From Rhodococcus sp. BP22 (lineage in GTDB: Bacteria; Actinomycetota; Actinomycetes; Mycobacteriales; Mycobacteriaceae), in the NCBI RefSeq assembly GCF_014281965.1, contig NZ_JACFTB010000001.1, forward strand, positions 868,001-932,000: 64,000 nucleotides of DNA. The letters are read 5' to 3'. The notes below the pieces were generated by a model that searched no databases, was not told the DNA's origin, and worked only from the letters and a program-made list of their open reading frames with translations. The position numbers and the translations under genes were made by a program. Position 1 is the first letter of the stretch. Every line of letters begins with the position of its first letter. Positions 1 to 64,000 of the stretch are shown here, in pieces.

Positions 1-237
1 CGCGAGGATCAGGCAGTCACGCAGCAAGTGCACACGCTGAATGCCGTAGCACCCGAGCTTGGGCGCCCACAGAAAACGCTTGAGGTCCCAGCTGGTCTTC
101 GCGAAATCCTTGTCCTCGTACCGGCGACCGGCTTCGAGAATGCCTACGCTGTAGCCCTTCTCCACGAGCCGCAACGCGGTGACGCTGCCACCGAAACCGG
201 ATCCAACGATCACAACGTCGTAATCGGTCTTTCGCAT
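1..237 (-). CDS. choD: GMC-family FAD oxidoreductase (cholesterol oxidase ChoD-like), N-terminal part
   Basis: Only the first 79 codons are present; the gene runs off the left edge. The start is the ATG at 237. The translation opens with a strand followed by GSGFGGSVTALRL, the FAD-binding GxGxxG fold of glucose-methanol-choline oxidoreductases, then LEAGRRY and a TSWDLKRFLWAP stretch that I recall from M. tuberculosis ChoD (Rv3409c). In that organism choD also lies just downstream of guaB3. Family members oxidise sterol or other alcohols with FAD. The true substrate cannot be read from this fragment, and sterol oxidase activity of mycobacterial ChoD itself is debated. The gene is transcribed away from guaB3 terminator T1 and probably has its own promoter in 238-428. 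Confidence 0.85.
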   Translation of the reverse strand, partial: MRKTDYDVVIVGSGFGGSVTALRLVEKGYSVGILEAGRRYEDKDFAKTSWDLKRFLWAPKLGCYGIQRVHLLRDCLILA

Positions 238-291
238 CTTTCGACCTCCACCTCGTACGTACCGCAACCAGCCTCGTTTGCCGACCCGCCA

Positions 292-394
292 CACCTACCA
301 GGTGATCGAAACCACATGGTAGGTGACAGAAAGCGCGAACTGACCACATGGCTGTGACAGTTGACACTCGCCACCTTAGCTGTAACTACAGTTA
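292..394. promoter_or_regulatory. Candidate operator region upstream of choD
   Basis: Three symmetric elements lie upstream of choD. A perfect 9-bp inverted repeat pairs 292-300 (CACCTACCA) with 317-325. A direct repeat, ACCACATGG followed a few bases later by GTGACAG, occurs at 311-329 and 343-360. A near-perfect palindrome TAGCTGTA-AC-TACAGTTA spans 377-394. The last has the size and symmetry of a TetR-type operator, but I cannot name a regulator and none is encoded nearby in the window. Confidence 0.35.
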
Positions 395-428
395 GCACCA
401 TCTTCGGGGCCGACCCGAGAATGCACAA

Positions 429-463
429 AAGGCGCGCACCCCAACAATCGGGGTGCGCGCCTT
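429..463 (-). terminator. Terminator T1 after guaB3
   Basis: A perfect 14-bp GC-rich stem (429-442 with 450-463) has a 7-nt loop. On the minus strand it is followed by TTTTGTG. It sits 17 nt beyond the guaB3 stop and separates guaB3 from choD. Confidence 0.85.
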
Positions 464-479
464 CCGCAAGAGACGAAGC

Positions 480-1619
480 TCAGCCTCTGACGTTCAGGCC
501 CACCTTCTGAAACTCCTTCAAATCGGAATAGCCCGACTTTGCCATCGAACGACGCAGTCCACCAACAAGATTGATCGAACCGTACGGCTCACTCGAGGGC
601 CCGTGAAGCACCTGATCGAGGCTCGGCCGCTCCCCTGCCGCAACCGGCAACAATGCACCGCGAGGCATGGACGGATGCGCAGCCGCCGACGGCCAGTACC
701 AACCCCTACCGGGAGCCTCCGCTGCGGCAGCGAGTGGAGCCCCGAGCACCGCGGCATCCGCTCCACACGCGATGGCCTTCGCCAACCCACCCGAAGTGGT
801 GATGCCACCGTCGGCGATCACGTGGACATAGCGTCCGCCGGTTTCGTCGAGATAATCCCGCCGAGCAGCAGCGGCGTCTGCGATCGCAGTCGCCATCGGC
901 ACTCCGATGCCCAGGACCTCACCGGTCGTCGTGCCACCCTCCACAGAGCCGTACCCGACGATCACGCCCGCCGCACCGGTCCGCATCAGATGCAGCGCAG
1001 TGCGATGGTCGCTGACGCCACCTGCGATCACGGGAACGTCGAGATCTGCGATGAACGTCTTGAGGTTCAATGGTTCGTCGTCACTGTGCGCAACATGCTC
1101 GGCCGAAATGATCGTGCCCTGAATCACCAGAAGATCGATGCCGGCCGCAATCAGAGCAGGAGTCAAGCTTCTCGCGCGCTGGGGACTCACCCGAACTGCC
1201 ACCGTCACCCCCGAGGCACGAACCTGCGCGATGGCGGCTGCGAGTAGTTCCGGCTGCAGTGGAGCCGCATGCAGCTTCTGCAGAAACGCTACCGGCGCAT
1301 CGGCGTCGAAATCGCTTCCAGCGATAGCAACCAACTCGTCGATCTTCGCTTGGACGTCGGAATGCCGCGCCCACAAACCTTCGCCGTTGATGACACCGAG
1401 CCCACCCTGTTTACCGAGTTCGATAGCGAATTCGGGTGACACCAAAGCGTCGGTGGGGTGAGCCAACACCGGAATGTCGAAGCGGTATGCGTCGAGCTGC
1501 CAGGCCGTCGAGACCTCCTTCGACGACCGTGTGCGCCGGGACGGCACGATGTCGACGTCCTCGAGCTGGTAGGTGCGCCGGGCTTCTCTGCCCATGCCGA
1601 TTTCAACGAGGTCGCGCAC
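480..1619 (-). CDS. guaB3: GuaB3-family IMP dehydrogenase/GMP reductase-related protein
   Basis: A 379-residue TIM-barrel protein of the IMPDH/GMPR superfamily, without CBS domains, close in length to Rv3410c. It starts with GTG at 1619 behind a GAAAGGGG ribosome site. The N-terminal GREARRTYQLEDVDIVPSRR and the phosphate-binding stretches GYGSVEGGTTTGEVLG and ADGGI are typical of actinobacterial GuaB3. The loop that carries the catalytic cysteine in IMPDH (SICTTR in the neighbouring guaB2 product) reads GGTTT here, so the thioimidate cysteine is missing. GuaB3 of mycobacteria has been reported to lack IMPDH activity, and cyanobacterial GuaB3 has been described as a GMP reductase. The role here is therefore open. 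It lies 63 bp downstream of guaB2, probably in one transcript. Confidence 0.9.
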   Translation of the reverse strand: MRDLVEIGMGREARRTYQLEDVDIVPSRRTRSSKEVSTAWQLDAYRFDIPVLAHPTDALVSPEFAIELGKQGGLGVINGEGLWARHSDVQAKIDELVAIAGSDFDADAPVAFLQKLHAAPLQPELLAAAIAQVRASGVTVAVRVSPQRARSLTPALIAAGIDLLVIQGTIISAEHVAHSDDEPLNLKTFIADLDVPVIAGGVSDHRTALHLMRTGAAGVIVGYGSVEGGTTTGEVLGIGVPMATAIADAAAARRDYLDETGGRYVHVIADGGITTSGGLAKAIACGADAAVLGAPLAAAAEAPGRGWYWPSAAAHPSMPRGALLPVAAGERPSLDQVLHGPSSEPYGSINLVGGLRRSMAKSGYSDLKEFQKVGLNVRG

Positions 1620-1682
1620 GGGTGCGCCCCTTTCTCGTGAGTTACAGGTGAATGCTTCAGCACGCCGGATCGGCGCAGCGCA

Positions 1683-3911
<2,229 letters not shown>

Positions 3912-3950
3912 CCTACACCGAAATCTGATCGACTCCAACAACAACGAAGA

Positions 3951-3984
3951 AAGGCCCGACACGAGAACTTCGTGTCGGGCCCTT
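3951..3984. terminator. Bidirectional terminator T2
   Basis: An 11-bp stem (3954-3964 with 3970-3980), extended by AAG/CTT with one bulge, lies between the convergent DUF5319 gene and rsdA. The flanks are A-rich on one side and T-containing on the other, so it can serve both. Confidence 0.8.
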
Positions 3985-4027
3985 CTTGTCGTGTCCGGCG
4001 TCTGTGCTGACGTGTCTGCGATTGGAC

Positions 4028-5041
4028 CTAGCTGCCGTCGAGTGTATCGACGCGCTGCTGCGAGGTGCCTCCCCCGCCGGTCGACCCACTGGCAGCTGCC
4101 GTGGTGGGACTCGGTTCCTTCACGATCGTCGGCGAAGGTGGCGGGGTTTCGGTGACCGGCGGCGCCGACGTTGTCGGCGGTTCTGTCGGAGTAGAAACCG
4201 GTGGCGGCGGTGGCGGAACCTCGACCGGTGACGTCAGCACCGGAGGAAGCGGAAGCTCCTGCGCCGGCACCTGCATAGGAGGGATGTCGGAAGGAATGTT
4301 CTCCGGCAGCGGAACGATCGAATCGGTCGCGGGTGGCGCAAACGGCGGGAGCGTGGGAAGCGTCGGGATCAATGCTTGTAATTGATCCATCAGACGGTGC
4401 AGCCACATCTCGAGATCTGATCGCTGGGCTCGATCGGTGACCGAATCCGTCGTCGAAGTCGCACCGTCGAGCAAGGTGCGCGCGCCCTGGACATCACCGG
4501 CGGCAATCAACTGCTCTGCCTGCTCCAACTTGGATGTCGTATCGATCTGCGCCACTGTCGAATCCGCCTGCTGAGCGAACACTACCGATTTGACGCTCCA
4601 CAGCGGATCACCCGGCGCGGAGTTGTACGAGAAGACGACCAACCCGCCCATCACGACAGCGATTGCTGCGGCAGCACCCGCAATCGGACGTAGAAAACTG
4701 GACCGGCCCCGACGGGAGTTTCTCCGAGACAGATCCGCGGCAGCGATCTCCTGTTCGACAGCGATAACGACTTCGTCGACGCTCGGGGCGCTGGGCAGCG
4801 CAGGCGAGACGACCTCGGCTCTCCAACCGGCCAAAAGCAACGCGAGGCGGTACTCGTCTGCGTTGTCCGTGGAGACCGGACCGTCATTCCTGAGAGCCTC
4901 GATGAACTGGTCGTCACGACGCACTGCAGCGATGTCGACGGGACCCGCATCGGTGTACGGGTCATTTCCGGGCGATGGAGACGACGACCCGTCGGGTCGA
5001 CCGATACGGGGAATGCCATCACGGCCGTTGTTCCTAGCCAT
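4028..5041 (-). CDS. rsdA: Anti-sigma-D factor RsdA
   Basis: Membrane-bound anti-sigma factor for SigD. The product is about 337 residues from the ATG at 5041; a GTG at 5050 is the alternative. The N-terminal cytoplasmic part contains DIAAVRRDDQFIEALRNDG and YRLALLLAGWRAEV, the short sigma-binding region of RsdA proteins. One transmembrane helix (IAGAAAAIAVVMGGLVVFSY) follows near residue 120. An extracytoplasmic domain with paired helices (KLEQAEQLIAAGDVQGARTL) ends in a long Pro/Thr/Ser-rich tail, as in Rv3413c. The start lies inside the end of sigD (8-bp overlap), so sigma and anti-sigma are translationally coupled. Release of SigD by regulated proteolysis is known for the family but is not visible here. 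Confidence 0.88.
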   Translation of the reverse strand: MARNNGRDGIPRIGRPDGSSSPSPGNDPYTDAGPVDIAAVRRDDQFIEALRNDGPVSTDNADEYRLALLLAGWRAEVVSPALPSAPSVDEVVIAVEQEIAAADLSRRNSRRGRSSFLRPIAGAAAAIAVVMGGLVVFSYNSAPGDPLWSVKSVVFAQQADSTVAQIDTTSKLEQAEQLIAAGDVQGARTLLDGATSTTDSVTDRAQRSDLEMWLHRLMDQLQALIPTLPTLPPFAPPATDSIVPLPENIPSDIPPMQVPAQELPLPPVLTSPVEVPPPPPPVSTPTEPPTTSAPPVTETPPPSPTIVKEPSPTTAAASGSTGGGGTSQQRVDTLDGS

Positions 5042-5612
5042 ACATTTCACCCGCTTTCACAACTTCGTTCTTCAACTTCGCGAGGGCTCGATGTTGAGCC
5101 ACGCGGACAGCGCCTGCAGTACTCCCGACTGCTGCCGCAGTTTCCTCTGCCGACAATCCGACGACAAGGCGAAGCACGAGAATCTCGCGATGCTTCGCCG
5201 GGAGGGTTCCCAGCAGTGCAGTCATCTGTCGGCTCGACTCGGATTCCAAAGCTCGCTGCTCGGGTCCGTGTTCGGTGGAGACGACATCTGGTACTTCGGC
5301 GGCTGGGTCCGATTTGTTACGTGATGCGCTTCGGTGTGCATCTGCAACCTTGTGAGCGGCAATGCCGTAGACGAAGGCCATGAACGGTCTGCCCTGATCC
5401 TGATAGCGAGGCAAGGCGGTCATGACGGCCAAGCAGACCTCCTGCGCAACGTCGTCTGCCGAGAGTTGACCACGCTCGGCGGACCCCACTCGAGCGCGGC
5501 AATACCGCACGACCAGTGGACGAATGATTTCCAATACCCGGGAGAGCGCAGCTCTTTCGCCCTGCGCAGCAGCAACGACGAAGGAGTCCAACTCCTCACC
5601 CGTGTTGTTCAT
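5034..5612 (-). CDS. sigD: ECF RNA polymerase sigma factor SigD
   Basis: A 192-residue extracytoplasmic-function sigma factor. Region 2 spans roughly residues 20-95, with the -10-recognition helix around SADDVAQEVCLAVMTALPRY. Region 4 spans roughly 135-185 and carries a helix-turn-helix (LSAEETAAAVGSTAGAVRVAQ). It directs core polymerase to SigD promoters and is held by RsdA, encoded immediately downstream with overlap. The motif GTAACG lies about 20 nt before the ATG on the minus strand. This resembles a -35 of the sort proposed for SigD, so autoregulation is possible but unproven. Gene order with whiB3 and DUF5319 matches mycobacteria. Confidence 0.92.
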   Translation of the reverse strand: MNNTGEELDSFVVAAAQGERAALSRVLEIIRPLVVRYCRARVGSAERGQLSADDVAQEVCLAVMTALPRYQDQGRPFMAFVYGIAAHKVADAHRSASRNKSDPAAEVPDVVSTEHGPEQRALESESSRQMTALLGTLPAKHREILVLRLVVGLSAEETAAAVGSTAGAVRVAQHRALAKLKNEVVKAGEMYG

Positions 5613-5735
5613 CGCTCAAGGATTCCCCGCGTTACAGTGACGCCGCCCGGATCGACTGGCGCTCCCACCCGCAGGTGGAACCTAGTAAGGATAGCGACCC
5701 TCCCCGTTCATAATCGAACCGCTCGGTCCGCGTTG

Positions 5736-6575
5736 TCACACAGCGATAACGTCACCACCGCGTCGGCCGAGAAGTGCAGCACTCTCGGCAACGACCTTCT
5801 CCGCGGCGCTCCCTTCCCCGATGCCGTACGCCAGCATGGCACTCGCCCAACGCAAAGGGAGGAGTCCTATCTCCGAGCAGGCATCGAGCACCGAATAGGC
5901 GAGCGCGCGAGCACCGTCGAGGTCCCCCACCGAGCTGTATGCGGCGGCGGCGACCAGATCGGTCTTCACTCGGTGCCGTAACGAAACGATATCGGTTGCG
6001 CGTTCGCGTGCATCGAGTGCGTGTCGCACCGCCGCGGGTCCGTCGCCCGAGAACATCGCCAGCTCTGCCATGACCCACCGAAGTCTCAACTGTGGTCGCC
6101 ACAGATCCCAGCTCGGGTACTGCGCGAGCGTGCTACTGCATCTGTCGAGAAATGCCGAGGACAAGGCGAATCGCCCCGAACCCAGTGCGTCGGCGGCCAG
6201 CCCGGTGAGCGCATCACATCGCGCCTCGACCAGCAAGGGGCATTCGACTCCGCCGGTCACGCCCACCAGAGCAATGGCGAGCCCGTCGAATCGCTCTGCA
6301 GTTCGGTGATCACCGATCTGTCTCGACCACGACGCGCGTGTCGATCCAGCAAGCGAGAGCACCGTGCGCCCCGCCGGGAGTGTGTTCTCCAGCGTGTCCA
6401 GTTCGGCGCGACCCAGCGCATAGCGCCCCTGTCCCCCCAGCGCAATCGCTCGGAGCCACATCGAAGTCGGGTCGTGCGCCGACGGGAGCGGCCACAGACC
6501 GGGATTCGCCCCGAAGGCGGCCGACTGCAGGACATCGACCGCCGTCGGGACACGTTCTGTATCGGCCAGGTGCAC
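5736..6575 (-). CDS. Conserved protein, Rv3415c-like helical repeat
   Basis: A 279-residue soluble protein, GTG start at 6575 with GAAGG about 13 nt upstream. It is Ala/Leu/Arg-rich and almost certainly all helical. Alternating helices such as WLRAIALGGQGRYALGRAEL, VKTDLVAAAAYSSVGDLDGA and RALAYSVLDACSEIGLLPLR look like degenerate tetratricopeptide repeats. The position between sigD and whiB3 corresponds to Rv3415c of M. tuberculosis, a conserved hypothetical of similar length. There are no catalytic motifs, signal peptide or membrane segment. A role in protein-protein interaction is a guess from the fold. Confidence 0.75.
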   Translation of the reverse strand: MHLADTERVPTAVDVLQSAAFGANPGLWPLPSAHDPTSMWLRAIALGGQGRYALGRAELDTLENTLPAGRTVLSLAGSTRASWSRQIGDHRTAERFDGLAIALVGVTGGVECPLLVEARCDALTGLAADALGSGRFALSSAFLDRCSSTLAQYPSWDLWRPQLRLRWVMAELAMFSGDGPAAVRHALDARERATDIVSLRHRVKTDLVAAAAYSSVGDLDGARALAYSVLDACSEIGLLPLRWASAMLAYGIGEGSAAEKVVAESAALLGRRGGDVIAV

Positions 6576-7383
6576 CGAGCAAGAGTACCTTCGGGCAACA
6601 ACATGGTCCGAAATTGGGATCCACCGAGCAGAGCGAATGCGTCGTTGTTCCCGATACCTCGACCATTTACTTGTTTCGCAAACCGAATTCGAACTATTCC
6701 GCGACTTGTTTCACAGAATTAACATTTCCTCCGGCGACGAATGCATGAATAATTCCGATCGTTTGTGAACGGAAGGTTAAACCGCTTTTGTGCGCCACAG
6801 GTAAAGACCCAGTGCCTTAGCGAACGTGCTGGATATGTACGAGACCAACTCGTTCGCTACCTGCGTTTCGATCTCGACTGTCCCCTGATCGTCCGCAGGC
6901 GCGGATTCGCGAGAGCCTCTCACGTTTACCGAGCGCAACCTCAGCCGGTCTACCAGCAAGGATGCCGGAATTCACAGGTCAACTCTCTGCTGATCCCGTA
7001 GTGGCCCACCGGGTGCACGACCTTCCATCGCCGGTGAGGGTGTGGACACTCACCCGTCGCGCTGCAGCCACGGCAACTTCTTCGACCGTACCGCCATGCA
7101 CGAGATTGTTCCGAAGTAAATAACCAACAAGTAAAAGTTTCGTGATTGCCTATGCACATCGACACGGTGAGAAACTATTGACTCGTTTTCCTCGACTCAC
7201 ATAACGTTGTGGATGTTCCGACAAGGTCGGTGAACGCGTACCGACCCGAACTTCAATCATGCTCAGTTCTTGTCGCGGGCCTTGTAAAGAAAGTTCAAGT
7301 CGACACCGATGCCATCCCCGCTTGCCGCTCTACCCCCACTCGCCGACTTCATAAGAACGCGAGCCTGCACCCTAGGAGTAGTC
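6576..7383. other. Long whiB3 upstream region
   Basis: About 800 bp with no gene I can support. GC is visibly lower in 6640-6790 and 7080-7160 than in the flanks. Short open frames here (for example 6777-6959 minus) lack ribosome sites or recognisable domains. It should hold the promoter of the 5736-6575 gene and the whiB3 promoter, with room for a long 5' leader or a small RNA. Confidence 0.5.
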
Positions 7384-7677
7384 ATGCCACAGCCGAACCA
7401 CCTCCCTGGGCCCAATGCCGACATCTGGGACTGGCAGATGCACGGCCTCTGCCGTGGAGTCGACTCGTCGATGTTCTTCCACCCGGACGGGGAGCGAGGA
7501 CGCGCTCGCGCTCAGCGAGAGACGCGCGCCAAGGAAATGTGCCGCAGTTGCCCCGTACTCGCACAGTGTCGTACACATGCGCTCAGCGTTTCCGAACCAT
7601 ACGGAATCTGGGGCGGAATGTCGGAGAACGAGCGGGACACCCACGTCCGCCACCACCGCCGTCGAATCGCGGTGTAG
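7384..7677 (+). CDS. whiB3: WhiB-family iron-sulfur transcriptional regulator WhiB3
   Basis: A 97-residue redox-sensing DNA-binding protein. The start ATG at 7384 has TAGGAG seven bases upstream; longer open sequence before it is ignored. Four cysteines that bind a [4Fe-4S] cluster are at residues 23, 53, 56 and 62 (C-x29-C-x2-C-x5-C). The G-I-W-G-G turn and a basic C-terminus (RHHRRR) follow, as in the family. The N-terminus MPQPNHLPGPNADIWDWQ matches WhiB3 as I recall it. In mycobacteria WhiB3 binds SigA region 4 and controls redox and lipid metabolism. It is monocistronic, bounded by terminator T3. Confidence 0.95.
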   Translation: MPQPNHLPGPNADIWDWQMHGLCRGVDSSMFFHPDGERGRARAQRETRAKEMCRSCPVLAQCRTHALSVSEPYGIWGGMSENERDTHVRHHRRRIAV

Positions 7678-7693
7678 CCGAAGAACTCGCGCC

Positions 7694-7738
7694 AAACGCG
7701 ATGGACCCCCTCCGTTTCGGAGGGGGTCCATCGCGTTT
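7694..7738. terminator. Bidirectional terminator T3 (whiB3/groEL1)
   Basis: A perfect 21-bp stem (7694-7714 with 7718-7738) and a 3-nt loop, with A runs on one side and T runs on the other. It separates the convergent whiB3 and groEL1 and is one of the strongest hairpins in the window. Confidence 0.95.
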
Positions 7739-7756
7739 GTTCGTACAGCGGGTCGA

Positions 7757-9466
<1,710 letters not shown>

Positions 9467-9766
9467 TTACTTGGCGATGACGGCCAGCACGTCGCGTGCC
9501 GACAGAATCAGGTACTCCTCGCCGGCGTACTTGATCTCGGTGCCGCCGTACTTGCTGTAGATGACGGTGTCGCCTTCTTTGACGTCGACCGGGATCCGGT
9601 TGCCCTTTTCGGTGACACGGCCTTCGCCGACTGCGACGACGGTGCCTTCCTGAGGCTTCTCCTTGGCTGTGTCGGGGATGACCAGACCGGAGGCGGTCGT
9701 CGTCTCGGCCTCATTGGCCTGGACGAGGATCTTGTCCTCGAGCGGCTTGATTTTCACGCTCGCCAC
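9467..9766 (-). CDS. groES: Co-chaperonin GroES
   Basis: A 99-residue 10-kDa chaperonin that caps the GroEL ring. It starts [21 protein letters not shown] and includes the mobile loop region ([17 protein letters not shown]), [20 protein letters not shown], and [20 protein letters not shown] near the end. The ATG at 9766 lies behind GAGGGC. It is the first gene of the groES-groEL1 operon, under the CIRCE-overlapped promoter. Confidence 0.97.
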
Positions 9767-9903
9767 GTTGAGCCCTCCATTGTTATGGGGTACGCGTCCG
9801 GGGTCGGATCCCCGGACAGCTGTGTTGGGTCGTACATCTTCTACGTTCGTAGCCCTGCGCTCGTTTCCGTCGTCGCGGGTGCCGGAAATTCACTCAGTGC
9901 CAA

Positions 9904-9930
9904 CTAGCACTCTATACACGCGAGTGCCAG
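9904..9930. promoter_or_regulatory. CIRCE operator (HrcA binding site)
   Basis: CTAGCACTC-N9-GAGTGCCAG matches the CIRCE consensus TTAGCACTC-N9-GAGTGCTAA closely. A second shorter palindrome GAGTGC-CA-GCACTC overlaps its right arm at 9922-9935. It lies 138 bp upstream of groES and overlaps the proposed promoter, so HrcA would block initiation until heat shock. Confidence 0.92.
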
Positions 9931-9937
9931 CACTCAA
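9909..9937 (-). promoter_or_regulatory. groES-groEL1 promoter
   Basis: On the minus strand TTGAGT (9932-9937) and TAGAGT (9909-9914) are separated by 17 bp, a good SigA-type promoter. The CIRCE element covers the -10 and most of the spacer, the expected arrangement for HrcA repression. Confidence 0.65.
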
Positions 9938-9985
9938 GGTCTGGGTTCTCCGTTGCCGAAGAGCCGACCATGCCGCGCGCACCGA

Positions 9986-10525
9986 TCAACCGGCGTTTCG
10001 TGCCTGCCCTCTCCTTATCGCGGCCAAGAGAAGTCGACCGCCGAGCGCGATGAGCACCAAGTTCCCCACCATCTGTAAGGAAACGACAGCGCGCGCAGAA
10101 TCGGTCGATGCGGCGATATCACCGAATCCAACGGTGGAAAACACGGACAGGCTGAAATAGAGGCTCCCCATCCGAGACACCGGTTCGGTGAAGTTTTCGT
10201 ACGCCGCTTGGGACATCAGGAAGTAGACGGTAGAAAAACCGACGAGATACACCGGAACGATCGCCGCGGTTGCTTCGATCGCCTGGACTGTCGGATAGTC
10301 GGCCTTCAATACCTTCGTGACCTGCCATGCGGTCACGACGCCCACCCCGATCAGTACGACGCCCAGGATGGTGAGGGAACCGACGTCGGCGATGTCTTTC
10401 ATCGGGGCGACGAAGTAGAAGGCCGTCAAGAGGACTGCTGTGACGACGGGCCGAAACAAGGCGCGGCACAGAAGTACACGCCGTTCCTTGTCGCCCAGCC
10501 GGGAGTAGGGCGTAGAACCAGCCAC
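9986..10525 (-). CDS. Small potassium-channel-like membrane protein
   Basis: A 179-residue integral membrane protein. Two hydrophobic helices lie near residues 24-42 and 49-69, and a third lies near 85-104. A pore loop follows with the selectivity-filter signature T131-V-G-F-G-D136, then a last helix (VVSLQMVGNLVLIALGG). TVGFGD is the classic K+ filter of two-TM-type ion channels; each subunit would contribute one of four pores. No regulatory RCK domain is attached. It lies upstream of groES on the same strand, but the CIRCE promoter intervenes, so it is probably a separate unit. Ion selectivity is inferred from the filter only. Confidence 0.85.
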   Translation of the reverse strand: MAGSTPYSRLGDKERRVLLCRALFRPVVTAVLLTAFYFVAPMKDIADVGSLTILGVVLIGVGVVTAWQVTKVLKADYPTVQAIEATAAIVPVYLVGFSTVYFLMSQAAYENFTEPVSRMGSLYFSLSVFSTVGFGDIAASTDSARAVVSLQMVGNLVLIALGGRLLLAAIRRGQARNAG

Positions 10526-10745
10526 ATTCGGCCCCTCGCGAGAATTGATAGAAACGCAGACCTCCTTGTCATAGCGGTATCGCGGGGCGGAAGTTCACGT
10601 TCCGTCGAAAGATTCTGTAACGTTCGGATAACGAGACGATATAGTTCCGATAGTGAACTTCTGACGCAGTACCGGGCTGCCGTGACACGGAGCCGCAACA
10701 GCGTCCGGACATGTAGTCGATTTCGAACAGGGTGGGAGGTGCGCG

Positions 10746-12485
10746 ATGAAGGTTGGAATAGGGGTTTCTGCCGGAACGGAGGTCGTGTGCGCTGCCCTGG
10801 TCGTGGTGGACGAGGATGGTTCGCACACCGTCGAATACCGCACCGTGTCCGCCGACAGTGAGGCCAATACCGACATCGGTCAGCTGGTCACATCTGCAAT
10901 CGAATTGATGGCGACCCTGTCTCCTGCACCCGCGGGGCAAGGCGCACATTCGACTGGACGGCGCGAGCCGGACACCATCGCGGTGGCGTATCGCACTGCC
11001 GATCAGTCTTCATCCATACGTTCGGCATGCAGCAATTCACACCGTGCGCTCTCGTTGGTACCCGAATCTGCGGCTTCCCACGCGTTCCTTGTCGAGTCCG
11101 GGCTCATTGCGCGCTACGGCACCGTCTCAGTTGTCGACCTGGGCGCCTCGGGCTCGACCGTGACGATCATCGACGCCCAGTCCGGTGTCGTCCACGCCTA
11201 CGAACGCAGCGCCGACTTCGGCGGTGACGCGGTCAACAGTCTCGTCAAAGATCTTGTACGCAGTAAATCGGAACGCGAAAGTCGAGCGCGTGAGGACGCC
11301 CGCAGTAACGATTCTGCGCGGTACCGCACGGTCAAAGAACAACTGTCGACATACGATTCGGCATCCATCAGCCACGACGGGGTGACGACCACTGTGGCTC
11401 GGACGGAATTCGATGCGCTGATCCGCCCGTCGGTGACAAAGGTTATGCGCCGTGTCACACAGGCGTCCGATCGGACGGGCCGTGCACCCGAAGCGGTGGT
11501 ACTCATCGGCGGCGGCGCCCACATACCGCTGGTGCGGACCGTCTTCGAGTCCGAACTCGGGCTTCCGGTCCTTACCGTCGACGAACCCGATGCCGCCCTT
11601 GCTACAGGTGCCGCTCACGTAGCCCTGACCGCTGCTCAGGGTCTCTACCCCACGGTCGGTGCCACGGCCGGATCGCCGGCTCGATCGGTCGGTCGTTACT
11701 CCGGAGCGTTGGTCGGCGCTCTCCTTGTCGCCGGAATCGTCCTCGTCTACGGAATTCAGGCATTGACCCCGTCCGATGACACCGGCTACTCCCCCGCAGG
11801 CACCGAAATTCCATCCGAGCAGTACAGCGATCAGAGCACTACCTCGATCGCAGACACCACCAACGCGGCCGATCCGCGGGCCACGACAACCTCCCTCGAG
11901 GTCTCGACCGGGAACTCGACTTCAGCCCCGACGTCGGCATCGACCACATCCGAGCGCGGCAACGTCACCGACACGACGCCGACGCCCACCAGTTGGCCGG
12001 CGGCATCGACTCCCACGCCGACGCTGCACCCGGCACCGGATCTTCCGTTGATTCCGTTTCCAGCTCCGCCGAATTGGGACGCGATCGTTCCGCTCCCCGA
12101 CAGCACCACGCCCGTGCCGCCCTCGCCGACTCCGAGCATTCCGGAATCGACGCTGCCTGAGTCGACCCCTCCGCAAGCCACCCCGCCTCAGTCCACCCCG
12201 CCTGAAACGACCCCGACCGAACGACCTTCGGTGACGTCGAGCGAGTCCGTTGCGGTCCTCCCGCCTGACACACCGGACGTTGTCCGCACGACAGAAGCCG
12301 GCGGGGCACCCGCACCTCAGGCTTCGCCGGAGCTGACGCCCCCACCGACCGTGTGGTCACCGCCCGCTGTTGTTCCAGCGAACCCGGCTTCGCCCTCGGA
12401 GGAACCCGCAGTCAGCGTGGCAGAGCCACCGGCGCAACCAGCCCCTGGTCCAGAGACGGCGAATCAGCCGGTCACGACCAACTAG
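10746..12485 (+). CDS. Membrane-anchored Hsp70-like (actin-fold ATPase) protein with Pro/Thr-rich tail
   Basis: A 579-residue protein whose first 310 residues have the actin/Hsp70 nucleotide-binding fold. The N-terminal strand is [18 protein letters not shown], the second phosphate motif is [15 protein letters not shown], and the adenosine motif is [18 protein letters not shown]. The canonical DLGTT of DnaK is altered to VSAGT, so ATPase activity is uncertain. The Hsp70 substrate-binding domain is absent. Instead a single transmembrane helix ([19 protein letters not shown], about residue 322) leads to some 240 residues of Pro/Thr/Ser-rich, repetitive sequence, presumably outside the membrane. 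ATG 10746 follows GGGAGGTGC. The function is unknown; see the matching architecture of the ESX-4 protein at 29599. Confidence 0.8.
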
Positions 12486-13525
12486 GCGCGGCCCGATATC
12501 AGGCTGGTGGACACCGGGAGCCCCGGGTCGGTCGCCGCTCGCAGGTCGGATGCCTCAGCCCCACCCGCTATCAGGTGCGCGCCGAGCGTGGCAATCATGA
12601 CTCCGTTGTCGGTGCACAACCGAGGCTTCGGAATTCTCAAGGTCAATCCCGCTGCGCTGCACCTAGTTTCGACCAACGAGCGGATTCTTGAGTTTGCGGT
12701 GGCTCCGCCCCCTAACACGAGGGTGTTCACATCGACATCCTGAGCTGCGCGCACCGCCTTCATGGTCAGCACATCGGCCACGGACTCCTGAAAAGACGCA
12801 GCGATGTCGGCGACGGGAATGCTGTCTCCTGCGCGCCGACGTGCCTCGACGAATCTGGCAACCGCCGTCTTCACCCCGGAGAACGAGAAGTCGTACCGTG
12901 CGTCGCGTGGACCCGTCATGCCTCGAGGAAACGCAATAGCATGCGGATCACCTTCCCGCGCAGCATCATCGAGCGCTGGGCCGCCCGGGTAACCCAAACC
13001 GAGCAACCTGGCAACCTTGTCGAACGCTTCACCCGCTGCGTCGTCGACAGTGGTGCCCAACTCTACGATCGGAGCACCGAGATCATCCACGTGCAGCAAG
13101 TGCGTATGCCCGCCGGAGACCAGTAACGCGACGCACGGCGGCATCGGCCCGTGCTCGAGGGTATCGACCGCCACATGGCCACCCAAATGGTTGACGGCGT
13201 AGAACGGCACACCCCATGCGGCCGCATACGCTTTGGCTGCGGCGACGCCGACGAGCAGGGCGCCCGCCAATCCGGGGCCGATCGTCACGGCCACTGCGTC
13301 GGGCCGATCGATATCAGCCGTTTCGAGCGCACGCCGCATCGTAGGAACCATCGCCTCGAGATGCGCGCGTGACGCTACCTCTGGGACAACACCGCCGTAT
13401 CGTGCATGCTCGTCGACACTGGACGCGACCTCGTCGGCGAGCAACTCGCACACACCGGAATCACGCCACCGGACGACACCCACACCTGTTTCGTCACAAG
13501 AACTTTCGATACCCAACACGATCAC
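12482..13525 (-). CDS. tsaD: tRNA N6-adenosine threonylcarbamoyltransferase TsaD
   Basis: A 347-residue Kae1/Gcp family protein that transfers the threonylcarbamoyl group to A37 of ANN-decoding tRNAs, with TsaB and TsaE encoded just upstream. It starts [18 protein letters not shown] (GTG). The metal-binding H-x3-H is in [11 protein letters not shown], and VSGGHTHL and [13 protein letters not shown] line the ATP site. The GTG at 13525 overlaps the rimI stop (GTGA). Its TAG stop overlaps the TAG of the convergent Hsp70-like gene at 12482-12485, so there is no intergenic terminator. Confidence 0.96.
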
Positions 13526-13998
13526 GAGAGCGTGCCTCCATTCCCGACTTCGCGCCGCATCGTGTACGCGTCCGCACCGCTCGGCTGGTAGTACTTACGC
13601 CGAGTCCCGACCACCACGAACCCGGTACGGGTGTAGAGCTCGATAGCCGGTTCGTTGTCGGTACGCACTTCGAGGAACACCGGTCCGCCATGACTGTCGG
13701 CTACCGCGAGCAAATCGGCCAACAATGCCCCTCCGATGCCGCGGCGGCGCGCGAGAGGATCGACTCCGATGGTGTGTACTTCCGACTCCGCCGACTCCCC
13801 CTTGCCCAGCAAGGCGACCCCGGCGTAACCCACCAGCGTGCCACCCTCGCGCGCGGCAACGTAATGATTTTGCGGCGCAGCAAGTTCCGACAGAAAAGCC
13901 TGCGCGGTCCATGGGCCGTCCCCGGGAAACAACACGCTCTCGAGTTCGGCGCAACGCTCGGCATCTGCTCTGAGCAGTGGCGACAGAATTACGGTCAA
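13522..13998 (-). CDS. rimI: Ribosomal-protein-alanine N-acetyltransferase RimI
   Basis: A GNAT acetyltransferase of 158 residues, the length of mycobacterial RimI. It transfers acetyl from acetyl-CoA to protein N-termini, classically ribosomal protein S18. The acetyl-CoA pyrophosphate loop is visible as [19 protein letters not shown], followed by [21 protein letters not shown] and a [12 protein letters not shown] end. The frame is open far upstream, but the likely start is the TTG at 13998. This overlaps the tsaB stop as TTGA and has GAAGGCGG about eight bases upstream. It sits between tsaB and tsaD in the t6A cluster. Confidence 0.9.
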
Positions 13999-14657
13999 GG
14001 TGTCACCGCCTTCGCTGCTGCGCGCTCCTCGAGAGTTTTCGCGTCCGGCCGGCGAAGGTATAGCGGCACGATCGGTGCCGGCGCGGATCCGGCTGCTAGG
14101 TGCTCTAGAGCCGCCAGTACCAACCCCTGAGGCGACGGCGACTCCACTTCTCGGACAGGAACTTCGAACAGCGCGACATGAGCCGGAGACCCAGCAGCCG
14201 CACTCGCCCCGGCAACATCGAGCAGAGCAGGAGCAACGACTTCCGGGCCTGCGTACCGGACCGCATGTCGGTACCGCGCCCAATACACCTCGCGGCGCCT
14301 GGCATCGGTGACGACCACCAGATCGGGCTCGTCGGGAAGTTCGGCGGCAATCGCGTCGAGACTGCAGACACCGTGGATCGGGATGCCCAGTGCGTCGGCA
14401 AATGCGGAGGCCGTTGCCATTCCGACGCGAAGTCCGGTGAACGGGCCGGGACCGACACCGACGACTACGGCCTGCAGATCCTGTGGTGTCAGTGACGCGT
14501 CGGCCAGACATTGGAGAATGTTGGGCGTGAGGACCTCGGCGTGAAGTCGAGGGTCGACCACGATTCGCTGAGACAGGGTATGCGGCTGCCCGTCGGTGAC
14601 GCGAACCACACCGGCGGTGACTGCGGGCGTGGAGGTATCGACAGCGAGAACGAGCAC
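13995..14657 (-). CDS. tsaB: tRNA threonylcarbamoyladenosine biosynthesis protein TsaB
   Basis: A 220-residue ASKHA-fold partner of TsaD, needed to assemble the t6A-forming TsaBDE complex. Landmarks are the N-terminal LVLAVDTSTPAVTAGVV, VGVGPGPFTGLRVGMATA, and VTDARRREVYWARY. The N-terminal lobe is conserved and the C-terminal lobe shorter and variable, as expected for the family. The stop overlaps the rimI start. It is 47 bp downstream of tsaE. Confidence 0.93.
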   Translation of the reverse strand: MLVLAVDTSTPAVTAGVVRVTDGQPHTLSQRIVVDPRLHAEVLTPNILQCLADASLTPQDLQAVVVGVGPGPFTGLRVGMATASAFADALGIPIHGVCSLDAIAAELPDEPDLVVVTDARRREVYWARYRHAVRYAGPEVVAPALLDVAGASAAAGSPAHVALFEVPVREVESPSPQGLVLAALEHLAAGSAPAPIVPLYLRRPDAKTLEERAAAKAVTP

Positions 14658-14704
14658 GGTTTCTCAGAGTACCCGCATGTCACCGCGGGCCTACCGCGGC
14701 ACCG

Positions 14705-15217
14705 TCAGTCCTGCACCGAATGTTGGACTCGGTTCAATTCGACGCACCTGTCATCGGTGTCGAGGTCGCGTCGAATGCGGACCGACACATGAGAGTCGGT
14801 GAGCTTCTCGACCAGTCCCTCGCCCCATTCGACGACGACTACAGCAGCTTCCAGATCGGTGTCGAGATCCAGCGCATCCAGTTCGTCGAGGGCAGACTGC
14901 CCCGTCATTCCCAGCCGGTACGCGTCGACGTGAATCAAGGACACGGGGGCTCCACCGTTCGGCCGAATCCCGGCCCGGTGTTCGCGTGCAATGACGAACG
15001 TCGGCGAGCTGACCCTGCCCTGCACCCCGAGCCCGGACGCAATACCCCGCGTCATGGCGGTCTTCCCCGCACCCAGCGGCCCATCGAGGATCACGAGGTC
15101 GCCGGCGACGAGGGTTTGGGCCAGCCGGTATCCGAAGTCTTCCGTGTCGGCCGCCGTCGGCAAGATCAGTGAGCGCCCATCGAAATGCAACGTGGACGGC
15201 GGCGGGCGCTCAGCCAA
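14705..15217 (-). CDS. tsaE: tRNA threonylcarbamoyladenosine biosynthesis ATPase TsaE
   Basis: A small P-loop ATPase of the t6A machinery, 170 residues from the TTG at 15217, near the usual length. The Walker A motif is GPLGAGKTAM, followed by VSSPTFVIAREH and IHVDAYRL, characteristic of YjeE/TsaE, and VVVVEWGEGL near the end. TTG 15217 overlaps the last codons of the upstream hydrolase gene. A GTG further upstream in the same frame is possible but would give an unusually long protein. It acts with TsaB and TsaD. Confidence 0.9.
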   Translation of the reverse strand: MAERPPPSTLHFDGRSLILPTAADTEDFGYRLAQTLVAGDLVILDGPLGAGKTAMTRGIASGLGVQGRVSSPTFVIAREHRAGIRPNGGAPVSLIHVDAYRLGMTGQSALDELDALDLDTDLEAAVVVVEWGEGLVEKLTDSHVSVRIRRDLDTDDRCVELNRVQHSVQD

Positions 15218-16250
15218 TGCCGCGCCATCCGCTTCGTCGACGTGCCCGCACAGCGCTCGCACGGGTGAGGAGGCGAACCAGGGCGGCATTGACTTTGTCC
15301 GGAAACTCGAGCTGCACGAGATGACCTGCTTGAGGCACCCGAACGACTTCGGCTTCGGGCAGGGCTCGAGCCATCGCCAACGTGCTCGCGAGCGGGATGA
15401 TCCAGTCCTCGTCGCCACACATGACGGTCACCGGAATGCGCGCGAGGTGCGACAGCGCATCCTTCTCGTTGTGCAACTCGAGGGTCTTCAGAAAGTTGAC
15501 GATCGTGACTACCGAGGTGTCGTCGATCATCGATTGCGAGAAGGCGACCAAGCGCGGACTCACCCGCGTTCCGTACGACGCCGCACGAAGCACCGGCGAG
15601 ATCAGCGCCCGTACAGCCCCGCGTCCGAGCTGGACCACGCCGGGCGAAGTGCGGACAGCAAAGCGAAATGCGTCGATGACGGGATTGTTCAGGCTTTTGC
15701 CCAAGCCTGTTTCGGCAAGTCCAGCCGCTGTCGTCGATAACAAGGCAACGCCGACGACCCTGTTCTTGACCAGCTCCGGACGCTGACGCGTGAACGACAG
15801 AATCGTCATTCCACCCATCGAGTGACCGATGAGGACGAGATGACCGCGCGGTGCGACTGCACGAATGACTGCGTCGAGATCGGATCCGAGCTGTTCGATG
15901 GTGCAACTTTCGGGCGTCGGTTCACCGGACTTGCCGTGGCCGCGCTGGTCGTAGAAGACCATTCGGACCGATGAGCCCCACTCTTTCTCCAGCGCTTGGC
16001 GCTGAAAGTGCCACGAGGACATGCGAAGGCAGTACCCGTGTACGAAGATCGCGGTGATGGGGGCGTCGGTGGGCCCGACTTCGCGAACCGCGAGTGGAAC
16101 TCCGTCGTCGGCGGTGACGATCGATCCGCGATCGGCGTCCATCAGCTCGAGGTTCTCGTTGGCCAGAGGATCCTTGTTCGAACGCAGCACGGTTTCACGC
16201 AGGGCTATCCCGACGCTGTTGACTATGCCTAGATGTCCGAGCACATTCAT
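15210..16250 (-). CDS. Alpha/beta-fold hydrolase
   Basis: A 346-residue alpha/beta hydrolase with an intact catalytic set. The oxyanion strand is IFVHGYCLRMSSW, the nucleophile elbow is GHSMGG (Ser144), and an acid lies in VMCGDEDWIIP. The final histidine lies in PQAGHLVQLEFPDKV. The N-terminus may form a short amphipathic helix but no clear signal peptide is present. The substrate is unknown; similar genes often sit between alr and tsaE in Corynebacteriales genomes. Its ATG overlaps the alr stop (ATGA) and its stop overlaps tsaE, so it is part of one tight operon. Confidence 0.88.
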   Translation of the reverse strand: MNVLGHLGIVNSVGIALRETVLRSNKDPLANENLELMDADRGSIVTADDGVPLAVREVGPTDAPITAIFVHGYCLRMSSWHFQRQALEKEWGSSVRMVFYDQRGHGKSGEPTPESCTIEQLGSDLDAVIRAVAPRGHLVLIGHSMGGMTILSFTRQRPELVKNRVVGVALLSTTAAGLAETGLGKSLNNPVIDAFRFAVRTSPGVVQLGRGAVRALISPVLRAASYGTRVSPRLVAFSQSMIDDTSVVTIVNFLKTLELHNEKDALSHLARIPVTVMCGDEDWIIPLASTLAMARALPEAEVVRVPQAGHLVQLEFPDKVNAALVRLLTRASAVRARRRSGWRGIG

Positions 16251-17521
16251 CTGGTCACCTCACCCGCTCTCATCTCCGGTAGTCCCGCGCCGCTGCCCTC
16301 GTACGACCTGCGCACACGGCCCCGAATTCCGGTGACTATCTCGTAGTGGATGGTGCCCAACCGATCCGCCCAGTCCTGTGCACGTGGCCCTCCGCCGTCG
16401 CCGGATCCGAAGAGGACCGCAGTATCGCCTTCGGCGACCCCTGACCCGCTCGGCCCGAGATCCACCATGCACTGGTCCATGCATACCCGCCCCACCGAAG
16501 GAAACAGTCGCGAACCGATCTGCACGTCGAAACGCCCGCTCAGGTTACGTACGACCCCATCGGCGTACCCCATCGGGATGAGCGCGACCGTGGTGTCCTT
16601 CTCAGCGGTCCAGGTGTGCCCGTAGGACACTCCGTCACCAGCGCGGACCTTCTTCACCAACGCTACCGGTGCCGACACCGTCATCGCGGGTTGCAGGCCG
16701 AAATCCCCGAGTTCCGGTATCGGCGACAAGCCGTACATCGCAATGCCGGGCCGGACCATGTCGAAACGAAGATCGGGACGAGTAACAGTGGCCGCCGAAT
16801 TGGACAGATGAACCCTCTCGGGCTGCATACCGGCCGCCCGTACGCGAGCAAGAGCAGCACGCAAATTCTCTGCCTGGCGATCGTTGGCAGGATGCTGCGG
16901 ACTGTCCGCGCACGCCAGATGAGAGAAGATTCCGCGTAAGTGGACGGACTCCTCCGCCACGGCCCTACCCAATGCCTCGATCACCTCGTCCCACTGTTCT
17001 ACGGGAATGCCGTTTCGGTTCAAGCCGGTGTCGACCTTCAACGACACGACTGCGGAGACGTTCGCAATGCGAGCATCGGCTACTACTGCCGACAGTTGGG
17101 CGGCCGAGGACACACCGATTCCGACCCCCGCCGAGATCGCCGGAGCGAAGTCGGTGTCGTGTCGGTGCAGCCAGGCAAGAATCGGGGCAGTGACGCCGGC
17201 CCTGCGCAGTGTGAGCGCTTCGTCGAGTGTCGTGACACCCAGTTCTTCGACTCCCGCGTTCAGCGCCACTGTTGCAACCGCCAGCGCACCGTGGTTGTAG
17301 CCATCCGCCTTCACCACGGCCATCATCGAGGCTTCACCAGCGTATTCACGGAGAACAGCGACATTGTGGGCGATCGCGTCGAGATCGATGGTGGCAGTCG
17401 CACCTGTACCGGAGTTGGGGTCCTCTGCGCTTACTGCTGCCACATCGACTACCGGCACGAGTTCACTGTCCACAACGTTCGATGATGCCACTCGCAACAC
17501 ATCGCTCTCTACTCGGTGCAC
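16247..17521 (-). CDS. alr: Alanine racemase
   Basis: A PLP-dependent fold-type III racemase supplying D-alanine for peptidoglycan. The PLP lysine is in MMAVVKADGYNHG and the catalytic tyrosine in GVSYGHTW. HLSNSAAT, DMVRPGIAMYG and GRVCMDQCMVD complete the family signature. The start is uncertain. GTG 17521, with CGAGGA six bases upstream, gives 424 residues. Later GTG codons would give about 390, nearer the core family length. The frame runs open into nnrD, but that extension is a shadow of nnrD. It begins 64 bp after nnrD. Confidence 0.95.
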   Translation of the reverse strand: MHRVESDVLRVASSNVVDSELVPVVDVAAVSAEDPNSGTGATATIDLDAIAHNVAVLREYAGEASMMAVVKADGYNHGALAVATVALNAGVEELGVTTLDEALTLRRAGVTAPILAWLHRHDTDFAPAISAGVGIGVSSAAQLSAVVADARIANVSAVVSLKVDTGLNRNGIPVEQWDEVIEALGRAVAEESVHLRGIFSHLACADSPQHPANDRQAENLRAALARVRAAGMQPERVHLSNSAATVTRPDLRFDMVRPGIAMYGLSPIPELGDFGLQPAMTVSAPVALVKKVRAGDGVSYGHTWTAEKDTTVALIPMGYADGVVRNLSGRFDVQIGSRLFPSVGRVCMDQCMVDLGPSGSGVAEGDTAVLFGSGDGGGPRAQDWADRLGTIHYEIVTGIRGRVRRSYEGSGAGLPEMRAGEVTR

Positions 17522-17585
17522 CGAGGTCCTCGTTCCACTTCGCGCCGATCGTGACCGAAGACACCATAGATTTCTGGCCCACGCC

Positions 17586-19019
17586 TCACCCTGTGACAGA
17601 ACGCAGAATCCTGATGGCCTCGGGGAGCGCCGACAGGAGTGGACCGGCCGAAATCGGTGCCGCGAACTCGCCCCTGGACCCATGCGCTGCCGTCGCCGCC
17701 GCCAGCGAGTGCGCCCGGGCCCCACACGCTGCAGCAACGGACGCATCGAGGCCGGTAGCCAGTAACGCCCCCAGCACTCCGGACAGAACATCTCCCGATC
17801 CTGCCGTCGACGCTGCGGATCCGCCCGCATCATTGACGAGGACCCTACCGTCCGGGTCGGCGATAACCGTCGCTCTGCCCTTGAGCAGCACGGTCACACC
17901 CCAACTCGACGCCAGATCACGTACCGCGGACACCTTGTCGGCGCCGGGCACCCGGCCGGTCAACCGCTCGAATTCACCGGCATGCGGTGTGAGCAAAGTC
18001 GGTGCCGTGCGCGAGCGAACCAGCTCTGGTTCCGACGCCAGAACGGTGAGGGCATCTGCGTCGACCACCACGGGCAGATCGGAGGAGAGGATATCGGACA
18101 ACCACTCCCTAGACCTGTCCCCGGTGTCGAACCCTGGACCGACCACCCATGCTTGCACGCGTCCAGTACTCGCCGGATCGGCTGAGACGATGACCTCTGG
18201 ATAATGAGAGACAACCTCTGCGGCCGCGCTGCCCACGTACCTCACCATGCCCGATGTCGCGGCCACCGCAGCTCCGGTGCACAACAATGCAGCCCCCGGA
18301 TATCGCTCACTGCCCGCGGCGATCCCTACGACACCCTGCGAATACTTGTCGTCCTCGGCTGTAGGAATCGGCCAGAGGGCGCCGACGTCGGAGGGCTCGA
18401 ACGCACGAATGTACGGATCAGGCAAGGTCAACCCGATCTCCACGAGTTCGACTCTGCCGCAATGCGGCACCGCAAGCACATGCACGGGTTTGCGCGCACC
18501 GAAGGTCACGGTCACCGCAGCTCGAACGGCTGGACCATCCACGCTGCCCGTCATCGGATCGACACCGCTGGGAATGTCTGCGGAAACGATCGGAGCGTCG
18601 AGCGCGGAAACGATGGCGGCCGCGTCGGATCGAAGCGGCCCGGTGCCGGAGATGCCGACGATGGCATCGATGACCAGGTCGGGATTGTCCGGTGCGTCCA
18701 CGACTTTGCCGCCGGCACGTCGAAACGCCGCAAGGCCTTCCGGGTGCGTGCGGTCCGGTTTCAGCAGGACCGCACTGACCGCTACCCCCCGGGCGCGCAG
18801 GATGGCGCCGGCCCACAGTCCGTCGCCACCGTTGTCACCGGACCCGACGAGAATGCTCACCCGTCGACCGACGACCCCGCCTGTCCGGCCCACCAACTCG
18901 CGCGCCACTACCGTTGCCAGACCGTAAGCTGCACGGCGCATCAGAACCCCCGGCGGCAACGCGTCGAGGAGCGGTCGCTCCGCGTCGCGAACCTGATCAG
19001 GCGTGAAATAGTGCCGCAT
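17586..19019 (-). CDS. nnrD: Bifunctional NAD(P)HX epimerase / ADP-dependent NAD(P)HX dehydratase
   Basis: A 477-residue fusion that repairs hydrated NAD(P)H. The N-terminal half is the epimerase, with LVGSGDNGGDGLWAG and SADIPSGVDPMTG. The C-terminal half is the ribokinase-like dehydratase, with VVDADALTVL, LLTPHAGEFERL, LLKGRATVIADPDGRV and the anion-hole motif TAGSGDVLSGVLGALLA. The length matches Rv3433c. The ATG at 19019 begins 36 bp after glmS. The order glmS-nnrD-alr suggests co-transcription with cell-wall precursor genes. Confidence 0.95.
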   Translation of the reverse strand: MRHYFTPDQVRDAERPLLDALPPGVLMRRAAYGLATVVARELVGRTGGVVGRRVSILVGSGDNGGDGLWAGAILRARGVAVSAVLLKPDRTHPEGLAAFRRAGGKVVDAPDNPDLVIDAIVGISGTGPLRSDAAAIVSALDAPIVSADIPSGVDPMTGSVDGPAVRAAVTVTFGARKPVHVLAVPHCGRVELVEIGLTLPDPYIRAFEPSDVGALWPIPTAEDDKYSQGVVGIAAGSERYPGAALLCTGAAVAATSGMVRYVGSAAAEVVSHYPEVIVSADPASTGRVQAWVVGPGFDTGDRSREWLSDILSSDLPVVVDADALTVLASEPELVRSRTAPTLLTPHAGEFERLTGRVPGADKVSAVRDLASSWGVTVLLKGRATVIADPDGRVLVNDAGGSAASTAGSGDVLSGVLGALLATGLDASVAAACGARAHSLAAATAAHGSRGEFAAPISAGPLLSALPEAIRILRSVTG

Positions 19020-19055
19020 AAACAGTCTCCCGTCGGACGTTCACCTACGTTGCCG

Positions 19056-20918
19056 CTACTCGACAGTGACGGACTTCGCCAGGTTCCTCGGCTTGTCGAC
19101 GTCGTATCCCCTGGTCTGGGCCACTTCGGCGGCAAAGACCTGCAACGGCACAGTCGACAGCAGTGGCTGCAGGAGAGTCGGAGCCACCGGGATCTCGATC
19201 AGGTGGTCGGCAAAGGGACGGACAGTTTCGTCACCCTCCTCCGCGATCACTACTGTTCGAGCACCACGCGCCTGGATCTCACGAATGTTGCTGAGCATCT
19301 TCGAGTGAAGGACCGCGCGCCCCTTCGGCGAGGGCATGACCACGATCACGGGCAACCCGTCCTCGATCAGCGCGATGGGACCATGTTTGAGTTCACCTGC
19401 AGCGAAGCCCTCGGCGTGCATGTACGCGAGTTCCTTGAGCTTGAGCGCGCCTTCGAGTGCCACCGGGTAGCCGACGTGGCGGCCGAGAAACAGGATCGTC
19501 GGCGACATAGCCAATTCTCGTGCAAGTTCACGCACCGGTTCCACCGAATCGAGCACTTTCTGCACGAGTTCGGGCATCGCTTCGAGGTCAGCGAACTCCC
19601 GTGCGACTTCGTCGGGGTACTTCGTTCCGCGAGCCTGCGCCAGGGCAAGTCCGACGAGGTAGTTGGCAGTGACCTGAGCGAGAAACGCCTTGGTCGACGC
19701 GACGCCGATCTCTGGACCCGTTCGCGTGTACAGGACTGCGTCGGCCTCGCGCGGAATTTGAGAGCCGTTTGTGTTGCACACGGCGAGAACTCGCGCGCCC
19801 TGATCTTTCGCATGGCGTACGGCTTCGAGCGTGTCCGCGGTTTCGCCGGACTGCGAAATCGCGACCACGAGAGTGGATCGATCGAGAACCGGATCTCGGT
19901 AACGAAACTCGCTGGCGAGTTCGACCTCCACCGGAAGCCGTGTCCAATGCTCGATGGCGTACTTCGCAAGCAGCCCGGAATGATAGGAACTTCCGCAGGC
20001 CACAACGAAGATCTTGTCGACCTCACGTAGCTCCTGATCCGACAACCGCTGCTCGTCCAAGACGATCCGCTGATTCTCGAAGTGCCCGAGCAAGGTGTCC
20101 GCGATGGCAGCGGGCTGCTCCTGGATCTCCTTGAGCATGAAGTAGTCGTAGCCGCCCTTTTCGGCCGCGGCCAGATCCCAATCGATATGGAAAGGGCGTC
20201 CCGCCGCTACGTTGCCGTCGAAGTCGGTGATCTCGTATCCACCGGCAGTGATGACCACTACCTGATCCTGGCCGAGTTCGACAGCCTCGCGCGTGTGCTC
20301 GATGAATGCAGCCACATCCGAACCCACGAACATCTCGCCGACACCTACTCCGACGACCAGCGGCGTCGACCGACGCGCAGCGACAATAGTGTCGGCATGA
20401 TCGGAATGGGTGAACACGAGAGTGAACGCACCCTCGAGTCTGCGCAACACCGCTTTCGCGCTGGCGACGAAATCGCCCTTCGTCGGGCCCTCCTCGTACG
20501 CGCACGAGACGAGGTGGACTGTCACCTCGGTGTCGGTGTCACTGGAGAATTCGATGCCCCGGGCTTCGAGTTCGGCGCGGAGCGGTCCGAAGTTTTCGAT
20601 GATCCCGTTGTGCACGACCGCGACCGCCCCCGAAACGTCGCGGTGTGGATGTGCATTTCGATCGGTCGGACGCCCGTGAGTTGCCCACCGGGTGTGACCC
20701 ATACCCGTCGACCCGACGAACCTCTCGGCGCCGACTTCTTCCAGTTCGGCCTCCAGATTCGCCAACCGACCCGCCTTGCGTTCGACGGCGGTGTTCCCGG
20801 CACCGTCGAGTATCGCAATCCCCGCTGAGTCGTATCCCCTGTATTCCATACGCCGAAGCGCCTCGACCACTACACCCAGAGCTTGGCGGTGGCCGACGTA
20901 TCCCACGATTCCGCACAT
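19056..20918 (-). CDS. glmS: Glutamine--fructose-6-phosphate aminotransferase (isomerizing)
   Basis: Makes glucosamine-6-phosphate from fructose-6-phosphate and glutamine, the first step to UDP-GlcNAc. The 620 residues comprise an N-terminal glutaminase domain with Cys2 as nucleophile (MCGIVGYVG), GHTRWATHG and HNGIIENF. Two SIS isomerase domains follow (VACGSSYHSGLLAKY; ISQSGETADTLEA; LGRHVGYPVALEGALKLKE), and the protein ends in PRNLAKSVTVE. No ribozyme-like leader is apparent, and actinobacteria generally lack the glmS ribozyme. The partner glmM is 5 kb away. Confidence 0.97.
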   Translation of the reverse strand: MCGIVGYVGHRQALGVVVEALRRMEYRGYDSAGIAILDGAGNTAVERKAGRLANLEAELEEVGAERFVGSTGMGHTRWATHGRPTDRNAHPHRDVSGAVAVVHNGIIENFGPLRAELEARGIEFSSDTDTEVTVHLVSCAYEEGPTKGDFVASAKAVLRRLEGAFTLVFTHSDHADTIVAARRSTPLVVGVGVGEMFVGSDVAAFIEHTREAVELGQDQVVVITAGGYEITDFDGNVAAGRPFHIDWDLAAAEKGGYDYFMLKEIQEQPAAIADTLLGHFENQRIVLDEQRLSDQELREVDKIFVVACGSSYHSGLLAKYAIEHWTRLPVEVELASEFRYRDPVLDRSTLVVAISQSGETADTLEAVRHAKDQGARVLAVCNTNGSQIPREADAVLYTRTGPEIGVASTKAFLAQVTANYLVGLALAQARGTKYPDEVAREFADLEAMPELVQKVLDSVEPVRELARELAMSPTILFLGRHVGYPVALEGALKLKELAYMHAEGFAAGELKHGPIALIEDGLPVIVVMPSPKGRAVLHSKMLSNIREIQARGARTVVIAEEGDETVRPFADHLIEIPVAPTLLQPLLSTVPLQVFAAEVAQTRGYDVDKPRNLAKSVTVE

Positions 20919-21029
20919 GGTGCTTGAGGGTACTCGGAGACAGACGGAGATCCTCGCGGGAGAACGCGAGAACCACTACTCGGCCCCTTACCCCCGCCGA
21001 TCACACCCGATCCGATAGCGTCTACACCC

Positions 21030-21884
21030 GTGGCGACACCTAAGAAGCTCGCAGCAGAACTCAGCAAGCGCGGTCCGCACGAAGTGCTCCGCGGCGACCT
21101 CGCCCTCGCCGGCCAACCCGGCGTCGTCTACACCCCGGCGGAGGGCTACAACCTGCCCGGAGTCGCTTTCGGGCACGGCTGGCTGTTGCGCGGCGACCAT
21201 TACACGAACACCCTGAAGCACCTAGCGTCATGGGGCATCGTCGCCGCGGCGCCCGACACCGAACGCGGGCCGTTTCCGTCACACCGCGGTCTCGCCGCCG
21301 ACCTCGGCACAGTGCTCGACATCATGACCGGAGTGCGGCTGGGAACCGGAAACATCAGCGTGCACCCCGACAAACTCGCCGTCGCCGGCCACGGCATGGG
21401 AGCGAGCGTTGCAGTTCTCGCAGCCGCATCACGCTCGGACATCAAAGCCGTGGCCGCGCTCTTTCCGGCACCGACGGTGCCCAGCGCGGAAGACGCAGCG
21501 CAATCCTTGTCGGTGCCCGGTTTGGTGCTGGGAGATTCAGCCATGACCGACTCGCTGAACGACAACACACTCGCGCTCGCCGGCGCATGGGGAGGGCCCT
21601 CGACATTTCGACGCATCGACAAAGCGTCGTCCGACGGCATGGTCGAAGGAAGACGGCTACTCAGCCCCCTCGGCTTCGGCGGTACCGAGAAGTCGACAGT
21701 CGAGGTCGTCCGCGCGCTACTGACTGCATTTCTGTTGTTCCACATTTCCGGCGACAAGAAGTACGAAGAACTCGCCGGCGCAGCGGAATTGAAGAACACG
21801 CGAGTAATCGATCCCCACGCACCGATTGCGGAGCAGCCGAAGCCGAGCGCAATCTCAGCAGTGCGTGCAGTGATCGGTCGCTGA
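21030..21884 (+). CDS. Alpha/beta-hydrolase-fold protein lacking the nucleophile serine (Rv3438-like)
   Basis: A 284-residue protein, GTG start at 21030, similar in length and position to Rv3438. The fold is that of dienelactone-hydrolase or PET-hydrolase-type enzymes. GVAFGHGWLLRGDHY is the oxyanion region and KLAVAGHGMGASVAVLAA the elbow. The elbow reads G120-H-G122-M-G124, so the usual nucleophile position is glycine; Ser126 is two positions on. A VPGLVLGDSAMTDS strand could hold the acid. Either the enzyme is inactive or it uses another residue. It is divergent from glmS, and the cassette at 21891 converges on it with only 6 bp between them. Confidence 0.8.
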   Translation: MATPKKLAAELSKRGPHEVLRGDLALAGQPGVVYTPAEGYNLPGVAFGHGWLLRGDHYTNTLKHLASWGIVAAAPDTERGPFPSHRGLAADLGTVLDIMTGVRLGTGNISVHPDKLAVAGHGMGASVAVLAAASRSDIKAVAALFPAPTVPSAEDAAQSLSVPGLVLGDSAMTDSLNDNTLALAGAWGGPSTFRRIDKASSDGMVEGRRLLSPLGFGGTEKSTVEVVRALLTAFLLFHISGDKKYEELAGAAELKNTRVIDPHAPIAEQPKPSAISAVRAVIGR

Positions 21885-21890
21885 CCCTCT

Positions 21891-22208
21891 TCACCTCAGC
21901 CAGCTCGAAGGCGGGTCGTCCTCGGCTCGGGTTGCCTGCACTGCTGCCTGCACTCGCGTATCCAGGTTCGCCGGCAACAGATACGACCGGTATGCGTCCA
22001 CGGATCGATCTTCCTCGACGTTCTCGTTCGAAACTCCACTCGGTTCCGGACGCGGGCCGTGATCGTCAATTGCGGCCGATGACGGCCCGACACCGGCCGT
22101 GGTGCGCGCAATCGTGTCGAGTCGATCCGACACCCGATCCACCGCGGCTCGGTGCTCGGCCCGAATGTGCTGGATTTCGCTCCTCCACGTGCCCCCACCG
22201 CCGGTCAC
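21891..22208 (-). CDS. Small hypothetical protein, last gene of the 24.4-21.9 kb cassette
   Basis: 105 residues from a GTG at 22208 that overlaps the upstream stop (GTGA), so translation is coupled. The N-terminal half is a predicted amphipathic helix (WRSEIQHIRAEHRAAVDRVS, then DRLDTIARTTAGV). The rest is charged and probably disordered, ending in PPSSWLR. There are no cysteines, signal peptide or membrane segment. I do not recognise a family. Because it is coupled to two proteins that look like type VII secretion partners, it may be a chaperone or a third secreted component; that is inference. Confidence 0.6.
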   Translation of the reverse strand: MTGGGGTWRSEIQHIRAEHRAAVDRVSDRLDTIARTTAGVGPSSAAIDDHGPRPEPSGVSNENVEEDRSVDAYRSYLLPANLDTRVQAAVQATRAEDDPPSSWLR

Positions 22209-24127
22209 AGCGGCCCGGCTTCGGCAAGGTGTGCACCCGAGTCCAACGGTGGTCCCTCTGCGTCCTGCTCCGCCGCTGAAGGTGCCGGACCCTCTGCTGG
22301 TGTCCGGGGTTGCGACGGAGTTCCTATCGGGGGTCCTATCGGGGCGGCTTCACCCTCGGCACTCCCCTCGTCCGGCGTGCACACACCAGGTTCGAAATCT
22401 TCAGGTTCGGGGTCTTCGGTTACGGAGTCTTCGGTTACGGAGTCTTCGGTCGTACCGAGGTCCGGTACGACGGGTGCAGGCTCCGGCTCGGGCCCTTCCT
22501 CCGGTTCCACCTCCGGCTGCTCGACGTTCGATTCACCCGTAGGTCGTTCGGGATCTCGCTGTTCTGGAGCCGAGCCGAGAGCTACGGGCGGAGGTTCGGG
22601 AGTCTCGACGATCACGGGAAGCCCGAGCGGACCCATCCGAAGTTCGAATCGACGTACTCCGCCGTCCGGACTGCCGAGTTCCAATGACACCGTTCCATTC
22701 TCTGCCACCGCGAGCTTCGCGCTGTGGCCATCCAATTCGGCCTCGAGGTGCCCTCGCTCAGGCGACACTCCACCCGAGTCCGGTTCCACCGGACCAGCAG
22801 TCGGCGGAGGCGTATCGGCGTTCACTGGTCCCGCGTCAGCCTTCGGCGGCTCCACGGAATCTGGTGAATTTTGTTCCCGTACAGAACCATTCGAGCTGAA
22901 CTGCCCCTCTCCACCGTTCGGCGGGGTCGGTGCCTCACCGGATTCGGAATCGAGAATGCGATCCAAGGCCGAGCGAATATCGGCAGTGAGCGGTTCCATC
23001 ACACGTTGCACCGCCGACTCGATTGCGGCCGCCGAGTCGGGTGAACCGGCTGAACCGGAGGGGCCAGTGCGACTTCCGGTGTCGATGTCCGGGCTCCGCT
23101 GCGGCTGTGGCACTGGCATGCTGCTGGTCGCGGGGGCTGTTGTCGGCACAGCCTGTAGCGGTATTGCGGACTGCTGCTGCGCGGGCAGCGGCTGAGCGGG
23201 CAACGGCAGTGTCGACTGAGGCACCGTGCCCGGGGCAGAATTCGGGAGACCGTCGGGCGCAATTCGACACCGAGGGTCGGTTCGATCCACAGCCGAGTCG
23301 TCGATATCGGTGGACGGAAATTCGGAATCATCGATGGCCTCGGCTGTGTTCGCCACGACTGCCAGAAGATCTCGAACACCGGTGTCCGTAGCCGTGCAGA
23401 TTTCCACGAATGCAAAGCAGGTCTCGCTGACCGCGGGCCGGAAAACGTCGTTCAGCCACGCATTGCAGACCCTTCGAACCTTGCTCAGTCCCACACTGTC
23501 GAGGGGTGTTCGCGTGTCGACCACCTCCGCGACCTCCGGCAACGCAGCCTCGACCGCAGCCAGAAAGGCATTCGCGACCGGTCCGATACTTTGGATGGAA
23601 TCAGGGTCCAGGCCTGCGAAGTACGCAATGGCGTCGATCGACTCGATCGCTTTGCCGCCGACTCGAGAGAAGTCCATCGATCCCACGACGGCCGCCTTGT
23701 CCCGCACGATTTCGCCGATGACATCTGCTGCGGTGTGCATGGATTGGTACAGCTGATCGATCGAGTCCACACGCGAAAGCGCGCGCTGCAGGTCCGATTC
23801 CATGTCCGACATCGCCGCCTCGCCGGCCGGGCCCGACCACGAACGGGCCAGTACCGCGCACAGACGCCGCTGTTCCTCGATCTGCGAACGTGCAACCTCC
23901 AGCACTCGGCCCAACACGTCGGCATCGGCAGTCAAGGCCGCAATATCCAACCCTCGTTGCTCGTCGTAGCGTGCGCACATTTCGGCGTACGTCCACTCCA
24001 GAGAACCATCGATCCGATGCAGCGTCGGGAGGTGACGTTCGAAATACAGCAAGCCACGGGTGCCGCCGTCGAGAAGGCTGTCGACCGAGACCACAGACTC
24101 CACACCCGGCATCGTCGGTGATGTCAT
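22205..24127 (-). CDS. Large WxG-containing, Pro/Glu-rich protein (Rv3439c-like), putative type VII secretion partner
   Basis: A 640-residue protein. Residues 1-260 are helical and include W97-S-G99 between two long helices (VLARSWSGPAGEAAMSDME), the WXG turn of type VII substrates. Residues 270-640 are low complexity, rich in Pro, Glu, Ser and Gly, with short repeats such as TEDSV. A possible beta segment lies around 480-520 (AVAENGTVSLELGSPDGGV). There is no signal peptide or membrane helix. The position between glmS and glmM matches the Ala/Pro-rich Rv3439c. Its ATG overlaps the end of the EspC-like gene (ATGA). The size and architecture recall EspA/PPE-like cargo paired with a small partner. 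The function is unproven. Confidence 0.72.
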   Translation of the reverse strand: MTSPTMPGVESVVSVDSLLDGGTRGLLYFERHLPTLHRIDGSLEWTYAEMCARYDEQRGLDIAALTADADVLGRVLEVARSQIEEQRRLCAVLARSWSGPAGEAAMSDMESDLQRALSRVDSIDQLYQSMHTAADVIGEIVRDKAAVVGSMDFSRVGGKAIESIDAIAYFAGLDPDSIQSIGPVANAFLAAVEAALPEVAEVVDTRTPLDSVGLSKVRRVCNAWLNDVFRPAVSETCFAFVEICTATDTGVRDLLAVVANTAEAIDDSEFPSTDIDDSAVDRTDPRCRIAPDGLPNSAPGTVPQSTLPLPAQPLPAQQQSAIPLQAVPTTAPATSSMPVPQPQRSPDIDTGSRTGPSGSAGSPDSAAAIESAVQRVMEPLTADIRSALDRILDSESGEAPTPPNGGEGQFSSNGSVREQNSPDSVEPPKADAGPVNADTPPPTAGPVEPDSGGVSPERGHLEAELDGHSAKLAVAENGTVSLELGSPDGGVRRFELRMGPLGLPVIVETPEPPPVALGSAPEQRDPERPTGESNVEQPEVEPEEGPEPEPAPVVPDLGTTEDSVTEDSVTEDPEPEDFEPGVCTPDEGSAEGEAAPIGPPIGTPSQPRTPAEGPAPSAAEQDAEGPPLDSGAHLAEAGPL

Positions 24128-24456
24128 CGAGGCGATTCGATTCGGGGTTCGTGCAGGGACGTCGACAGCGCATCGTCGACAAATCGATATCCGTCGACGG
24201 CGGTACGGAGCCGGTCGGCGTTGTCCTCGGACGCCTCACTCCAGCGTCGTAGCGACGACCCCACAAGTCCGCCGACCGCTGCGATGCGCACACCGAGGTC
24301 GCCGTAGTTCCGGCCGGCGACCACCGGACCGAAAGTGAGCCCGCTCGCAATCTCGGCAGCCGACGCAATGGCCTGAGCGGTGTCGCCGAAAGCTCCGCTG
24401 ACAGCACCGACCGCCTCCGCATCGATATCCAATTCGTCACACATCTCGCACACCAC
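24124..24456 (-). CDS. EspC-like type VII secretion target protein (Rv3440c-like)
   Basis: About 110 residues; the start is either GTG 24456 or ATG 24447. It has two helices separated by a conserved FGPVVAGRNYGDLGVRIAAV segment and ends with helix SEASEDNADRLRTAVDGYRFVDD. This layout is that of the DUF2580/EspC group of type VII secretion targets, in which a Y-x3-[DE]-like signal sits near the C-terminus. Here Y(R)FVDD fits as YxxxD. It is translationally coupled to the WxG protein downstream, so the two are probably a substrate pair. The nearest secretion system is the ESX-4 locus 4 kb away. Confidence 0.72.
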   Translation of the reverse strand: MVCEMCDELDIDAEAVGAVSGAFGDTAQAIASAAEIASGLTFGPVVAGRNYGDLGVRIAAVGGLVGSSLRRWSEASEDNADRLRTAVDGYRFVDDALSTSLHEPRIESPR

Positions 24457-24593
24457 GCTTCCACGTCCGTCGGGCGAAATACCCCTGTCATGTTCGACGC
24501 AGCCCGCATGGAATCGGTTCCCTCCGGTACCGGTAACGTCCCAGGTATACAGCTCGGGTTACAGATAACACGCTCACACCTGCGAGGAGTCTC

Positions 24594-25634
24594 ATGCATA
24601 TCGGAACCACGCTCAACTACTCGGGCGGATTCAAAGAAACCGTGGCCGAGGTAGAAGAACTCGAGAAGTCGGGCCTCGATATCATCTTCGTTCCCGAGGC
24701 TTACTCCTTCGACGCTGTCAGCCAACTCGGCTTTCTGGCGGCGAAGACGACGACGATCAAGATCGCGTCGGGCATCTTCCAGATCTACACCCGCACACCA
24801 TCGTTGACCGCGATGACTGCGGCCGGCCTCGACTACGTCTCCGACGGGCGCTTCGTTCTCGGCCTCGGCGCGTCCGGCCCCCAGGTCGTCGAGGGTTTCC
24901 ACGGCGTGAAGTACGACGCACCCATCGCCAGGACCCGCGAGGTCATCGAGATCTGCCGTCAGGTGTGGCGTCGCGAGAAGGTCGTCCACCAGGGCAAGCA
25001 CTACCAGATCCCCTTGCCCGCAGACAAGGGCACCGGCCTGGGCAAGCCGCTCAAATTGATCAATCATCCTGTGCGCGAGAAGATCCCGGTAGTCATCGCC
25101 GCACTCGGACCAAAGAACGTCGAGCTCACCGCAGAAATCGCCGAGGGCTGGCAGCCGATCTTCTACTTCCCGGAAAAAGCGGATCAGGTGTGGGGAGACG
25201 CGTTGAGCGCAGGCAAGGCCAAGCGAGACCCGTCCCTGGGCGACCTGGAGGTCTTCGCAAGCCCGACTCTCGCCATCGGCGAGGACGCGGAGAAGTACCT
25301 CCCATGGGTCAAGCCCCACCTCGCCCTGTACATCGGCGGAATGGGTGCCAAGGGAAAGAACTTCTACAACGATCTCGCTCGACGGTACGGTTACGAAGCC
25401 GAGGCCGAGAAGATTCAGGACCTGTATCTGGCAGGCAAAAAGGAAGAAGCAACGGCCGCGGTGCCCGACGAGCTCGTGCGCGCCATCAACCTGATCGGGC
25501 CGGAAAGCTACGTGAAGGAACGCGTCGCGGCATTCGCCGAGGCCGGTGTCACCACACTGAACGTCCAACCCCTGGCTGAAAACACCGCAGGACGTGTCGC
25601 ACAGTTGACCGCGCTTCGTGCTCTGACGGACTGA
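24594..25634 (+). CDS. LLM-class F420-dependent oxidoreductase
   Basis: A 346-residue luciferase-like TIM barrel, ATG 24594 with GAGGAG six bases upstream. Landmarks are IFVPEAYSFDAVSQLGFLAA, IKIASGIFQIYTRTPSLTAM, GRFVLGLGASGPQVVEGFHG and VPDELVRAINLIGPESYVKER. These resemble actinobacterial F420-dependent members of the family rather than FMN-dependent luciferases. The cofactor assignment is by resemblance. The substrate is unknown. It stands alone, divergent from the EspC-like gene and convergent with glmM. Confidence 0.88.
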   Translation: MHIGTTLNYSGGFKETVAEVEELEKSGLDIIFVPEAYSFDAVSQLGFLAAKTTTIKIASGIFQIYTRTPSLTAMTAAGLDYVSDGRFVLGLGASGPQVVEGFHGVKYDAPIARTREVIEICRQVWRREKVVHQGKHYQIPLPADKGTGLGKPLKLINHPVREKIPVVIAALGPKNVELTAEIAEGWQPIFYFPEKADQVWGDALSAGKAKRDPSLGDLEVFASPTLAIGEDAEKYLPWVKPHLALYIGGMGAKGKNFYNDLARRYGYEAEAEKIQDLYLAGKKEEATAAVPDELVRAINLIGPESYVKERVAAFAEAGVTTLNVQPLAENTAGRVAQLTALRALTD

Positions 25635-25670
25635 TCCGACCGAAAACACGGATCTCGGGGACGGCCCGAG

Positions 25671-27008
25671 TCAGACCTGCCCGACCCGATTCGCCAACTC
25701 CTCGGCGAGTCGACGGGCGAGGTCCGGCTCGGCCGCCTCCACCATCACCCGCACCAACTGCTCGGTGCCACTGGGCCGCAACAACACTCGACCTGTCTCC
25801 CCCAACATCCGCTCCACCTCGGCCACACCCTCGAGCACCGAAGGCGCCGTCGCCACAGCTGCTTTGTCCGACACCTTCACATTGATGAGCACCTGCGGAA
25901 GTGTGGTCATTGCCGAGGCCAGATCGGCCAAAGAACGACCGGTCTCGGCCATTCGCGCCATAATTCGCAGCGCGGTGAGCGTTCCATCACCGGTGGTCCC
26001 GAAACCGGGAATGACAACATGGCCACTTTGCTCGCCCCCCAAGGCGTAGCCCCCAGCTCTCAAATCCTCGAGAACATACCGGTCGCCTACCGCTGTGGTG
26101 CGCATGTCGATATCAGCGGCGCGCATCGCGATGTGCAAACCGAGATTGCTCATGACGGTGGCCACCAGCGTGTTATCGGTGAGCTCGCCGGATTCCTTCA
26201 TACCGATGGCCAGTATCGCCATGATTGCGTCGCCATCGACAATGCGTCCGGAGGCGTCGACGGCGAGGCAACGGTCGGCGTCGCCGTCGTGAGCGATGCC
26301 CAGGTCCGCTCCATGGGACACCACGGCCGTCTGCAAATCCTCCATGTGCGTGGATCCACAGCCGTCGTTGATGTTGAGACCGTCCGGGTCCGCGTTGATC
26401 GCGATCACCCTCGCCCCCGCTGCCTCGTACACCGGGGGTGCGACGGCGGACGCAGCACCGTTCGCACAATCGACGACAACGGTGACGCCGTCGAGCCGAA
26501 TCGACAGTGCCGAGCCGAGATGCGCCGCATATTCCTCGGCGGCACCCGTCATCATTCGGACGCGGCCGATACCCGAACCGGTAGGTGCGGGCATGGCACC
26601 GTCTCCGGCTACGAGGGTCTCGATTCGATCTTCGACGTCGTCGTCGAGCTTGTGTCCGCCTGCCGCGAAAATCTTGATTCCGTTGTCCGGCATCGGATTA
26701 TGAGACGCAGAGATCATGACACCCAGTTGCGCACCGCGCACCGATGTCAGGTACGCAACGGCAGGTGTCGGGAGAACCCCGACGTCGAGCACGTCGACTC
26801 CCGACGCCGTCAGGCCTGCGGTCACCGCAGCTGCGAGCATCTCACCACTCGCTCGCGGATCGCGACCCACCACCGCGACGGGGCGTTCCGTCGCTGAAGC
26901 CGGCGTCAGGACGGTTGCGGCAGCCCTGGCCACCTTCACCGCCAACTCAGGAGTCAACAAGCCGTTGGCCAGCCCCCGCACGCCATCGGTACCGAAAAGT
27001 CGAGTCAT
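25671..27008 (-). CDS. glmM: Phosphoglucosamine mutase
   Basis: Converts glucosamine-6-phosphate to glucosamine-1-phosphate, the step after GlmS. The 445 residues run from the ATG at 27008, behind AGGGGGAC; the open frame further upstream is ignored. It has [12 protein letters not shown], the phosphoserine loop [17 protein letters not shown] (Ser102), the metal loop [13 protein letters not shown], sugar-binding GGEQSGHVV, and the phosphate-binding [14 protein letters not shown] near the end. It is downstream of rpsI, separated by terminator T4. Confidence 0.97.
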
Positions 27009-27053
27009 CTGGAATTCGTCCCCCTTCGCCAGAAAAAAATTGATCTTCAAACG

Positions 27054-27098
27054 CCGCGAGGGCAGGCATCCGAAAATTCTGGACGCCTGCCCTCGCGG
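27054..27098 (-). terminator. Terminator T4 after rplM-rpsI
   Basis: A 14-bp GC stem (27054-27067 with 27085-27098) has a 17-nt partly paired loop. On the minus strand a run of seven T follows about 20 bases later. It ends the rplM-rpsI transcript before glmM. Confidence 0.8.
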
Positions 27099-27116
27099 GT
27101 AGAACTGGAAAGAACG

Positions 27117-27629
27117 TCAGCGCTTGGAGTACTGCGACGCCTTACGTGCCTTCTTCAGACCGTACTTCTTGCGCTCCACCGAACGCGCATCACGCGTGAG
27201 GAAGCCGGCAGCCTTGAGGGGCGGACGGTCTTCCGGGGTGAGCTCGATGAGGGCGCGCGCGATAGCCAGACGCAAGGCGCCTGCCTGTCCGGACGGGCCG
27301 CCACCGTGAAGCAGGGCGACGATATCGAAGGACTCTGCCCGATCGACGAGGACCAGCGGAGCCTTGATCAGCTGCTGGTGCACCTTGTTCGGGAAGTAGT
27401 CTTCGAGGCTACGGCCGTTGAGCTTGAACCCACCGCTGCCCGAGGAGAACCGCACGCGAGCGACGGCTTCCTTACGACGACCGACCGTCTGGATCGGGCG
27501 ATCGAACAGGATCGGTGCAGGCGCTGCAGCAGCGGCCTCGATCTCGTCGACTACCTCAGGCTCTTCGACTGCCACGAACTCGTCCGCGGCGATCTCGACG
27601 ACCTCTTCGGTGTTCTCCTGCGACGTCAC
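27117..27629 (-). CDS. rpsI: 30S ribosomal protein S9 with acidic N-terminal extension
   Basis: The core is standard S9, from [16 protein letters not shown] through [12 protein letters not shown] and [12 protein letters not shown] to the tRNA-contacting [14 protein letters not shown]. Before it lies an extension of about 43 residues rich in Glu, Val and Ala ([16 protein letters not shown]), longer than in mycobacteria. GTG 27629 is chosen for the strong GGAGGG seven bases upstream, giving 170 residues. GTG 27653 overlaps the rplM stop (GTGA) and is the alternative. It forms an operon with rplM. Confidence 0.95.
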
Positions 27630-27649
27630 GTCATTTCCCTCCGGCGCCG

Positions 27650-28093
27650 TCACTGGGACACCTGCTTGATCTCGAACGGAACGGGCTGCTGAGCTGTATG
27701 CGGGTGGTTCGGTCCCGCGTAGACCTTCAGCTTGCCCGCGATGGCACTGCCGAGCTTGTTCTTGGGGATCATGCCGATGACGGCTTTTTCCACGAGGCGA
27801 TCAGGGGTCCTGTCGAGAACCTCGCCGACCGTGCGCGACTTCAAACCGCCCGGGTGGCCGGAGTGGTGGTAAAGAAACTTGCCATCGCGCTTGTTACCGC
27901 TGATGGCAACCTTCTCCGCGTTGATGATGACGACGAAGTCGCCACCGTCTACGTTGGCTGCATAGGTGGGCTTGTGCTTGCCACGGAGCAAGTTTGCTGC
28001 CTGGACGGCGAGCCGACCGAGTACAACGTCCGTAGCGTCGATCACATGCCAAGTCCGGGTGGTGTCCCCGGCCTTCGGGCTGTATGTAGACAC
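27650..28093 (-). CDS. rplM: 50S ribosomal protein L13
   Basis: 147 residues, exactly the usual actinobacterial length, from the GTG at 28093 with AGGAA five bases upstream; upstream in-frame ATG codons are ignored. It begins [20 protein letters not shown] and contains [33 protein letters not shown] and GMIPKNKLG, all family hallmarks. It is an early-assembly protein of the large subunit and the first gene of the rplM-rpsI operon. The promoter is presumably within 28094-28257, where I see no clear motif. Confidence 0.97.
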
Positions 28094-28257
28094 AAAAATT
28101 CCTGTCTTCATGATGTCGCTGCTGGCCAAGACGTGTGTATCCCCTCGGCGGCCAGTTGAGACCCGAGAGCAAGTGATCGCCGCACAACTAGCGCGACGAT
28201 CTCATCCACGCCATCGTGGGACAATACCGGTTGGACCTGCAGCAGGTCAAAACGCCT

Positions 28258-28605
28258 TCACCGAAGTCGCACGCAGACTATGCAGCGCCGAGCCGCGGGG
28301 AGCGCTTCCAAGCGGGGATCGGCGATAGCTGACCCGCACCGCTCGCACACTCCATAAGAACCTGACGCGACGCGTTCCTGAGCTGCATCGAGCTCACGAA
28401 CTTCGTCCTCTGCATCACGCGCCAGCCCGATCACCTTTGCTCGCTCGAAGGCGATGGTCGATCCTTCCGGGTCGTGCTCGTCGTCATCGGTGGTCCACTC
28501 GGAGCCCGCCACGATCACATCGAACTGTGCACGCAAAGACTCCAGCCGACCCTGCGCTGCACTCCGCGCATCGGCTATGAGCCTGCGTGCTTCGACGGGG
28601 TCCAT
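28258..28605 (-). CDS. DksA/TraR-type zinc-finger protein
   Basis: 115 residues. A helical N-terminal coiled-coil-like part with an acidic DDDEHDPEGST stretch is followed by a C4 zinc finger with cysteines 87, 90, 108 and 111 (C-x2-C-x17-C-x2-C). The finger contains the family pattern RLEALPAARRC. DksA-like proteins bind the RNA polymerase secondary channel and, with or without ppGpp, adjust transcription of ribosomal genes. Whether this small version does so is unknown, but it lies next to rplM-rpsI and could act on ribosomal promoters. It has its own short transcription unit upstream of two hairpins' far side. Confidence 0.85.
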   Translation of the reverse strand: MDPVEARRLIADARSAAQGRLESLRAQFDVIVAGSEWTTDDDEHDPEGSTIAFERAKVIGLARDAEDEVRELDAAQERVASGSYGVCERCGSAIADPRLEALPAARRCIVCVRLR

Positions 28606-28635
28606 GCTTTCACCTCACAGTTACGACGACGTAGA

Positions 28636-28723
28636 AGCAACCCGAGTCGAGTATCGATCAGCACTCGGGTTGCTGGTCCTGCGGACACGACACGGCCCCG
28701 GCATCGAGCGCAAATGCCGGGGC
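28636..28723. terminator. Two consecutive hairpins between the ESX-4 operon and the DksA-like gene
   Basis: The first pairs 28636-28647 with 28663-28674 (12 bp, AGCAACCCGAGT arms). The second pairs 28695-28704 with 28714-28723 (10 bp, GCCCCGGCAT arms). The second is the likely terminator of the minus-strand eccC4-esxT operon. The first lies between it and the DksA-like gene and may back it up. Confidence 0.7.
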
Positions 28724-28742
28724 ACATGGCCACACGACTACC

Positions 28743-29033
28743 TCACGAGAAACGGGACCGGTTCATAGCTTCCTGTTCCATCATCTTCTGGTTGCCGGAG
28801 TTGACCGCGCCGATCAGGCTCTGCAGGACCGTGGTGAGCTCGGTCTGCGCCGAATTCCATTCCCCTTGCTTGACCTGGTAAGCGTCGGCATCGGCACCCT
28901 GCCACGTCGCAACGAGAGGTTGAATCGACGACTTGATCTCGTCGAGTTTGTCGTTGAGCGACTGCCATTTGTTGGTCATACCTCCGGCCAGATCGGTGAT
29001 CGAGCCGAAGTTGTATCTGATTTCGCCGTCCAT
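28743..29033 (-). CDS. esxT: WXG100 family ESX-4 substrate EsxT
   Basis: 96 residues forming a helix-turn-helix with the W44-Q-G46 turn. The first helix is around GGMTNKWQSLNDKLDEIKSS and the second around KQGEWNSAQTELTTVLQSLI. The small size, lack of a signal peptide and WXG turn define the family. It is the last gene of the ESX-4 operon and by position equals EsxT (Rv3444c). It would form a heterodimer with EsxU and be exported through the EccBCDE channel. Confidence 0.92.
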   Translation of the reverse strand: MDGEIRYNFGSITDLAGGMTNKWQSLNDKLDEIKSSIQPLVATWQGADADAYQVKQGEWNSAQTELTTVLQSLIGAVNSGNQKMMEQEAMNRSRFS

Positions 29034-29124
29034 AGTCAGTTCCTCGTTTCCGTTCGGTGGGGCAAGTGATGGACTCTCATGAGATGTGTTCGAGCGCTTC
29101 GCAACCGCGAAGCATGCTCGGACA

Positions 29125-29433
29125 TCACAGGTTCAGCGTGCCTGCGACCGAATTGATCGACGAGACGTTGTCCTGCTCGGACTGGTCGTACTCGATACCA
29201 CTGGTCTTGATCGACTGACTGATGCCCGCGAGCGCATTCTCGAGTTTGAATGCACTCGAATCCCAATTGGTCATGACCTGACCGAACGAGGCCGACGCCT
29301 TTCCTTTCCAAATTCCCGATGCCGCAAGGTCGACATCCGAGCGAAGCAGCCTCAGCAGCCCTCCGATCTGGTCGCGCAGGCCGTCGACCTTTGCGGCCAC
29401 GGCGATCATGGTTTCGATATTGGCTTCTGCCAT
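29125..29433 (-). CDS. esxU: WXG100 family ESX-4 substrate EsxU
   Basis: 102 residues with the W42-K-G44 turn between helices around KVDGLRDQIGGLLRLLRSDV and SASFGQVMTNWDSSAFKLE. A C-terminal Y-x3-[DE]-like signal may be present in EYDQSEQDN. By order it equals EsxU (Rv3445c), partner of EsxT 91 bp downstream. In M. abscessus the EsxU-EsxT pair has been shown to be an ESX-4 substrate, which supports the same role here. Confidence 0.92.
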   Translation of the reverse strand: MAEANIETMIAVAAKVDGLRDQIGGLLRLLRSDVDLAASGIWKGKASASFGQVMTNWDSSAFKLENALAGISQSIKTSGIEYDQSEQDNVSSINSVAGTLNL

Positions 29434-29598
29434 GTCAACTCCTCGATGTCTTCGGTTCCGAGTATTCGGTCGAGTGCTCGGACTGGGCAGCGGTTCGCCT
29501 TCGGAGCAAGTGCGATTCCCCCCTACATCTGATTGGACGCACGCGCGATGCCCTTCGGTTCCATGGATGTGGAAATTTTTGAACGAATTGTTCGCAGT

Positions 29599-31224
29599 TC
29601 ACTCGGGTGCGACCGTCACAGTGGAGACGACCCCGGCGCATTCGGCATCGAGGAGGTGCTGCTCACCACGCCGACTCTGGCAACCGATGCTGATCTGTAG
29701 ATCGTTCTCGACGAAGATCTGCCAGTTCACCGTCGAGTCGATATCGGGAGATTCCGTGTACGACAGTGCTACTCGGCCGCCGATGTCCCTCGCCCGTACC
29801 AGATCGCCGACCACGCCATCGGAAGCACGGGCGGCCACCATCGCGGACAGATCGTCGGCTACCTCGTCGAACGATGCACCTGGACGAAGAACGGTGGTGC
29901 TGACCACGATTCTGCGATCAGGCAGATCCGGCGGCACCAGAATCGACCGCTCGGCTTCCTCCCGGTGCGACCAGCCGTCCGGAATCCGAAGCTCGACGCG
30001 GCCGTAGGTGTATTTCGTCGACGGTCCGTCTTCGACTCCTCTCGGCGCCGAGATAGCGGGTGCGGCGGTGCTCGGCGCCGGCAGGGATGAGGTAACGGGA
30101 CCGGGCACCGAGGCGGACGGGATGGTCACCGATGCCGAATTCGCGTGCGAGGGATCGGCGAGCCGATCCGGTTCTCCACGCATCGACACGAGGGCCACCA
30201 ACACCGCCGAGCTCATCGCCACCGCGACCGCCACCAGGACCGCCTGCTGCACCTTCCGACGACGACGGTCACCCGACACCGCGCCGCTATCTACCTCGTC
30301 GAGCCAGGCTGCCGCACGGACAGGCATGGGCGTCATCCTCGCCCAGCGATCCTCCGTCTCGCCCTCGAAGCTGCCCGAAGAACCAGCGTCATCCGCTGGG
30401 TCCGCCCTCGACTGCCCCGGGCTGTCCGCTGGAATCGACAGCCCTGCACGAGCCGCCATGGACCGAACGATGTCCACGCCGCGCATTCGATGGATGCGAT
30501 ACGGCGATTCGGCGAGTACTTTCGCGTCACCGCCGGCCGTAGTGTCCAGTACGAATACATCCACCCCCTCCCGATGGCGTTGCGTGGCAACGAATGACGA
30601 GACCCGGTCGAGAATCGAAGCCTCGGCCCCTCGATCATCACCCAAGTCGCGCGTGCCCTGCACATCCCATCTGCATGTCCTGGTGTATCCGCCTCGGCCG
30701 TCGGCGGTGACCGCACACACCACCGAATCGAGTTCTGCCAATTCGACGACGATGGCGTACGAAGGCGCTCGCTGACCGACGGAGTGGGTTGCCGCGCTTG
30801 CGGCATCGACCACGATCACCTCACGCGCCAAAGGCATGGCGGCAGCGCGAACGTCGCGCACAGCGACGGGACCCCAGTGCGACGGACATGCAATTTCGAG
30901 GACATCGACGATCGGTGGCGCACCGGCCGCAGCGAGCGATGCACCGAGAACGCCGTGCATCAGCACTGCCGTGGGTAGAACGATCGAACCGACAAGGCAC
31001 TCGGCGTCCTCGACGAAGCTCATGGGGTACGCGTGCGCAACCTCCGGTGGGGTATTCCGCCCGAGTTCGGTTACCAGGTACTCGGGTGTTCCGTCACGCA
31101 TCGTCACCGTAGGTCGAAACTCGAACTCCGCGGAGCCGAGACCCGACACCGTCAATACCGACACCGGACCGTCCCCGAGACTTACTGCCGCGTAGCTGCT
31201 TTCGCCGATCACCGCGCGGTCCAC
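29599..31224 (-). CDS. Type VII secretion-associated protein, Rv3446c family
   Basis: About 541 residues. The N-terminal 300 residues look like an actin/Hsp70-type fold, with a short N-terminal strand and a central YAIVVELAELDSVVCAVTADG segment. The adenosine motif is not obvious. A transmembrane helix (LVAVAVAMSSAVLVALV, near residue 335) follows, then a Pro/Ser linker and a C-terminal domain of about 130 residues (YTYGRVELRIPDGWSHREE to GVVSTVTVAPE) typical of the Rv3446c family. GTG 31224 overlaps eccC4 by 16 bp; GTG 31212, overlapping its stop as GTGA, is an equally good start. It is probably a structural accessory of ESX-4. Confidence 0.85.
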   Translation of the reverse strand: MDRAVIGESSYAAVSLGDGPVSVLTVSGLGSAEFEFRPTVTMRDGTPEYLVTELGRNTPPEVAHAYPMSFVEDAECLVGSIVLPTAVLMHGVLGASLAAAGAPPIVDVLEIACPSHWGPVAVRDVRAAAMPLAREVIVVDAASAATHSVGQRAPSYAIVVELAELDSVVCAVTADGRGGYTRTCRWDVQGTRDLGDDRGAEASILDRVSSFVATQRHREGVDVFVLDTTAGGDAKVLAESPYRIHRMRGVDIVRSMAARAGLSIPADSPGQSRADPADDAGSSGSFEGETEDRWARMTPMPVRAAAWLDEVDSGAVSGDRRRRKVQQAVLVAVAVAMSSAVLVALVSMRGEPDRLADPSHANSASVTIPSASVPGPVTSSLPAPSTAAPAISAPRGVEDGPSTKYTYGRVELRIPDGWSHREEAERSILVPPDLPDRRIVVSTTVLRPGASFDEVADDLSAMVAARASDGVVGDLVRARDIGGRVALSYTESPDIDSTVNWQIFVENDLQISIGCQSRRGEQHLLDAECAGVVSTVTVAPE

Positions 31225-34200
31225 GCCAGCTGAACAAGCGACTGGCCTCGCCTGTCTACCAGCGTGCCACGCCCGGGCGGCATGGCGCTCGGCTTGACCG
31301 AACCGATCAGATTCCCCTCGTCGCGACTGCCGCTCATGACCAGACCAGGCGACACGAGATCACGCATACGTGAAATGACGGGGTCGTACAACGCCCGCGA
31401 TGCCCCGCCCGATCTCCGCGAGAGCACCACGTGCAACCCGATGTCGCGGGCGTGTGGCAGATACTCGACGAGAACGGTCAACGGGTTTCCTGTCGACGTG
31501 GCCACCAGGTCGTAGTCGTCGACGATCACGAATATCTCCGGTCCACTCCACCAGGTGCGCTCACGAAGTTGCTGTTGGGTGACGTCGGGCCCAGGCATCC
31601 GATCAGCGAGTTTGGCGGCGAGCTCGGTCATCATCGTCATCAGAACAGCTTGCGAGGCTGCATATCCCGCGAGATGGTCGGTGTCGACGGTGCCGAGCAT
31701 CGTGCGGCGGTAGTCGGCGAGTATCAACTTTACCTGCGACGGCGTGTTGGCTTCGACGAGAGAACTGCAGATCGACTCGAGCAACGCCGTCTTCCCGCAC
31801 TCGGTGTCACCGAATACCAGGAAGTGCGCCTGCTCGGCGAAATCGAGTGTCACCGGATCGAGTTCTGCCTCGTCGATTCCGATGGGAACCCGCAATTCAG
31901 GCACCGACCCGCGTGAGCGTGGCCAGCGGCCGACAAGAAGATCGAGAAGCTCGCCTCGCGGCAGACTCGCGGGAAGCATCCGCACAGGTGGCGCCGAAAG
32001 ACCGACGTAGGCCTGCGCAACGGCAGCGACCGCATGCTGAATACCGACACCGAGATCGACGGTCGACGAGGAGCCGTCGAGACGCGGCAATCCTACGAGG
32101 AGGTGCAACCCCTCCTTCGTGATTCCCCGACCGGGCCTGCTGTCCGGAACCCGTGCGGCCTTCACTCTCCCGAACTCGGAATCGGACGCGTCACCCAACT
32201 TCAGTTCGATCCTCGTTCCGACGAGATCCTTTGTTGCAGGACGAATCTCGGCCCACCGCGACGCGGTGAGGATGAGGTGAACGCCATACGACAAACCCTG
32301 CGCTGTCAGCGCGGCAAGCTGGGGCTCGAGGGCTTCGAAATCGGATCGAATACTGCCCCAGCCATCTACGACCAGGAAGACGTCTCCGAAACCATCCTCG
32401 TCGTCGATCAGTTGCTCGGCGCGACGACGACGAAATTCGACGATCGAGTCGATACCCCGTTGTTGGAATATTCTCTCGCGTCGTCCGATCACTGCCGCGA
32501 CTTCGGCGACCGTCCGGCGCACCCGGTCGACGTCGAGCCTGTTCGCGACGGATCCGACGTGTGGAAGAGAGGCGAGTCCGCCGAGCGTTCCTCCGCCGAA
32601 ATCGAGGCAGTAGAACTGCACCTGCGCAGGCGTGTGGGTCAGTGCGAACGACATGATCAGTGTTCGCAGCGCCGTCGACTTTCCGGACTGTGGCCCTCCG
32701 ACGATCGCGAGGTGGCCTTGGGCCGCCGACAAGTCGACCACCAGTAGATCGCGCCGTTGATCGAACGGGCGGTCCACGATGCCGATCGGTGCCCGTAGCG
32801 ATGCGATCGCCGCAACCGGCGCCGACAGAACCGAATCGGGGATCATTAGATCGAGCGTGGGCGGCAGATCGAGCGGAGGCAACCAGACCTCGTGGGCCGC
32901 ACAACCGCTACCCTGCAGTCGTTCGACGACGACGTCGAGCACCGTCCGGCTGTCGGGCCTTACTTCTTCCTCCTGTAGGTGGTGGTCGTGCGGGGCGCCG
33001 ATATCGTCGACCGACGGTTCGACGGCATCCATCTGCACCGGATAGGCGCTGAAGATCCGCGGTCGAGCGGTCACCGAACTCTGACTGCTCCCCCGTACTG
33101 CATCTCGAGGGCGAACGTAGGGCCCGGACACGTATGCCGCCGCGAAGCGGACGATCTCGGCAGAATCGCATTTGAGATACCCGGCGCCAGGTTGTGCCGG
33201 TAGATGATACGCATCCGGAACACCGAGAACCGAGCGAGACTCGTTGGCGGAGAATGTCTTCAACCCGATCCGATACGACAGATGACTGTCCAACCCGCGC
33301 AGCTTCCCTTCCTCCAGACGCTGACTCGCCAACAAGAGGTGCATGTGCAGTGACCGCCCCAACCGCCCGACGGCGACGAAGAGGTCTGCGAACTCGGGCT
33401 GTTGGCTCAGCAACTCCGAGAACTCGTCGACGACGATGAACAACGCAGGCAATGGCGCGAGCGCGGCACCAGCAGCCCTTGCCTTCTCGTAATCGGACAC
33501 ATTGGCATAGTTGCCCGAATCGCGGAGTAGCTCCTGACGGCGATTCATCTCGCCCGCAATGGCGTCCTTCATCCGATCCACCAGCGACAGGTCTTCGGAG
33601 AGGTTGGTGATCACCGCAGCAACGTGTGGCGCTCCTTCGAGCCCGGCGAACGTCGCACCACCTTTGAAGTCGACGAGTACCAGATTGAGCTGGTCCGGGT
33701 CGTGTGTGGCAATCAGACCCAGAACGAGGGTTCTGAGAAACTCCGATTTTCCCGAACCGGTTGCGCCGATGCACAACCCATGCGGGCCCATACCATTCTC
33801 GGCCGACTCCTTCAGGTCGATCTCCACCGAGCTTCCGTCGGGTGCGATTCCGATGGGTACACGAAGGCGATCACGGCCACGACGGGTCACCCACGCGCGA
33901 CTCGGGTCGAGGAGACCGACGTCGGCGATTCCGACAAGATAGTTCCAGCTCGAGATCGACTCTGTGTCCTCTCCCCCGGAATCGATACCGACATCGACTG
34001 CGGTTCGATACGGAGACAGTCTTCGTGCCACGGTTTCCGCCTGTGCGACGCTCATCGCGTCCGAGACGCCGAATACCTCGACGCGTGAGCCGCTGACAGC
34101 GCCGATCGAACCGTTCTCGGAGAACAGACGAATGCCTCGACTGGCAGCAAGCCCGGTGCAGAAGTCGGACAGATCGACGATCGTCACCGAATCGAGCCCT

Positions 34201-35207
34201 GTTCGCGAAAGATCGGTCCCACTGTTGTCGAGTAAGCCACCGTCGACGATGATCACCAGTTGCGAGACTCCCGCGGCCGGCGAGCCACCACGGGCGAATC
34301 TGTTTCTCAGTGAAAGGTGTTCGCCGAGCGAGGATTCGAGTTCGAGGAACGATCCATAGATCATTCGCGCAGTGCCTGCACCGTCCCTGGAAACATCGTG
34401 CTGAGTGTGGGGAAGCCATTTGGTCCAGTCCCAGAACGCAACCGTGTCGGGCCCGCAGACCACTGCGAGCCGCAACTGGTCGGGATCGTGGAACATACAG
34501 AGCGCCGCCACCATCGAACGCACCATGGCCCGTGAAGAATCACGATCGCCGGACACGGAAATGGCAGCGAATCCGCGAAGCGACACCGCGGTGGGGAGAC
34601 TACCCACAACGGAATGTGCCCGCACGAACCGCCGCAGTGACACCGCAGAAACTGGTTCGAGTTCTTCGACGGGCCCGGTCTCCGGGGGAACGAGGCGCGT
34701 CGCCAGACGCTGGTCTCCCCGACCTATCCGAACATGACAGAAGTCCGGATCGGAGGTGCGACGCTCCCACATCCGCGGGGTGCCCGCATACGACCACAGA
34801 ATCGCCGGGTCAGGGTGCGACCACTCGAGCGCCTTGCGCTGACTGGTCGCGGTTGTCGCCACATCCCTGCGCAGTTGGTCGAGGTAGCGCAGATAGTCCT
34901 TGCGGTCTTCGTTGGACTCCGCCGTTCTGGCGCCACCACCTCGACCACCACCGGCAACCATGCCCAGCATCGATACCAGCATCATCGCCGGAAACATCAG
35001 CATCATCGGGTTGGCTGCCATACCGGAGGTGAACATCAACGCGACCATGCCGACCATTGCTGCCACCATCACCAGGGGCATCAGCTTCATCAGCAAGTTT
35101 CCCGGGACCACCCGAGGTATCTCCGGTGGCGTCTGAAGCGTCACCTCGCCGCCCGGAGTGCGTGGAACTTCACGCCGCGCACCACGAACGAACCGAACAG
35201 TATTCAC
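31209..35207 (-). CDS. eccC4: Type VII secretion ATPase EccC4 (fused EccCa/EccCb)
   Basis: The motor of ESX-4, about 1332 residues from GTG 35207. Two transmembrane helices lie near residues 40-85 (LMPLVMVAAMVGMVALMF; MMLMFPAMMLVSMLGMVA). Three FtsK/SpoIIIE-type ATPase domains follow, with P-loops GATGSGKSE near residue 480, GGPQSGKST near 839 and GDTECGKTA near 1136. The first domain also has the Walker B region LFIVVDEFSELL. It recognises WXG100 C-terminal signals and energises export. It is the first gene of the minus-strand ESX-4 operon eccC4-Rv3446c-like-esxU-esxT. Confidence 0.95.
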   Translation of the reverse strand: MNTVRFVRGARREVPRTPGGEVTLQTPPEIPRVVPGNLLMKLMPLVMVAAMVGMVALMFTSGMAANPMMLMFPAMMLVSMLGMVAGGGRGGGARTAESNEDRKDYLRYLDQLRRDVATTATSQRKALEWSHPDPAILWSYAGTPRMWERRTSDPDFCHVRIGRGDQRLATRLVPPETGPVEELEPVSAVSLRRFVRAHSVVGSLPTAVSLRGFAAISVSGDRDSSRAMVRSMVAALCMFHDPDQLRLAVVCGPDTVAFWDWTKWLPHTQHDVSRDGAGTARMIYGSFLELESSLGEHLSLRNRFARGGSPAAGVSQLVIIVDGGLLDNSGTDLSRTGLDSVTIVDLSDFCTGLAASRGIRLFSENGSIGAVSGSRVEVFGVSDAMSVAQAETVARRLSPYRTAVDVGIDSGGEDTESISSWNYLVGIADVGLLDPSRAWVTRRGRDRLRVPIGIAPDGSSVEIDLKESAENGMGPHGLCIGATGSGKSEFLRTLVLGLIATHDPDQLNLVLVDFKGGATFAGLEGAPHVAAVITNLSEDLSLVDRMKDAIAGEMNRRQELLRDSGNYANVSDYEKARAAGAALAPLPALFIVVDEFSELLSQQPEFADLFVAVGRLGRSLHMHLLLASQRLEEGKLRGLDSHLSYRIGLKTFSANESRSVLGVPDAYHLPAQPGAGYLKCDSAEIVRFAAAYVSGPYVRPRDAVRGSSQSSVTARPRIFSAYPVQMDAVEPSVDDIGAPHDHHLQEEEVRPDSRTVLDVVVERLQGSGCAAHEVWLPPLDLPPTLDLMIPDSVLSAPVAAIASLRAPIGIVDRPFDQRRDLLVVDLSAAQGHLAIVGGPQSGKSTALRTLIMSFALTHTPAQVQFYCLDFGGGTLGGLASLPHVGSVANRLDVDRVRRTVAEVAAVIGRRERIFQQRGIDSIVEFRRRRAEQLIDDEDGFGDVFLVVDGWGSIRSDFEALEPQLAALTAQGLSYGVHLILTASRWAEIRPATKDLVGTRIELKLGDASDSEFGRVKAARVPDSRPGRGITKEGLHLLVGLPRLDGSSSTVDLGVGIQHAVAAVAQAYVGLSAPPVRMLPASLPRGELLDLLVGRWPRSRGSVPELRVPIGIDEAELDPVTLDFAEQAHFLVFGDTECGKTALLESICSSLVEANTPSQVKLILADYRRTMLGTVDTDHLAGYAASQAVLMTMMTELAAKLADRMPGPDVTQQQLRERTWWSGPEIFVIVDDYDLVATSTGNPLTVLVEYLPHARDIGLHVVLSRRSGGASRALYDPVISRMRDLVSPGLVMSGSRDEGNLIGSVKPSAMPPGRGTLVDRRGQSLVQLAWTAR

Positions 35208-35449
35208 GCCTCGATGCCCCCACCGGTCGGTATCCCCACTACCGCGCACACTTCACGTTTCCCCAACGAGCAGTATGTTTCGCGAAAGGCTAACTCATTC
35301 GGTGCGCCACTGCCACCGACCACCCGCTGCTCACCGAGGCGGAATAGGACTACCTCTCGCACGGTTGACTACCTGAGGAAGTGAGACTCACACTCTTACC
35401 GGTGTGTCACTTCGCACTCGAGCTCCTCCGCGAAAGGCAGGCGTACACC

Positions 35450-36439
35450 GTGTCCGTTCCACTCTCGATTCTCGATTTGGCCTTCATCGGCGAAGGCGAG
35501 AGCGTCAAAGACAGTTTCGACGCCAGCGTGGAGCTCGCGCAGCGAGCCGAAGAATGGGGCTACCAACGTATTTGGTATGCCGAGCATCACAACATGACCA
35601 CGATCGCCTCGTCGGCGACAAGCGTCCTGATCGGGCACGTGGCTGCGAACACCAGCCGTATTCGGTTGGGGTCCGGTGGCGTGATGCTGCCCAACCACGC
35701 CCCGCTGACCATCGCAGAACAGTTCGGCACGCTGGCCACTCTGCACCCGGACCGAATCGATCTCGGTCTCGGACGTGCACCGGGCAGCGACCAAGCCACC
35801 ATGCGCGCAATGCGCCGCGACCCGTCTTCGGCTGAGCGATTCCCACAAGATGTGCAAGAGCTGCAGGCATACCTGTCGGACGAATCGTTGATTCCAGGAG
35901 TGCGCGCCACCCCAGGAGCGGGAACGCACGTGCCCCTCTACATTCTCGGTTCTTCGCTTTTCGGCGCCCAGCTCGCCGCCGCACTCGGACTCCCCTTCGC
36001 GTTTGCATCGCACTTCGCACCCGACGCGCTCGAGCAGGCCGTCGCAATCTATCGACGTGATTTCAAGCCGTCGACACAGCTGGAAGCACCACACGTGATC
36101 GCCGGCGTCAACGTCATCGCCGCTGATACCGACGAGGACGCTCAGCGACAATTCCTCGCCACCAAGCGAAGCCGAGTGAGCCTCCTCCTCGGCCGCGGAC
36201 GCAAGTTCACCGACGAAGAAGCCGATATGTTGCTCGATTCGCCCCAGGGACGCCAGATCAACCAAATGACGACGTATTCCGCCGTCGGCACGCCCGAGGT
36301 AGTTCGTGAGTACTTGGACGGGTTCGCGCGCCACGCGAACGCCGATGAGCTGATCGTTGCCTCCGGCGTCGTGGATCGACAGTCGTGGTTGCGCTCGTTC
36401 GAGCTCCTCGCCGATGTCAGCAATCTGTCCCCCGTCTGA
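35450..36439 (+). CDS. LLM-class flavin-dependent monooxygenase (MsnO8/YhbW-like)
   Basis: 329 residues from the GTG at 35450 ([18 protein letters not shown]); the upstream open frame is ignored. It is a bacterial-luciferase-like barrel with [58 protein letters not shown] and DLGLGRAPG, all typical of the group next to luciferase alkanal monooxygenases. Reduced flavin would be the cofactor. It interrupts the ESX-4 locus: it lies between eccC4 and eccD4, which are adjacent in M. tuberculosis. No link to secretion is evident. Confidence 0.9.
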
Positions 36440-36574
36440 TCTCGGCTGCGGCCTGAGCTTCGTTCGCGGTAGCTGATACACCCTGTACGACGCCGGGACG
36501 GTACAGTCTCTCGCTGCCGGCATTCGTGCGGAATGCGGCGGTGATTTGCCGTAATCAATTCCGGGGGGAACTTG

Positions 36575-38041
36575 ATGACAGGGAACGAGCGTCGGCACTC
36601 GGTCGGTGCGTCCGCGCCGATCGCGGCGATGGATTTGTGCCGACTGACGATTCTTGCCCGGTCGGTCCAAGTGGACATGGCGCTTCCCACCGATGTGCCG
36701 ATCGCGCTACTGATCCCGGGGATCGTCGATCTGGCCGGGAATCGAGCAGTGCGCGGCGAGGCTGCAGACACCGAGAGCCGTCGGCCGGGGTCATGGGTTC
36801 TTTCCAGAGTCGGTCAACCGCCGCTGGAGGCAACTCAGACGCTGAGCGACGCGGTTGTCCGCGACGGTGAACTCCTCGTCCTCGGTGATGCCGAATTTCC
36901 AGCCCCGCCACCACTGTTCGACGACTTGATGCATGCCGTTGCGATGTCGGGAGCTACCGAGAGTCGCCTGTGGACGCCGCGGACTGCCCGGTCGGTCGGG
37001 TTCGGTATTGCCGCTGTCGCACTTGTGATTGCCTGTTTCGGTCTTCTTCGAGAGCCGTTGTCTCGAGGTCCCGGGTATACCGCGAACATCTTCCTTGCTA
37101 TCGCAGCAGCAATCGTGGGACTGCTGTTCTTGGTCGCCGGCTCGATAGTAGGACGTGCCTACTCGGACGAACGCACCGGAATTTTCTTGTCGGGATGCTC
37201 TCTGCCACTGGTGTTCACCTCGGGTGTGCTTTTCGTGCCAGGTGCGCTAGGCGGTGCGCATCTGATGCTCGGCTCCGCGGTCGCGGGAGCAGTCGCTGTC
37301 CTTGCCCTCCGCCTCGGTGGACATGGCGGGGCATTGTTCACCGGTATTGCTGCGCTTTCAGGCATTGCTGTTTCAGCTTCTGCAGTGATGCTGTTCGGCT
37401 CTCTTTCACCGTCCGCAGTCGGTGCCGGCGCCACCGCGGTGGCGTTGTTGGGGCTTGCCGCCGCACCGAGGATGTCGATGATGCAGGCGCGAATGCCGCT
37501 GCCCCCGGTGCCGACCGCTGGTGCATCGCTCGACGGAGAGGGTGAGACGGATTCGAATTCTTTTCAAGATCTGGAGGACGTCTCACGCACTGCGCGTAGC
37601 TACCTCACCGGTTTCGTCTGCGCTTGTTCGGCTGCCGCAACCGTCGGGGCGCTCGTTGCAGCATTTTCCGGCCACCCGATTTCCGAGATGTATTGGCCGG
37701 GAGTCGTCCTGGCGTTGCTGACTGCGTTCGTACTCTTCCTTCGCGGGCGAACGTTCGCCGAACTCGACCATGCAGTCCCCGTTGTTGCTGCCGGATCGAT
37801 CATCGTTCTCGCCGTGTCGACGGCATGGGTGTTTGCCATTCCCGATCGACCGATCATCCCCTTCGCGGCTGCCATCGGTGTCGCCGTAATCGCACTCGTC
37901 TTCGGATCGTTTGTTCCGCAACGCGAATACTCACCAGTGCTCCGACGCGCCGGAGAACTCGTCGAGTACGCGGCGATCGCTGCGATCGTTCCCATCGCCT
38001 GCTGGGTCTGCGGCCTGTACGCGGCGATGCGCGGGCTGTGA
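36575..38041 (+). CDS. eccD4: Type VII secretion integral membrane protein EccD4
   Basis: 488 residues from ATG 36575, behind GGGGGGAA. The N-terminal 95 residues form a ubiquitin-like domain (CRLTILARSVQVDMALPTDV to AVVRDGELLVL). About eleven hydrophobic helices follow, starting at GFGIAAVALVIACFGLL. A cytoplasmic loop around DGEGETDSNSFQDLEDVSRT separates the two helix groups. EccD dimers form the wall of the ESX membrane pore. Its stop overlaps the mycP4 start (GTGA), so the two are coupled. Confidence 0.93.
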   Translation: MTGNERRHSVGASAPIAAMDLCRLTILARSVQVDMALPTDVPIALLIPGIVDLAGNRAVRGEAADTESRRPGSWVLSRVGQPPLEATQTLSDAVVRDGELLVLGDAEFPAPPPLFDDLMHAVAMSGATESRLWTPRTARSVGFGIAAVALVIACFGLLREPLSRGPGYTANIFLAIAAAIVGLLFLVAGSIVGRAYSDERTGIFLSGCSLPLVFTSGVLFVPGALGGAHLMLGSAVAGAVAVLALRLGGHGGALFTGIAALSGIAVSASAVMLFGSLSPSAVGAGATAVALLGLAAAPRMSMMQARMPLPPVPTAGASLDGEGETDSNSFQDLEDVSRTARSYLTGFVCACSAAATVGALVAAFSGHPISEMYWPGVVLALLTAFVLFLRGRTFAELDHAVPVVAAGSIIVLAVSTAWVFAIPDRPIIPFAAAIGVAVIALVFGSFVPQREYSPVLRRAGELVEYAAIAAIVPIACWVCGLYAAMRGL

Positions 38042-39486
38042 AAGCCCTGACACGACGGACTATGGGTGCGATCGGTGTCGCGGTCGTCGTGGCTGCATAC
38101 TTTCTCGGCGGCGGAGCGGCATCCGCGGACAGGCCGTTCGTCGACCCCGCGCTGCTCCCCGAACCGGCTCCACCTGCGCCACCGGAGCCAACCGAACAAC
38201 GAAATCTCTGCGTGCCCGCTTCGCCCACCCCGGACGGCCCCGCCGTACCCGATGCACAGGGCGTACTCGATTTCCGTGCCGTGTGGCCGATCACGCGTGG
38301 TGCCGGTCAAATAGTCGCTGTCATCGATACCGGGGTCTCACCGCATCCTCGGCTACCCGGCCTCCGGCCGGGAGGAGATTATGTATTTACCGGCGACGGG
38401 TTGTCGGACTGTGATGCGCACGGAACTTTGGTGGCGGGACTCATCGCTGCACAAAGTGTCCCCGGCAGCGGTTTCGCCGGTGGGGCTCCCGACGCCCAAA
38501 TTCTGTCGATACGTCAGTCCAGCAACGCATTTCAACGTGCCAGAACTGCAGGGGACGAGGAGGCGGAGACACCAGCAGACAACGCATCCGGATATGGCAA
38601 CGTCATGACGATGGCGCAGGCCGTGCGCACCGCCGCAGATTCCGGCGCTTCCGTCATCAACATCTCCGAGGTCGCGTGCGTTCCGAGCGGTAAGGGGATC
38701 GCCGACGGGCCCCTCGGCGCCGCGATCGACTACGCCGCTCGCATCCGCAACGTGGTCGTCGTCGCGGCCGCCGGCAACACCGGTGGTAGCGGTGAAGCTC
38801 AATGTCGCAGTCAAAACCCTCCACCCGATCCAGCCGATCCCGATGCCGAGCAATGGGATCGAATCGCAACCATCGCCACCCCTGCGTGGTTCGACGAGCA
38901 GGTATTGACCGTCGGCTCGGTAGACCCGGACGGCCGGCCCTCTGCCTTCACCCTCGGTGGCCCCTGGGTGGACGTAGCAGCGCCGGGCACCTCGATGACC
39001 TCACTGTCCCCGACGGGCAGTGGGTTGACCAACGGCACAGTCGACGGGCAGGGCAATACTGTGCCGATCCAGGGCACCAGCTTCGCCGCTCCCCTTGTCT
39101 CCGCAGTAGCAGCGCTGATTCGGGCTCACCGACCCGAGCTGACCGCAATGCAAGTGATCGAACGTATCGAGGCCACAGCGCACAAGCCCGCAGATGGCTG
39201 GAATCCGCTGATCGGTCACGGAATCGTCGATCCACTCGCGGCCGTAACCGCACAAGTGGAGGGAATCGCATCGGCAGCCGCGGTCGACCCGGTGTCGATG
39301 CAGGCGCCCGTCGTACCCGACCCACCGGATCTTCGGCCACGGACGATCGCTACGACGGGATCCATCCTCGTAGGGGTAATGCTCCTGCTGGGGTTGGGAA
39401 TCGCGATGCCACTTCGGCGCCGAAACCCCAACGGTCAGCCGGCCGGGAGTCGCGCCGCATCGGGATCGGGTCCGACACCGTCGTGA
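38038..39486 (+). CDS. mycP4: Type VII secretion mycosin protease MycP4
   Basis: A 482-residue subtilisin-like serine protease anchored in the membrane. A signal helix (MGAIGVAVVVAAYFLGGGA) is followed by a Pro-rich pro-like segment. The catalytic residues are Asp97 (VIDTG), His128 (DAHGTLVAG) and Ser348 (GTSFAAP). A C-terminal transmembrane helix (ATTGSILVGVMLLLGLGIAM) and a short basic tail end the protein. Mycosins stabilise the ESX complex and process some substrates. The start is GTG 38038 inside the eccD4 stop. Its 3' end overlaps the convergent eccB4 by 52 bp. Confidence 0.94.
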   Translation: MKALTRRTMGAIGVAVVVAAYFLGGGAASADRPFVDPALLPEPAPPAPPEPTEQRNLCVPASPTPDGPAVPDAQGVLDFRAVWPITRGAGQIVAVIDTGVSPHPRLPGLRPGGDYVFTGDGLSDCDAHGTLVAGLIAAQSVPGSGFAGGAPDAQILSIRQSSNAFQRARTAGDEEAETPADNASGYGNVMTMAQAVRTAADSGASVINISEVACVPSGKGIADGPLGAAIDYAARIRNVVVVAAAGNTGGSGEAQCRSQNPPPDPADPDAEQWDRIATIATPAWFDEQVLTVGSVDPDGRPSAFTLGGPWVDVAAPGTSMTSLSPTGSGLTNGTVDGQGNTVPIQGTSFAAPLVSAVAALIRAHRPELTAMQVIERIEATAHKPADGWNPLIGHGIVDPLAAVTAQVEGIASAAAVDPVSMQAPVVPDPPDLRPRTIATTGSILVGVMLLLGLGIAMPLRRRNPNGQPAGSRAASGSGPTPS

Positions 39487-40886
39487 GCAGTCAGTGCCGC
39501 GGCACGACTCAATGTGGGCCCAGTGCCCAATAATTGGACGATCTGCCACGGCGCCGGGGCAGGCACACCGAGACCCAACGCATCGACGGCATCAGCGTCG
39601 GGCACGCCGAACCGAACTCCGGTATCGGCAACGAAGAACGACGCGTCCTGTCGCACACTCGTCGGTTCGATGCCGGTGGTCTGCACGAAACCACCGCTGC
39701 CAGGCTCGAGATAGACCTCATCGGCAGCCGCTCCTCCCCCGTCTGCCTGCGCAAGACGCACCGGACGCGCCGAGTCGACGATAGGAAGAGTGCGCCCAGC
39801 CGACATGACCAACTGCGCAGTAGGACCACCGTCGGGGGCAGCCTGAGGAACCCACGTCAAGCATCCGACCGGCTCCGCGGCCGTATCCACGATCCTCGGG
39901 GCCACCCGCGGATACATCTCGACCGGCAACCCTGTCACCGTCGGCGCCGAAGGCAACACGTCGGGGTTGAGGGAATCGATCTCGGGGCTGCCCTGCGAAT
40001 CGGCAAACTTGATCAGCTGCGCCGTCGACTCCGTGATCGCCTGGATACCGCTTTCCAACACGACGTAGTACCGAACGTCGACACCCGACACCTTCACGAC
40101 CGAACCGATCGTCTTCCCCGCAATCGGGTAGGTCGGAATCTCGCCAGCACGCGCGATCGCCGGTGGCACGATCGCCGGGACCACAGGAACAGCATTCGCA
40201 AGTCCGTCACTGACACTCGACGGCCGTACACCTTCGAGACCGAGTGCACGCACGACCGAGCGATCGCCCAGATCGATCCGCGCCCGAACACCGTCGTACA
40301 CCAGGTAGGTTCCGTCCGTCGTGCTCCAGAGGAAGGCTTCCCCATCCTCGAGTGGACCGATTCTGTCGTCGTAGCGCGGGTCCCCCACCACTACGGTCGT
40401 ACCGGCGACGGCACCCGTGGAGTCGAGCGTGTCGCACACGGTCCATGACTCCGGCGAGCCGGACTCCCCATGCGGCAGGCTCGACGGCGCTCCTGGTATT
40501 CCGACCAGCGAACCCCGATCAAGTTTGGCCAGCTCGGATTCCTTGACGATGACAGGGCTGTCCGGGCTACCGACGATCAACCGCGCCGAGGCCAGATTCA
40601 GAACCGGATGAAACGCTTCCTCCACTCGGACGAACATCGCACCCGAGTCCTTCCCCACCGCGATCGTCGCGTCGCCGATCTTGTCCTGGGGCCGAAGCAA
40701 TGCCAACGCGGCGCATCCGGCAAGACCCAGACACGCGACCACGAGGCCTACCGCCAAAGCCCTCGATTGTGAGCGCATCGGATCGTGCAGCATGCGCACA
40801 TCGCGACGCACCAAGGCGTGTTCCATCCGTCGGACTAGAAATCGATACCCGCCGACCTGCCACTTGGTTGTAGGCGTTGCCGCCAC
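39435..40886 (-). CDS. eccB4: Type VII secretion protein EccB4
   Basis: 483 residues from the GTG at 40886, four bases after GGGGGGT. The N-terminus (TKWQVGGYRFLVRRMEHALVR) is the hallmark of EccB. A single transmembrane helix (ALAVGLVVACLGLAGCAALAL) then leads to a large periplasmic domain with repeats such as VRVEEAFHPVLNLASARLIV and a paired-cysteine core. EccB sits at the periplasmic face of the ESX pore. It is on the opposite strand from eccD4-mycP4 and alone in its unit, as in M. tuberculosis (Rv3450c). Confidence 0.93.
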   Translation of the reverse strand: MAATPTTKWQVGGYRFLVRRMEHALVRRDVRMLHDPMRSQSRALAVGLVVACLGLAGCAALALLRPQDKIGDATIAVGKDSGAMFVRVEEAFHPVLNLASARLIVGSPDSPVIVKESELAKLDRGSLVGIPGAPSSLPHGESGSPESWTVCDTLDSTGAVAGTTVVVGDPRYDDRIGPLEDGEAFLWSTTDGTYLVYDGVRARIDLGDRSVVRALGLEGVRPSSVSDGLANAVPVVPAIVPPAIARAGEIPTYPIAGKTIGSVVKVSGVDVRYYVVLESGIQAITESTAQLIKFADSQGSPEIDSLNPDVLPSAPTVTGLPVEMYPRVAPRIVDTAAEPVGCLTWVPQAAPDGGPTAQLVMSAGRTLPIVDSARPVRLAQADGGGAAADEVYLEPGSGGFVQTTGIEPTSVRQDASFFVADTGVRFGVPDADAVDALGLGVPAPAPWQIVQLLGTGPTLSRAAALTAHDGVGPDPDAARLPAG

Positions 40887-41094
40887 GAGACCCCCCTGCT
40901 GCGCTGCGGGCTCGATCCCCATACGAGCCCTTCCCGCGCGAAAGACTACAGCCCCCAGGCGAAGAGAAGGTCCTCCGCGCCCGTGGCACCTGACGAGGGC
41001 AGCGCGCGGGAAGACCCGGTACAGTCTCGGACACGAGTCGACGAGCTGCTCTGCTGCTCGACTACGTGGCCTTCGGGGGGAGGAAAAGTAAATT

Positions 41095-42834
41095 TTGTCT
41101 GCGCCAACACGTTCTCGTGGCAGATCTGGGTCGGGTGACAACCGTCAGGTGTCCGCGCGTTCCTCGATGTACTTCGTTTCGCTGCGGGTTCCCCGGATCG
41201 CCAGATTGGTCGGACTCGAGACAGTCCTTGCTGTCGGCGTGGCGATCGCGGTGGCGTTCGACGCCTCGCTTGCCATCATCGTGTCGGTCGCTGCACCCGC
41301 AACGGCAGTTCCATTTCTGGTGATCGCCGGGCGGCCGGTCCTCGACTGGGCCACCACGGCGTCACGTTACGCATCGCGCACGTCACCGAATCCCGGAGTC
41401 ACACAGGACTACTCGGAAGACGATGGTCGAGCAGCTGGAATTCACTGGCGAAGTGGAACCGTATCGTGTGTTCTCGAACTACACCCTCCCAGTGCGGCGA
41501 TGACAAGGCTCGGCCGCGCGGAAGCATCCACCGATACCGGGCTCGACCTCTCTGCGCTGGCTGAGTGTCTCTCTCAGCACGATATTTCCGTGAGCAGCAT
41601 CGACATCGTCGCTCACGGTATGCGCACAGCGTCGGGTACACCGGCAACCGACGTCTACGAACGATTGATCGGACCGCTTCCAGCAGTCGCGACGCGCACG
41701 GTGTGGGTCACCGTCACGCTGAAGATCTCGCACAATCGTGCTGCGATCGACGCGCGCGGAGGCGGCCAACTGGGGGCATCTCGTGCTGTGTGGGTCGCAA
41801 CCCAGCGGGTCGCCCGCGCCCTCGACGCGAGGGGAATCAGTTCGCGGATACTGGTGCGCAGCGAGATTCAGTCCACGGCTTCCCACATGTGTCGGGGTGT
41901 CGCCGCCAACCGTCTGACCGAGAACTGGGGATCCGCACCACTTCCCGGTGTGATCGACACCGGATTCGGATTCGACTGTCGCAAAATCGATACCGCTGTC
42001 CTCACCGAGTTGTGGGCAATTCCGTCGCTGTCGACAACGATCGCGTTTCGCCTGACCTCGGGTTCGAGCTCCAACCGTGTACGCATCAGTGGCGCATGCC
42101 GTTTCGTGAACCGTGGAGCCACTCCCCGACCCGACCTGCCCGGCGCTGTATCGATGAACGGGCGCCACCGTGAAGCATTGATTGCGTCCCTCCCACTCGC
42201 AATCATCGCTCGTGACCATGCAGAACCTATCCGAGACCTTCCTTACGGCATCGTCGAACGCCTGGACATTCCGATCTCCGGGTGCGGCCAACTTCTCGGG
42301 TCGGACACCGCAGGCCATGGCGTCGCAGCACGGGTATATGGAAGAGGCGTCGACACCGTGTTGGTGGCAGGCGAACTGTATTTGGCTCAGCAACTCGTAT
42401 TTCGCGCACTTTCGACCGGTGCACACGTTCTGATCAGGTCCGATCGACCCCACGCATGGGGACCCCTCGTCGACTCGATCGCGACACCGGACAGGCTACT
42501 CATCGACGGCGGCCCACATCGAGGCACCGGAGGATTCGACGTACTCGTGCAGGATTTCGCCGACGCCGTCGTGGTGCCCGCGCGCTCGCAACCCGGCGGC
42601 ACCACGGTGATGACCGTGACCGAAAGACCACCTCGCGAACCGATGTCGGATCCCGACCTTTCCATCGTTCAACCCGGCGCCGCAGGTGACCGCATCATGG
42701 TTCGCGCCGGTCGAAACGAAACCGAGTTGATGCTCGTGACGATTTCGCAGGAAACCGCATTCATCGGCAGGCCCCGCAGCGTGCGAAGCGCCGCCGATCT
42801 CACTCAGCCAGGATACGGAAACGCTCTCGACTGA
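41095..42834 (+). CDS. eccE4: Type VII secretion protein EccE4
   Basis: 579 residues. The start is taken as TTG 41095, about twelve bases after GGAGGAAAA; a GTG at about 41152 is possible. Two adjacent transmembrane helices (LVGLETVLAVGVAIAVAF and IIVSVAAPATAVPFLVIAG) are followed by an EccE-type cytoplasmic domain with TRTVWVTVTLKISHN, AVWVATQRVARALDARGI and a late glycine-rich region. EccE is missing from M. tuberculosis ESX-4 but present in ESX-4 of M. abscessus and Nocardia-type genomes. Its presence completes the core here. It is divergent from eccB4, with 208 bp between. Confidence 0.85.
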   Translation: MSAPTRSRGRSGSGDNRQVSARSSMYFVSLRVPRIARLVGLETVLAVGVAIAVAFDASLAIIVSVAAPATAVPFLVIAGRPVLDWATTASRYASRTSPNPGVTQDYSEDDGRAAGIHWRSGTVSCVLELHPPSAAMTRLGRAEASTDTGLDLSALAECLSQHDISVSSIDIVAHGMRTASGTPATDVYERLIGPLPAVATRTVWVTVTLKISHNRAAIDARGGGQLGASRAVWVATQRVARALDARGISSRILVRSEIQSTASHMCRGVAANRLTENWGSAPLPGVIDTGFGFDCRKIDTAVLTELWAIPSLSTTIAFRLTSGSSSNRVRISGACRFVNRGATPRPDLPGAVSMNGRHREALIASLPLAIIARDHAEPIRDLPYGIVERLDIPISGCGQLLGSDTAGHGVAARVYGRGVDTVLVAGELYLAQQLVFRALSTGAHVLIRSDRPHAWGPLVDSIATPDRLLIDGGPHRGTGGFDVLVQDFADAVVVPARSQPGGTTVMTVTERPPREPMSDPDLSIVQPGAAGDRIMVRAGRNETELMLVTISQETAFIGRPRSVRSAADLTQPGYGNALD

Positions 42835-43361
42835 ACTTTCGATGCCGTTGCCCACCAATGCAATTGGCTCAACATACGGCCGGCAGCGTCGACCGCAGCA
42901 CTGTCGTCGGTATGACCGTTCTCATCGAACGCAGTGCGTACCCGGTGAAAACCGACACTGTCGCGGACCGCCACCATGTGCAACTCTGCAGCGACCTGAC
43001 GCAGTTGCTCCGTTGCGCGCAGTCCTCCACCGAGTCCGCCGTACGACACGAATCCGATCGGCTTGCCCCGCCACTGATATTTCACAGTATCGAGTGCCGT
43101 CTTGAGCGCCCCGGGATATCCATGGTTGTATTCGGGCGTCACTACCACCACCGCGTCGACCGCGCCGATCGCCGCTGCGAACGCCTCCCCTGCAGGAGAC
43201 GGCGACAAGTCCGCGGGGAGCGCGGCATCCATCAGGTCGATCTTCGTAGCCACGACGTCGTTGCGCTCGGAAACGGTCCGTAAGAACCAATCAGCAACAA
43301 CGGGCCCGACGCGTCCTGGCCGGACACTGGCTAGGACGACGGCAAGTCCGATCGGGTCCAT
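42804..43361 (-). CDS. NAD(P)H-dependent FMN reductase family protein
   Basis: 185 residues from ATG 43361 (GTG 43367 is possible), a flavodoxin-like fold. AVVLASVRPGRVGPVVADWF is the phosphate-binding region. VVVVTPEYNHGYPGALKTAL and PIGFVSYGGLGGGLRATEQL match the NADPH_FMN_red family. Such enzymes reduce FMN or quinones. It could supply reduced flavin to the LLM monooxygenase 6 kb away, a speculation from family only. Its 3' end overlaps the convergent eccE4 by 31 bp. Confidence 0.88.
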   Translation of the reverse strand: MDPIGLAVVLASVRPGRVGPVVADWFLRTVSERNDVVATKIDLMDAALPADLSPSPAGEAFAAAIGAVDAVVVVTPEYNHGYPGALKTALDTVKYQWRGKPIGFVSYGGLGGGLRATEQLRQVAAELHMVAVRDSVGFHRVRTAFDENGHTDDSAAVDAAGRMLSQLHWWATASKVQSRAFPYPG

Positions 43362-43412
43362 GGTCACTGTGAAAGTCTAGTAGCCCGGTCCCACCATCAA
43401 CCGACCGATCGG

Positions 43413-44240
43413 CTAACAGCACCCGCCAGGCTGGGTGATGGCCGAGCGCACTTCGCGTGTCGCCTGGTTCCGCGCTACGAGGTCACCCTCGGGCGGATAG
43501 TCGACCGCCATCAGCGATAGTCCGTGCGCGGGCGCAACGGTTACTTCACTCGACCGCGATCGCGTGTTCAGAAGCGCCTCGGTCCACTCCGGAGTCCGAC
43601 GACCTTCACCCACTGCTTGCATCGCTCCCACGAGACTGCGAACCATGGACCAGCAGAACGCGTCGGCGCTGACGTAGGCACTGACGCGGTCTCCAGTGCG
43701 TTCCCAGTCGAATCGTTGGAGCTCGCGGACGGTGGTCGCGCCATCCCTGCGCTTGCAGAAGGCCGCGAAATCGTGCAGGCCCAACAACCTCGACGATGCA
43801 TCGCGGATCGCGTCGAGGTCGATCTCTCGCGCCCATCCCACCACGCCTCGCACTTCGAGTGGGTCGACTCCGTAGCGAGCGGTACTGAACCTGTATTCGT
43901 AGTGCCGGCGAAGCGCCGAGAAGCGCGCATCGAAATCTTCGGACACCACCGAGATCGCCTTCACTCGAACATCAGTGGGCAAGAACCTGGCCATCCGACG
44001 TACCAAACGCTCCGGCTCGTCGATACCCCCCACGACATCGAAGTGTGCAACTTGCCCGAAAGCGTGCACACCGGCATCGGTTCGGCCCGCGACCGTCAGC
44101 TCGATGCGCTGCCTCAGCACGGTCGAAAATGCGTCTTCCAGCACTCCGCACACAGTCCTGATGCCGGGCTGTCGTGCCCAGCCGGAGAAATCCGTGCCGT
44201 CGTATGCAATGTCCAAGCGAACTCGGGTAGCGGACCGCAA
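43413..44240 (-). CDS. truA: tRNA pseudouridine(38-40) synthase TruA
   Basis: About 275 residues. It contains the N-terminal [19 protein letters not shown], the catalytic aspartate loop [31 protein letters not shown] and [19 protein letters not shown], a complete TruA. The start is uncertain. A TTG at 44303 gives 296 residues, but that extension is encoded across the strong hairpin at 44243-44283, the likely rplQ terminator. TTG 44240, just past it, is preferred. It modifies U38-U40 in anticodon stems. It follows rplQ, as in M. tuberculosis. Confidence 0.92.
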
Positions 44241-44242
44241 AG

Positions 44243-44283
44243 AAGCGGACCCGCCATCCTCGGAAGGAATGGCGGGCCCGCTT
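44243..44283 (-). terminator. Terminator T5 after rplQ
   Basis: A 15-bp stem (44243-44257 with 44269-44283), with one G-U pair on the minus-strand RNA, lies 26 nt after the rplQ stop and is followed by a short T-containing stretch (CTTCTTTG). It ends the alpha operon and lies inside the longest possible truA frame. Confidence 0.78.
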
Positions 44284-44308
44284 CGGTCGTGCAAGGAACT
44301 CAAGAGGA

Positions 44309-44899
44309 CTAGTCCTTCTTGGCTTCGGTTTCAGTCGACACAGCCTCGGCATCGGCGGCGTCCGACGCGTGAGCGTCGTTGTCCTCGATACCATCGACTA
44401 CAGCTTCGGCGTTCTCGACCTCGGCCTCGGTCGCGTCGGCCTCGACGGCCTCGACGACGTTGTCCGCGGCAGGTGCCTCGGCAGCTGGAGCAGCCTGCGA
44501 AGCCTTCACGCGACGAGCGCGATCTGCTTCGTTGGACACCGTCTGCTCGTTGACGAGCTCGATGATGGCCATCGGCGAGTTGTCACCCTTGCGGGGAACT
44601 GTCTTGATGATGCGCGTGTAGCCACCGTCGCGATCGGCGAAAAACGGCCCGATCTCGGCGAAGAGCTTATGTACGACATCTTTGTTGTTGATGATCTTGA
44701 GAACCTCACGACGATGAGCGAGATCGCCATGCTTTGCATGGGTCACGAGCTTCTCGGCGTGGGGACGAAGGCGCTTGGCCTTCGACTCGGTGGTGGTGAT
44801 GCGGCCGTGCTCGAAGAGTGCCGTCGCGAGGTTGGCCAAAATGGCCTTCTGGTGCGACGCCGACCCGCCGAGACGGCGGCCCTTGGTGGGCTTGGGCAT
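44309..44899 (-). CDS. rplQ: 50S ribosomal protein L17 with long acidic tail
   Basis: 196 residues from ATG 44899 (TAGGAG upstream). Residues 1 to about 120 are normal L17: [58 protein letters not shown]. The remaining 75 or so residues are an Ala/Glu/Asp/Val-rich tail (for example [19 protein letters not shown]) without structure signals. Many actinobacterial L17 proteins carry such tails, but their function is unknown. It is the last gene of the alpha operon, 34 bp after rpoA. Confidence 0.96.
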
Positions 44900-44933
44900 G
44901 TTGAATCTCCTAGTAAGAGCTCCAGCGAGCTGG

Positions 44934-45998
44934 TTACAGCTGTTCTGTCTCGGCGTAGTCCTGCTCGGCGCCTTCGCTTTCAGCGAAGGATCCGGCGTCG
45001 GTGTCGCTCCACGTACCCGTGGTGGCGTCGTATCCGGGCACGGTCGTCGGATCGAAGGACGCGGGGCTGTCCTTGAGTGAAAGACCAAGCGAGTGCAGCT
45101 TGACCTTTACCTCGTCGATGGACTTCTGTCCGAAGTTACGAATGTCCAGCAGATCGGACTCGGTACGACCAACCAGCTCGCCGACGGTGTGAACACCCTC
45201 GCGCTTGAGGCAGTTGTAGGAACGGACTGTGAGGTCCAGATCCTCGATGGGGAGTCCGAAGGAAGCGATGTGATCGGCCTCGGCGGGCGAGGGTCCGATC
45301 TCGATTCCTTCTGCTTCGACGTTCAGCTCACGGGCGAGGCCGAAGAGCTCAACCAGGGTCTTGCCCGCCGAAGCGAGCGCATCCCGCGCGGTGATGGAGT
45401 TTTTGGTCTCCACGTCGAGAACGAGCCGATCGAAGTCGGTGCGCTGTTCGACGCGAGTGGCCTCCACCTTGTACGTGACCTTGAGCACGGGCGAGTAGAT
45501 CGAGTCGACCGGGATACGGCCGATCTCGGCGCCTGATGCCTTGTTCTGGACGGCAGGGACATAGCCACGACCGCGCTCGACTACGAGCTCGATCTCCAAC
45601 TTGCCTTTGTCGTTCAAAGTCGCGATATGCAGATCCGGATTGTTCACCGTGACGCCGGCCGGAGGAACGATGTCGCCTGCGGTGACAGCGCCTGGGCCCT
45701 GTTTGCGGACGTACATGGTGACCGGCTCGTCCTCTTCGGAGCTCACGACGAGGCCCTTGAGGTTCAGGATGATGTCGGTGACATCTTCCTTGACTCCCGG
45801 AACAGTGGTGAATTCGTGGAGAACGCCGTCGATACGGATGCTGGTGACAGCAGCGCCGGGGATCGACGACAGCAGGGTACGGCGGAGCGAGTTGCCGAGT
45901 GTGTAACCGAAGCCAGGCTCGAGCGGCTCGATGACGAATTTCGAGCGATTGTCGGCGATGACCTCTTCGGTCAGCGTCGGGCGCTGTGAAATGAGCAT
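44934..45998 (-). CDS. rpoA: DNA-directed RNA polymerase subunit alpha
   Basis: 354 residues. The N-terminal dimerisation domain contains [20 protein letters not shown] and [12 protein letters not shown]. The C-terminal domain contains the helix-hairpin-helix used for UP-element and activator contacts ([40 protein letters not shown]). A short acidic tail ends the protein. The ATG at 45998 has AGGAGGAAC upstream. It sits between rpsD and rplQ in the alpha operon. Confidence 0.98.
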
Positions 45999-46054
45999 TG
46001 TGTGTTCCTCCTGTACGGACGTCCGCTATTTGACGTCCAGGTGTGGAGACGCAT

Positions 46055-46087
46055 ACGCATGTGAACTTGTCGAAAGCTCACATGCGT
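46055..46087 (-). repeat. Hairpin between rpsD and rpoA
   Basis: A 10-bp perfect stem (46055-46064, ACGCATGTGA, with 46078-46087) and a 13-nt loop in the 97-bp gap before rpoA. There is no U tract, so it is more likely an mRNA processing or partial-attenuation element than a full terminator. Confidence 0.5.
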
Positions 46088-46095
46088 GGTGCGTC

Positions 46096-46701
46096 TTACT
46101 TCGAGTAGAACTCGACGATGAGCTGCTCCTGGAGCGGCACATCGATCTGTGCGCGCTCCGGCACCCGGTGAACGAGGATGCGAAGACGGTTCGGAACTAC
46201 CTGCAACCATGCGGCCACCGGACGATCCCCGTAGCTCTCACGAGCGATCTGGATCGGCAGTGTCTGCGCGGACTTCTCGCGGACATCGATGATGTCGTAC
46301 TGCGATACGCGGTAGCTAGGGATGTCCACTCGCTTGTTGTTCACAAGGAAGTGACCGTGGGTGACCAGCTGGCGTGCCTGACGGCGCGTGCGTGCCAGAC
46401 CGGCGCGGTACACGACGTTGTCGAGACGCGTCTCCAGGATTGTCAACAAGTTCTCACCGGTCTTGCCGGGGCGACGGTTGGCTTCCTTGTAGTAGAGACG
46501 GAACTGCTTCTCCATGACGCCGTAAGTGAAGCGAGCCTTCTGCTTCTCCTGCAGCTGGAGCAGGTACTCGCTCTCCTTGATCCGCGCGCGGCCATGCTGG
46601 CCGGGCGGGTAGGGACGACGCTCGAATGCCTGGTCGCCTCCAACAAGGTCAACGCGCAGACGACGAGACTTGCGGGTGATAGGACCGGTATAACGTGCCA
46701 T
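46096..46701 (-). CDS. rpsD: 30S ribosomal protein S4
   Basis: 201 residues with the family start MARYTGPITRKSRRLRVDLV and the S4 RNA-binding domain around RLDNVVYRAGLARTRRQARQ, LVTHGHFLVNNKRVDIPSYR. The C-terminus DVPLQEQLIVEFYSK is standard. Ribosomal S4 nucleates 16S assembly and in many bacteria represses its own operon. No pseudoknot-like leader could be recognised in the 21-bp gap after rpsK. It lacks the zinc-binding cysteines found in some S4 proteins. Confidence 0.97.
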   Translation of the reverse strand: MARYTGPITRKSRRLRVDLVGGDQAFERRPYPPGQHGRARIKESEYLLQLQEKQKARFTYGVMEKQFRLYYKEANRRPGKTGENLLTILETRLDNVVYRAGLARTRRQARQLVTHGHFLVNNKRVDIPSYRVSQYDIIDVREKSAQTLPIQIARESYGDRPVAAWLQVVPNRLRILVHRVPERAQIDVPLQEQLIVEFYSK

Positions 46702-46722
46702 TTTCTAAACCTTTCCTTCCCG

Positions 46723-47136
46723 CTAGACCCGACGCCGCTTCGGCGGACGGCAACCGTTGTGCGGCTGGGGGGTGACATCGGAGATGGTGCCGACCTCCAG
46801 GCCTGCGGCCTGAAGCGAACGAATAGCGGTCTCACGGCCGGAGCCGGGACCCTTGACGAACACATCGACCTTCTTGACACCGTGTTCCTGCGCCTTGCGA
46901 GCAGCACTCTCGGCTGCAAGCTGGGCCGCGAACGGAGTCGACTTACGCGAGCCCTTGAAGCCCACGTGGCCCGAGGACGCCCAGGAGATGACGTTGCCTG
47001 CGGGGTCGGTGATCGAGACGATCGTGTTGTTGAACGTGCTCTTGATGTGAGCAGATCCGTGCGGGACGTTCTTCTTGTCCCTGCGACGCGTCTTCTGTGT
47101 CTTCTTAGGACCTGTACCGCGTGCTTTAGGGGGCAT
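46723..47136 (-). CDS. rpsK: 30S ribosomal protein S11
   Basis: 137 residues: [40 protein letters not shown] and [20 protein letters not shown], ending PPKRRRV. It lies in the platform of the small subunit near the mRNA exit. The ATG shares its A with the rpsM stop (TAATG), so translation is coupled. Confidence 0.98.
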
Positions 47137-47510
47137 TACTTCGCCTTCTTCTTGCCGGCAATGGTGCGCTTGGGGCCCTTGCGGGTGCGCGCATTGGTCT
47201 TGGTGCGCTGTCCTCGGACGGGCAGACCACGACGGTGGCGAAGGCCCTGGTAGCAGCCGATTTCGATCTTGCGACGAATGTCGGCCTGAACCTCGCGGCG
47301 CAGGTCGCCCTCGACCTTGAGGGACTCCTCGATGTACTCGCGGAGCTTGCCCAGATCTTCATCGGACAGGTCCTTGCTGCGCAGGTCGGGATTGACCCCT
47401 GTCGCAACCAGGATTTCCTTGGAACGGGTACGGCCAACGCCGTAAATGTATGTCAGTGCGATCTCCATGCGCTTTTCGCGCGGAAGATCCACACCTGCGA
47501 GACGTGCCAT
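47136..47510 (-). CDS. rpsM: 30S ribosomal protein S13
   Basis: 124 residues from ATG 47510 (AAGGATT upstream): [36 protein letters not shown], and a basic C-terminal tail [20 protein letters not shown] that reaches the P-site tRNA. The longer open frame upstream is not used. It is the first gene downstream of a 214-bp gap after rpmJ that contains a short hairpin. Confidence 0.98.
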
Positions 47511-47620
47511 GTGGCAATCCTTTTCGTGTCCGGAGGTCTGCTCCCAGTCCGTCCCCTGTGCCTCTGTACTGCCGAAAACAGATCCTTCTCGAAGCAACCG
47601 TCTTCTAAAACTCAGTGGGG

Positions 47621-47640
47621 CCCCGGCCTCCGTGCCGGGG
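47621..47640 (-). repeat. Short GC hairpin before rpsM
   Basis: A 7-bp stem (47621-47627 with 47634-47640, CCCCGGC arms) in the rpmJ-rpsM gap is followed on the minus strand by CCCCACTGAGTTTTAG. It may be an attenuator or weak terminator separating rpmJ from the alpha operon. The rest of 47511-47724 holds no gene I can support. Confidence 0.4.
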
Positions 47641-47724
47641 GTATGCCGCAACGCGTATGTCGCGGTTGGTGCTGGGAGGTCATCTTCTAGCTATGTGCCA
47701 AGCAGAAAGCGAAATGCTCGGTGG

Positions 47725-47838
47725 TTATCCCTGACGCTGCTTGTGACGCAGGTTGTCGCAGATCACCATGACTCGCCCGTTACGGCGGATCACCTTGCAT
47801 TTTTCGCAGATCTTCTTGACGCTCGGCTGAACCTTCAC
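47725..47838 (-). CDS. rpmJ: 50S ribosomal protein L36 (zinc-binding type)
   Basis: 37 residues from the GTG at 47838 with AGGAG about ten bases upstream. The protein is [20 protein letters not shown] followed by a segment with the third zinc cysteine (VMVICDN) and the histidine of LRHKQRQG. The intact C-x2-C-x12-C-x4-H set marks the zinc-containing form, which zinc-limited bacteria replace with a Cys-lacking paralogue. The longer open frame upstream is a shadow. It lies 106 bp after infA. Confidence 0.96.
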
Positions 47839-47944
47839 GTCGTTGATCTCCTGTGTGTAGCTCGTGCGCATCGGCCCGTTCACGAAGAACGAATCAACAC
47901 GTTCGAGCATGGTTCTCTTCGACCGGACCTGGCCGAAGAAGCTC

Positions 47945-48166
47945 TTACTTGTAGCGGTAAACGATGCGCCCACGCGTGAGGTCATATGGAGAGAGCTCCA
48001 CTACGACGCGATCCTCGGGAAGGATACGGATGTAGTGCTGCCGCATCTTCCCACTGATGTGAGCGAGTACCTTGTGGCCGTTTTCGAGCTCGATGCGAAA
48101 CATCGCATTGGGCAAGGGTTCGACAACTCGGCCCTCTACCTCGATGGCGCCGTCTTTCTTTGCCAT
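47945..48166 (-). CDS. infA: Translation initiation factor IF-1
   Basis: 73 residues from ATG 48166, directly behind GGAGGAT. It is a single OB-fold: [40 protein letters not shown] and [20 protein letters not shown], with an RGRIVYRYK end. It binds the A site during initiation. It is nearly identical to mycobacterial IF-1 as I recall it. It is the first gene of the unit leading into rpmJ and the alpha operon. Confidence 0.98.
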
Positions 48167-48580
48167 ATCCTCCGCGATCCTGGCTTTGTACACCTGGTTG
48201 ATTGCATATGTGATTCGTTTACCGTGATGCTCACGCCGCCGCTCAGCCGAGGCTGGCAACTTCAACTTTCAGAACCGCAACATCCATTGCACGAGCAGCA
48301 ATTTCTATTGTCTGAGCTGGCAGTATCAGCCGGTTGACCGCTAGCCAACTTACGTAGGCATGCGAGCAACCAGCGCGCATGGCGCACCGTCGACCTATGT
48401 TACCGGCAAACCCTCACCAGGCCAAATGAGGTCATCCGTAAGTGAGCGAAAGAGGCGGAGATTCGTCCGAATTGGCCTTGATGCGCCGCACCCGAAGCAG
48501 CACAGAAATGAGACGCCTGTCACCCGAGATCAGGTCGGCAAACGCTCACGGACACACTGCTACGCGGCGGCCGAAGCAAT
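48167..48580. other. Intergenic region infA / map
   Basis: About 410 bp upstream of infA and downstream of map, both on the minus strand. It should contain the infA promoter and the end of the adk-map transcript. I see no clean terminator hairpin and no confident -35/-10 pair, and the short open frames show no family features. Confidence 0.5.
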
Positions 48581-49375
48581 TCAGGGGCGCAGAGTCAGGA
48601 TCCGGGGACCGTCGTCCGTGACCGCAACGGTGTGCTCCCAATGCGCCGCCCGCGAGCCGTCAGTTGTCACCACGGTCCACTCATCGGACAGGATCTCGGT
48701 CTCGTAGGTACCGAGTGTGAGCATCGGCTCGATTGCCAACGTCGATCCCACGACCAGTTCAGGCCCCTTGCCCGGAGCGCCCTCGTTCGCAAGGAACGGG
48801 TCCATGTGCATTTCACGTCCGATGCCGTGACCGCCGTAACCGTCGACAATTCCGTAAGCGCGACCGTGAGCCTTTTCCGCCGCGCGTGTTCCGTTTTCGA
48901 TAGCGTGCGAAATGTCGGTGAGCCGATTTCCTGGGAGCATCGCTGCGATTCCAGCTTCCATCGACAGCCGCGTCGCTTCGCTGAGCAAAGCGTCGGCCTC
49001 GATGAGGTCTCCGATTCCGAACGTCCACGCCGAGTCGCCGTGCCAACCATCGAGAACTGCACCGCAGTCGATCGAGACCAGATCTCCGACGACGAGGATC
49101 TCCTCGGCCGACGGGATTCCGTGCACAACTCGGTCGTTGACGGACGAGCAGATACTTCCGGTAAACCCGTGATACCCCAGGAAGGAAGGGACCGCACCGG
49201 CGTCACGAATGACAGCCTCGGCCACCTTGTCCAATTCGAGGGTCGACACTCCCGGCTTGGCCGCATTCCGCACGGCTACCAACGCTGAACCGACGATCGC
49301 GCCTGCTGCAGCCATGGCGTCCAACTCGCCCGCGCTGCGGAACGGAACTACCTTACGTTTACGACCGAAAGCCAT
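48581..49375 (-). CDS. map: Methionine aminopeptidase, type I
   Basis: 264 residues. It removes N-terminal methionine from nascent proteins. Metal-ligand segments are visible: [20 protein letters not shown] (two Asp), [13 protein letters not shown] (His), AIEPMLTLG (Glu) and a final [14 protein letters not shown] (Glu). The N-terminus lacks the long SH3-binding extension of the second actinobacterial MetAP, so this is the short MapA type. Its ATG shares a base with the adk stop (TGATG). The adjacency secY-adk-map is conserved widely. Confidence 0.96.
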
Positions 49376-49929
49376 CAGTTGTCGAGATCCTCGATCGCCT
49401 TCAACGCGCGAGCGCTGACTTCTTCGACCTCACCAATTGCATCGACGGTGAGGATCCGGTCCTTGTAGTAGTCGAGCAGCGGCGCCGTCTCATCGCGGTA
49501 GACCTTGAGCCGGTTGCGGATGACGTCCTCTTTGTCGTCGGCGCGCCCACGGGAGAGCATGCGAGCGACCACGACGTCTTCGTCGACGATGAACGACAAC
49601 ACACCATCGAGCTTCGCACCCATATCGGCAAGGATGGTCACGAGCGACTCTGCTTGACCCACCGAGCGCGGAAATCCGTCGAGGAGAAAGCCGTTGACGG
49701 CGTCCGGTTCCGCCAAGCGGCTACGAACCATGTCGACGGTCAGTTCGCTCGGTACGAGATCTCCGGCATCGAGGTATTTCTTCGCCTCGATGCCGAGGGC
49801 GGTCTTCTCGCCGATGTTCGCGCGAAAGAGATCGCCGGTCGAGATGTGCGGTACACCCAGCTTCTCGGACAGGATCTCGGCTTGGGTGCCCTTGCCGGCA
49901 CCGGGAGGACCAAGAAGAACAAGTCTCAC
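49375..49929 (-). CDS. adk: Adenylate kinase (short form)
   Basis: 184 residues: P-loop [23 protein letters not shown]-binding [29 protein letters not shown] and the short LID around [18 protein letters not shown]. The zinc-binding LID insertion of the long form is absent, as in M. tuberculosis Adk. GTG 49929 overlaps the secY stop (GTGA). It balances adenine nucleotides. Confidence 0.97.
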
Positions 49930-51248
49930 TTGAGGAACCCTTCGTAGTTGCGCTGCATCAGCTGACTTTCGATCTGCTTCACGGTATCGAGGCCGACGCT
50001 GACCATGATCAGCACAGCGGTGCCACCGAACGGCAGGTTTTGTGCGCCGCCGGAGCTCCCGATGTCGAGGAACAGGTTGGGCAGAACGGCAATGGTGCCC
50101 AGATAGATAGCGCCCGGCAACGTGATGCGGCTGAGCACATAGTTCAGGTAGTCGGCGGTCGGCTTACCCGGTCGGATACCCGGGATGAAACCACCGAACT
50201 TCTTCATCTCATCGGCACGTTCCTCTGGGTTGAACGTGATCGCGACGTAGAAGTAAGTGAAGAAGACGATGAGTCCGAAGTAGATGGCAATGTAAACCGG
50301 ATTAGCCGGGTTTACCAGGTACTCGTTGATGATTCGCTGCCACCAGCTCGGGTCCGTCGCTGTACTGGCGGAGGTGAGCTGTGCGATCAGGTTGGGCAGG
50401 TACAGCAGCGAGGACGCGAAGATCACCGGGATGACACCGGCCTGGTTGACCTTCAGCGGAAGATATGTCGATGATCCGCCGTACATCTTTCGGCCGACCA
50501 TCCGCTTGGCGTATTGGACCGGAATTCGACGCTGCCCCTGCTCGACGAACACAACGCCGGCGATGATGAGTAGTGCTGCAACGCACACCAGACCGAATAC
50601 GAGCCCTCCGCGGCTGTCCAGGATGGACTTGCCTTCGGACGGGATGCGCGAGGCGATGCCTGCGAAGATCAGGAGCGACATGCCGTTTCCGACTCCGCGC
50701 TCGGTGATGACCTCGCCGAACCACATCACCACTGCAGCACCTGCGGTCATGACGAGGACGATGATGATCAGACCGAAAATGCTTTGGTCGGCAATGATGT
50801 CCTGTTGACAGCCCTGGAGTAGTTGGCCGCGGGACGCGAGTGCCACCAGACCGGTCGCCTGCAGAATCGCCAAAGCGATCGACAGGTAACGCGTGTACTG
50901 GGTCATCTTCGCCTGGCCCGACTGGCCTTCCTTGCGGAGTTCCTCGAACTTGGGGATGACGACGGTCAACAACTGCACGATGATGCTCGCCGTGATGTAC
51001 GGCATGATGCCGATCGCAAACACGGACAGCTGTAGCAGCGCGCCACCGGAGAACAGGTTGATCAGCGAGTAGATACCGGCTTGATCGCCGCCTGATACCT
51101 CATCGATGCACGCCTTGACGTTGGCGTAATCCACGCCTGGGGATGGGAGCGTAGCGCCGAAGCGATACAGGGCAACCAACCCGAGGGTGAAAAGGATCTT
51201 CCGTCTCAGGTCAGGAGTCCTGAGGGCCGACACGAAGGCGGAAAGCAA
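49926..51248 (-). CDS. secY: Preprotein translocase subunit SecY
   Basis: 440 residues from the TTG at 51248, four to five bases behind AGGAGG; the reading frame is open upstream but the start [20 protein letters not shown] matches the family. Ten transmembrane helices are expected. Cytoplasmic loops include [20 protein letters not shown] and [20 protein letters not shown], and the plug region follows the first helix. It forms the Sec channel with SecE and SecG. It heads secY-adk-map and is separated from rplO by a hairpin, so it likely has its own promoter within 51249-51460. Confidence 0.97.
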
Positions 51249-51460
51249 AGATCCTCCTGGCACGACTGCGTTGGTGGTCGGTGTCTGCGGAGCCGTTACC
51301 GGCCTCGGCGACACTCGACCATGGACTGCGAACAATATGTATCGTCCGCATGGAAAAGCACTTGCGTGAACTCTAGAACTCTAACAGTGTGCAGCAGTCG
51401 ACCTGTCGGTCAGTCGCCGCCCTACCCGGCCGGACTATGTAGAGATGCCGGTGAGGCAGC

Positions 51461-51505
51461 GATGGCCGCAGCGTTGGCCCGTTAAGGCTTGTCGCTGCGG
51501 CCATC
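51461..51505 (-). terminator. Hairpin T6 between rplO and secY
   Basis: A 13-bp perfect stem (51461-51473, GATGGCCGCAGCG, with 51493-51505) with a 19-nt loop, 39 nt beyond the rplO stop. There is no strong U run. It probably ends the spc operon. The rest of 51249-51543 contains an extended -10-like TGTTAGAGT on the minus strand near 51380 but no matching -35. Confidence 0.65.
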
Positions 51506-51543
51506 GACACACGATGAGCTCACTCGACCAAAGTCGAATGTGG

Positions 51544-51987
51544 CTAGACCTCGGTTACAGAACCGCCGGCTGCGGCGATCTTTTCCTTGGCCGAACCAGT
51601 GAACTTGTTGGCGGAGATATCGACCTTGACCGATATCTTGCCGTCGCCGAGCACCTTGACGGGCTCGTTCTTGCGGACTGCACCCTTGGCGATCAAGTCA
51701 GCAAGGCTGACCTGGCCACCTTCGGGGAAGAGCCGCTCGATGTCGCGAAGGTTCACAACCTGAAACACGACGCGGTTGGGGTTGGTGAACCCCTTGAGCT
51801 TCGGAAGCCGCATCTGGAGAGGCATCTGCCCACCCTCGAAGCGTGCCGGCACGTTCTTGCGAGCGCCGGTTCCCTTGGTACCGCGACCTGCGGTCTTACC
51901 GCGCTTGCCACCTTCACCACGGCCGACGCGAATCTTCGTCGACTTGGATCCGGGCGCTGGGCGCAGATGATGGAGTTTGATGGTCAT
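51544..51987 (-). CDS. rplO: 50S ribosomal protein L15
   Basis: 147 residues: [20 protein letters not shown], the glycine/lysine-rich [39 protein letters not shown], and a globular C-terminal half ending in [14 protein letters not shown]. It is a late-assembly 23S-binding protein. It is 2 bp after rpmD and the last gene of the spc operon before hairpin T6. Confidence 0.97.
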
Positions 51988-51989
51988 GG

Positions 51990-52169
51990 TTAGACCTCCT
52001 CAACTGTTACGAGGTGGCGCACCTTGTTGACCAGACCGCGATTTTGCGAGTTGTCCTCGCGGAGGACCGTCTGGCGAATGCCTTTGAGTCCGAGAGTCCG
52101 CAAGGTGTCACGCTGTGTTCCGCGCTGGCCGATGGTGCTTCTGATCTGGGTCACCTTGAGCTGAGCCAT
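51990..52169 (-). CDS. rpmD: 50S ribosomal protein L30
   Basis: A short gene of 59 codons. It starts at ATG 52169, sharing a base with the rpsE stop (TAATG), and ends with TAA at 51990. The translation begins [20 protein letters not shown] and continues [15 protein letters not shown], ending [13 protein letters not shown], the complete L30 signature. Order rpsE-rpmD-rplO is canonical. Confidence 0.97.
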
Positions 52170-52840
52170 TACTTGACCGCTCCTGCCTGTGCACGTGCAC
52201 GCAGCATTCCGGCGGGTGCAACCTCTTCGAGGGTCAGACCGCGGCGAGCCGCGACTTCCTCGGGACGCTGCAGACCCTTGAGTGCTGCGACGGTGGCATG
52301 CACGACGTTGATGGCGTTGTCGCTACCGAGCGACTTCGACAGCACGTCGCGGATCCCAGCGCACTCCAGCACGGCACGGACAGCACCACCGGCGATGACG
52401 CCGGTACCGGGGCTGGCCGGACGCAACATGACGACGCCTGCTGCCGCTTCACCCTGGATCGGGTGCGTGATGGTGCCAGCGATCATAGGAACGCGGAAGA
52501 AACTCTTGCGAGCTTCCTCGACACCCTTCTGGATTGCTGCAGGAACTTCCTTGGCCTTGCCGTAGCCGACGCCGACCAAACCGTTGCCGTCTCCGACGAT
52601 GACGAGGGCGGTGAAGCTGAAGCGACGACCACCCTTGACCACCTTGGAGACGCGGTTGATGGCAACCACGCGCTCGATGAAGTTCGACTTGTCGGCAGCG
52701 TTTCCGCCACGCGAGTTGTCGCGACGGTCACGACCACCGCGATTGTCACCGCGCTGGCTGTTGTCACCGCCGGCTGCGTTCGGGCCACTGTTCTGTCCGG
52801 CGGGGCCGCTTCCGCCGTCACGCCGTTGACGTCCCGGCAT
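52169..52840 (-). CDS. rpsE: 30S ribosomal protein S5
   Basis: 223 residues. The core contains [40 protein letters not shown] and [20 protein letters not shown], the S5 double-stranded RNA-binding and fidelity regions. About 50 extra N-terminal residues are Gly/Arg/Asn/Asp-rich ([19 protein letters not shown]), resembling an RGG-type disordered tail, also seen in mycobacterial S5. The ATG at 52840 follows AAGGACAG. Confidence 0.97.
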
Positions 52841-52874
52841 CAGGCTGTCCTTCCGTTTTCGGTCATTGTCATCA

Positions 52875-53291
52875 TCAGAACGTCAACCCGCCTTCGCGAG
52901 CTGCTTCTGCCAGAGCCGCGATGCGGCCGCTGTAGCTGTTTCCGCCGCGGTCGAATACGACAGCGTCGATTCCAGCAGCCTTCGCACGGCTGGCGATGAG
53001 CTCGCCCACCTTGGCGCTGACGGCCTTCTTGTCGCCATCGAGTGCACGCACGTCGGCTTCGATGCTCGAGGCGCTCGCGAGCGTACGGCCCGCAAGATCG
53101 TCGACCAGCTGGACGTGAATGTGACGCGAAGAACGGTTGACGACCAAGCGGGGACGCTCGGGCGTTCCGGAGATCTTCTTCCGAAGGCGGAAATGACGGC
53201 GTGCCTTCGACAGGCGACGCTTCGTCGACACGTCCGTGCCGCGCGGAGTGCGCTTCACGACGTTCGCTTTGTCTGCTGTTTGCTGGCTCAT
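52875..53291 (-). CDS. rplR: 50S ribosomal protein L18
   Basis: 138 residues from ATG 53291, one base after the rplF stop. It binds 5S rRNA. Landmarks are [60 protein letters not shown] and a C-terminal GLTF. The N-terminal 20 or so residues are an unusual charged leader before TKRRLS. Confidence 0.97.
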
Positions 53292-53292
53292 A

Positions 53293-53832
53293 TCACTTAC
53301 CCGTCTTCCCGACCTTGCGGCGGATAACTTCACCCTCGTAGCGGATGCCCTTACCCTTGTACGGGTCGGGGCGCCGCAGACGACGGACGTTGGCCGCGAT
53401 CTGGCCGACCTTCTGCTTATCGATGCCGATGATGGTGAATCGCGTAGGCGACTCGACCGTGAACGTGATGCCCTCAGGTGCTTCGATCAGCACGGGGTGG
53501 CTGTAACCGAGCGCGAACTCGAGGTCCTTGCCCTTCACCACAACGCGGTAACCGACGCCGTGGATCTCCATCTTGGTGGTGTAACCGTTGGTGACACCGG
53601 TGATGAGGTTTGCGACTAGCGTGCGCGAGAGGCCATGCAGCGAGCGACTACGACGATCGTCGTCCGGACGGGTGACAGCGAGAGTGCCATCTTCCGACCG
53701 AGCAATTTGAATGGGTTCGGCGATCGTCAACTCGAGGGCACCCTTGGGGCCCTTGACCGCGATGTTCTGCCCGTCGATCGTGATGTCAACGCCCGCGGGG
53801 ACCGTGACCGGCAATTTTCCAATACGTGACAT
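53293..53832 (-). CDS. rplF: 50S ribosomal protein L6
   Basis: 179 residues from ATG 53832: [52 protein letters not shown] and the C-terminal 23S-contacting [20 protein letters not shown]. The frame is open well upstream across rpsH, but that is shadow. It lies near the GTPase-associated centre. It is 14 bp after rpsH. Confidence 0.98.
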
Positions 53833-53846
53833 GGTGGTGGCCTCCC

Positions 53847-54245
53847 CTACCAGACGTAGGCGAGGACTTCTCCGCCCACACCCTGCTTGGCCGCCTGACG
53901 CTCCGTGAGCAAGCCTGTGGACGTGGAGATGATCGCCACGCCCAGGCCGCCGAGAACCTTGGGCAGATTGGTGGATTTTGCGTATACGCGAAGACCGGGC
54001 TTCGAGATACGACGGATGCCTGCGAGGCTGCGCTCGCGGCTGGGTCCGTATTTGAGGTCGACGATGAGGGTCTTGCCCACCTCGGCGTCCTCGGTGCGGA
54101 AATCTGCGATGTAGCCCTCGCGCTTGAGGATGTCGGCGATATTCGCCTTCAACTTCGAGTGGGGAAGCTTCACCTCGTCGTGGTACGCCGAATTGGCGTT
54201 GCGCAGACGGGTCAAGAAGTCTGCAATTGGATCGGTCATCGTCAT
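53847..54245 (-). CDS. rpsH: 30S ribosomal protein S8
   Basis: 132 residues: [60 protein letters not shown] and [17 protein letters not shown], with the GGEVLAYVW end. It is the first gene after a 594-bp gap that separates it from rpsN. That gap holds a proposed promoter, a structured leader and a tandem repeat, so the spc operon is split here into rplN-rplX-rplE-rpsN and rpsH onward. Confidence 0.98.
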
Positions 54246-54356
54246 GGTGTGACCTGTGCACCTTTCTCGTAGCGGTTCCCATGCAGCACGCGCGAGCTGG
54301 TGCCCCGTACAGGGCCTGACTCGTCACATCGTGGGCCTACAGCGAAGTGAACATGT

Positions 54357-54417
54357 CCTGACCGACTGTTGCCGGTCAGGGGTTGCGCTCCTGGCAATGC
54401 ATCGCTGCACTGCCAGG
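54357..54417 (-). promoter_or_regulatory. Structured 5' leader of rpsH operon
   Basis: Two hairpins lie in the proposed 255-nt leader. One is 8 bp (54357-54364 with 54373-54380, CCTGACCG arms). The other is 7 bp (54390-54396 with 54411-54417, CCTGGCA arms). Such a leader could bind a ribosomal protein for feedback control. The specific ligand, for example S8, is a guess. Confidence 0.35.
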
Positions 54418-54509
54418 TGTCACGAGCTTCCGTGTAGGAGAACTCGAGGTTTGCGTTCGATATTGCAAGAACTCGCGTGCAGGCACGACGAAGCCCGGGC
54501 AACCGCTCT

Positions 54510-54537
54510 AGTGTAGGGAACCGGTCGCCATTCTCAA
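54510..54537 (-). promoter_or_regulatory. Candidate promoter of rpsH operon
   Basis: On the minus strand TTGAGA (54532-54537) and TACACT (54510-54515) are 16 bp apart. Just downstream of the -10 is CGGTTGCCCGGG (54494-54505), nearly the same sequence found at the same place below the rplN promoter. The predicted start is near 54503, leaving a leader of about 255 nt. Confidence 0.55.
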
Positions 54538-54634
54538 AATCGGTCGTGGTACGGGACTCGAGGACACCGGGCGAGATCGATCCGGAAGGCACGGCAAGTT
54601 CATCGGTCCCATGCGGCCTCTTCGCCGGAGCCGA

Positions 54635-54754
54635 AGGCGTCAGTACGGTCTGAGCCGGAGGCGTCAGTACGGTCATGGCCGGAGGCGTCAGTACGGTCAT
54701 GGCCGGAGGCGTCAGTACGGTCATGGCCGGAGGCGTCAGTACGGTCGTGGCCGG
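54635..54754. repeat. 24-bp tandem repeat, five copies
   Basis: Five head-to-tail copies start at 54635, 54659, 54683, 54707 and 54731. The constant part is AGGCGTCAGTACGGTC. The last eight bases are TGAGCCGG in copy 1, ATGGCCGG in copies 2-4 and GTGGCCGG in copy 5. As 24 is a multiple of three, open frames run through it on both strands, but none is convincing. It lies upstream of the rpsH promoter and close to terminator T7. Confidence 0.95.
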
Positions 54755-54770
54755 ATTCACATACAACAAA

Positions 54771-54806
54771 ACGAGCGTGGGTCCCAGTTCAGGGACCCAC
54801 GCTCGT
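54771..54806 (-). terminator. Terminator T7 after rpsN
   Basis: A perfect 15-bp stem (54771-54785, ACGAGCGTGGGTCCC, with 54792-54806) and a 6-nt loop, followed on the minus strand by TTTTGTTGT. It ends the rplN-rplX-rplE-rpsN transcript. Confidence 0.92.
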
Positions 54807-54839
54807 CAGCGTGGTGCGATGAGGCCCGAGGGCCTCAGA

Positions 54840-55025
54840 TCACCAGGAGCTCTTGCGGACGCCGGGAAGTTCTCCAGCGTGTGCCATCTCGCGAACACAG
54901 ATTCGGCACAGGCCGAACTTGCGGAATACTGCGCGGGGACGGCCGCAGCGGTTGCAACGTGTGTAACCTTGCACCGCGAACTTCGGCTTCTTGTTGGCCT
55001 TGTTGACCAATGCCTTCTTCGCCAT
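54840..55025 (-). CDS. rpsZ: 30S ribosomal protein S14, type Z
   Basis: 61 residues from ATG 55025: [20 protein letters not shown], then a zinc ribbon with CNRCG and CRIC pairs, ending [10 protein letters not shown]. The four cysteines mark the zinc-containing short S14; a cysteine-less longer S14 is often encoded elsewhere for zinc limitation. It is the last gene before terminator T7, 4 bp after rplE. Confidence 0.97.
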
Positions 55026-55029
55026 GGAC

Positions 55030-55602
55030 TCAGTTCTCCTTGAACGGGAAGCCGAGGTGCTTGAGCAACGCACGGCCTTCTTCGTTGTTGGTTGCGGTGG
55101 TCACCACGGTGATGTCCATGCCGCGCGGACGATCGATCTGGTCCACGTCGATCTCATGGAACATCGACTGCTCGTTGAGGCCGAACGTGTAGTTTCCGTT
55201 GCCGTCGAACTGCGTGCCGGAGAGGCCGCGGAAGTCCCTGATTCGGGGAAGGGCAATGGAGGTCAGCCGGTCCAGGAATTCCCACATGCGGTCGCCACGA
55301 AGTGTGACGCGGGCGCCGATGGGCATGCCTTCGCGGAGCTTGAACTGAGCGATGGACTTGCGAGCCTTGCGGATCTCCGGCTTCTGACCGGTGATCGCTG
55401 CGAGGTCGGCAACTGCACCGTTGATCAGCTTGGCGTCACGGGCGGCGTCGCCGACACCCATGTTGACGACGACCTTGACGACACCGGGGATCTGCATGAC
55501 GTTCTCGTATGCAAACTCGGTGTTCAGGGCGTCTTTGATCTCGGCGCGGTAGCGCGCCTTGAGGCGAGGCTGTACGCCCGCGGTGTTCTCAGTGGTAGTC
55601 AT
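55030..55602 (-). CDS. rplE: 50S ribosomal protein L5
   Basis: 190 residues from ATG 55602: the N-terminal [60 protein letters not shown] and [20 protein letters not shown]. It binds 5S rRNA and contacts P-site tRNA. The short N-terminal extension ([13 protein letters not shown]) is typical of actinobacteria. Its start is 1 bp after the rplX stop. Confidence 0.98.
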
Positions 55603-55603
55603 C

Positions 55604-55921
55604 TCAGATGTCCTTCCCGTTTTTCCGGGAAATCCGAACGCGCTTGCCGGTCTCCTCGTCGGTCCGGTAACCCACACGCGTCGGGTTTCCGTCCGAATCG
55701 ACTACTGCAACGTTCGATACGTGGATCGGGGCTTCCTGCGTGACGATGCCGCCCGAAGACGCGCCACGCTGATTGGAAGAGACCGCAGTGTGCTTCTTGA
55801 TGCGGTTGACGCCCTCGACGAGAACCTTGTCATTGTCCGGGTAGGACTGAATGACCTTGCCCTTCGCACCCTTGTCTTTGCCTGCGATCACGAGAACGGT
55901 GTCGCCCTTGTGCACCTTCAT
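55604..55921 (-). CDS. rplX: 50S ribosomal protein L24
   Basis: 105 residues with the KOW motif [20 protein letters not shown] at the N-terminus, then [20 protein letters not shown] and a [19 protein letters not shown] segment. It initiates 50S assembly. The ATG at 55921 directly abuts the rplN stop at 55922. Confidence 0.98.
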
Positions 55922-56290
55922 TTACAGCACCTCCGGGGCGAGCGAAACGATCTTCATGAACTTCTTCTCACGCAGCTCGCGGCCGACTGGGCCGAAGATG
56001 CGGGTTCCACGAGGATCGTTGTCCGGCTTGATCAGCACGGCAGCGTTCTCGTCGAAACGGATGTACGAGCCATCCGGACGGCGACGCTCCTTGACGGTGC
56101 GGACGATGACGGCCTTGACGATCTCGCCCTTTTTGATGTTTCCACCGGGAATGGCATCTTTCACCGTAGCTACGATGATGTCGCCGATTCCGGCGTAGCG
56201 ACGTGACGAGCCACCGAGAACGCGGATGCAAAGGATTTCCTTCGCGCCCGTGTTGTCAGCGACGCGTACTCGCGACTCCTGCTGAATCAC
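55922..56290 (-). CDS. rplN: 50S ribosomal protein L14
   Basis: 122 residues from GTG 56290 with AGGAG upstream: [60 protein letters not shown], and a C-terminal [12 protein letters not shown]. It sits at a subunit bridge. In most bacteria rpsQ lies directly upstream; here a 5-kb module intervenes and rplN has its own candidate promoter. Confidence 0.98.
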
Positions 56291-56405
56291 TAACTTCTCC
56301 TAGACCTGGATTTGCTTACGCGGCGGATTTCCGTCCCGACGCGCGCGGTCGGCTGCAAGGGCGGCAGTGGCACGAAGACACACCGCTGCCCCAGGCAACC
56401 GGTCA

Positions 56406-56435
56406 AGTGTAGGGGAAGCAGCCGAAAGAGTCCAA
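56406..56435 (-). promoter_or_regulatory. Candidate promoter of rplN operon
   Basis: On the minus strand TTGGAC (56430-56435) and TACACT (56406-56411) are 18 bp apart. Downstream of the -10 lies CGGTTGCCTGGG (56390-56401), 11 of 12 bases identical to the rpsH counterpart. The predicted start near 56399 gives a leader of about 110 nt. Confidence 0.55.
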
Positions 56436-56540
56436 ATCGGTGAGTCCGAAAGTGGCGACTCGTTGCGCGAAGAGAAACGGACCACCGGTATGGTTTCGCG
56501 ATGTGTATGCGCATCGCGGGAGCGAACCGGTAACTGTGGC

Positions 56541-57611
56541 ATGACGACTGGGCACGTCGACACTTGGTGTCTCCCCCTCGATCGAGCCGTCTGCCTCGTG
56601 GGCGCACCCGGAGATGCGATCGCCGTCGCACTCGAGGATCTGTCGGACACGGCTCCCGCCTTGATTCGAGTTCATGTCGAGCCGAGGGATCGTCAGTCCG
56701 CTGTGATCGAGCAGGTGCTCTCGGCCTTGACTGTGATCGCGATCGAACTGTTTCCTGCATGGTTGCCTGACGCATCGTCGATCACCGGTCGCAGCTCGCT
56801 GGATTTCACAGCGGTTCGGATCCATGCACGTCACCTAGCCTCGAACAGCGATCACTACGGCCCGTTTCTGGCGGATCTCGCCGAACGATCCCTTGGCAAC
56901 AATGCAACGGGACGTCCGTTCTCCGACGCCGAGGTGGCGGAAGGTTTGGCCGGCATCCTCGGCGCCAGTTGGCAACGTGAACAGGTCGCGCTTCTGGTGG
57001 ATTCGGACAAGCTTTCACCGATGCAGCAGCATGCCTTCGCGGCTGCGTCGGAGTGGCTGGCCGCCCGCGGGTTCGCCGTATGGCTCGTCGACAATCCAGT
57101 GCCTACCGTCGACCGCCTGTCCAGCGTGTTCGTGTCGTTGCCACGAGAACTACTCGACGTGGACGACACCGGCCAGCGCTCTCGAACGAGGCCCACGGTC
57201 GAGTATTGGGCCGTCGCTGGAAGGCCTCACCCGGGCAGCGACGTGGAGAAAAGCGTCGATCGAGAGCTTTCCAAGCATTCGTGGGCCACGAATCGGCGAC
57301 TCAATCACCCTTTCCAGTACAACGAGATCGCGCAGAAGTACTTTCTCGACATTGTGTGGCTCGAAGACTTGTTCGCCGTCGAGTTGGACGGTCACGAACA
57401 TCGGTCCGTCTGGAGTAGAGCCAAAGACGACAAGCGTGACGAAATTCTTCGTGGCGTGGGCTTCGAGATTCTGCGTATTCCCAACGAGCGTGTGCATGCA
57501 GACGTATGGCAGGTTGTCCACGAGATACAGGCTGCGCTGTACCGACACCGCCTCATCCGGAACTCCGCTTCGAATGCACTTACCGCCACGAAAGAAGGAT
57601 CACACCAGTGA
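56541..57611 (+). CDS. Putative nuclease with C-terminal DUF559-like PD-(D/E)xK domain
   Basis: 356 residues from ATG 56541. Residues 1-220 are not recognised; they look alpha/beta (ALLVDSDKLSPMQQHAFAAA) without a signal peptide. The C-terminal 120 residues carry a DUF559/Vsr-type fold. Glu236 lies in a helix (DVEKSVDREL), Asp270 in YFLDIVWLEDL, and Glu281-Leu-Asp283-Gly with His287 in FAVELDGHEH. DDKRDEILRGVGFEILRIPN completes the signature. The usual lysine is replaced by Asp, as in DUF559 proteins. It starts the three-gene module and its stop overlaps the next gene (GTGA). No strong ribosome site is visible. DNA cleavage is inferred from the fold. Confidence 0.75.
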   Translation: MTTGHVDTWCLPLDRAVCLVGAPGDAIAVALEDLSDTAPALIRVHVEPRDRQSAVIEQVLSALTVIAIELFPAWLPDASSITGRSSLDFTAVRIHARHLASNSDHYGPFLADLAERSLGNNATGRPFSDAEVAEGLAGILGASWQREQVALLVDSDKLSPMQQHAFAAASEWLAARGFAVWLVDNPVPTVDRLSSVFVSLPRELLDVDDTGQRSRTRPTVEYWAVAGRPHPGSDVEKSVDRELSKHSWATNRRLNHPFQYNEIAQKYFLDIVWLEDLFAVELDGHEHRSVWSRAKDDKRDEILRGVGFEILRIPNERVHADVWQVVHEIQAALYRHRLIRNSASNALTATKEGSHQ

Positions 57612-58285
57612 CAACCGAGCTGACATTCGTCGAACGGACCACACTGCTCGTACTGATGGCGGAATCTCGACCACTGAAGCTCACAGAGTTGAGGGTCCTC
57701 GGCTCCGAACTGAGCGCTAAGTCGCGAGACAAGCTGCTCGGGGCCGAACTGATCGGGGTCGAGAAGGTCGGCCGCGGAATTGTTGTCGACCTCACCGACA
57801 AGGGATGGGCCCGCGGAAGCCAGGAGTTCGGGGCTCCCGCCCCGTCACAGGCGAGCCGCAGTGGCGGCAAGACTTTGTACACCCTGCTCCGCGCGATGCG
57901 CCGATACTTCGATCGCGTCGGGATCGAACCCAATGAGGTGTTTCTGCCCGTAACAATGGACACGAGCCAGAAGCACGCCGTCATCGGTCCCGTCGTCGAG
58001 AATAGTGCGGAGAATGCTGTCGACTCCGACCCCGAAAGCCTGGTTCGCGACAGTTACCACCGCCTTGCCAGTGAGCCGCGAGCATGGGTCTCGCTGACGC
58101 GACTTCGCGAGGCCCTGCGGACCATGGACCCATCGGTGCTGGACGCCGCTCTGAGTTCGCTCTATCGCGCTCAAGAGATCAACCTGATCCCCGAGGCCAA
58201 CCAGGCGACCTTGACCGATCCCGACCGCGCCGCAGCACTCCGCATCGGCGGCCAAACGCGTCACATGATGAGGATCGACCGCTGA
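57608..58285 (+). CDS. Hypothetical protein with probable winged-helix segments, module gene 2
   Basis: 225 residues from GTG 57608, inside the previous stop and seven bases after AAGGAT. Residues 1-75 (LVLMAESRPLKLTELRVLGS, then GVEKVGRGIVVDLTDKGWAR) resemble a winged helix-turn-helix. The middle has a basic helix (TLYTLLRAMRRYFDRVGIEP). The C-terminal 70 residues (WVSLTRLREALRTMDPSVLD, then AALSSLYRAQEINLIPEA) look like a second one. There are no catalytic motifs. Its stop shares a base with the ATPase start (TGATG). A DNA-binding or adaptor role linking nuclease and ATPase is inferred from structure and position. Confidence 0.72.
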   Translation: MTTELTFVERTTLLVLMAESRPLKLTELRVLGSELSAKSRDKLLGAELIGVEKVGRGIVVDLTDKGWARGSQEFGAPAPSQASRSGGKTLYTLLRAMRRYFDRVGIEPNEVFLPVTMDTSQKHAVIGPVVENSAENAVDSDPESLVRDSYHRLASEPRAWVSLTRLREALRTMDPSVLDAALSSLYRAQEINLIPEANQATLTDPDRAAALRIGGQTRHMMRIDR

Positions 58286-61200
58286 TGACCATGGACGCCG
58301 AGCAGTACGCAGCGCTCTCCTCCGTTCAGTTGACCTGGGCCCCCACCCCCGACGACGTCTGGCGCACCAACGAACTTCACGTCGGTGGCATGAACGAGAA
58401 CTCACTGAGCAGCGTCATGCGGTCGTTCGACGAAGCTGACAAGCGCCCGACCTCGAAACCGCTGGGAGTGGTGATCCAGGGCGCCGCAGGTTCGGGAAAA
58501 ACTCATATGTTGGGCCAGGTTCGTGAAAAAGTTCAAAACGCCGGCGGTTACTTCTTCTTGATCGAATTGCTCGACGAGAAAGTTTTCTGGGACTCGGTGC
58601 TCCACGGAATACTCACCGACATCGAAAGACCGACACCGGGTTTCGACAGCCAACTCGAGAAGCTTCTCTGGGATCTCGGAACCGACGTCGGACTCGGTCG
58701 CATGGAATGCCGGGCGCTGCAGGGCGAGCGCACCGTCAGCCCCGATTTGATATCGCAGTTCATCGATCGACTGCGTCGCAAGTACCCGGACCTCAAACAA
58801 GCACGTCACACACTGCGGGCACTGGTGTTGGCAGCGAGCGCTGACTTCGACCTACAGGATCTGGGCGACGCGTTCCTGCGGTCGAACGATGCACTCGACC
58901 ACGAGCAGCGGACTTATTGGGGTCTCCCCAATGCCGTGCTGACCTCACAACAAGTGGCCGTCGATATTTCGTGGCTGCTTTCGCTGAGCGCACCCACTGT
59001 CGTTGCTGTCGATCAAATTGACACCCTCATAGCTCAATCGCGCATGCAGAGCGATCCGAAAGGAGCGTTCACGGCCGAACAGGGCACCCAGCTCGACAAT
59101 ATCGCTCACGGCCTGATGGGACTGCGGCAGAACCTCGTTCGTACCGTAGCGGTCATTTCACTACTACCCAGTGCGTGGACTTTCATCGCCGACAACACGG
59201 TCGAGTCAGTGAAAGACCGCTTCCACGTAGCCGAGTCGCTGCATCAGATTCCGACGAGAGAGATCGGCGTCGAAATCGTCGTCAAACGCTTCGCAGCCCG
59301 ATACGACGAAGCCGGATTCACTCCCCCACATCCGACGTGGCCCATTGCGCCCGAAGCATTCGACGATGTAAATCTCTACAATCCGCGCACCCTGCTGCGC
59401 AGCGTGGACGATCACATCCAAATTTGCCTACGCAACAACGACATCACCGAACTTAAGACCCTGAGCCCACTCGTTCCGCCGGAGGCAACGATCCCCCCTC
59501 CCCCCGGCAATTTCGCAAAACTCGATGCCCGATTCGCGGAACTGCTTGCCGTGGCCGATCTCTCTGCGTTGGACGCCGACGATGAGGACGACACAGTGCC
59601 CTCATTACTCGGTGCTGGACTCGATGCCTGGATCACCGAAACCGGCACCGTAGAGTACAAATTCACGCGCGACGCCGAACCCGGGCGCAAACCGTCACTT
59701 CACGGGCGGATACGGCGAATCCTGGACGACGTCACGGACGACCAAGAACACTGGGGATTTCGCGCGATTGCTGCCACCCATCCGATTTCCGTACAGAACA
59801 GGATCCAAAAGGCCTGTACTGCTGCTGGATTGACGCAGGGAACCGACAAACGACGTCTAGTTATCCTTCGGTCTGCGCCCTGGCCGAGTGGGCCCAAGAC
59901 CGCCAAGACGGTGCAAGCATTCGAAGATGCAGGCGGGATCGTCGTCTCCTTCACCGAAAGCGATGTCCTCGCACTGTCCGCGTTGAAAACCCTCGCCGCC
60001 GAGAACGACGAGAACCTGCAGGCGTGGCTGGTTGCAAGGCAGCCCGCTCACGAGATCGCCCTGTTCCGCGACGTACTTCCGACGACACCGGTTCTCGCCG
60101 AAGCACCGGGAGCGAATACCGTCGTTCGCCCACCGGCTACCGACCCCGGCCTGTTTCCTGTCACCGACGCGCGAACCGGAGAACAAGCACCGGCACCGGC
60201 ACCAGCCGAGCCCGGACCACCAGCACAACCGCTCTCGGACACGGCGATTCCGCTGGGTACACCGACAGAAGGTGGACCCGAGGTCAGTGTCGAACTGGAG
60301 ACACTCCGTAAGCACACCGCTATCTTCGCCGGCTCCGGGTCCGGCAAGACGGTTCTCATCCGTCGCCTTCTCGAGGAGTGCGCTCTCAAAGGTGTCTCGG
60401 CAATCGTGCTCGATCCCAACAACGACCTGTCGAGGCTGGGCGTCGAGTGGCCCAGTGGTACTCGCAACTGGACGGGCGACGACGAAGCCAAGGCCTCGGA
60501 CTATTTCTCCCACAGCGAGGTAGTCGTGTGGACACCTCGTCGTAGTGCCGGTCGAGCATTGAGCTTTCAGCCTTTGCCGAATTTCGCGGAGGTCATCGAC
60601 GATCCAGACGAATTCGATTCCGCGGTGGAGAGTGCCTTGTCCTCGTTGGCTCCGCAGGCAATGGCAGTGGGCGGGACGGCAAAGAGTCGACAGATGATGG
60701 CAGTGCTTCGCCAAGCGCTGGTCGACTTCGGCCATCGTTCGCAGGGAAGTCTGGACGATTTCATCGACCTCCTCGAGAACTTTCCGGACGGCGCCAGCAC
60801 CCTCAAGAACGGTGTGAAAATCGCTGCCGACCTCGCAGAGAACTTGAAAGCGTCCACGACTACCGATCCCCTGTTCGGCGGTGCGGGATCATCGGCAGAT
60901 CCAGGGATGCTGCTGACTCCCAGCGCAGGTAAGGGCGCACGAATCTCGGTCATCAACATGTCGGGGCTGACGACGGCATCGCAAAAAGAGAACTTCGTCA
61001 ATCAGCTTCAGATGGCACTGTTCGCATGGATCAAGAAGAATCCGGCCGGCGATCGACCCCTCGGGGGGCTGTTCGTGCTCGACGAGGCTCAGAACTTCGC
61101 CCCATCGGATAGAACGACGATCTGCCTCCACAGCACTCTTGCGCTCGTGTCGCAGGCCAGGAAGTACGGATTGGGGATGGTCTTCGCGACACAGGCACCG

Positions 61201-61464
61201 AAGGGTCTCAACAACAAGATCCCAGGAAACTGTGGCACTCAGTTCTACGGTCGACTCAACGCACCGGTGCAAATCGAGGCTGCCAAGGAAGTTGCGCGGG
61301 TCAAGGGCGGAACAATCCCCGACATCGGTAAGCTCCCCGCCGGCGAGTTCTACGCAGCGGTCGAGGAGTCAGCGTTCGTACGCACCAAAACCAGGCTCTG
61401 CCTGTCGTATCACCCGAAGAGTCCACCGACCGAAGAAGAGGTCATCCGATTGGCGCGAGGATGA
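58285..61464 (+). CDS. Double ATPase: N-terminal AAA-type plus C-terminal HerA/FtsK-like translocase
   Basis: 1059 residues from ATG 58285. Near the N-terminus GAAGSGKT (66-73) is a Walker A motif, and TVVAVDQIDTLI near residue 243 fits Walker B of an AAA/STAND-type ATPase. A helical middle follows (to about 480), then a region of unclear fold, then a Pro/Ala linker near 630-655. The C-terminal domain has Walker A GSGSGKT (683-689), VLDPNNDLSRL, Walker B LFVLDEAQNF (Asp933-Glu934) and FATQAPKGLNNKIPGNCGTQ, typical of HerA/VirB4/FtsK-like DNA pumps. It is the last gene of the module. The subfamily is not recognised. Confidence 0.82.
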   Translation: MTMDAEQYAALSSVQLTWAPTPDDVWRTNELHVGGMNENSLSSVMRSFDEADKRPTSKPLGVVIQGAAGSGKTHMLGQVREKVQNAGGYFFLIELLDEKVFWDSVLHGILTDIERPTPGFDSQLEKLLWDLGTDVGLGRMECRALQGERTVSPDLISQFIDRLRRKYPDLKQARHTLRALVLAASADFDLQDLGDAFLRSNDALDHEQRTYWGLPNAVLTSQQVAVDISWLLSLSAPTVVAVDQIDTLIAQSRMQSDPKGAFTAEQGTQLDNIAHGLMGLRQNLVRTVAVISLLPSAWTFIADNTVESVKDRFHVAESLHQIPTREIGVEIVVKRFAARYDEAGFTPPHPTWPIAPEAFDDVNLYNPRTLLRSVDDHIQICLRNNDITELKTLSPLVPPEATIPPPPGNFAKLDARFAELLAVADLSALDADDEDDTVPSLLGAGLDAWITETGTVEYKFTRDAEPGRKPSLHGRIRRILDDVTDDQEHWGFRAIAATHPISVQNRIQKACTAAGLTQGTDKRRLVILRSAPWPSGPKTAKTVQAFEDAGGIVVSFTESDVLALSALKTLAAENDENLQAWLVARQPAHEIALFRDVLPTTPVLAEAPGANTVVRPPATDPGLFPVTDARTGEQAPAPAPAEPGPPAQPLSDTAIPLGTPTEGGPEVSVELETLRKHTAIFAGSGSGKTVLIRRLLEECALKGVSAIVLDPNNDLSRLGVEWPSGTRNWTGDDEAKASDYFSHSEVVVWTPRRSAGRALSFQPLPNFAEVIDDPDEFDSAVESALSSLAPQAMAVGGTAKSRQMMAVLRQALVDFGHRSQGSLDDFIDLLENFPDGASTLKNGVKIAADLAENLKASTTTDPLFGGAGSSADPGMLLTPSAGKGARISVINMSGLTTASQKENFVNQLQMALFAWIKKNPAGDRPLGGLFVLDEAQNFAPSDRTTICLHSTLALVSQARKYGLGMVFATQAPKGLNNKIPGNCGTQFYGRLNAPVQIEAAKEVARVKGGTIPDIGKLPAGEFYAAVEESAFVRTKTRLCLSYHPKSPPTEEEVIRLARG

Positions 61465-61560
61465 GTTAACCGGACTGGTTGCACTGGAAACGTCCGCCCA
61501 TGAAGACAACAGCGCAGCTGTGCTCGGCCTACCGTGAATCCAGAGTGCTTGCCTGAACAC

Positions 61561-61600
61561 AGCAAAGCCCCCGTCCGCGATAGCGAACGGGGGCTTTGCT
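61561..61600. terminator. Bidirectional terminator T8
   Basis: A perfect 14-bp stem (61561-61574, AGCAAAGCCCCCGT, with 61587-61600) with a 12-nt loop lies between the module ATPase and the convergent rpsQ. It can end both the module and the S10 operon. Confidence 0.9.
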
Positions 61601-61612
61601 GTTTACTGCTGC

Positions 61613-61891
61613 TTACTTGGCCTTTTCGAGAACCTCTACCAGACGCCAGTGCTTCGTGGCGGACAGCGGGCGGGTCTCCATGAGCTGAACGCGGTCGCCT
61701 ACACCGGCGACACCGTTCTCGTCATGAGCCTTGACCTTCGTGGTGCGACGGATGATCTTGCTGTAGAGAGGGTGCTTGACCCTGTCTTCGAGCTCGACCA
61801 CGATCGTCTTCTCCATCTTGTCGGAGACGACATAGCCGATCCGAATCTTGCGGTTGTTGCGTGTTTCAGTCACTGTCTTTTCCTCGCTCAT
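61613..61891 (-). CDS. rpsQ: 30S ribosomal protein S17
   Basis: 92 residues, an OB-fold: [40 protein letters not shown] and [20 protein letters not shown]. The ATG at 61891 overlaps the rpmC stop (ATGA). It is the last gene of the S10 operon here, cut off from rplN by terminator T8 and the inserted module. Confidence 0.97.
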
Positions 61892-62133
61892 GCCGCGTCA
61901 CCTGCAGTGTCCTCGGCAGGACCGGTGGCCAGACCGAGCTCGCGCTCACGCAGCACCGTGTAGATACGAGCAATCTCGTGGCGTACTACGCGCAGGCGAC
62001 GGTTGTTGTCCAACTGTCCGGTCGCCATCTGGAAGCGAAGGTTGAAGAGTTCTTCCTTCGACTCGCGCAGCTTGTTGACCAATTCTTCACCGGTGAGCTC
62101 ACGGAGCTCTGCGGCTGGGGTTCCGGTAGCCAT
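61888..62133 (-). CDS. rpmC: 50S ribosomal protein L29
   Basis: 81 residues: two helices with [40 protein letters not shown] and [20 protein letters not shown], then a short Gly/Ala tail. It lies near the tunnel exit. The ATG at 62133 shares a base with the rplP stop (TGATG). Confidence 0.97.
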
Positions 62134-62549
62134 CAGAACTGCTCCTCCCGGGTGATAATGCGTGCCTTGATAGGCAGCTTGTGGATGGCGCGAGTAAGTG
62201 CCTCACGCGCAACGGTGTCGTCCGGGTACGAGAGCTCGAAGAGCACGCGGCCCGGCTTGACGTTCGCAATCCACCACTCGGGTGAACCCTTACCGGAACC
62301 CATGCGGGTCTCGGCAGGCTTCTTGGTGAGGGGCCGGTCCGGGAAGATGTTGATCCAGACCTTGCCACCACGCTTGATGTGGCGAGTGATAGCGATACGA
62401 GCAGCCTCGATCTGACGGTTCGTGATGTAGGCGGGCTCGAGAGCCTGAATGCCGTAGTCACCGAACGTCACAGCGGTTCCGCCCTTGGCGGCACCCGAAC
62501 GTCGCGGGTGGTGCTGCTTGCGGTGTTTGACCCGCCGTGGGATCAACAT
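62133..62549 (-). CDS. rplP: 50S ribosomal protein L16
   Basis: 138 residues: [60 protein letters not shown] and [20 protein letters not shown]. It helps organise the A-site and peptidyl-transferase region. Its ATG lies 2 bp after the rpsC stop. Confidence 0.98.
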
Positions 62550-62551
62550 CG

Positions 62552-63785
<1,234 letters not shown>

Positions 63786-63789
<4 letters not shown>

Positions 63790-64000
63790 CGCCTCTTCGC
63801 CTTCCGGTCGTCCTTGATATGACCCTTGAACGTGCGGGTCGGTGCGAACTCTCCGAGCTTGTGTCCGACCATCGAGTCGGATACGAACACCGGCACGTGC
63901 TTGCGGCCGTCGTGCACCGCGAACGTGTGTCCGATGAAGTCGGGGAGAATTGTCGAGCGGCGGGACCAGGTCTTGATGACCTGCTTGGTTCCCTTATCGT
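63786..64000 (-). CDS. rpsS: 30S ribosomal protein S19, C-terminal part
   Basis: The last 71 codons are present; the start lies beyond the right edge. The translation contains [40 protein letters not shown] and [20 protein letters not shown], ending KRR, the complete C-terminal signature of S19 in the 30S head. The stop overlaps the rplV start. The order rpsS-rplV-rpsC-rplP-rpmC-rpsQ is the canonical S10 operon. Confidence 0.96.

Follow-up and report, generated by a model that had tools for sequence, protein, structure and literature searches.

Locus and gene layout

What kind of system is carried by the three genes that separate rplN from rpsQ in this chromosome, and what does its position between ribosomal genes say about it? 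Our study analysed a window of 64,000 nucleotides (G000:C1:868001-932000), by which we mean the whole stretch of DNA examined, from a genome of 4.48 Mb. Within it, rplN (55922-56290) and rpsQ (61613-61891) lie on the minus strand as the left and right borders of a slot, and three genes occupy the slot on the plus strand. These are NUC (56541-57611; 356 aa), which encodes a DUF559 PD-(D/E)xK-type nuclease with a conserved N-terminal region, WH (57608-58285; 225 aa, GTG start), whose product has two predicted winged helices, and HERA (58285-61464; 1059 aa), which joins an AAA-type ATPase to a HerA-type motor. Coordinates and overlaps were re-derived and agreed with a preliminary description of coupled genes on the strand opposite to rplN and rpsQ: NUC and WH share four bases (GTGA), and WH and HERA share one (TGATG). 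The order is repeated in 73 distinct trios, and the arrangement is therefore not one of chance.

In Escherichia coli the S10 operon ends with rpsQ and the spc operon begins with rplN, and the slot is this S10/spc operon boundary. Since two operons meet at the slot, the insertion breaks neither of them. The rplN-rpsQ interval measures 5,322 bp in the window vs 239 bp in locus L179 (genome G304), where it is empty but retains the sequence upstream of rplN together with a stretch resembling the hairpin. A broken ribosomal operon was considered and rejected, as rplN retains its upstream sequence and the rpsQ side ends in a hairpin.

The hairpin (61559-61602) sits in the gap between HERA and rpsQ, whose ends face each other, with a folding energy of -45.5 kcal/mol on the minus strand (z -8.7) and -39.7 kcal/mol on the plus strand (z -6.5), and is likely to be a bidirectional terminator. 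On the other side of the slot, the rplN upstream region (56300-56440, minus strand) is a candidate promoter that aligns locally with the empty L179 interval and includes the candidate promoter element TACACT at 56406-56411. The terminator and rplN promoter borders that had been proposed for the module were supported by a strong hairpin and a conserved upstream stretch, but not by the two scans: the hairpin was absent from the terminator scan listing, and the promoter scan found nothing for the rplN upstream region. The suggestion that the slot is shared with other cargo was confirmed in relatives, where it holds further genes, often for a TerD-AIM24 protein. No other defence gene was recognised in the slot, the neighbours lying outside the PADLOC scan.

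Domains of the three proteins

NUC matched the Pfam family DUF559 (PF04480, E 4.3e-13), and its profile matched PDB entry 3hrl (E 1.9e-12). The four residues that had been singled out as its active site, E236, D270, E281 and D283, were invariant in all 29 aligned sequences (window's included); the Pfam match confirms the DUF559-like domain that had been described. Residues 1-230 form a conserved N-terminal region without an assigned fold.

WH gave nothing above the Pfam cut-off. The winged helices suspected in it were supported by an AlphaFold2 model, which predicts two of them (residues 7-72 and 142-223; mean pLDDT 88.5, pTM 0.60), and residues 1-100 gave MarR-like matches. A Foldseek search with WH returned no match below E 0.001; the second-ranked hit was ScpB at E 0.019, an identity that we do not claim. 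The WH profile also matched calmodulin (best E 0.0012), which we regard as spurious.

HERA consists of an AAA-type ATPase (residues ~38-383), a middle alpha/beta domain (411-597; 434-573 in the model), a disordered linker (601-649) and a HerA-type DNA-pump motor (650-1059). Its description as a 1059-residue fusion of two ATPases was borne out by Pfam, in which both domains were matched (AAA_16, E 7.4e-9; DUF87/HerA, E 1.1e-11). By a structure comparison limited to residues 640-1055, the motor has the fold of HerA and DndH-C. The Walker residues of HERA were invariant in 32/32 members, and the AAA part matched AAA_16 in all 32 and nSTAND_NTPase5 in 25; an ORC-CDC6-like match was seen in one of the 32 and was weak (best E 0.008). 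For the middle alpha/beta domain, no convincing match was found by sequence in Pfam or PDB. Among the best 80 of at least 555 matches, the closest named relatives by HERA were Rhodococcus sp. 1163 (94% identity) and H36-A4 (95%).

Comparison with known systems

The trio matched no complete system in PADLOC, NCBIfam or Pfam, and to this extent it had rightly been called uncharacterised; its blueprint, however, belongs to a class that was predicted in 2024 (PMC10853773). Rakesh, Aravind and Krishnan (2024) described HerA/FtsK capture systems with an Orc/CDC6 ATPase and predicted an anti-invader role for them (PMC10853773). These systems place in one operon an AAA ATPase, a HerA motor with a four-helix insertion, a winged-helix protein and a restriction-type nuclease, with an inactive REase between the AAA core and a C-terminal winged helix; the active REases come from two families, of which section 22 of the paper names the AbiJ type alone (PMC10853773). 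The trio resembles them in having an AAA ATPase, in its HerA/FtsK translocase ATPase, whose motor likewise bears a four-helix insertion, in a REase whose active site appears intact from the four residues invariant in 29/29 sequences, and in a protein modelled with winged helices (pLDDT 88.5), the first of them MarR-like. It differs in that the window's nuclease is DUF559, and neither the ribosomal slot nor the trypsin exchange is mentioned in section 22 of PMC10853773. The blueprint is of the HerA/FtsK capture type, with membership not beyond doubt: of six class features three are present and none is refuted, and for this reason we file the trio as a variant rather than a certain member.

Compared with DUF4297-HerA and SIR2-HerA (Nezha), the window adds an AAA module and a WH adaptor, and its effector is of another family; NUC and WH matched neither SIR2 nor DUF4297 in Pfam or PADLOC, and the NCBIfam models HerA_antiphage and HerA_antiphage_2 scored 20.2 and 15.4 bits against cut-offs of 800 and 850. 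From HerA-NurA repair the trio differs in its nuclease, as NUC and WH gave no NurA match in Pfam or NCBIfam. DndH has DndF and DndG as partners; the window's motor is instead fused to an AAA domain, and PADLOC matched it to DndH only weakly (E 0.01 and 0.083) and detected neither DndF nor DndG. BREX has PglZ and BrxC as partners, and none of the three trio proteins matched BREX in PADLOC. The MADS gene set runs from mad1 to mad8; the motor's best PADLOC match was mad8 (E 1.9e-18), but no other MADS protein was matched in the trio, and the flanks of the window are ribosomal. NUC and WH had no PADLOC match. In the open-licence PMC literature, we found no paper joining DUF559, phage and ATPase, or HerA, DUF87 and Rhodococcus, none for the MADS phrase and none on PDC-M02, a PADLOC candidate that adjoins WH-HERA in relatives.

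Constant core and exchanged neighbours

Full-length HERA was defined as at least 950 aa, which gave 144 copies, or 125 after identical copies were removed. WH lay directly upstream of HERA in all 144, as a gene call in 139 and by tblastn in five, where it had gone uncalled (L131, L136, L141, L142 and L146). WH and HERA usually overlap by 1 or 4 bases, and the NUC/WH overlap has a median of 4 bases (n=83).

The 125 distinct copies are a non-random set of chosen best hits, the best 80 of at least 555 matches and three records from the plasmid collection, and neighbours were sought upstream of HERA only, NUC within three genes and other types within five. On this basis, the neighbour of WH plus HERA was DUF559 in 69 copies, a trypsin-type gene in eight and DUF4365 in four; 41 copies, including the second copy of L036/L096, had no such neighbour, and three lay at a contig edge. 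A FastTree phylogeny of HERA with 125 rows shows at least 14 switches of neighbour type and at least 5 of location. The view of the trio as a single unit was therefore retained in part: its three proteins co-diverge, but the constant unit is WH plus HERA, with DUF559 beside it in 69/125.

All four DUF4365 copies (L078, L082, L083 and L084) come from a single genus, g22, with genomes of 6.3-8.6 Mb, and in each of them DUF4365 and PDC-M02B stand beside WH-HERA on one strand. The gaps in the order DUF4365, PDC-M02B, WH are 3-28 bases in L078, L082 and L084, and the first gap in L083 is 175 bases by start call. PADLOC was run on L084 alone, where the DUF4365 protein matched PDC-M02A (E 2e-60) and its companion PDC-M02B (E 4e-43), and the other three were assigned by sequence cluster; Pfam gave DUF4365 at E 1.5e-10 (L084) and 2.9e-11 (L082). 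L080 carries PDC-M02B, with PDC-M02A absent, and both genes are absent from the window. DUF4365 has also been named DREN, the DNA and RNA effector nuclease of SPARDA (PMC12205087).

Eight further copies are joined by a divergent gene of 1,291-1,357 codons that adjoins WH and forms one sequence cluster. All eight belong to the Micromonosporaceae. Three of them (L159, L171 and L152) were scanned with Pfam: trypsin (PF13365) was matched in L159 (E 4.5e-13) and L171 (E 3.3e-8), L152 gave no trypsin match up to 0.01, a STAND-type ATPase was present in all three, and WD40 repeats were found in both full-length scans. A Trypco1 gene was called between the trypsin-type gene and WH in 5/8 copies (PF19493, E 2.5e-18 in both of two scanned); as defined, Trypco1 often accompanies trypsin-like peptidases within NTP-dependent conflict systems (PMC7159879). 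The trypsin-STAND-WD40 gene is transcribed divergently and may be a mere neighbour of WH-HERA.

Distribution and alleles

Both rplN and rpsQ were found in 37/37 species of the window's genus, and HERA in 36/37 (E <= 1e-30); in the one species without a HERA match, the slot is split over two contigs. In four other genera, HERA was found in 15/16, 17/118, 63/248 and 19/59 species (E <= 1e-60), so that its presence is patchy in three of the four (14-32%), and a sample of the phylum gave 6/396 at the same threshold. Five of 72,556 plasmid records matched, three of them over most of the query; one of these three is chromosome-sized and one bears the ribosomal genes themselves, leaving Methylobacterium as the sole true plasmid carrier. 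None of 50,697 phage records matched, none of 27 pattern matches in IMG/VR was confirmed, and the window holds no tRNA. Nothing in these searches pointed to a prophage or to an island of plasmid origin.

Two alleles, A and B, fill the slot in 29 species. Allele B occupies 22 of these slots (assigned by position on the HERA tree or by identity) and agrees by eye with the larger groupings in the ribosomal tree. Allele A, that of the window, is found in the slot of seven species, six of which group together as a clade in the ribosomal tree. The remaining one, G235 (locus L036), sits within a B clade, with 909/3,417 of its tree columns missing; in its slot an A trio precedes a B pair that has no nuclease. 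The two alleles share 50-54% identity in HERA and 32-37% in NUC, whereas rplN and rpsC are 93-99% identical between those A and B genomes. The alleles replace one another in the slot. In the preliminary description, presence in every related genome with vertical descent and a housekeeping role was set against a defence system; our data fall between the two, as HERA is found in 36/37 species and one allele tracks the ribosomal tree in its larger groupings, yet alleles swap in the slot.

A complete trio outside the slot, allele C, was found in seven other carriers. In the slots of these species HERA is absent in five, and a shortened, nuclease-less B-type copy remains in two. The slot copy of L052 has an open reading frame and keeps both motor Walker motifs, with the nuclease absent; its HERA lacks, in frame, ~100 residues (767-867) that hold a four-helix insertion, and the same deletion is seen in L193. 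The copies of L054 and L193 end at contig ends. Allele C occurs beside a complete slot trio in 0/29 species and without one in 7/7, an exclusion that comes down to roughly two changes when placed on the ribosomal tree and is weakened further because the shortened slot copies may still work; our main reading does not depend on it. By eye, allele C adjoins a gene resembling DinB polymerase. A fourth kind of HERA is present as an extra copy in G256 (L047) and also in G235, where it is assigned by identity alone, and 32/36 carriers have one HERA type.

Co-divergence and selection

Distances of NUC, WH and HERA co-vary across the 73 distinct trios (Mantel r 0.85-0.90, 0/999 permutations), with r 0.90 between NUC and HERA. 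Comparing the window with its four closest species part by part, w was 0.03-0.08 in the motor, 0.07-0.10 in the AAA part and 0.11-0.18 in the middle of HERA; it was 0.17-0.20 in WH, 0.15-0.24 in the DUF559 part of NUC and 0.23-0.32 in the NUC N-terminus. The trio is under purifying selection, tightest on the motor and loosest on the nuclease and WH, and whole-gene w gave no positive selection. Ribosomal genes make a poor control for the synonymous rate because of their codon bias. HERA w was 0.066-0.129 in nine nuclease-less pairs vs 0.048-0.158 in seven nuclease-bearing pairs; HERA without a linked nuclease is still under purifying selection and is equally constrained.

Interpretation

We rate as slightly better than even the chance that the trio is an anti-invader system, modular in build and of the HerA/FtsK-capture type. 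In such a system, WH would bind DNA and dock onto HERA at its AAA part, the proposed ATP switch. An encounter with foreign DNA, whether a plasmid in replication, a strand arriving by transfer or the genome of a phage, would then lead the HerA motor to assemble as a ring and pump that DNA into a coupled effector, which would be the DUF559 nuclease in the window and DUF4365 with PDC-M02B, or the trypsin-STAND-WD40 gene, in relatives. Exchange of the presumed effector round a constant core, patchy spread and replacement of alleles in place are to be expected of an immune module. The HerA-like motor fold, the invariant Walker and nuclease residues, the co-divergence of the three proteins and the strong constraint on the motor also speak for this reading. 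The anti-invader reading is weakened by near-universal presence in two genera, which is unusual for a defence system, by a chromosomal location with no viral match and one true plasmid carrier, and by a nuclease-less core that is equally constrained, with no positive selection in whole-gene w; no further defence gene recognised in the slot and the divergent orientation of the trypsin-type gene count against it as well. Of the defence and repair roles suggested earlier, swapped neighbours and patchiness in three of four genera favour a conflict role, whereas presence in 36/37 species of the genus does not. More tentatively, and with a chance that we place short of even, WH-HERA could be the core of an unnamed chromosomal immune platform of actinobacteria, in which the weapon is exchanged, alleles are swapped in the S10/spc slot and a species usually keeps a single HERA type.

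A housekeeping machine for DNA repair or end processing, comparable to HerA-NurA of archaea, in which WH would be the loader and DUF559 one processing nuclease among several, would account for HERA in 36/37 and 15/16 species of two genera, for purifying selection with and without the nuclease, for a chromosomal location with rare plasmid carriage and no phage match, and for a complete trio elsewhere in 7 of 8 species without a complete slot trio. We consider it unlikely, as no match was found in 101/118, 185/248 and 40/59 species of three related genera (E <= 1e-60), the phylum sample gave 6/396, the nuclease can be replaced or absent, and alleles 50-54% identical are swapped among species that share 93-99% identity in their rplN and rpsC proteins. 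Were the nucleases independent passengers, WH-HERA would be a translocase with a role of its own, in plasmid or chromosome handling or as the remnant of a transfer element. The close co-divergence of NUC with HERA (r 0.90), the 4-base overlap of NUC with WH (median of 83) and the presence of WH and NUC upstream of every retrieved HERA copy of the genus, except the L036 second copy and the shortened copies of L052, L054 and L193, make this quite improbable. Near fixation in the genus, tandem copies and the restriction of allele C to species with no complete trio in the slot would also suit a selfish addiction cassette, fixed without host benefit because its loss is toxic. This we hold to be very improbable, given that Pfam found no antitoxin-like protein in the trio, that an empty slot was found in a genome carrying only the other allele and that one species has no HERA match.

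If the anti-invader reading is correct, the predicted class of capture systems gains a compact three-gene form open to immediate cloning, the PADLOC candidate PDC-M02 becomes tied to a HerA pump, and a defence module has turned into a near-core gene set after lodging where two operons meet. A further question is then what selection acts on pump and adaptor where no nuclease is linked. Settlement at ribosomal genes extends to a second junction, rpsN/rpsH, where the set is found in Gordonia, Williamsia and kin; by place, the 125 distinct copies comprise 35 at rplN/rpsQ, 11 at rpsN/rpsH or one-sidedly ribosomal, and 79 elsewhere.

The constant core of the module, comprising the winged-helix protein (WH) and the fused AAA and HerA-type ATPase (HERA), was also found in the company of a different nuclease, as in four loci (L078, L082, L083 and L084) it is directly preceded on one strand by the PADLOC candidate genes PDC-M02A, which encodes a DUF4365 nuclease, and PDC-M02B. 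This same-strand position just upstream of WH-HERA suggests that the PDC-M02 candidate may be half of a larger system.

Within the rplN/rpsQ slot, two copies of the B-type HERA allele were shortened (L052:8337-11033 and L193:3247-4227), lacking approximately 100 residues in frame, 767-867 in L052 and 764-864 in L193 by the numbering of the window protein. The missing stretch is exactly the four-helix insertion of the motor. The nuclease is absent beside both shortened copies, and each of these genomes also carries a complete trio with allele C elsewhere. Two genomes (at L047 in G256 and at G235:C11:480508-483630) contain an additional HERA copy that belongs to a fourth, divergent lineage, with approximately 43-45% identity to the window HERA, and both retain a slot copy.

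Another cargo often found in the slot is a TerD-AIM24 fusion protein (L036:9613-10938, with cluster mates in L037-L046), which in L036 matched PF01987 (8.7e-38) and PF02342 (1.6e-25). In the slot of Tsukamurella tyrosinosolvens L092, the trio is accompanied by a VapB-PIN toxin-antitoxin pair. This record, NZ_LR134464.1, is titled plasmid 22, yet looks like a wrongly labelled chromosomal piece, as the S10 and spc ribosomal genes are present on it.

In the window, the gap between rpsH and rpsN contains a 24-bp repeat of 5.2 copies (54630-54755). In Gordonia, Williamsia and their kin, this is the gap in which the WH-HERA set lies. Genes resembling nitrate reductase and nitrate transporter genes, labels judged from gene size and by eye, adjoin WH-HERA at the rpsN/rpsH junction in L069, L070, L090, L139 and L143.
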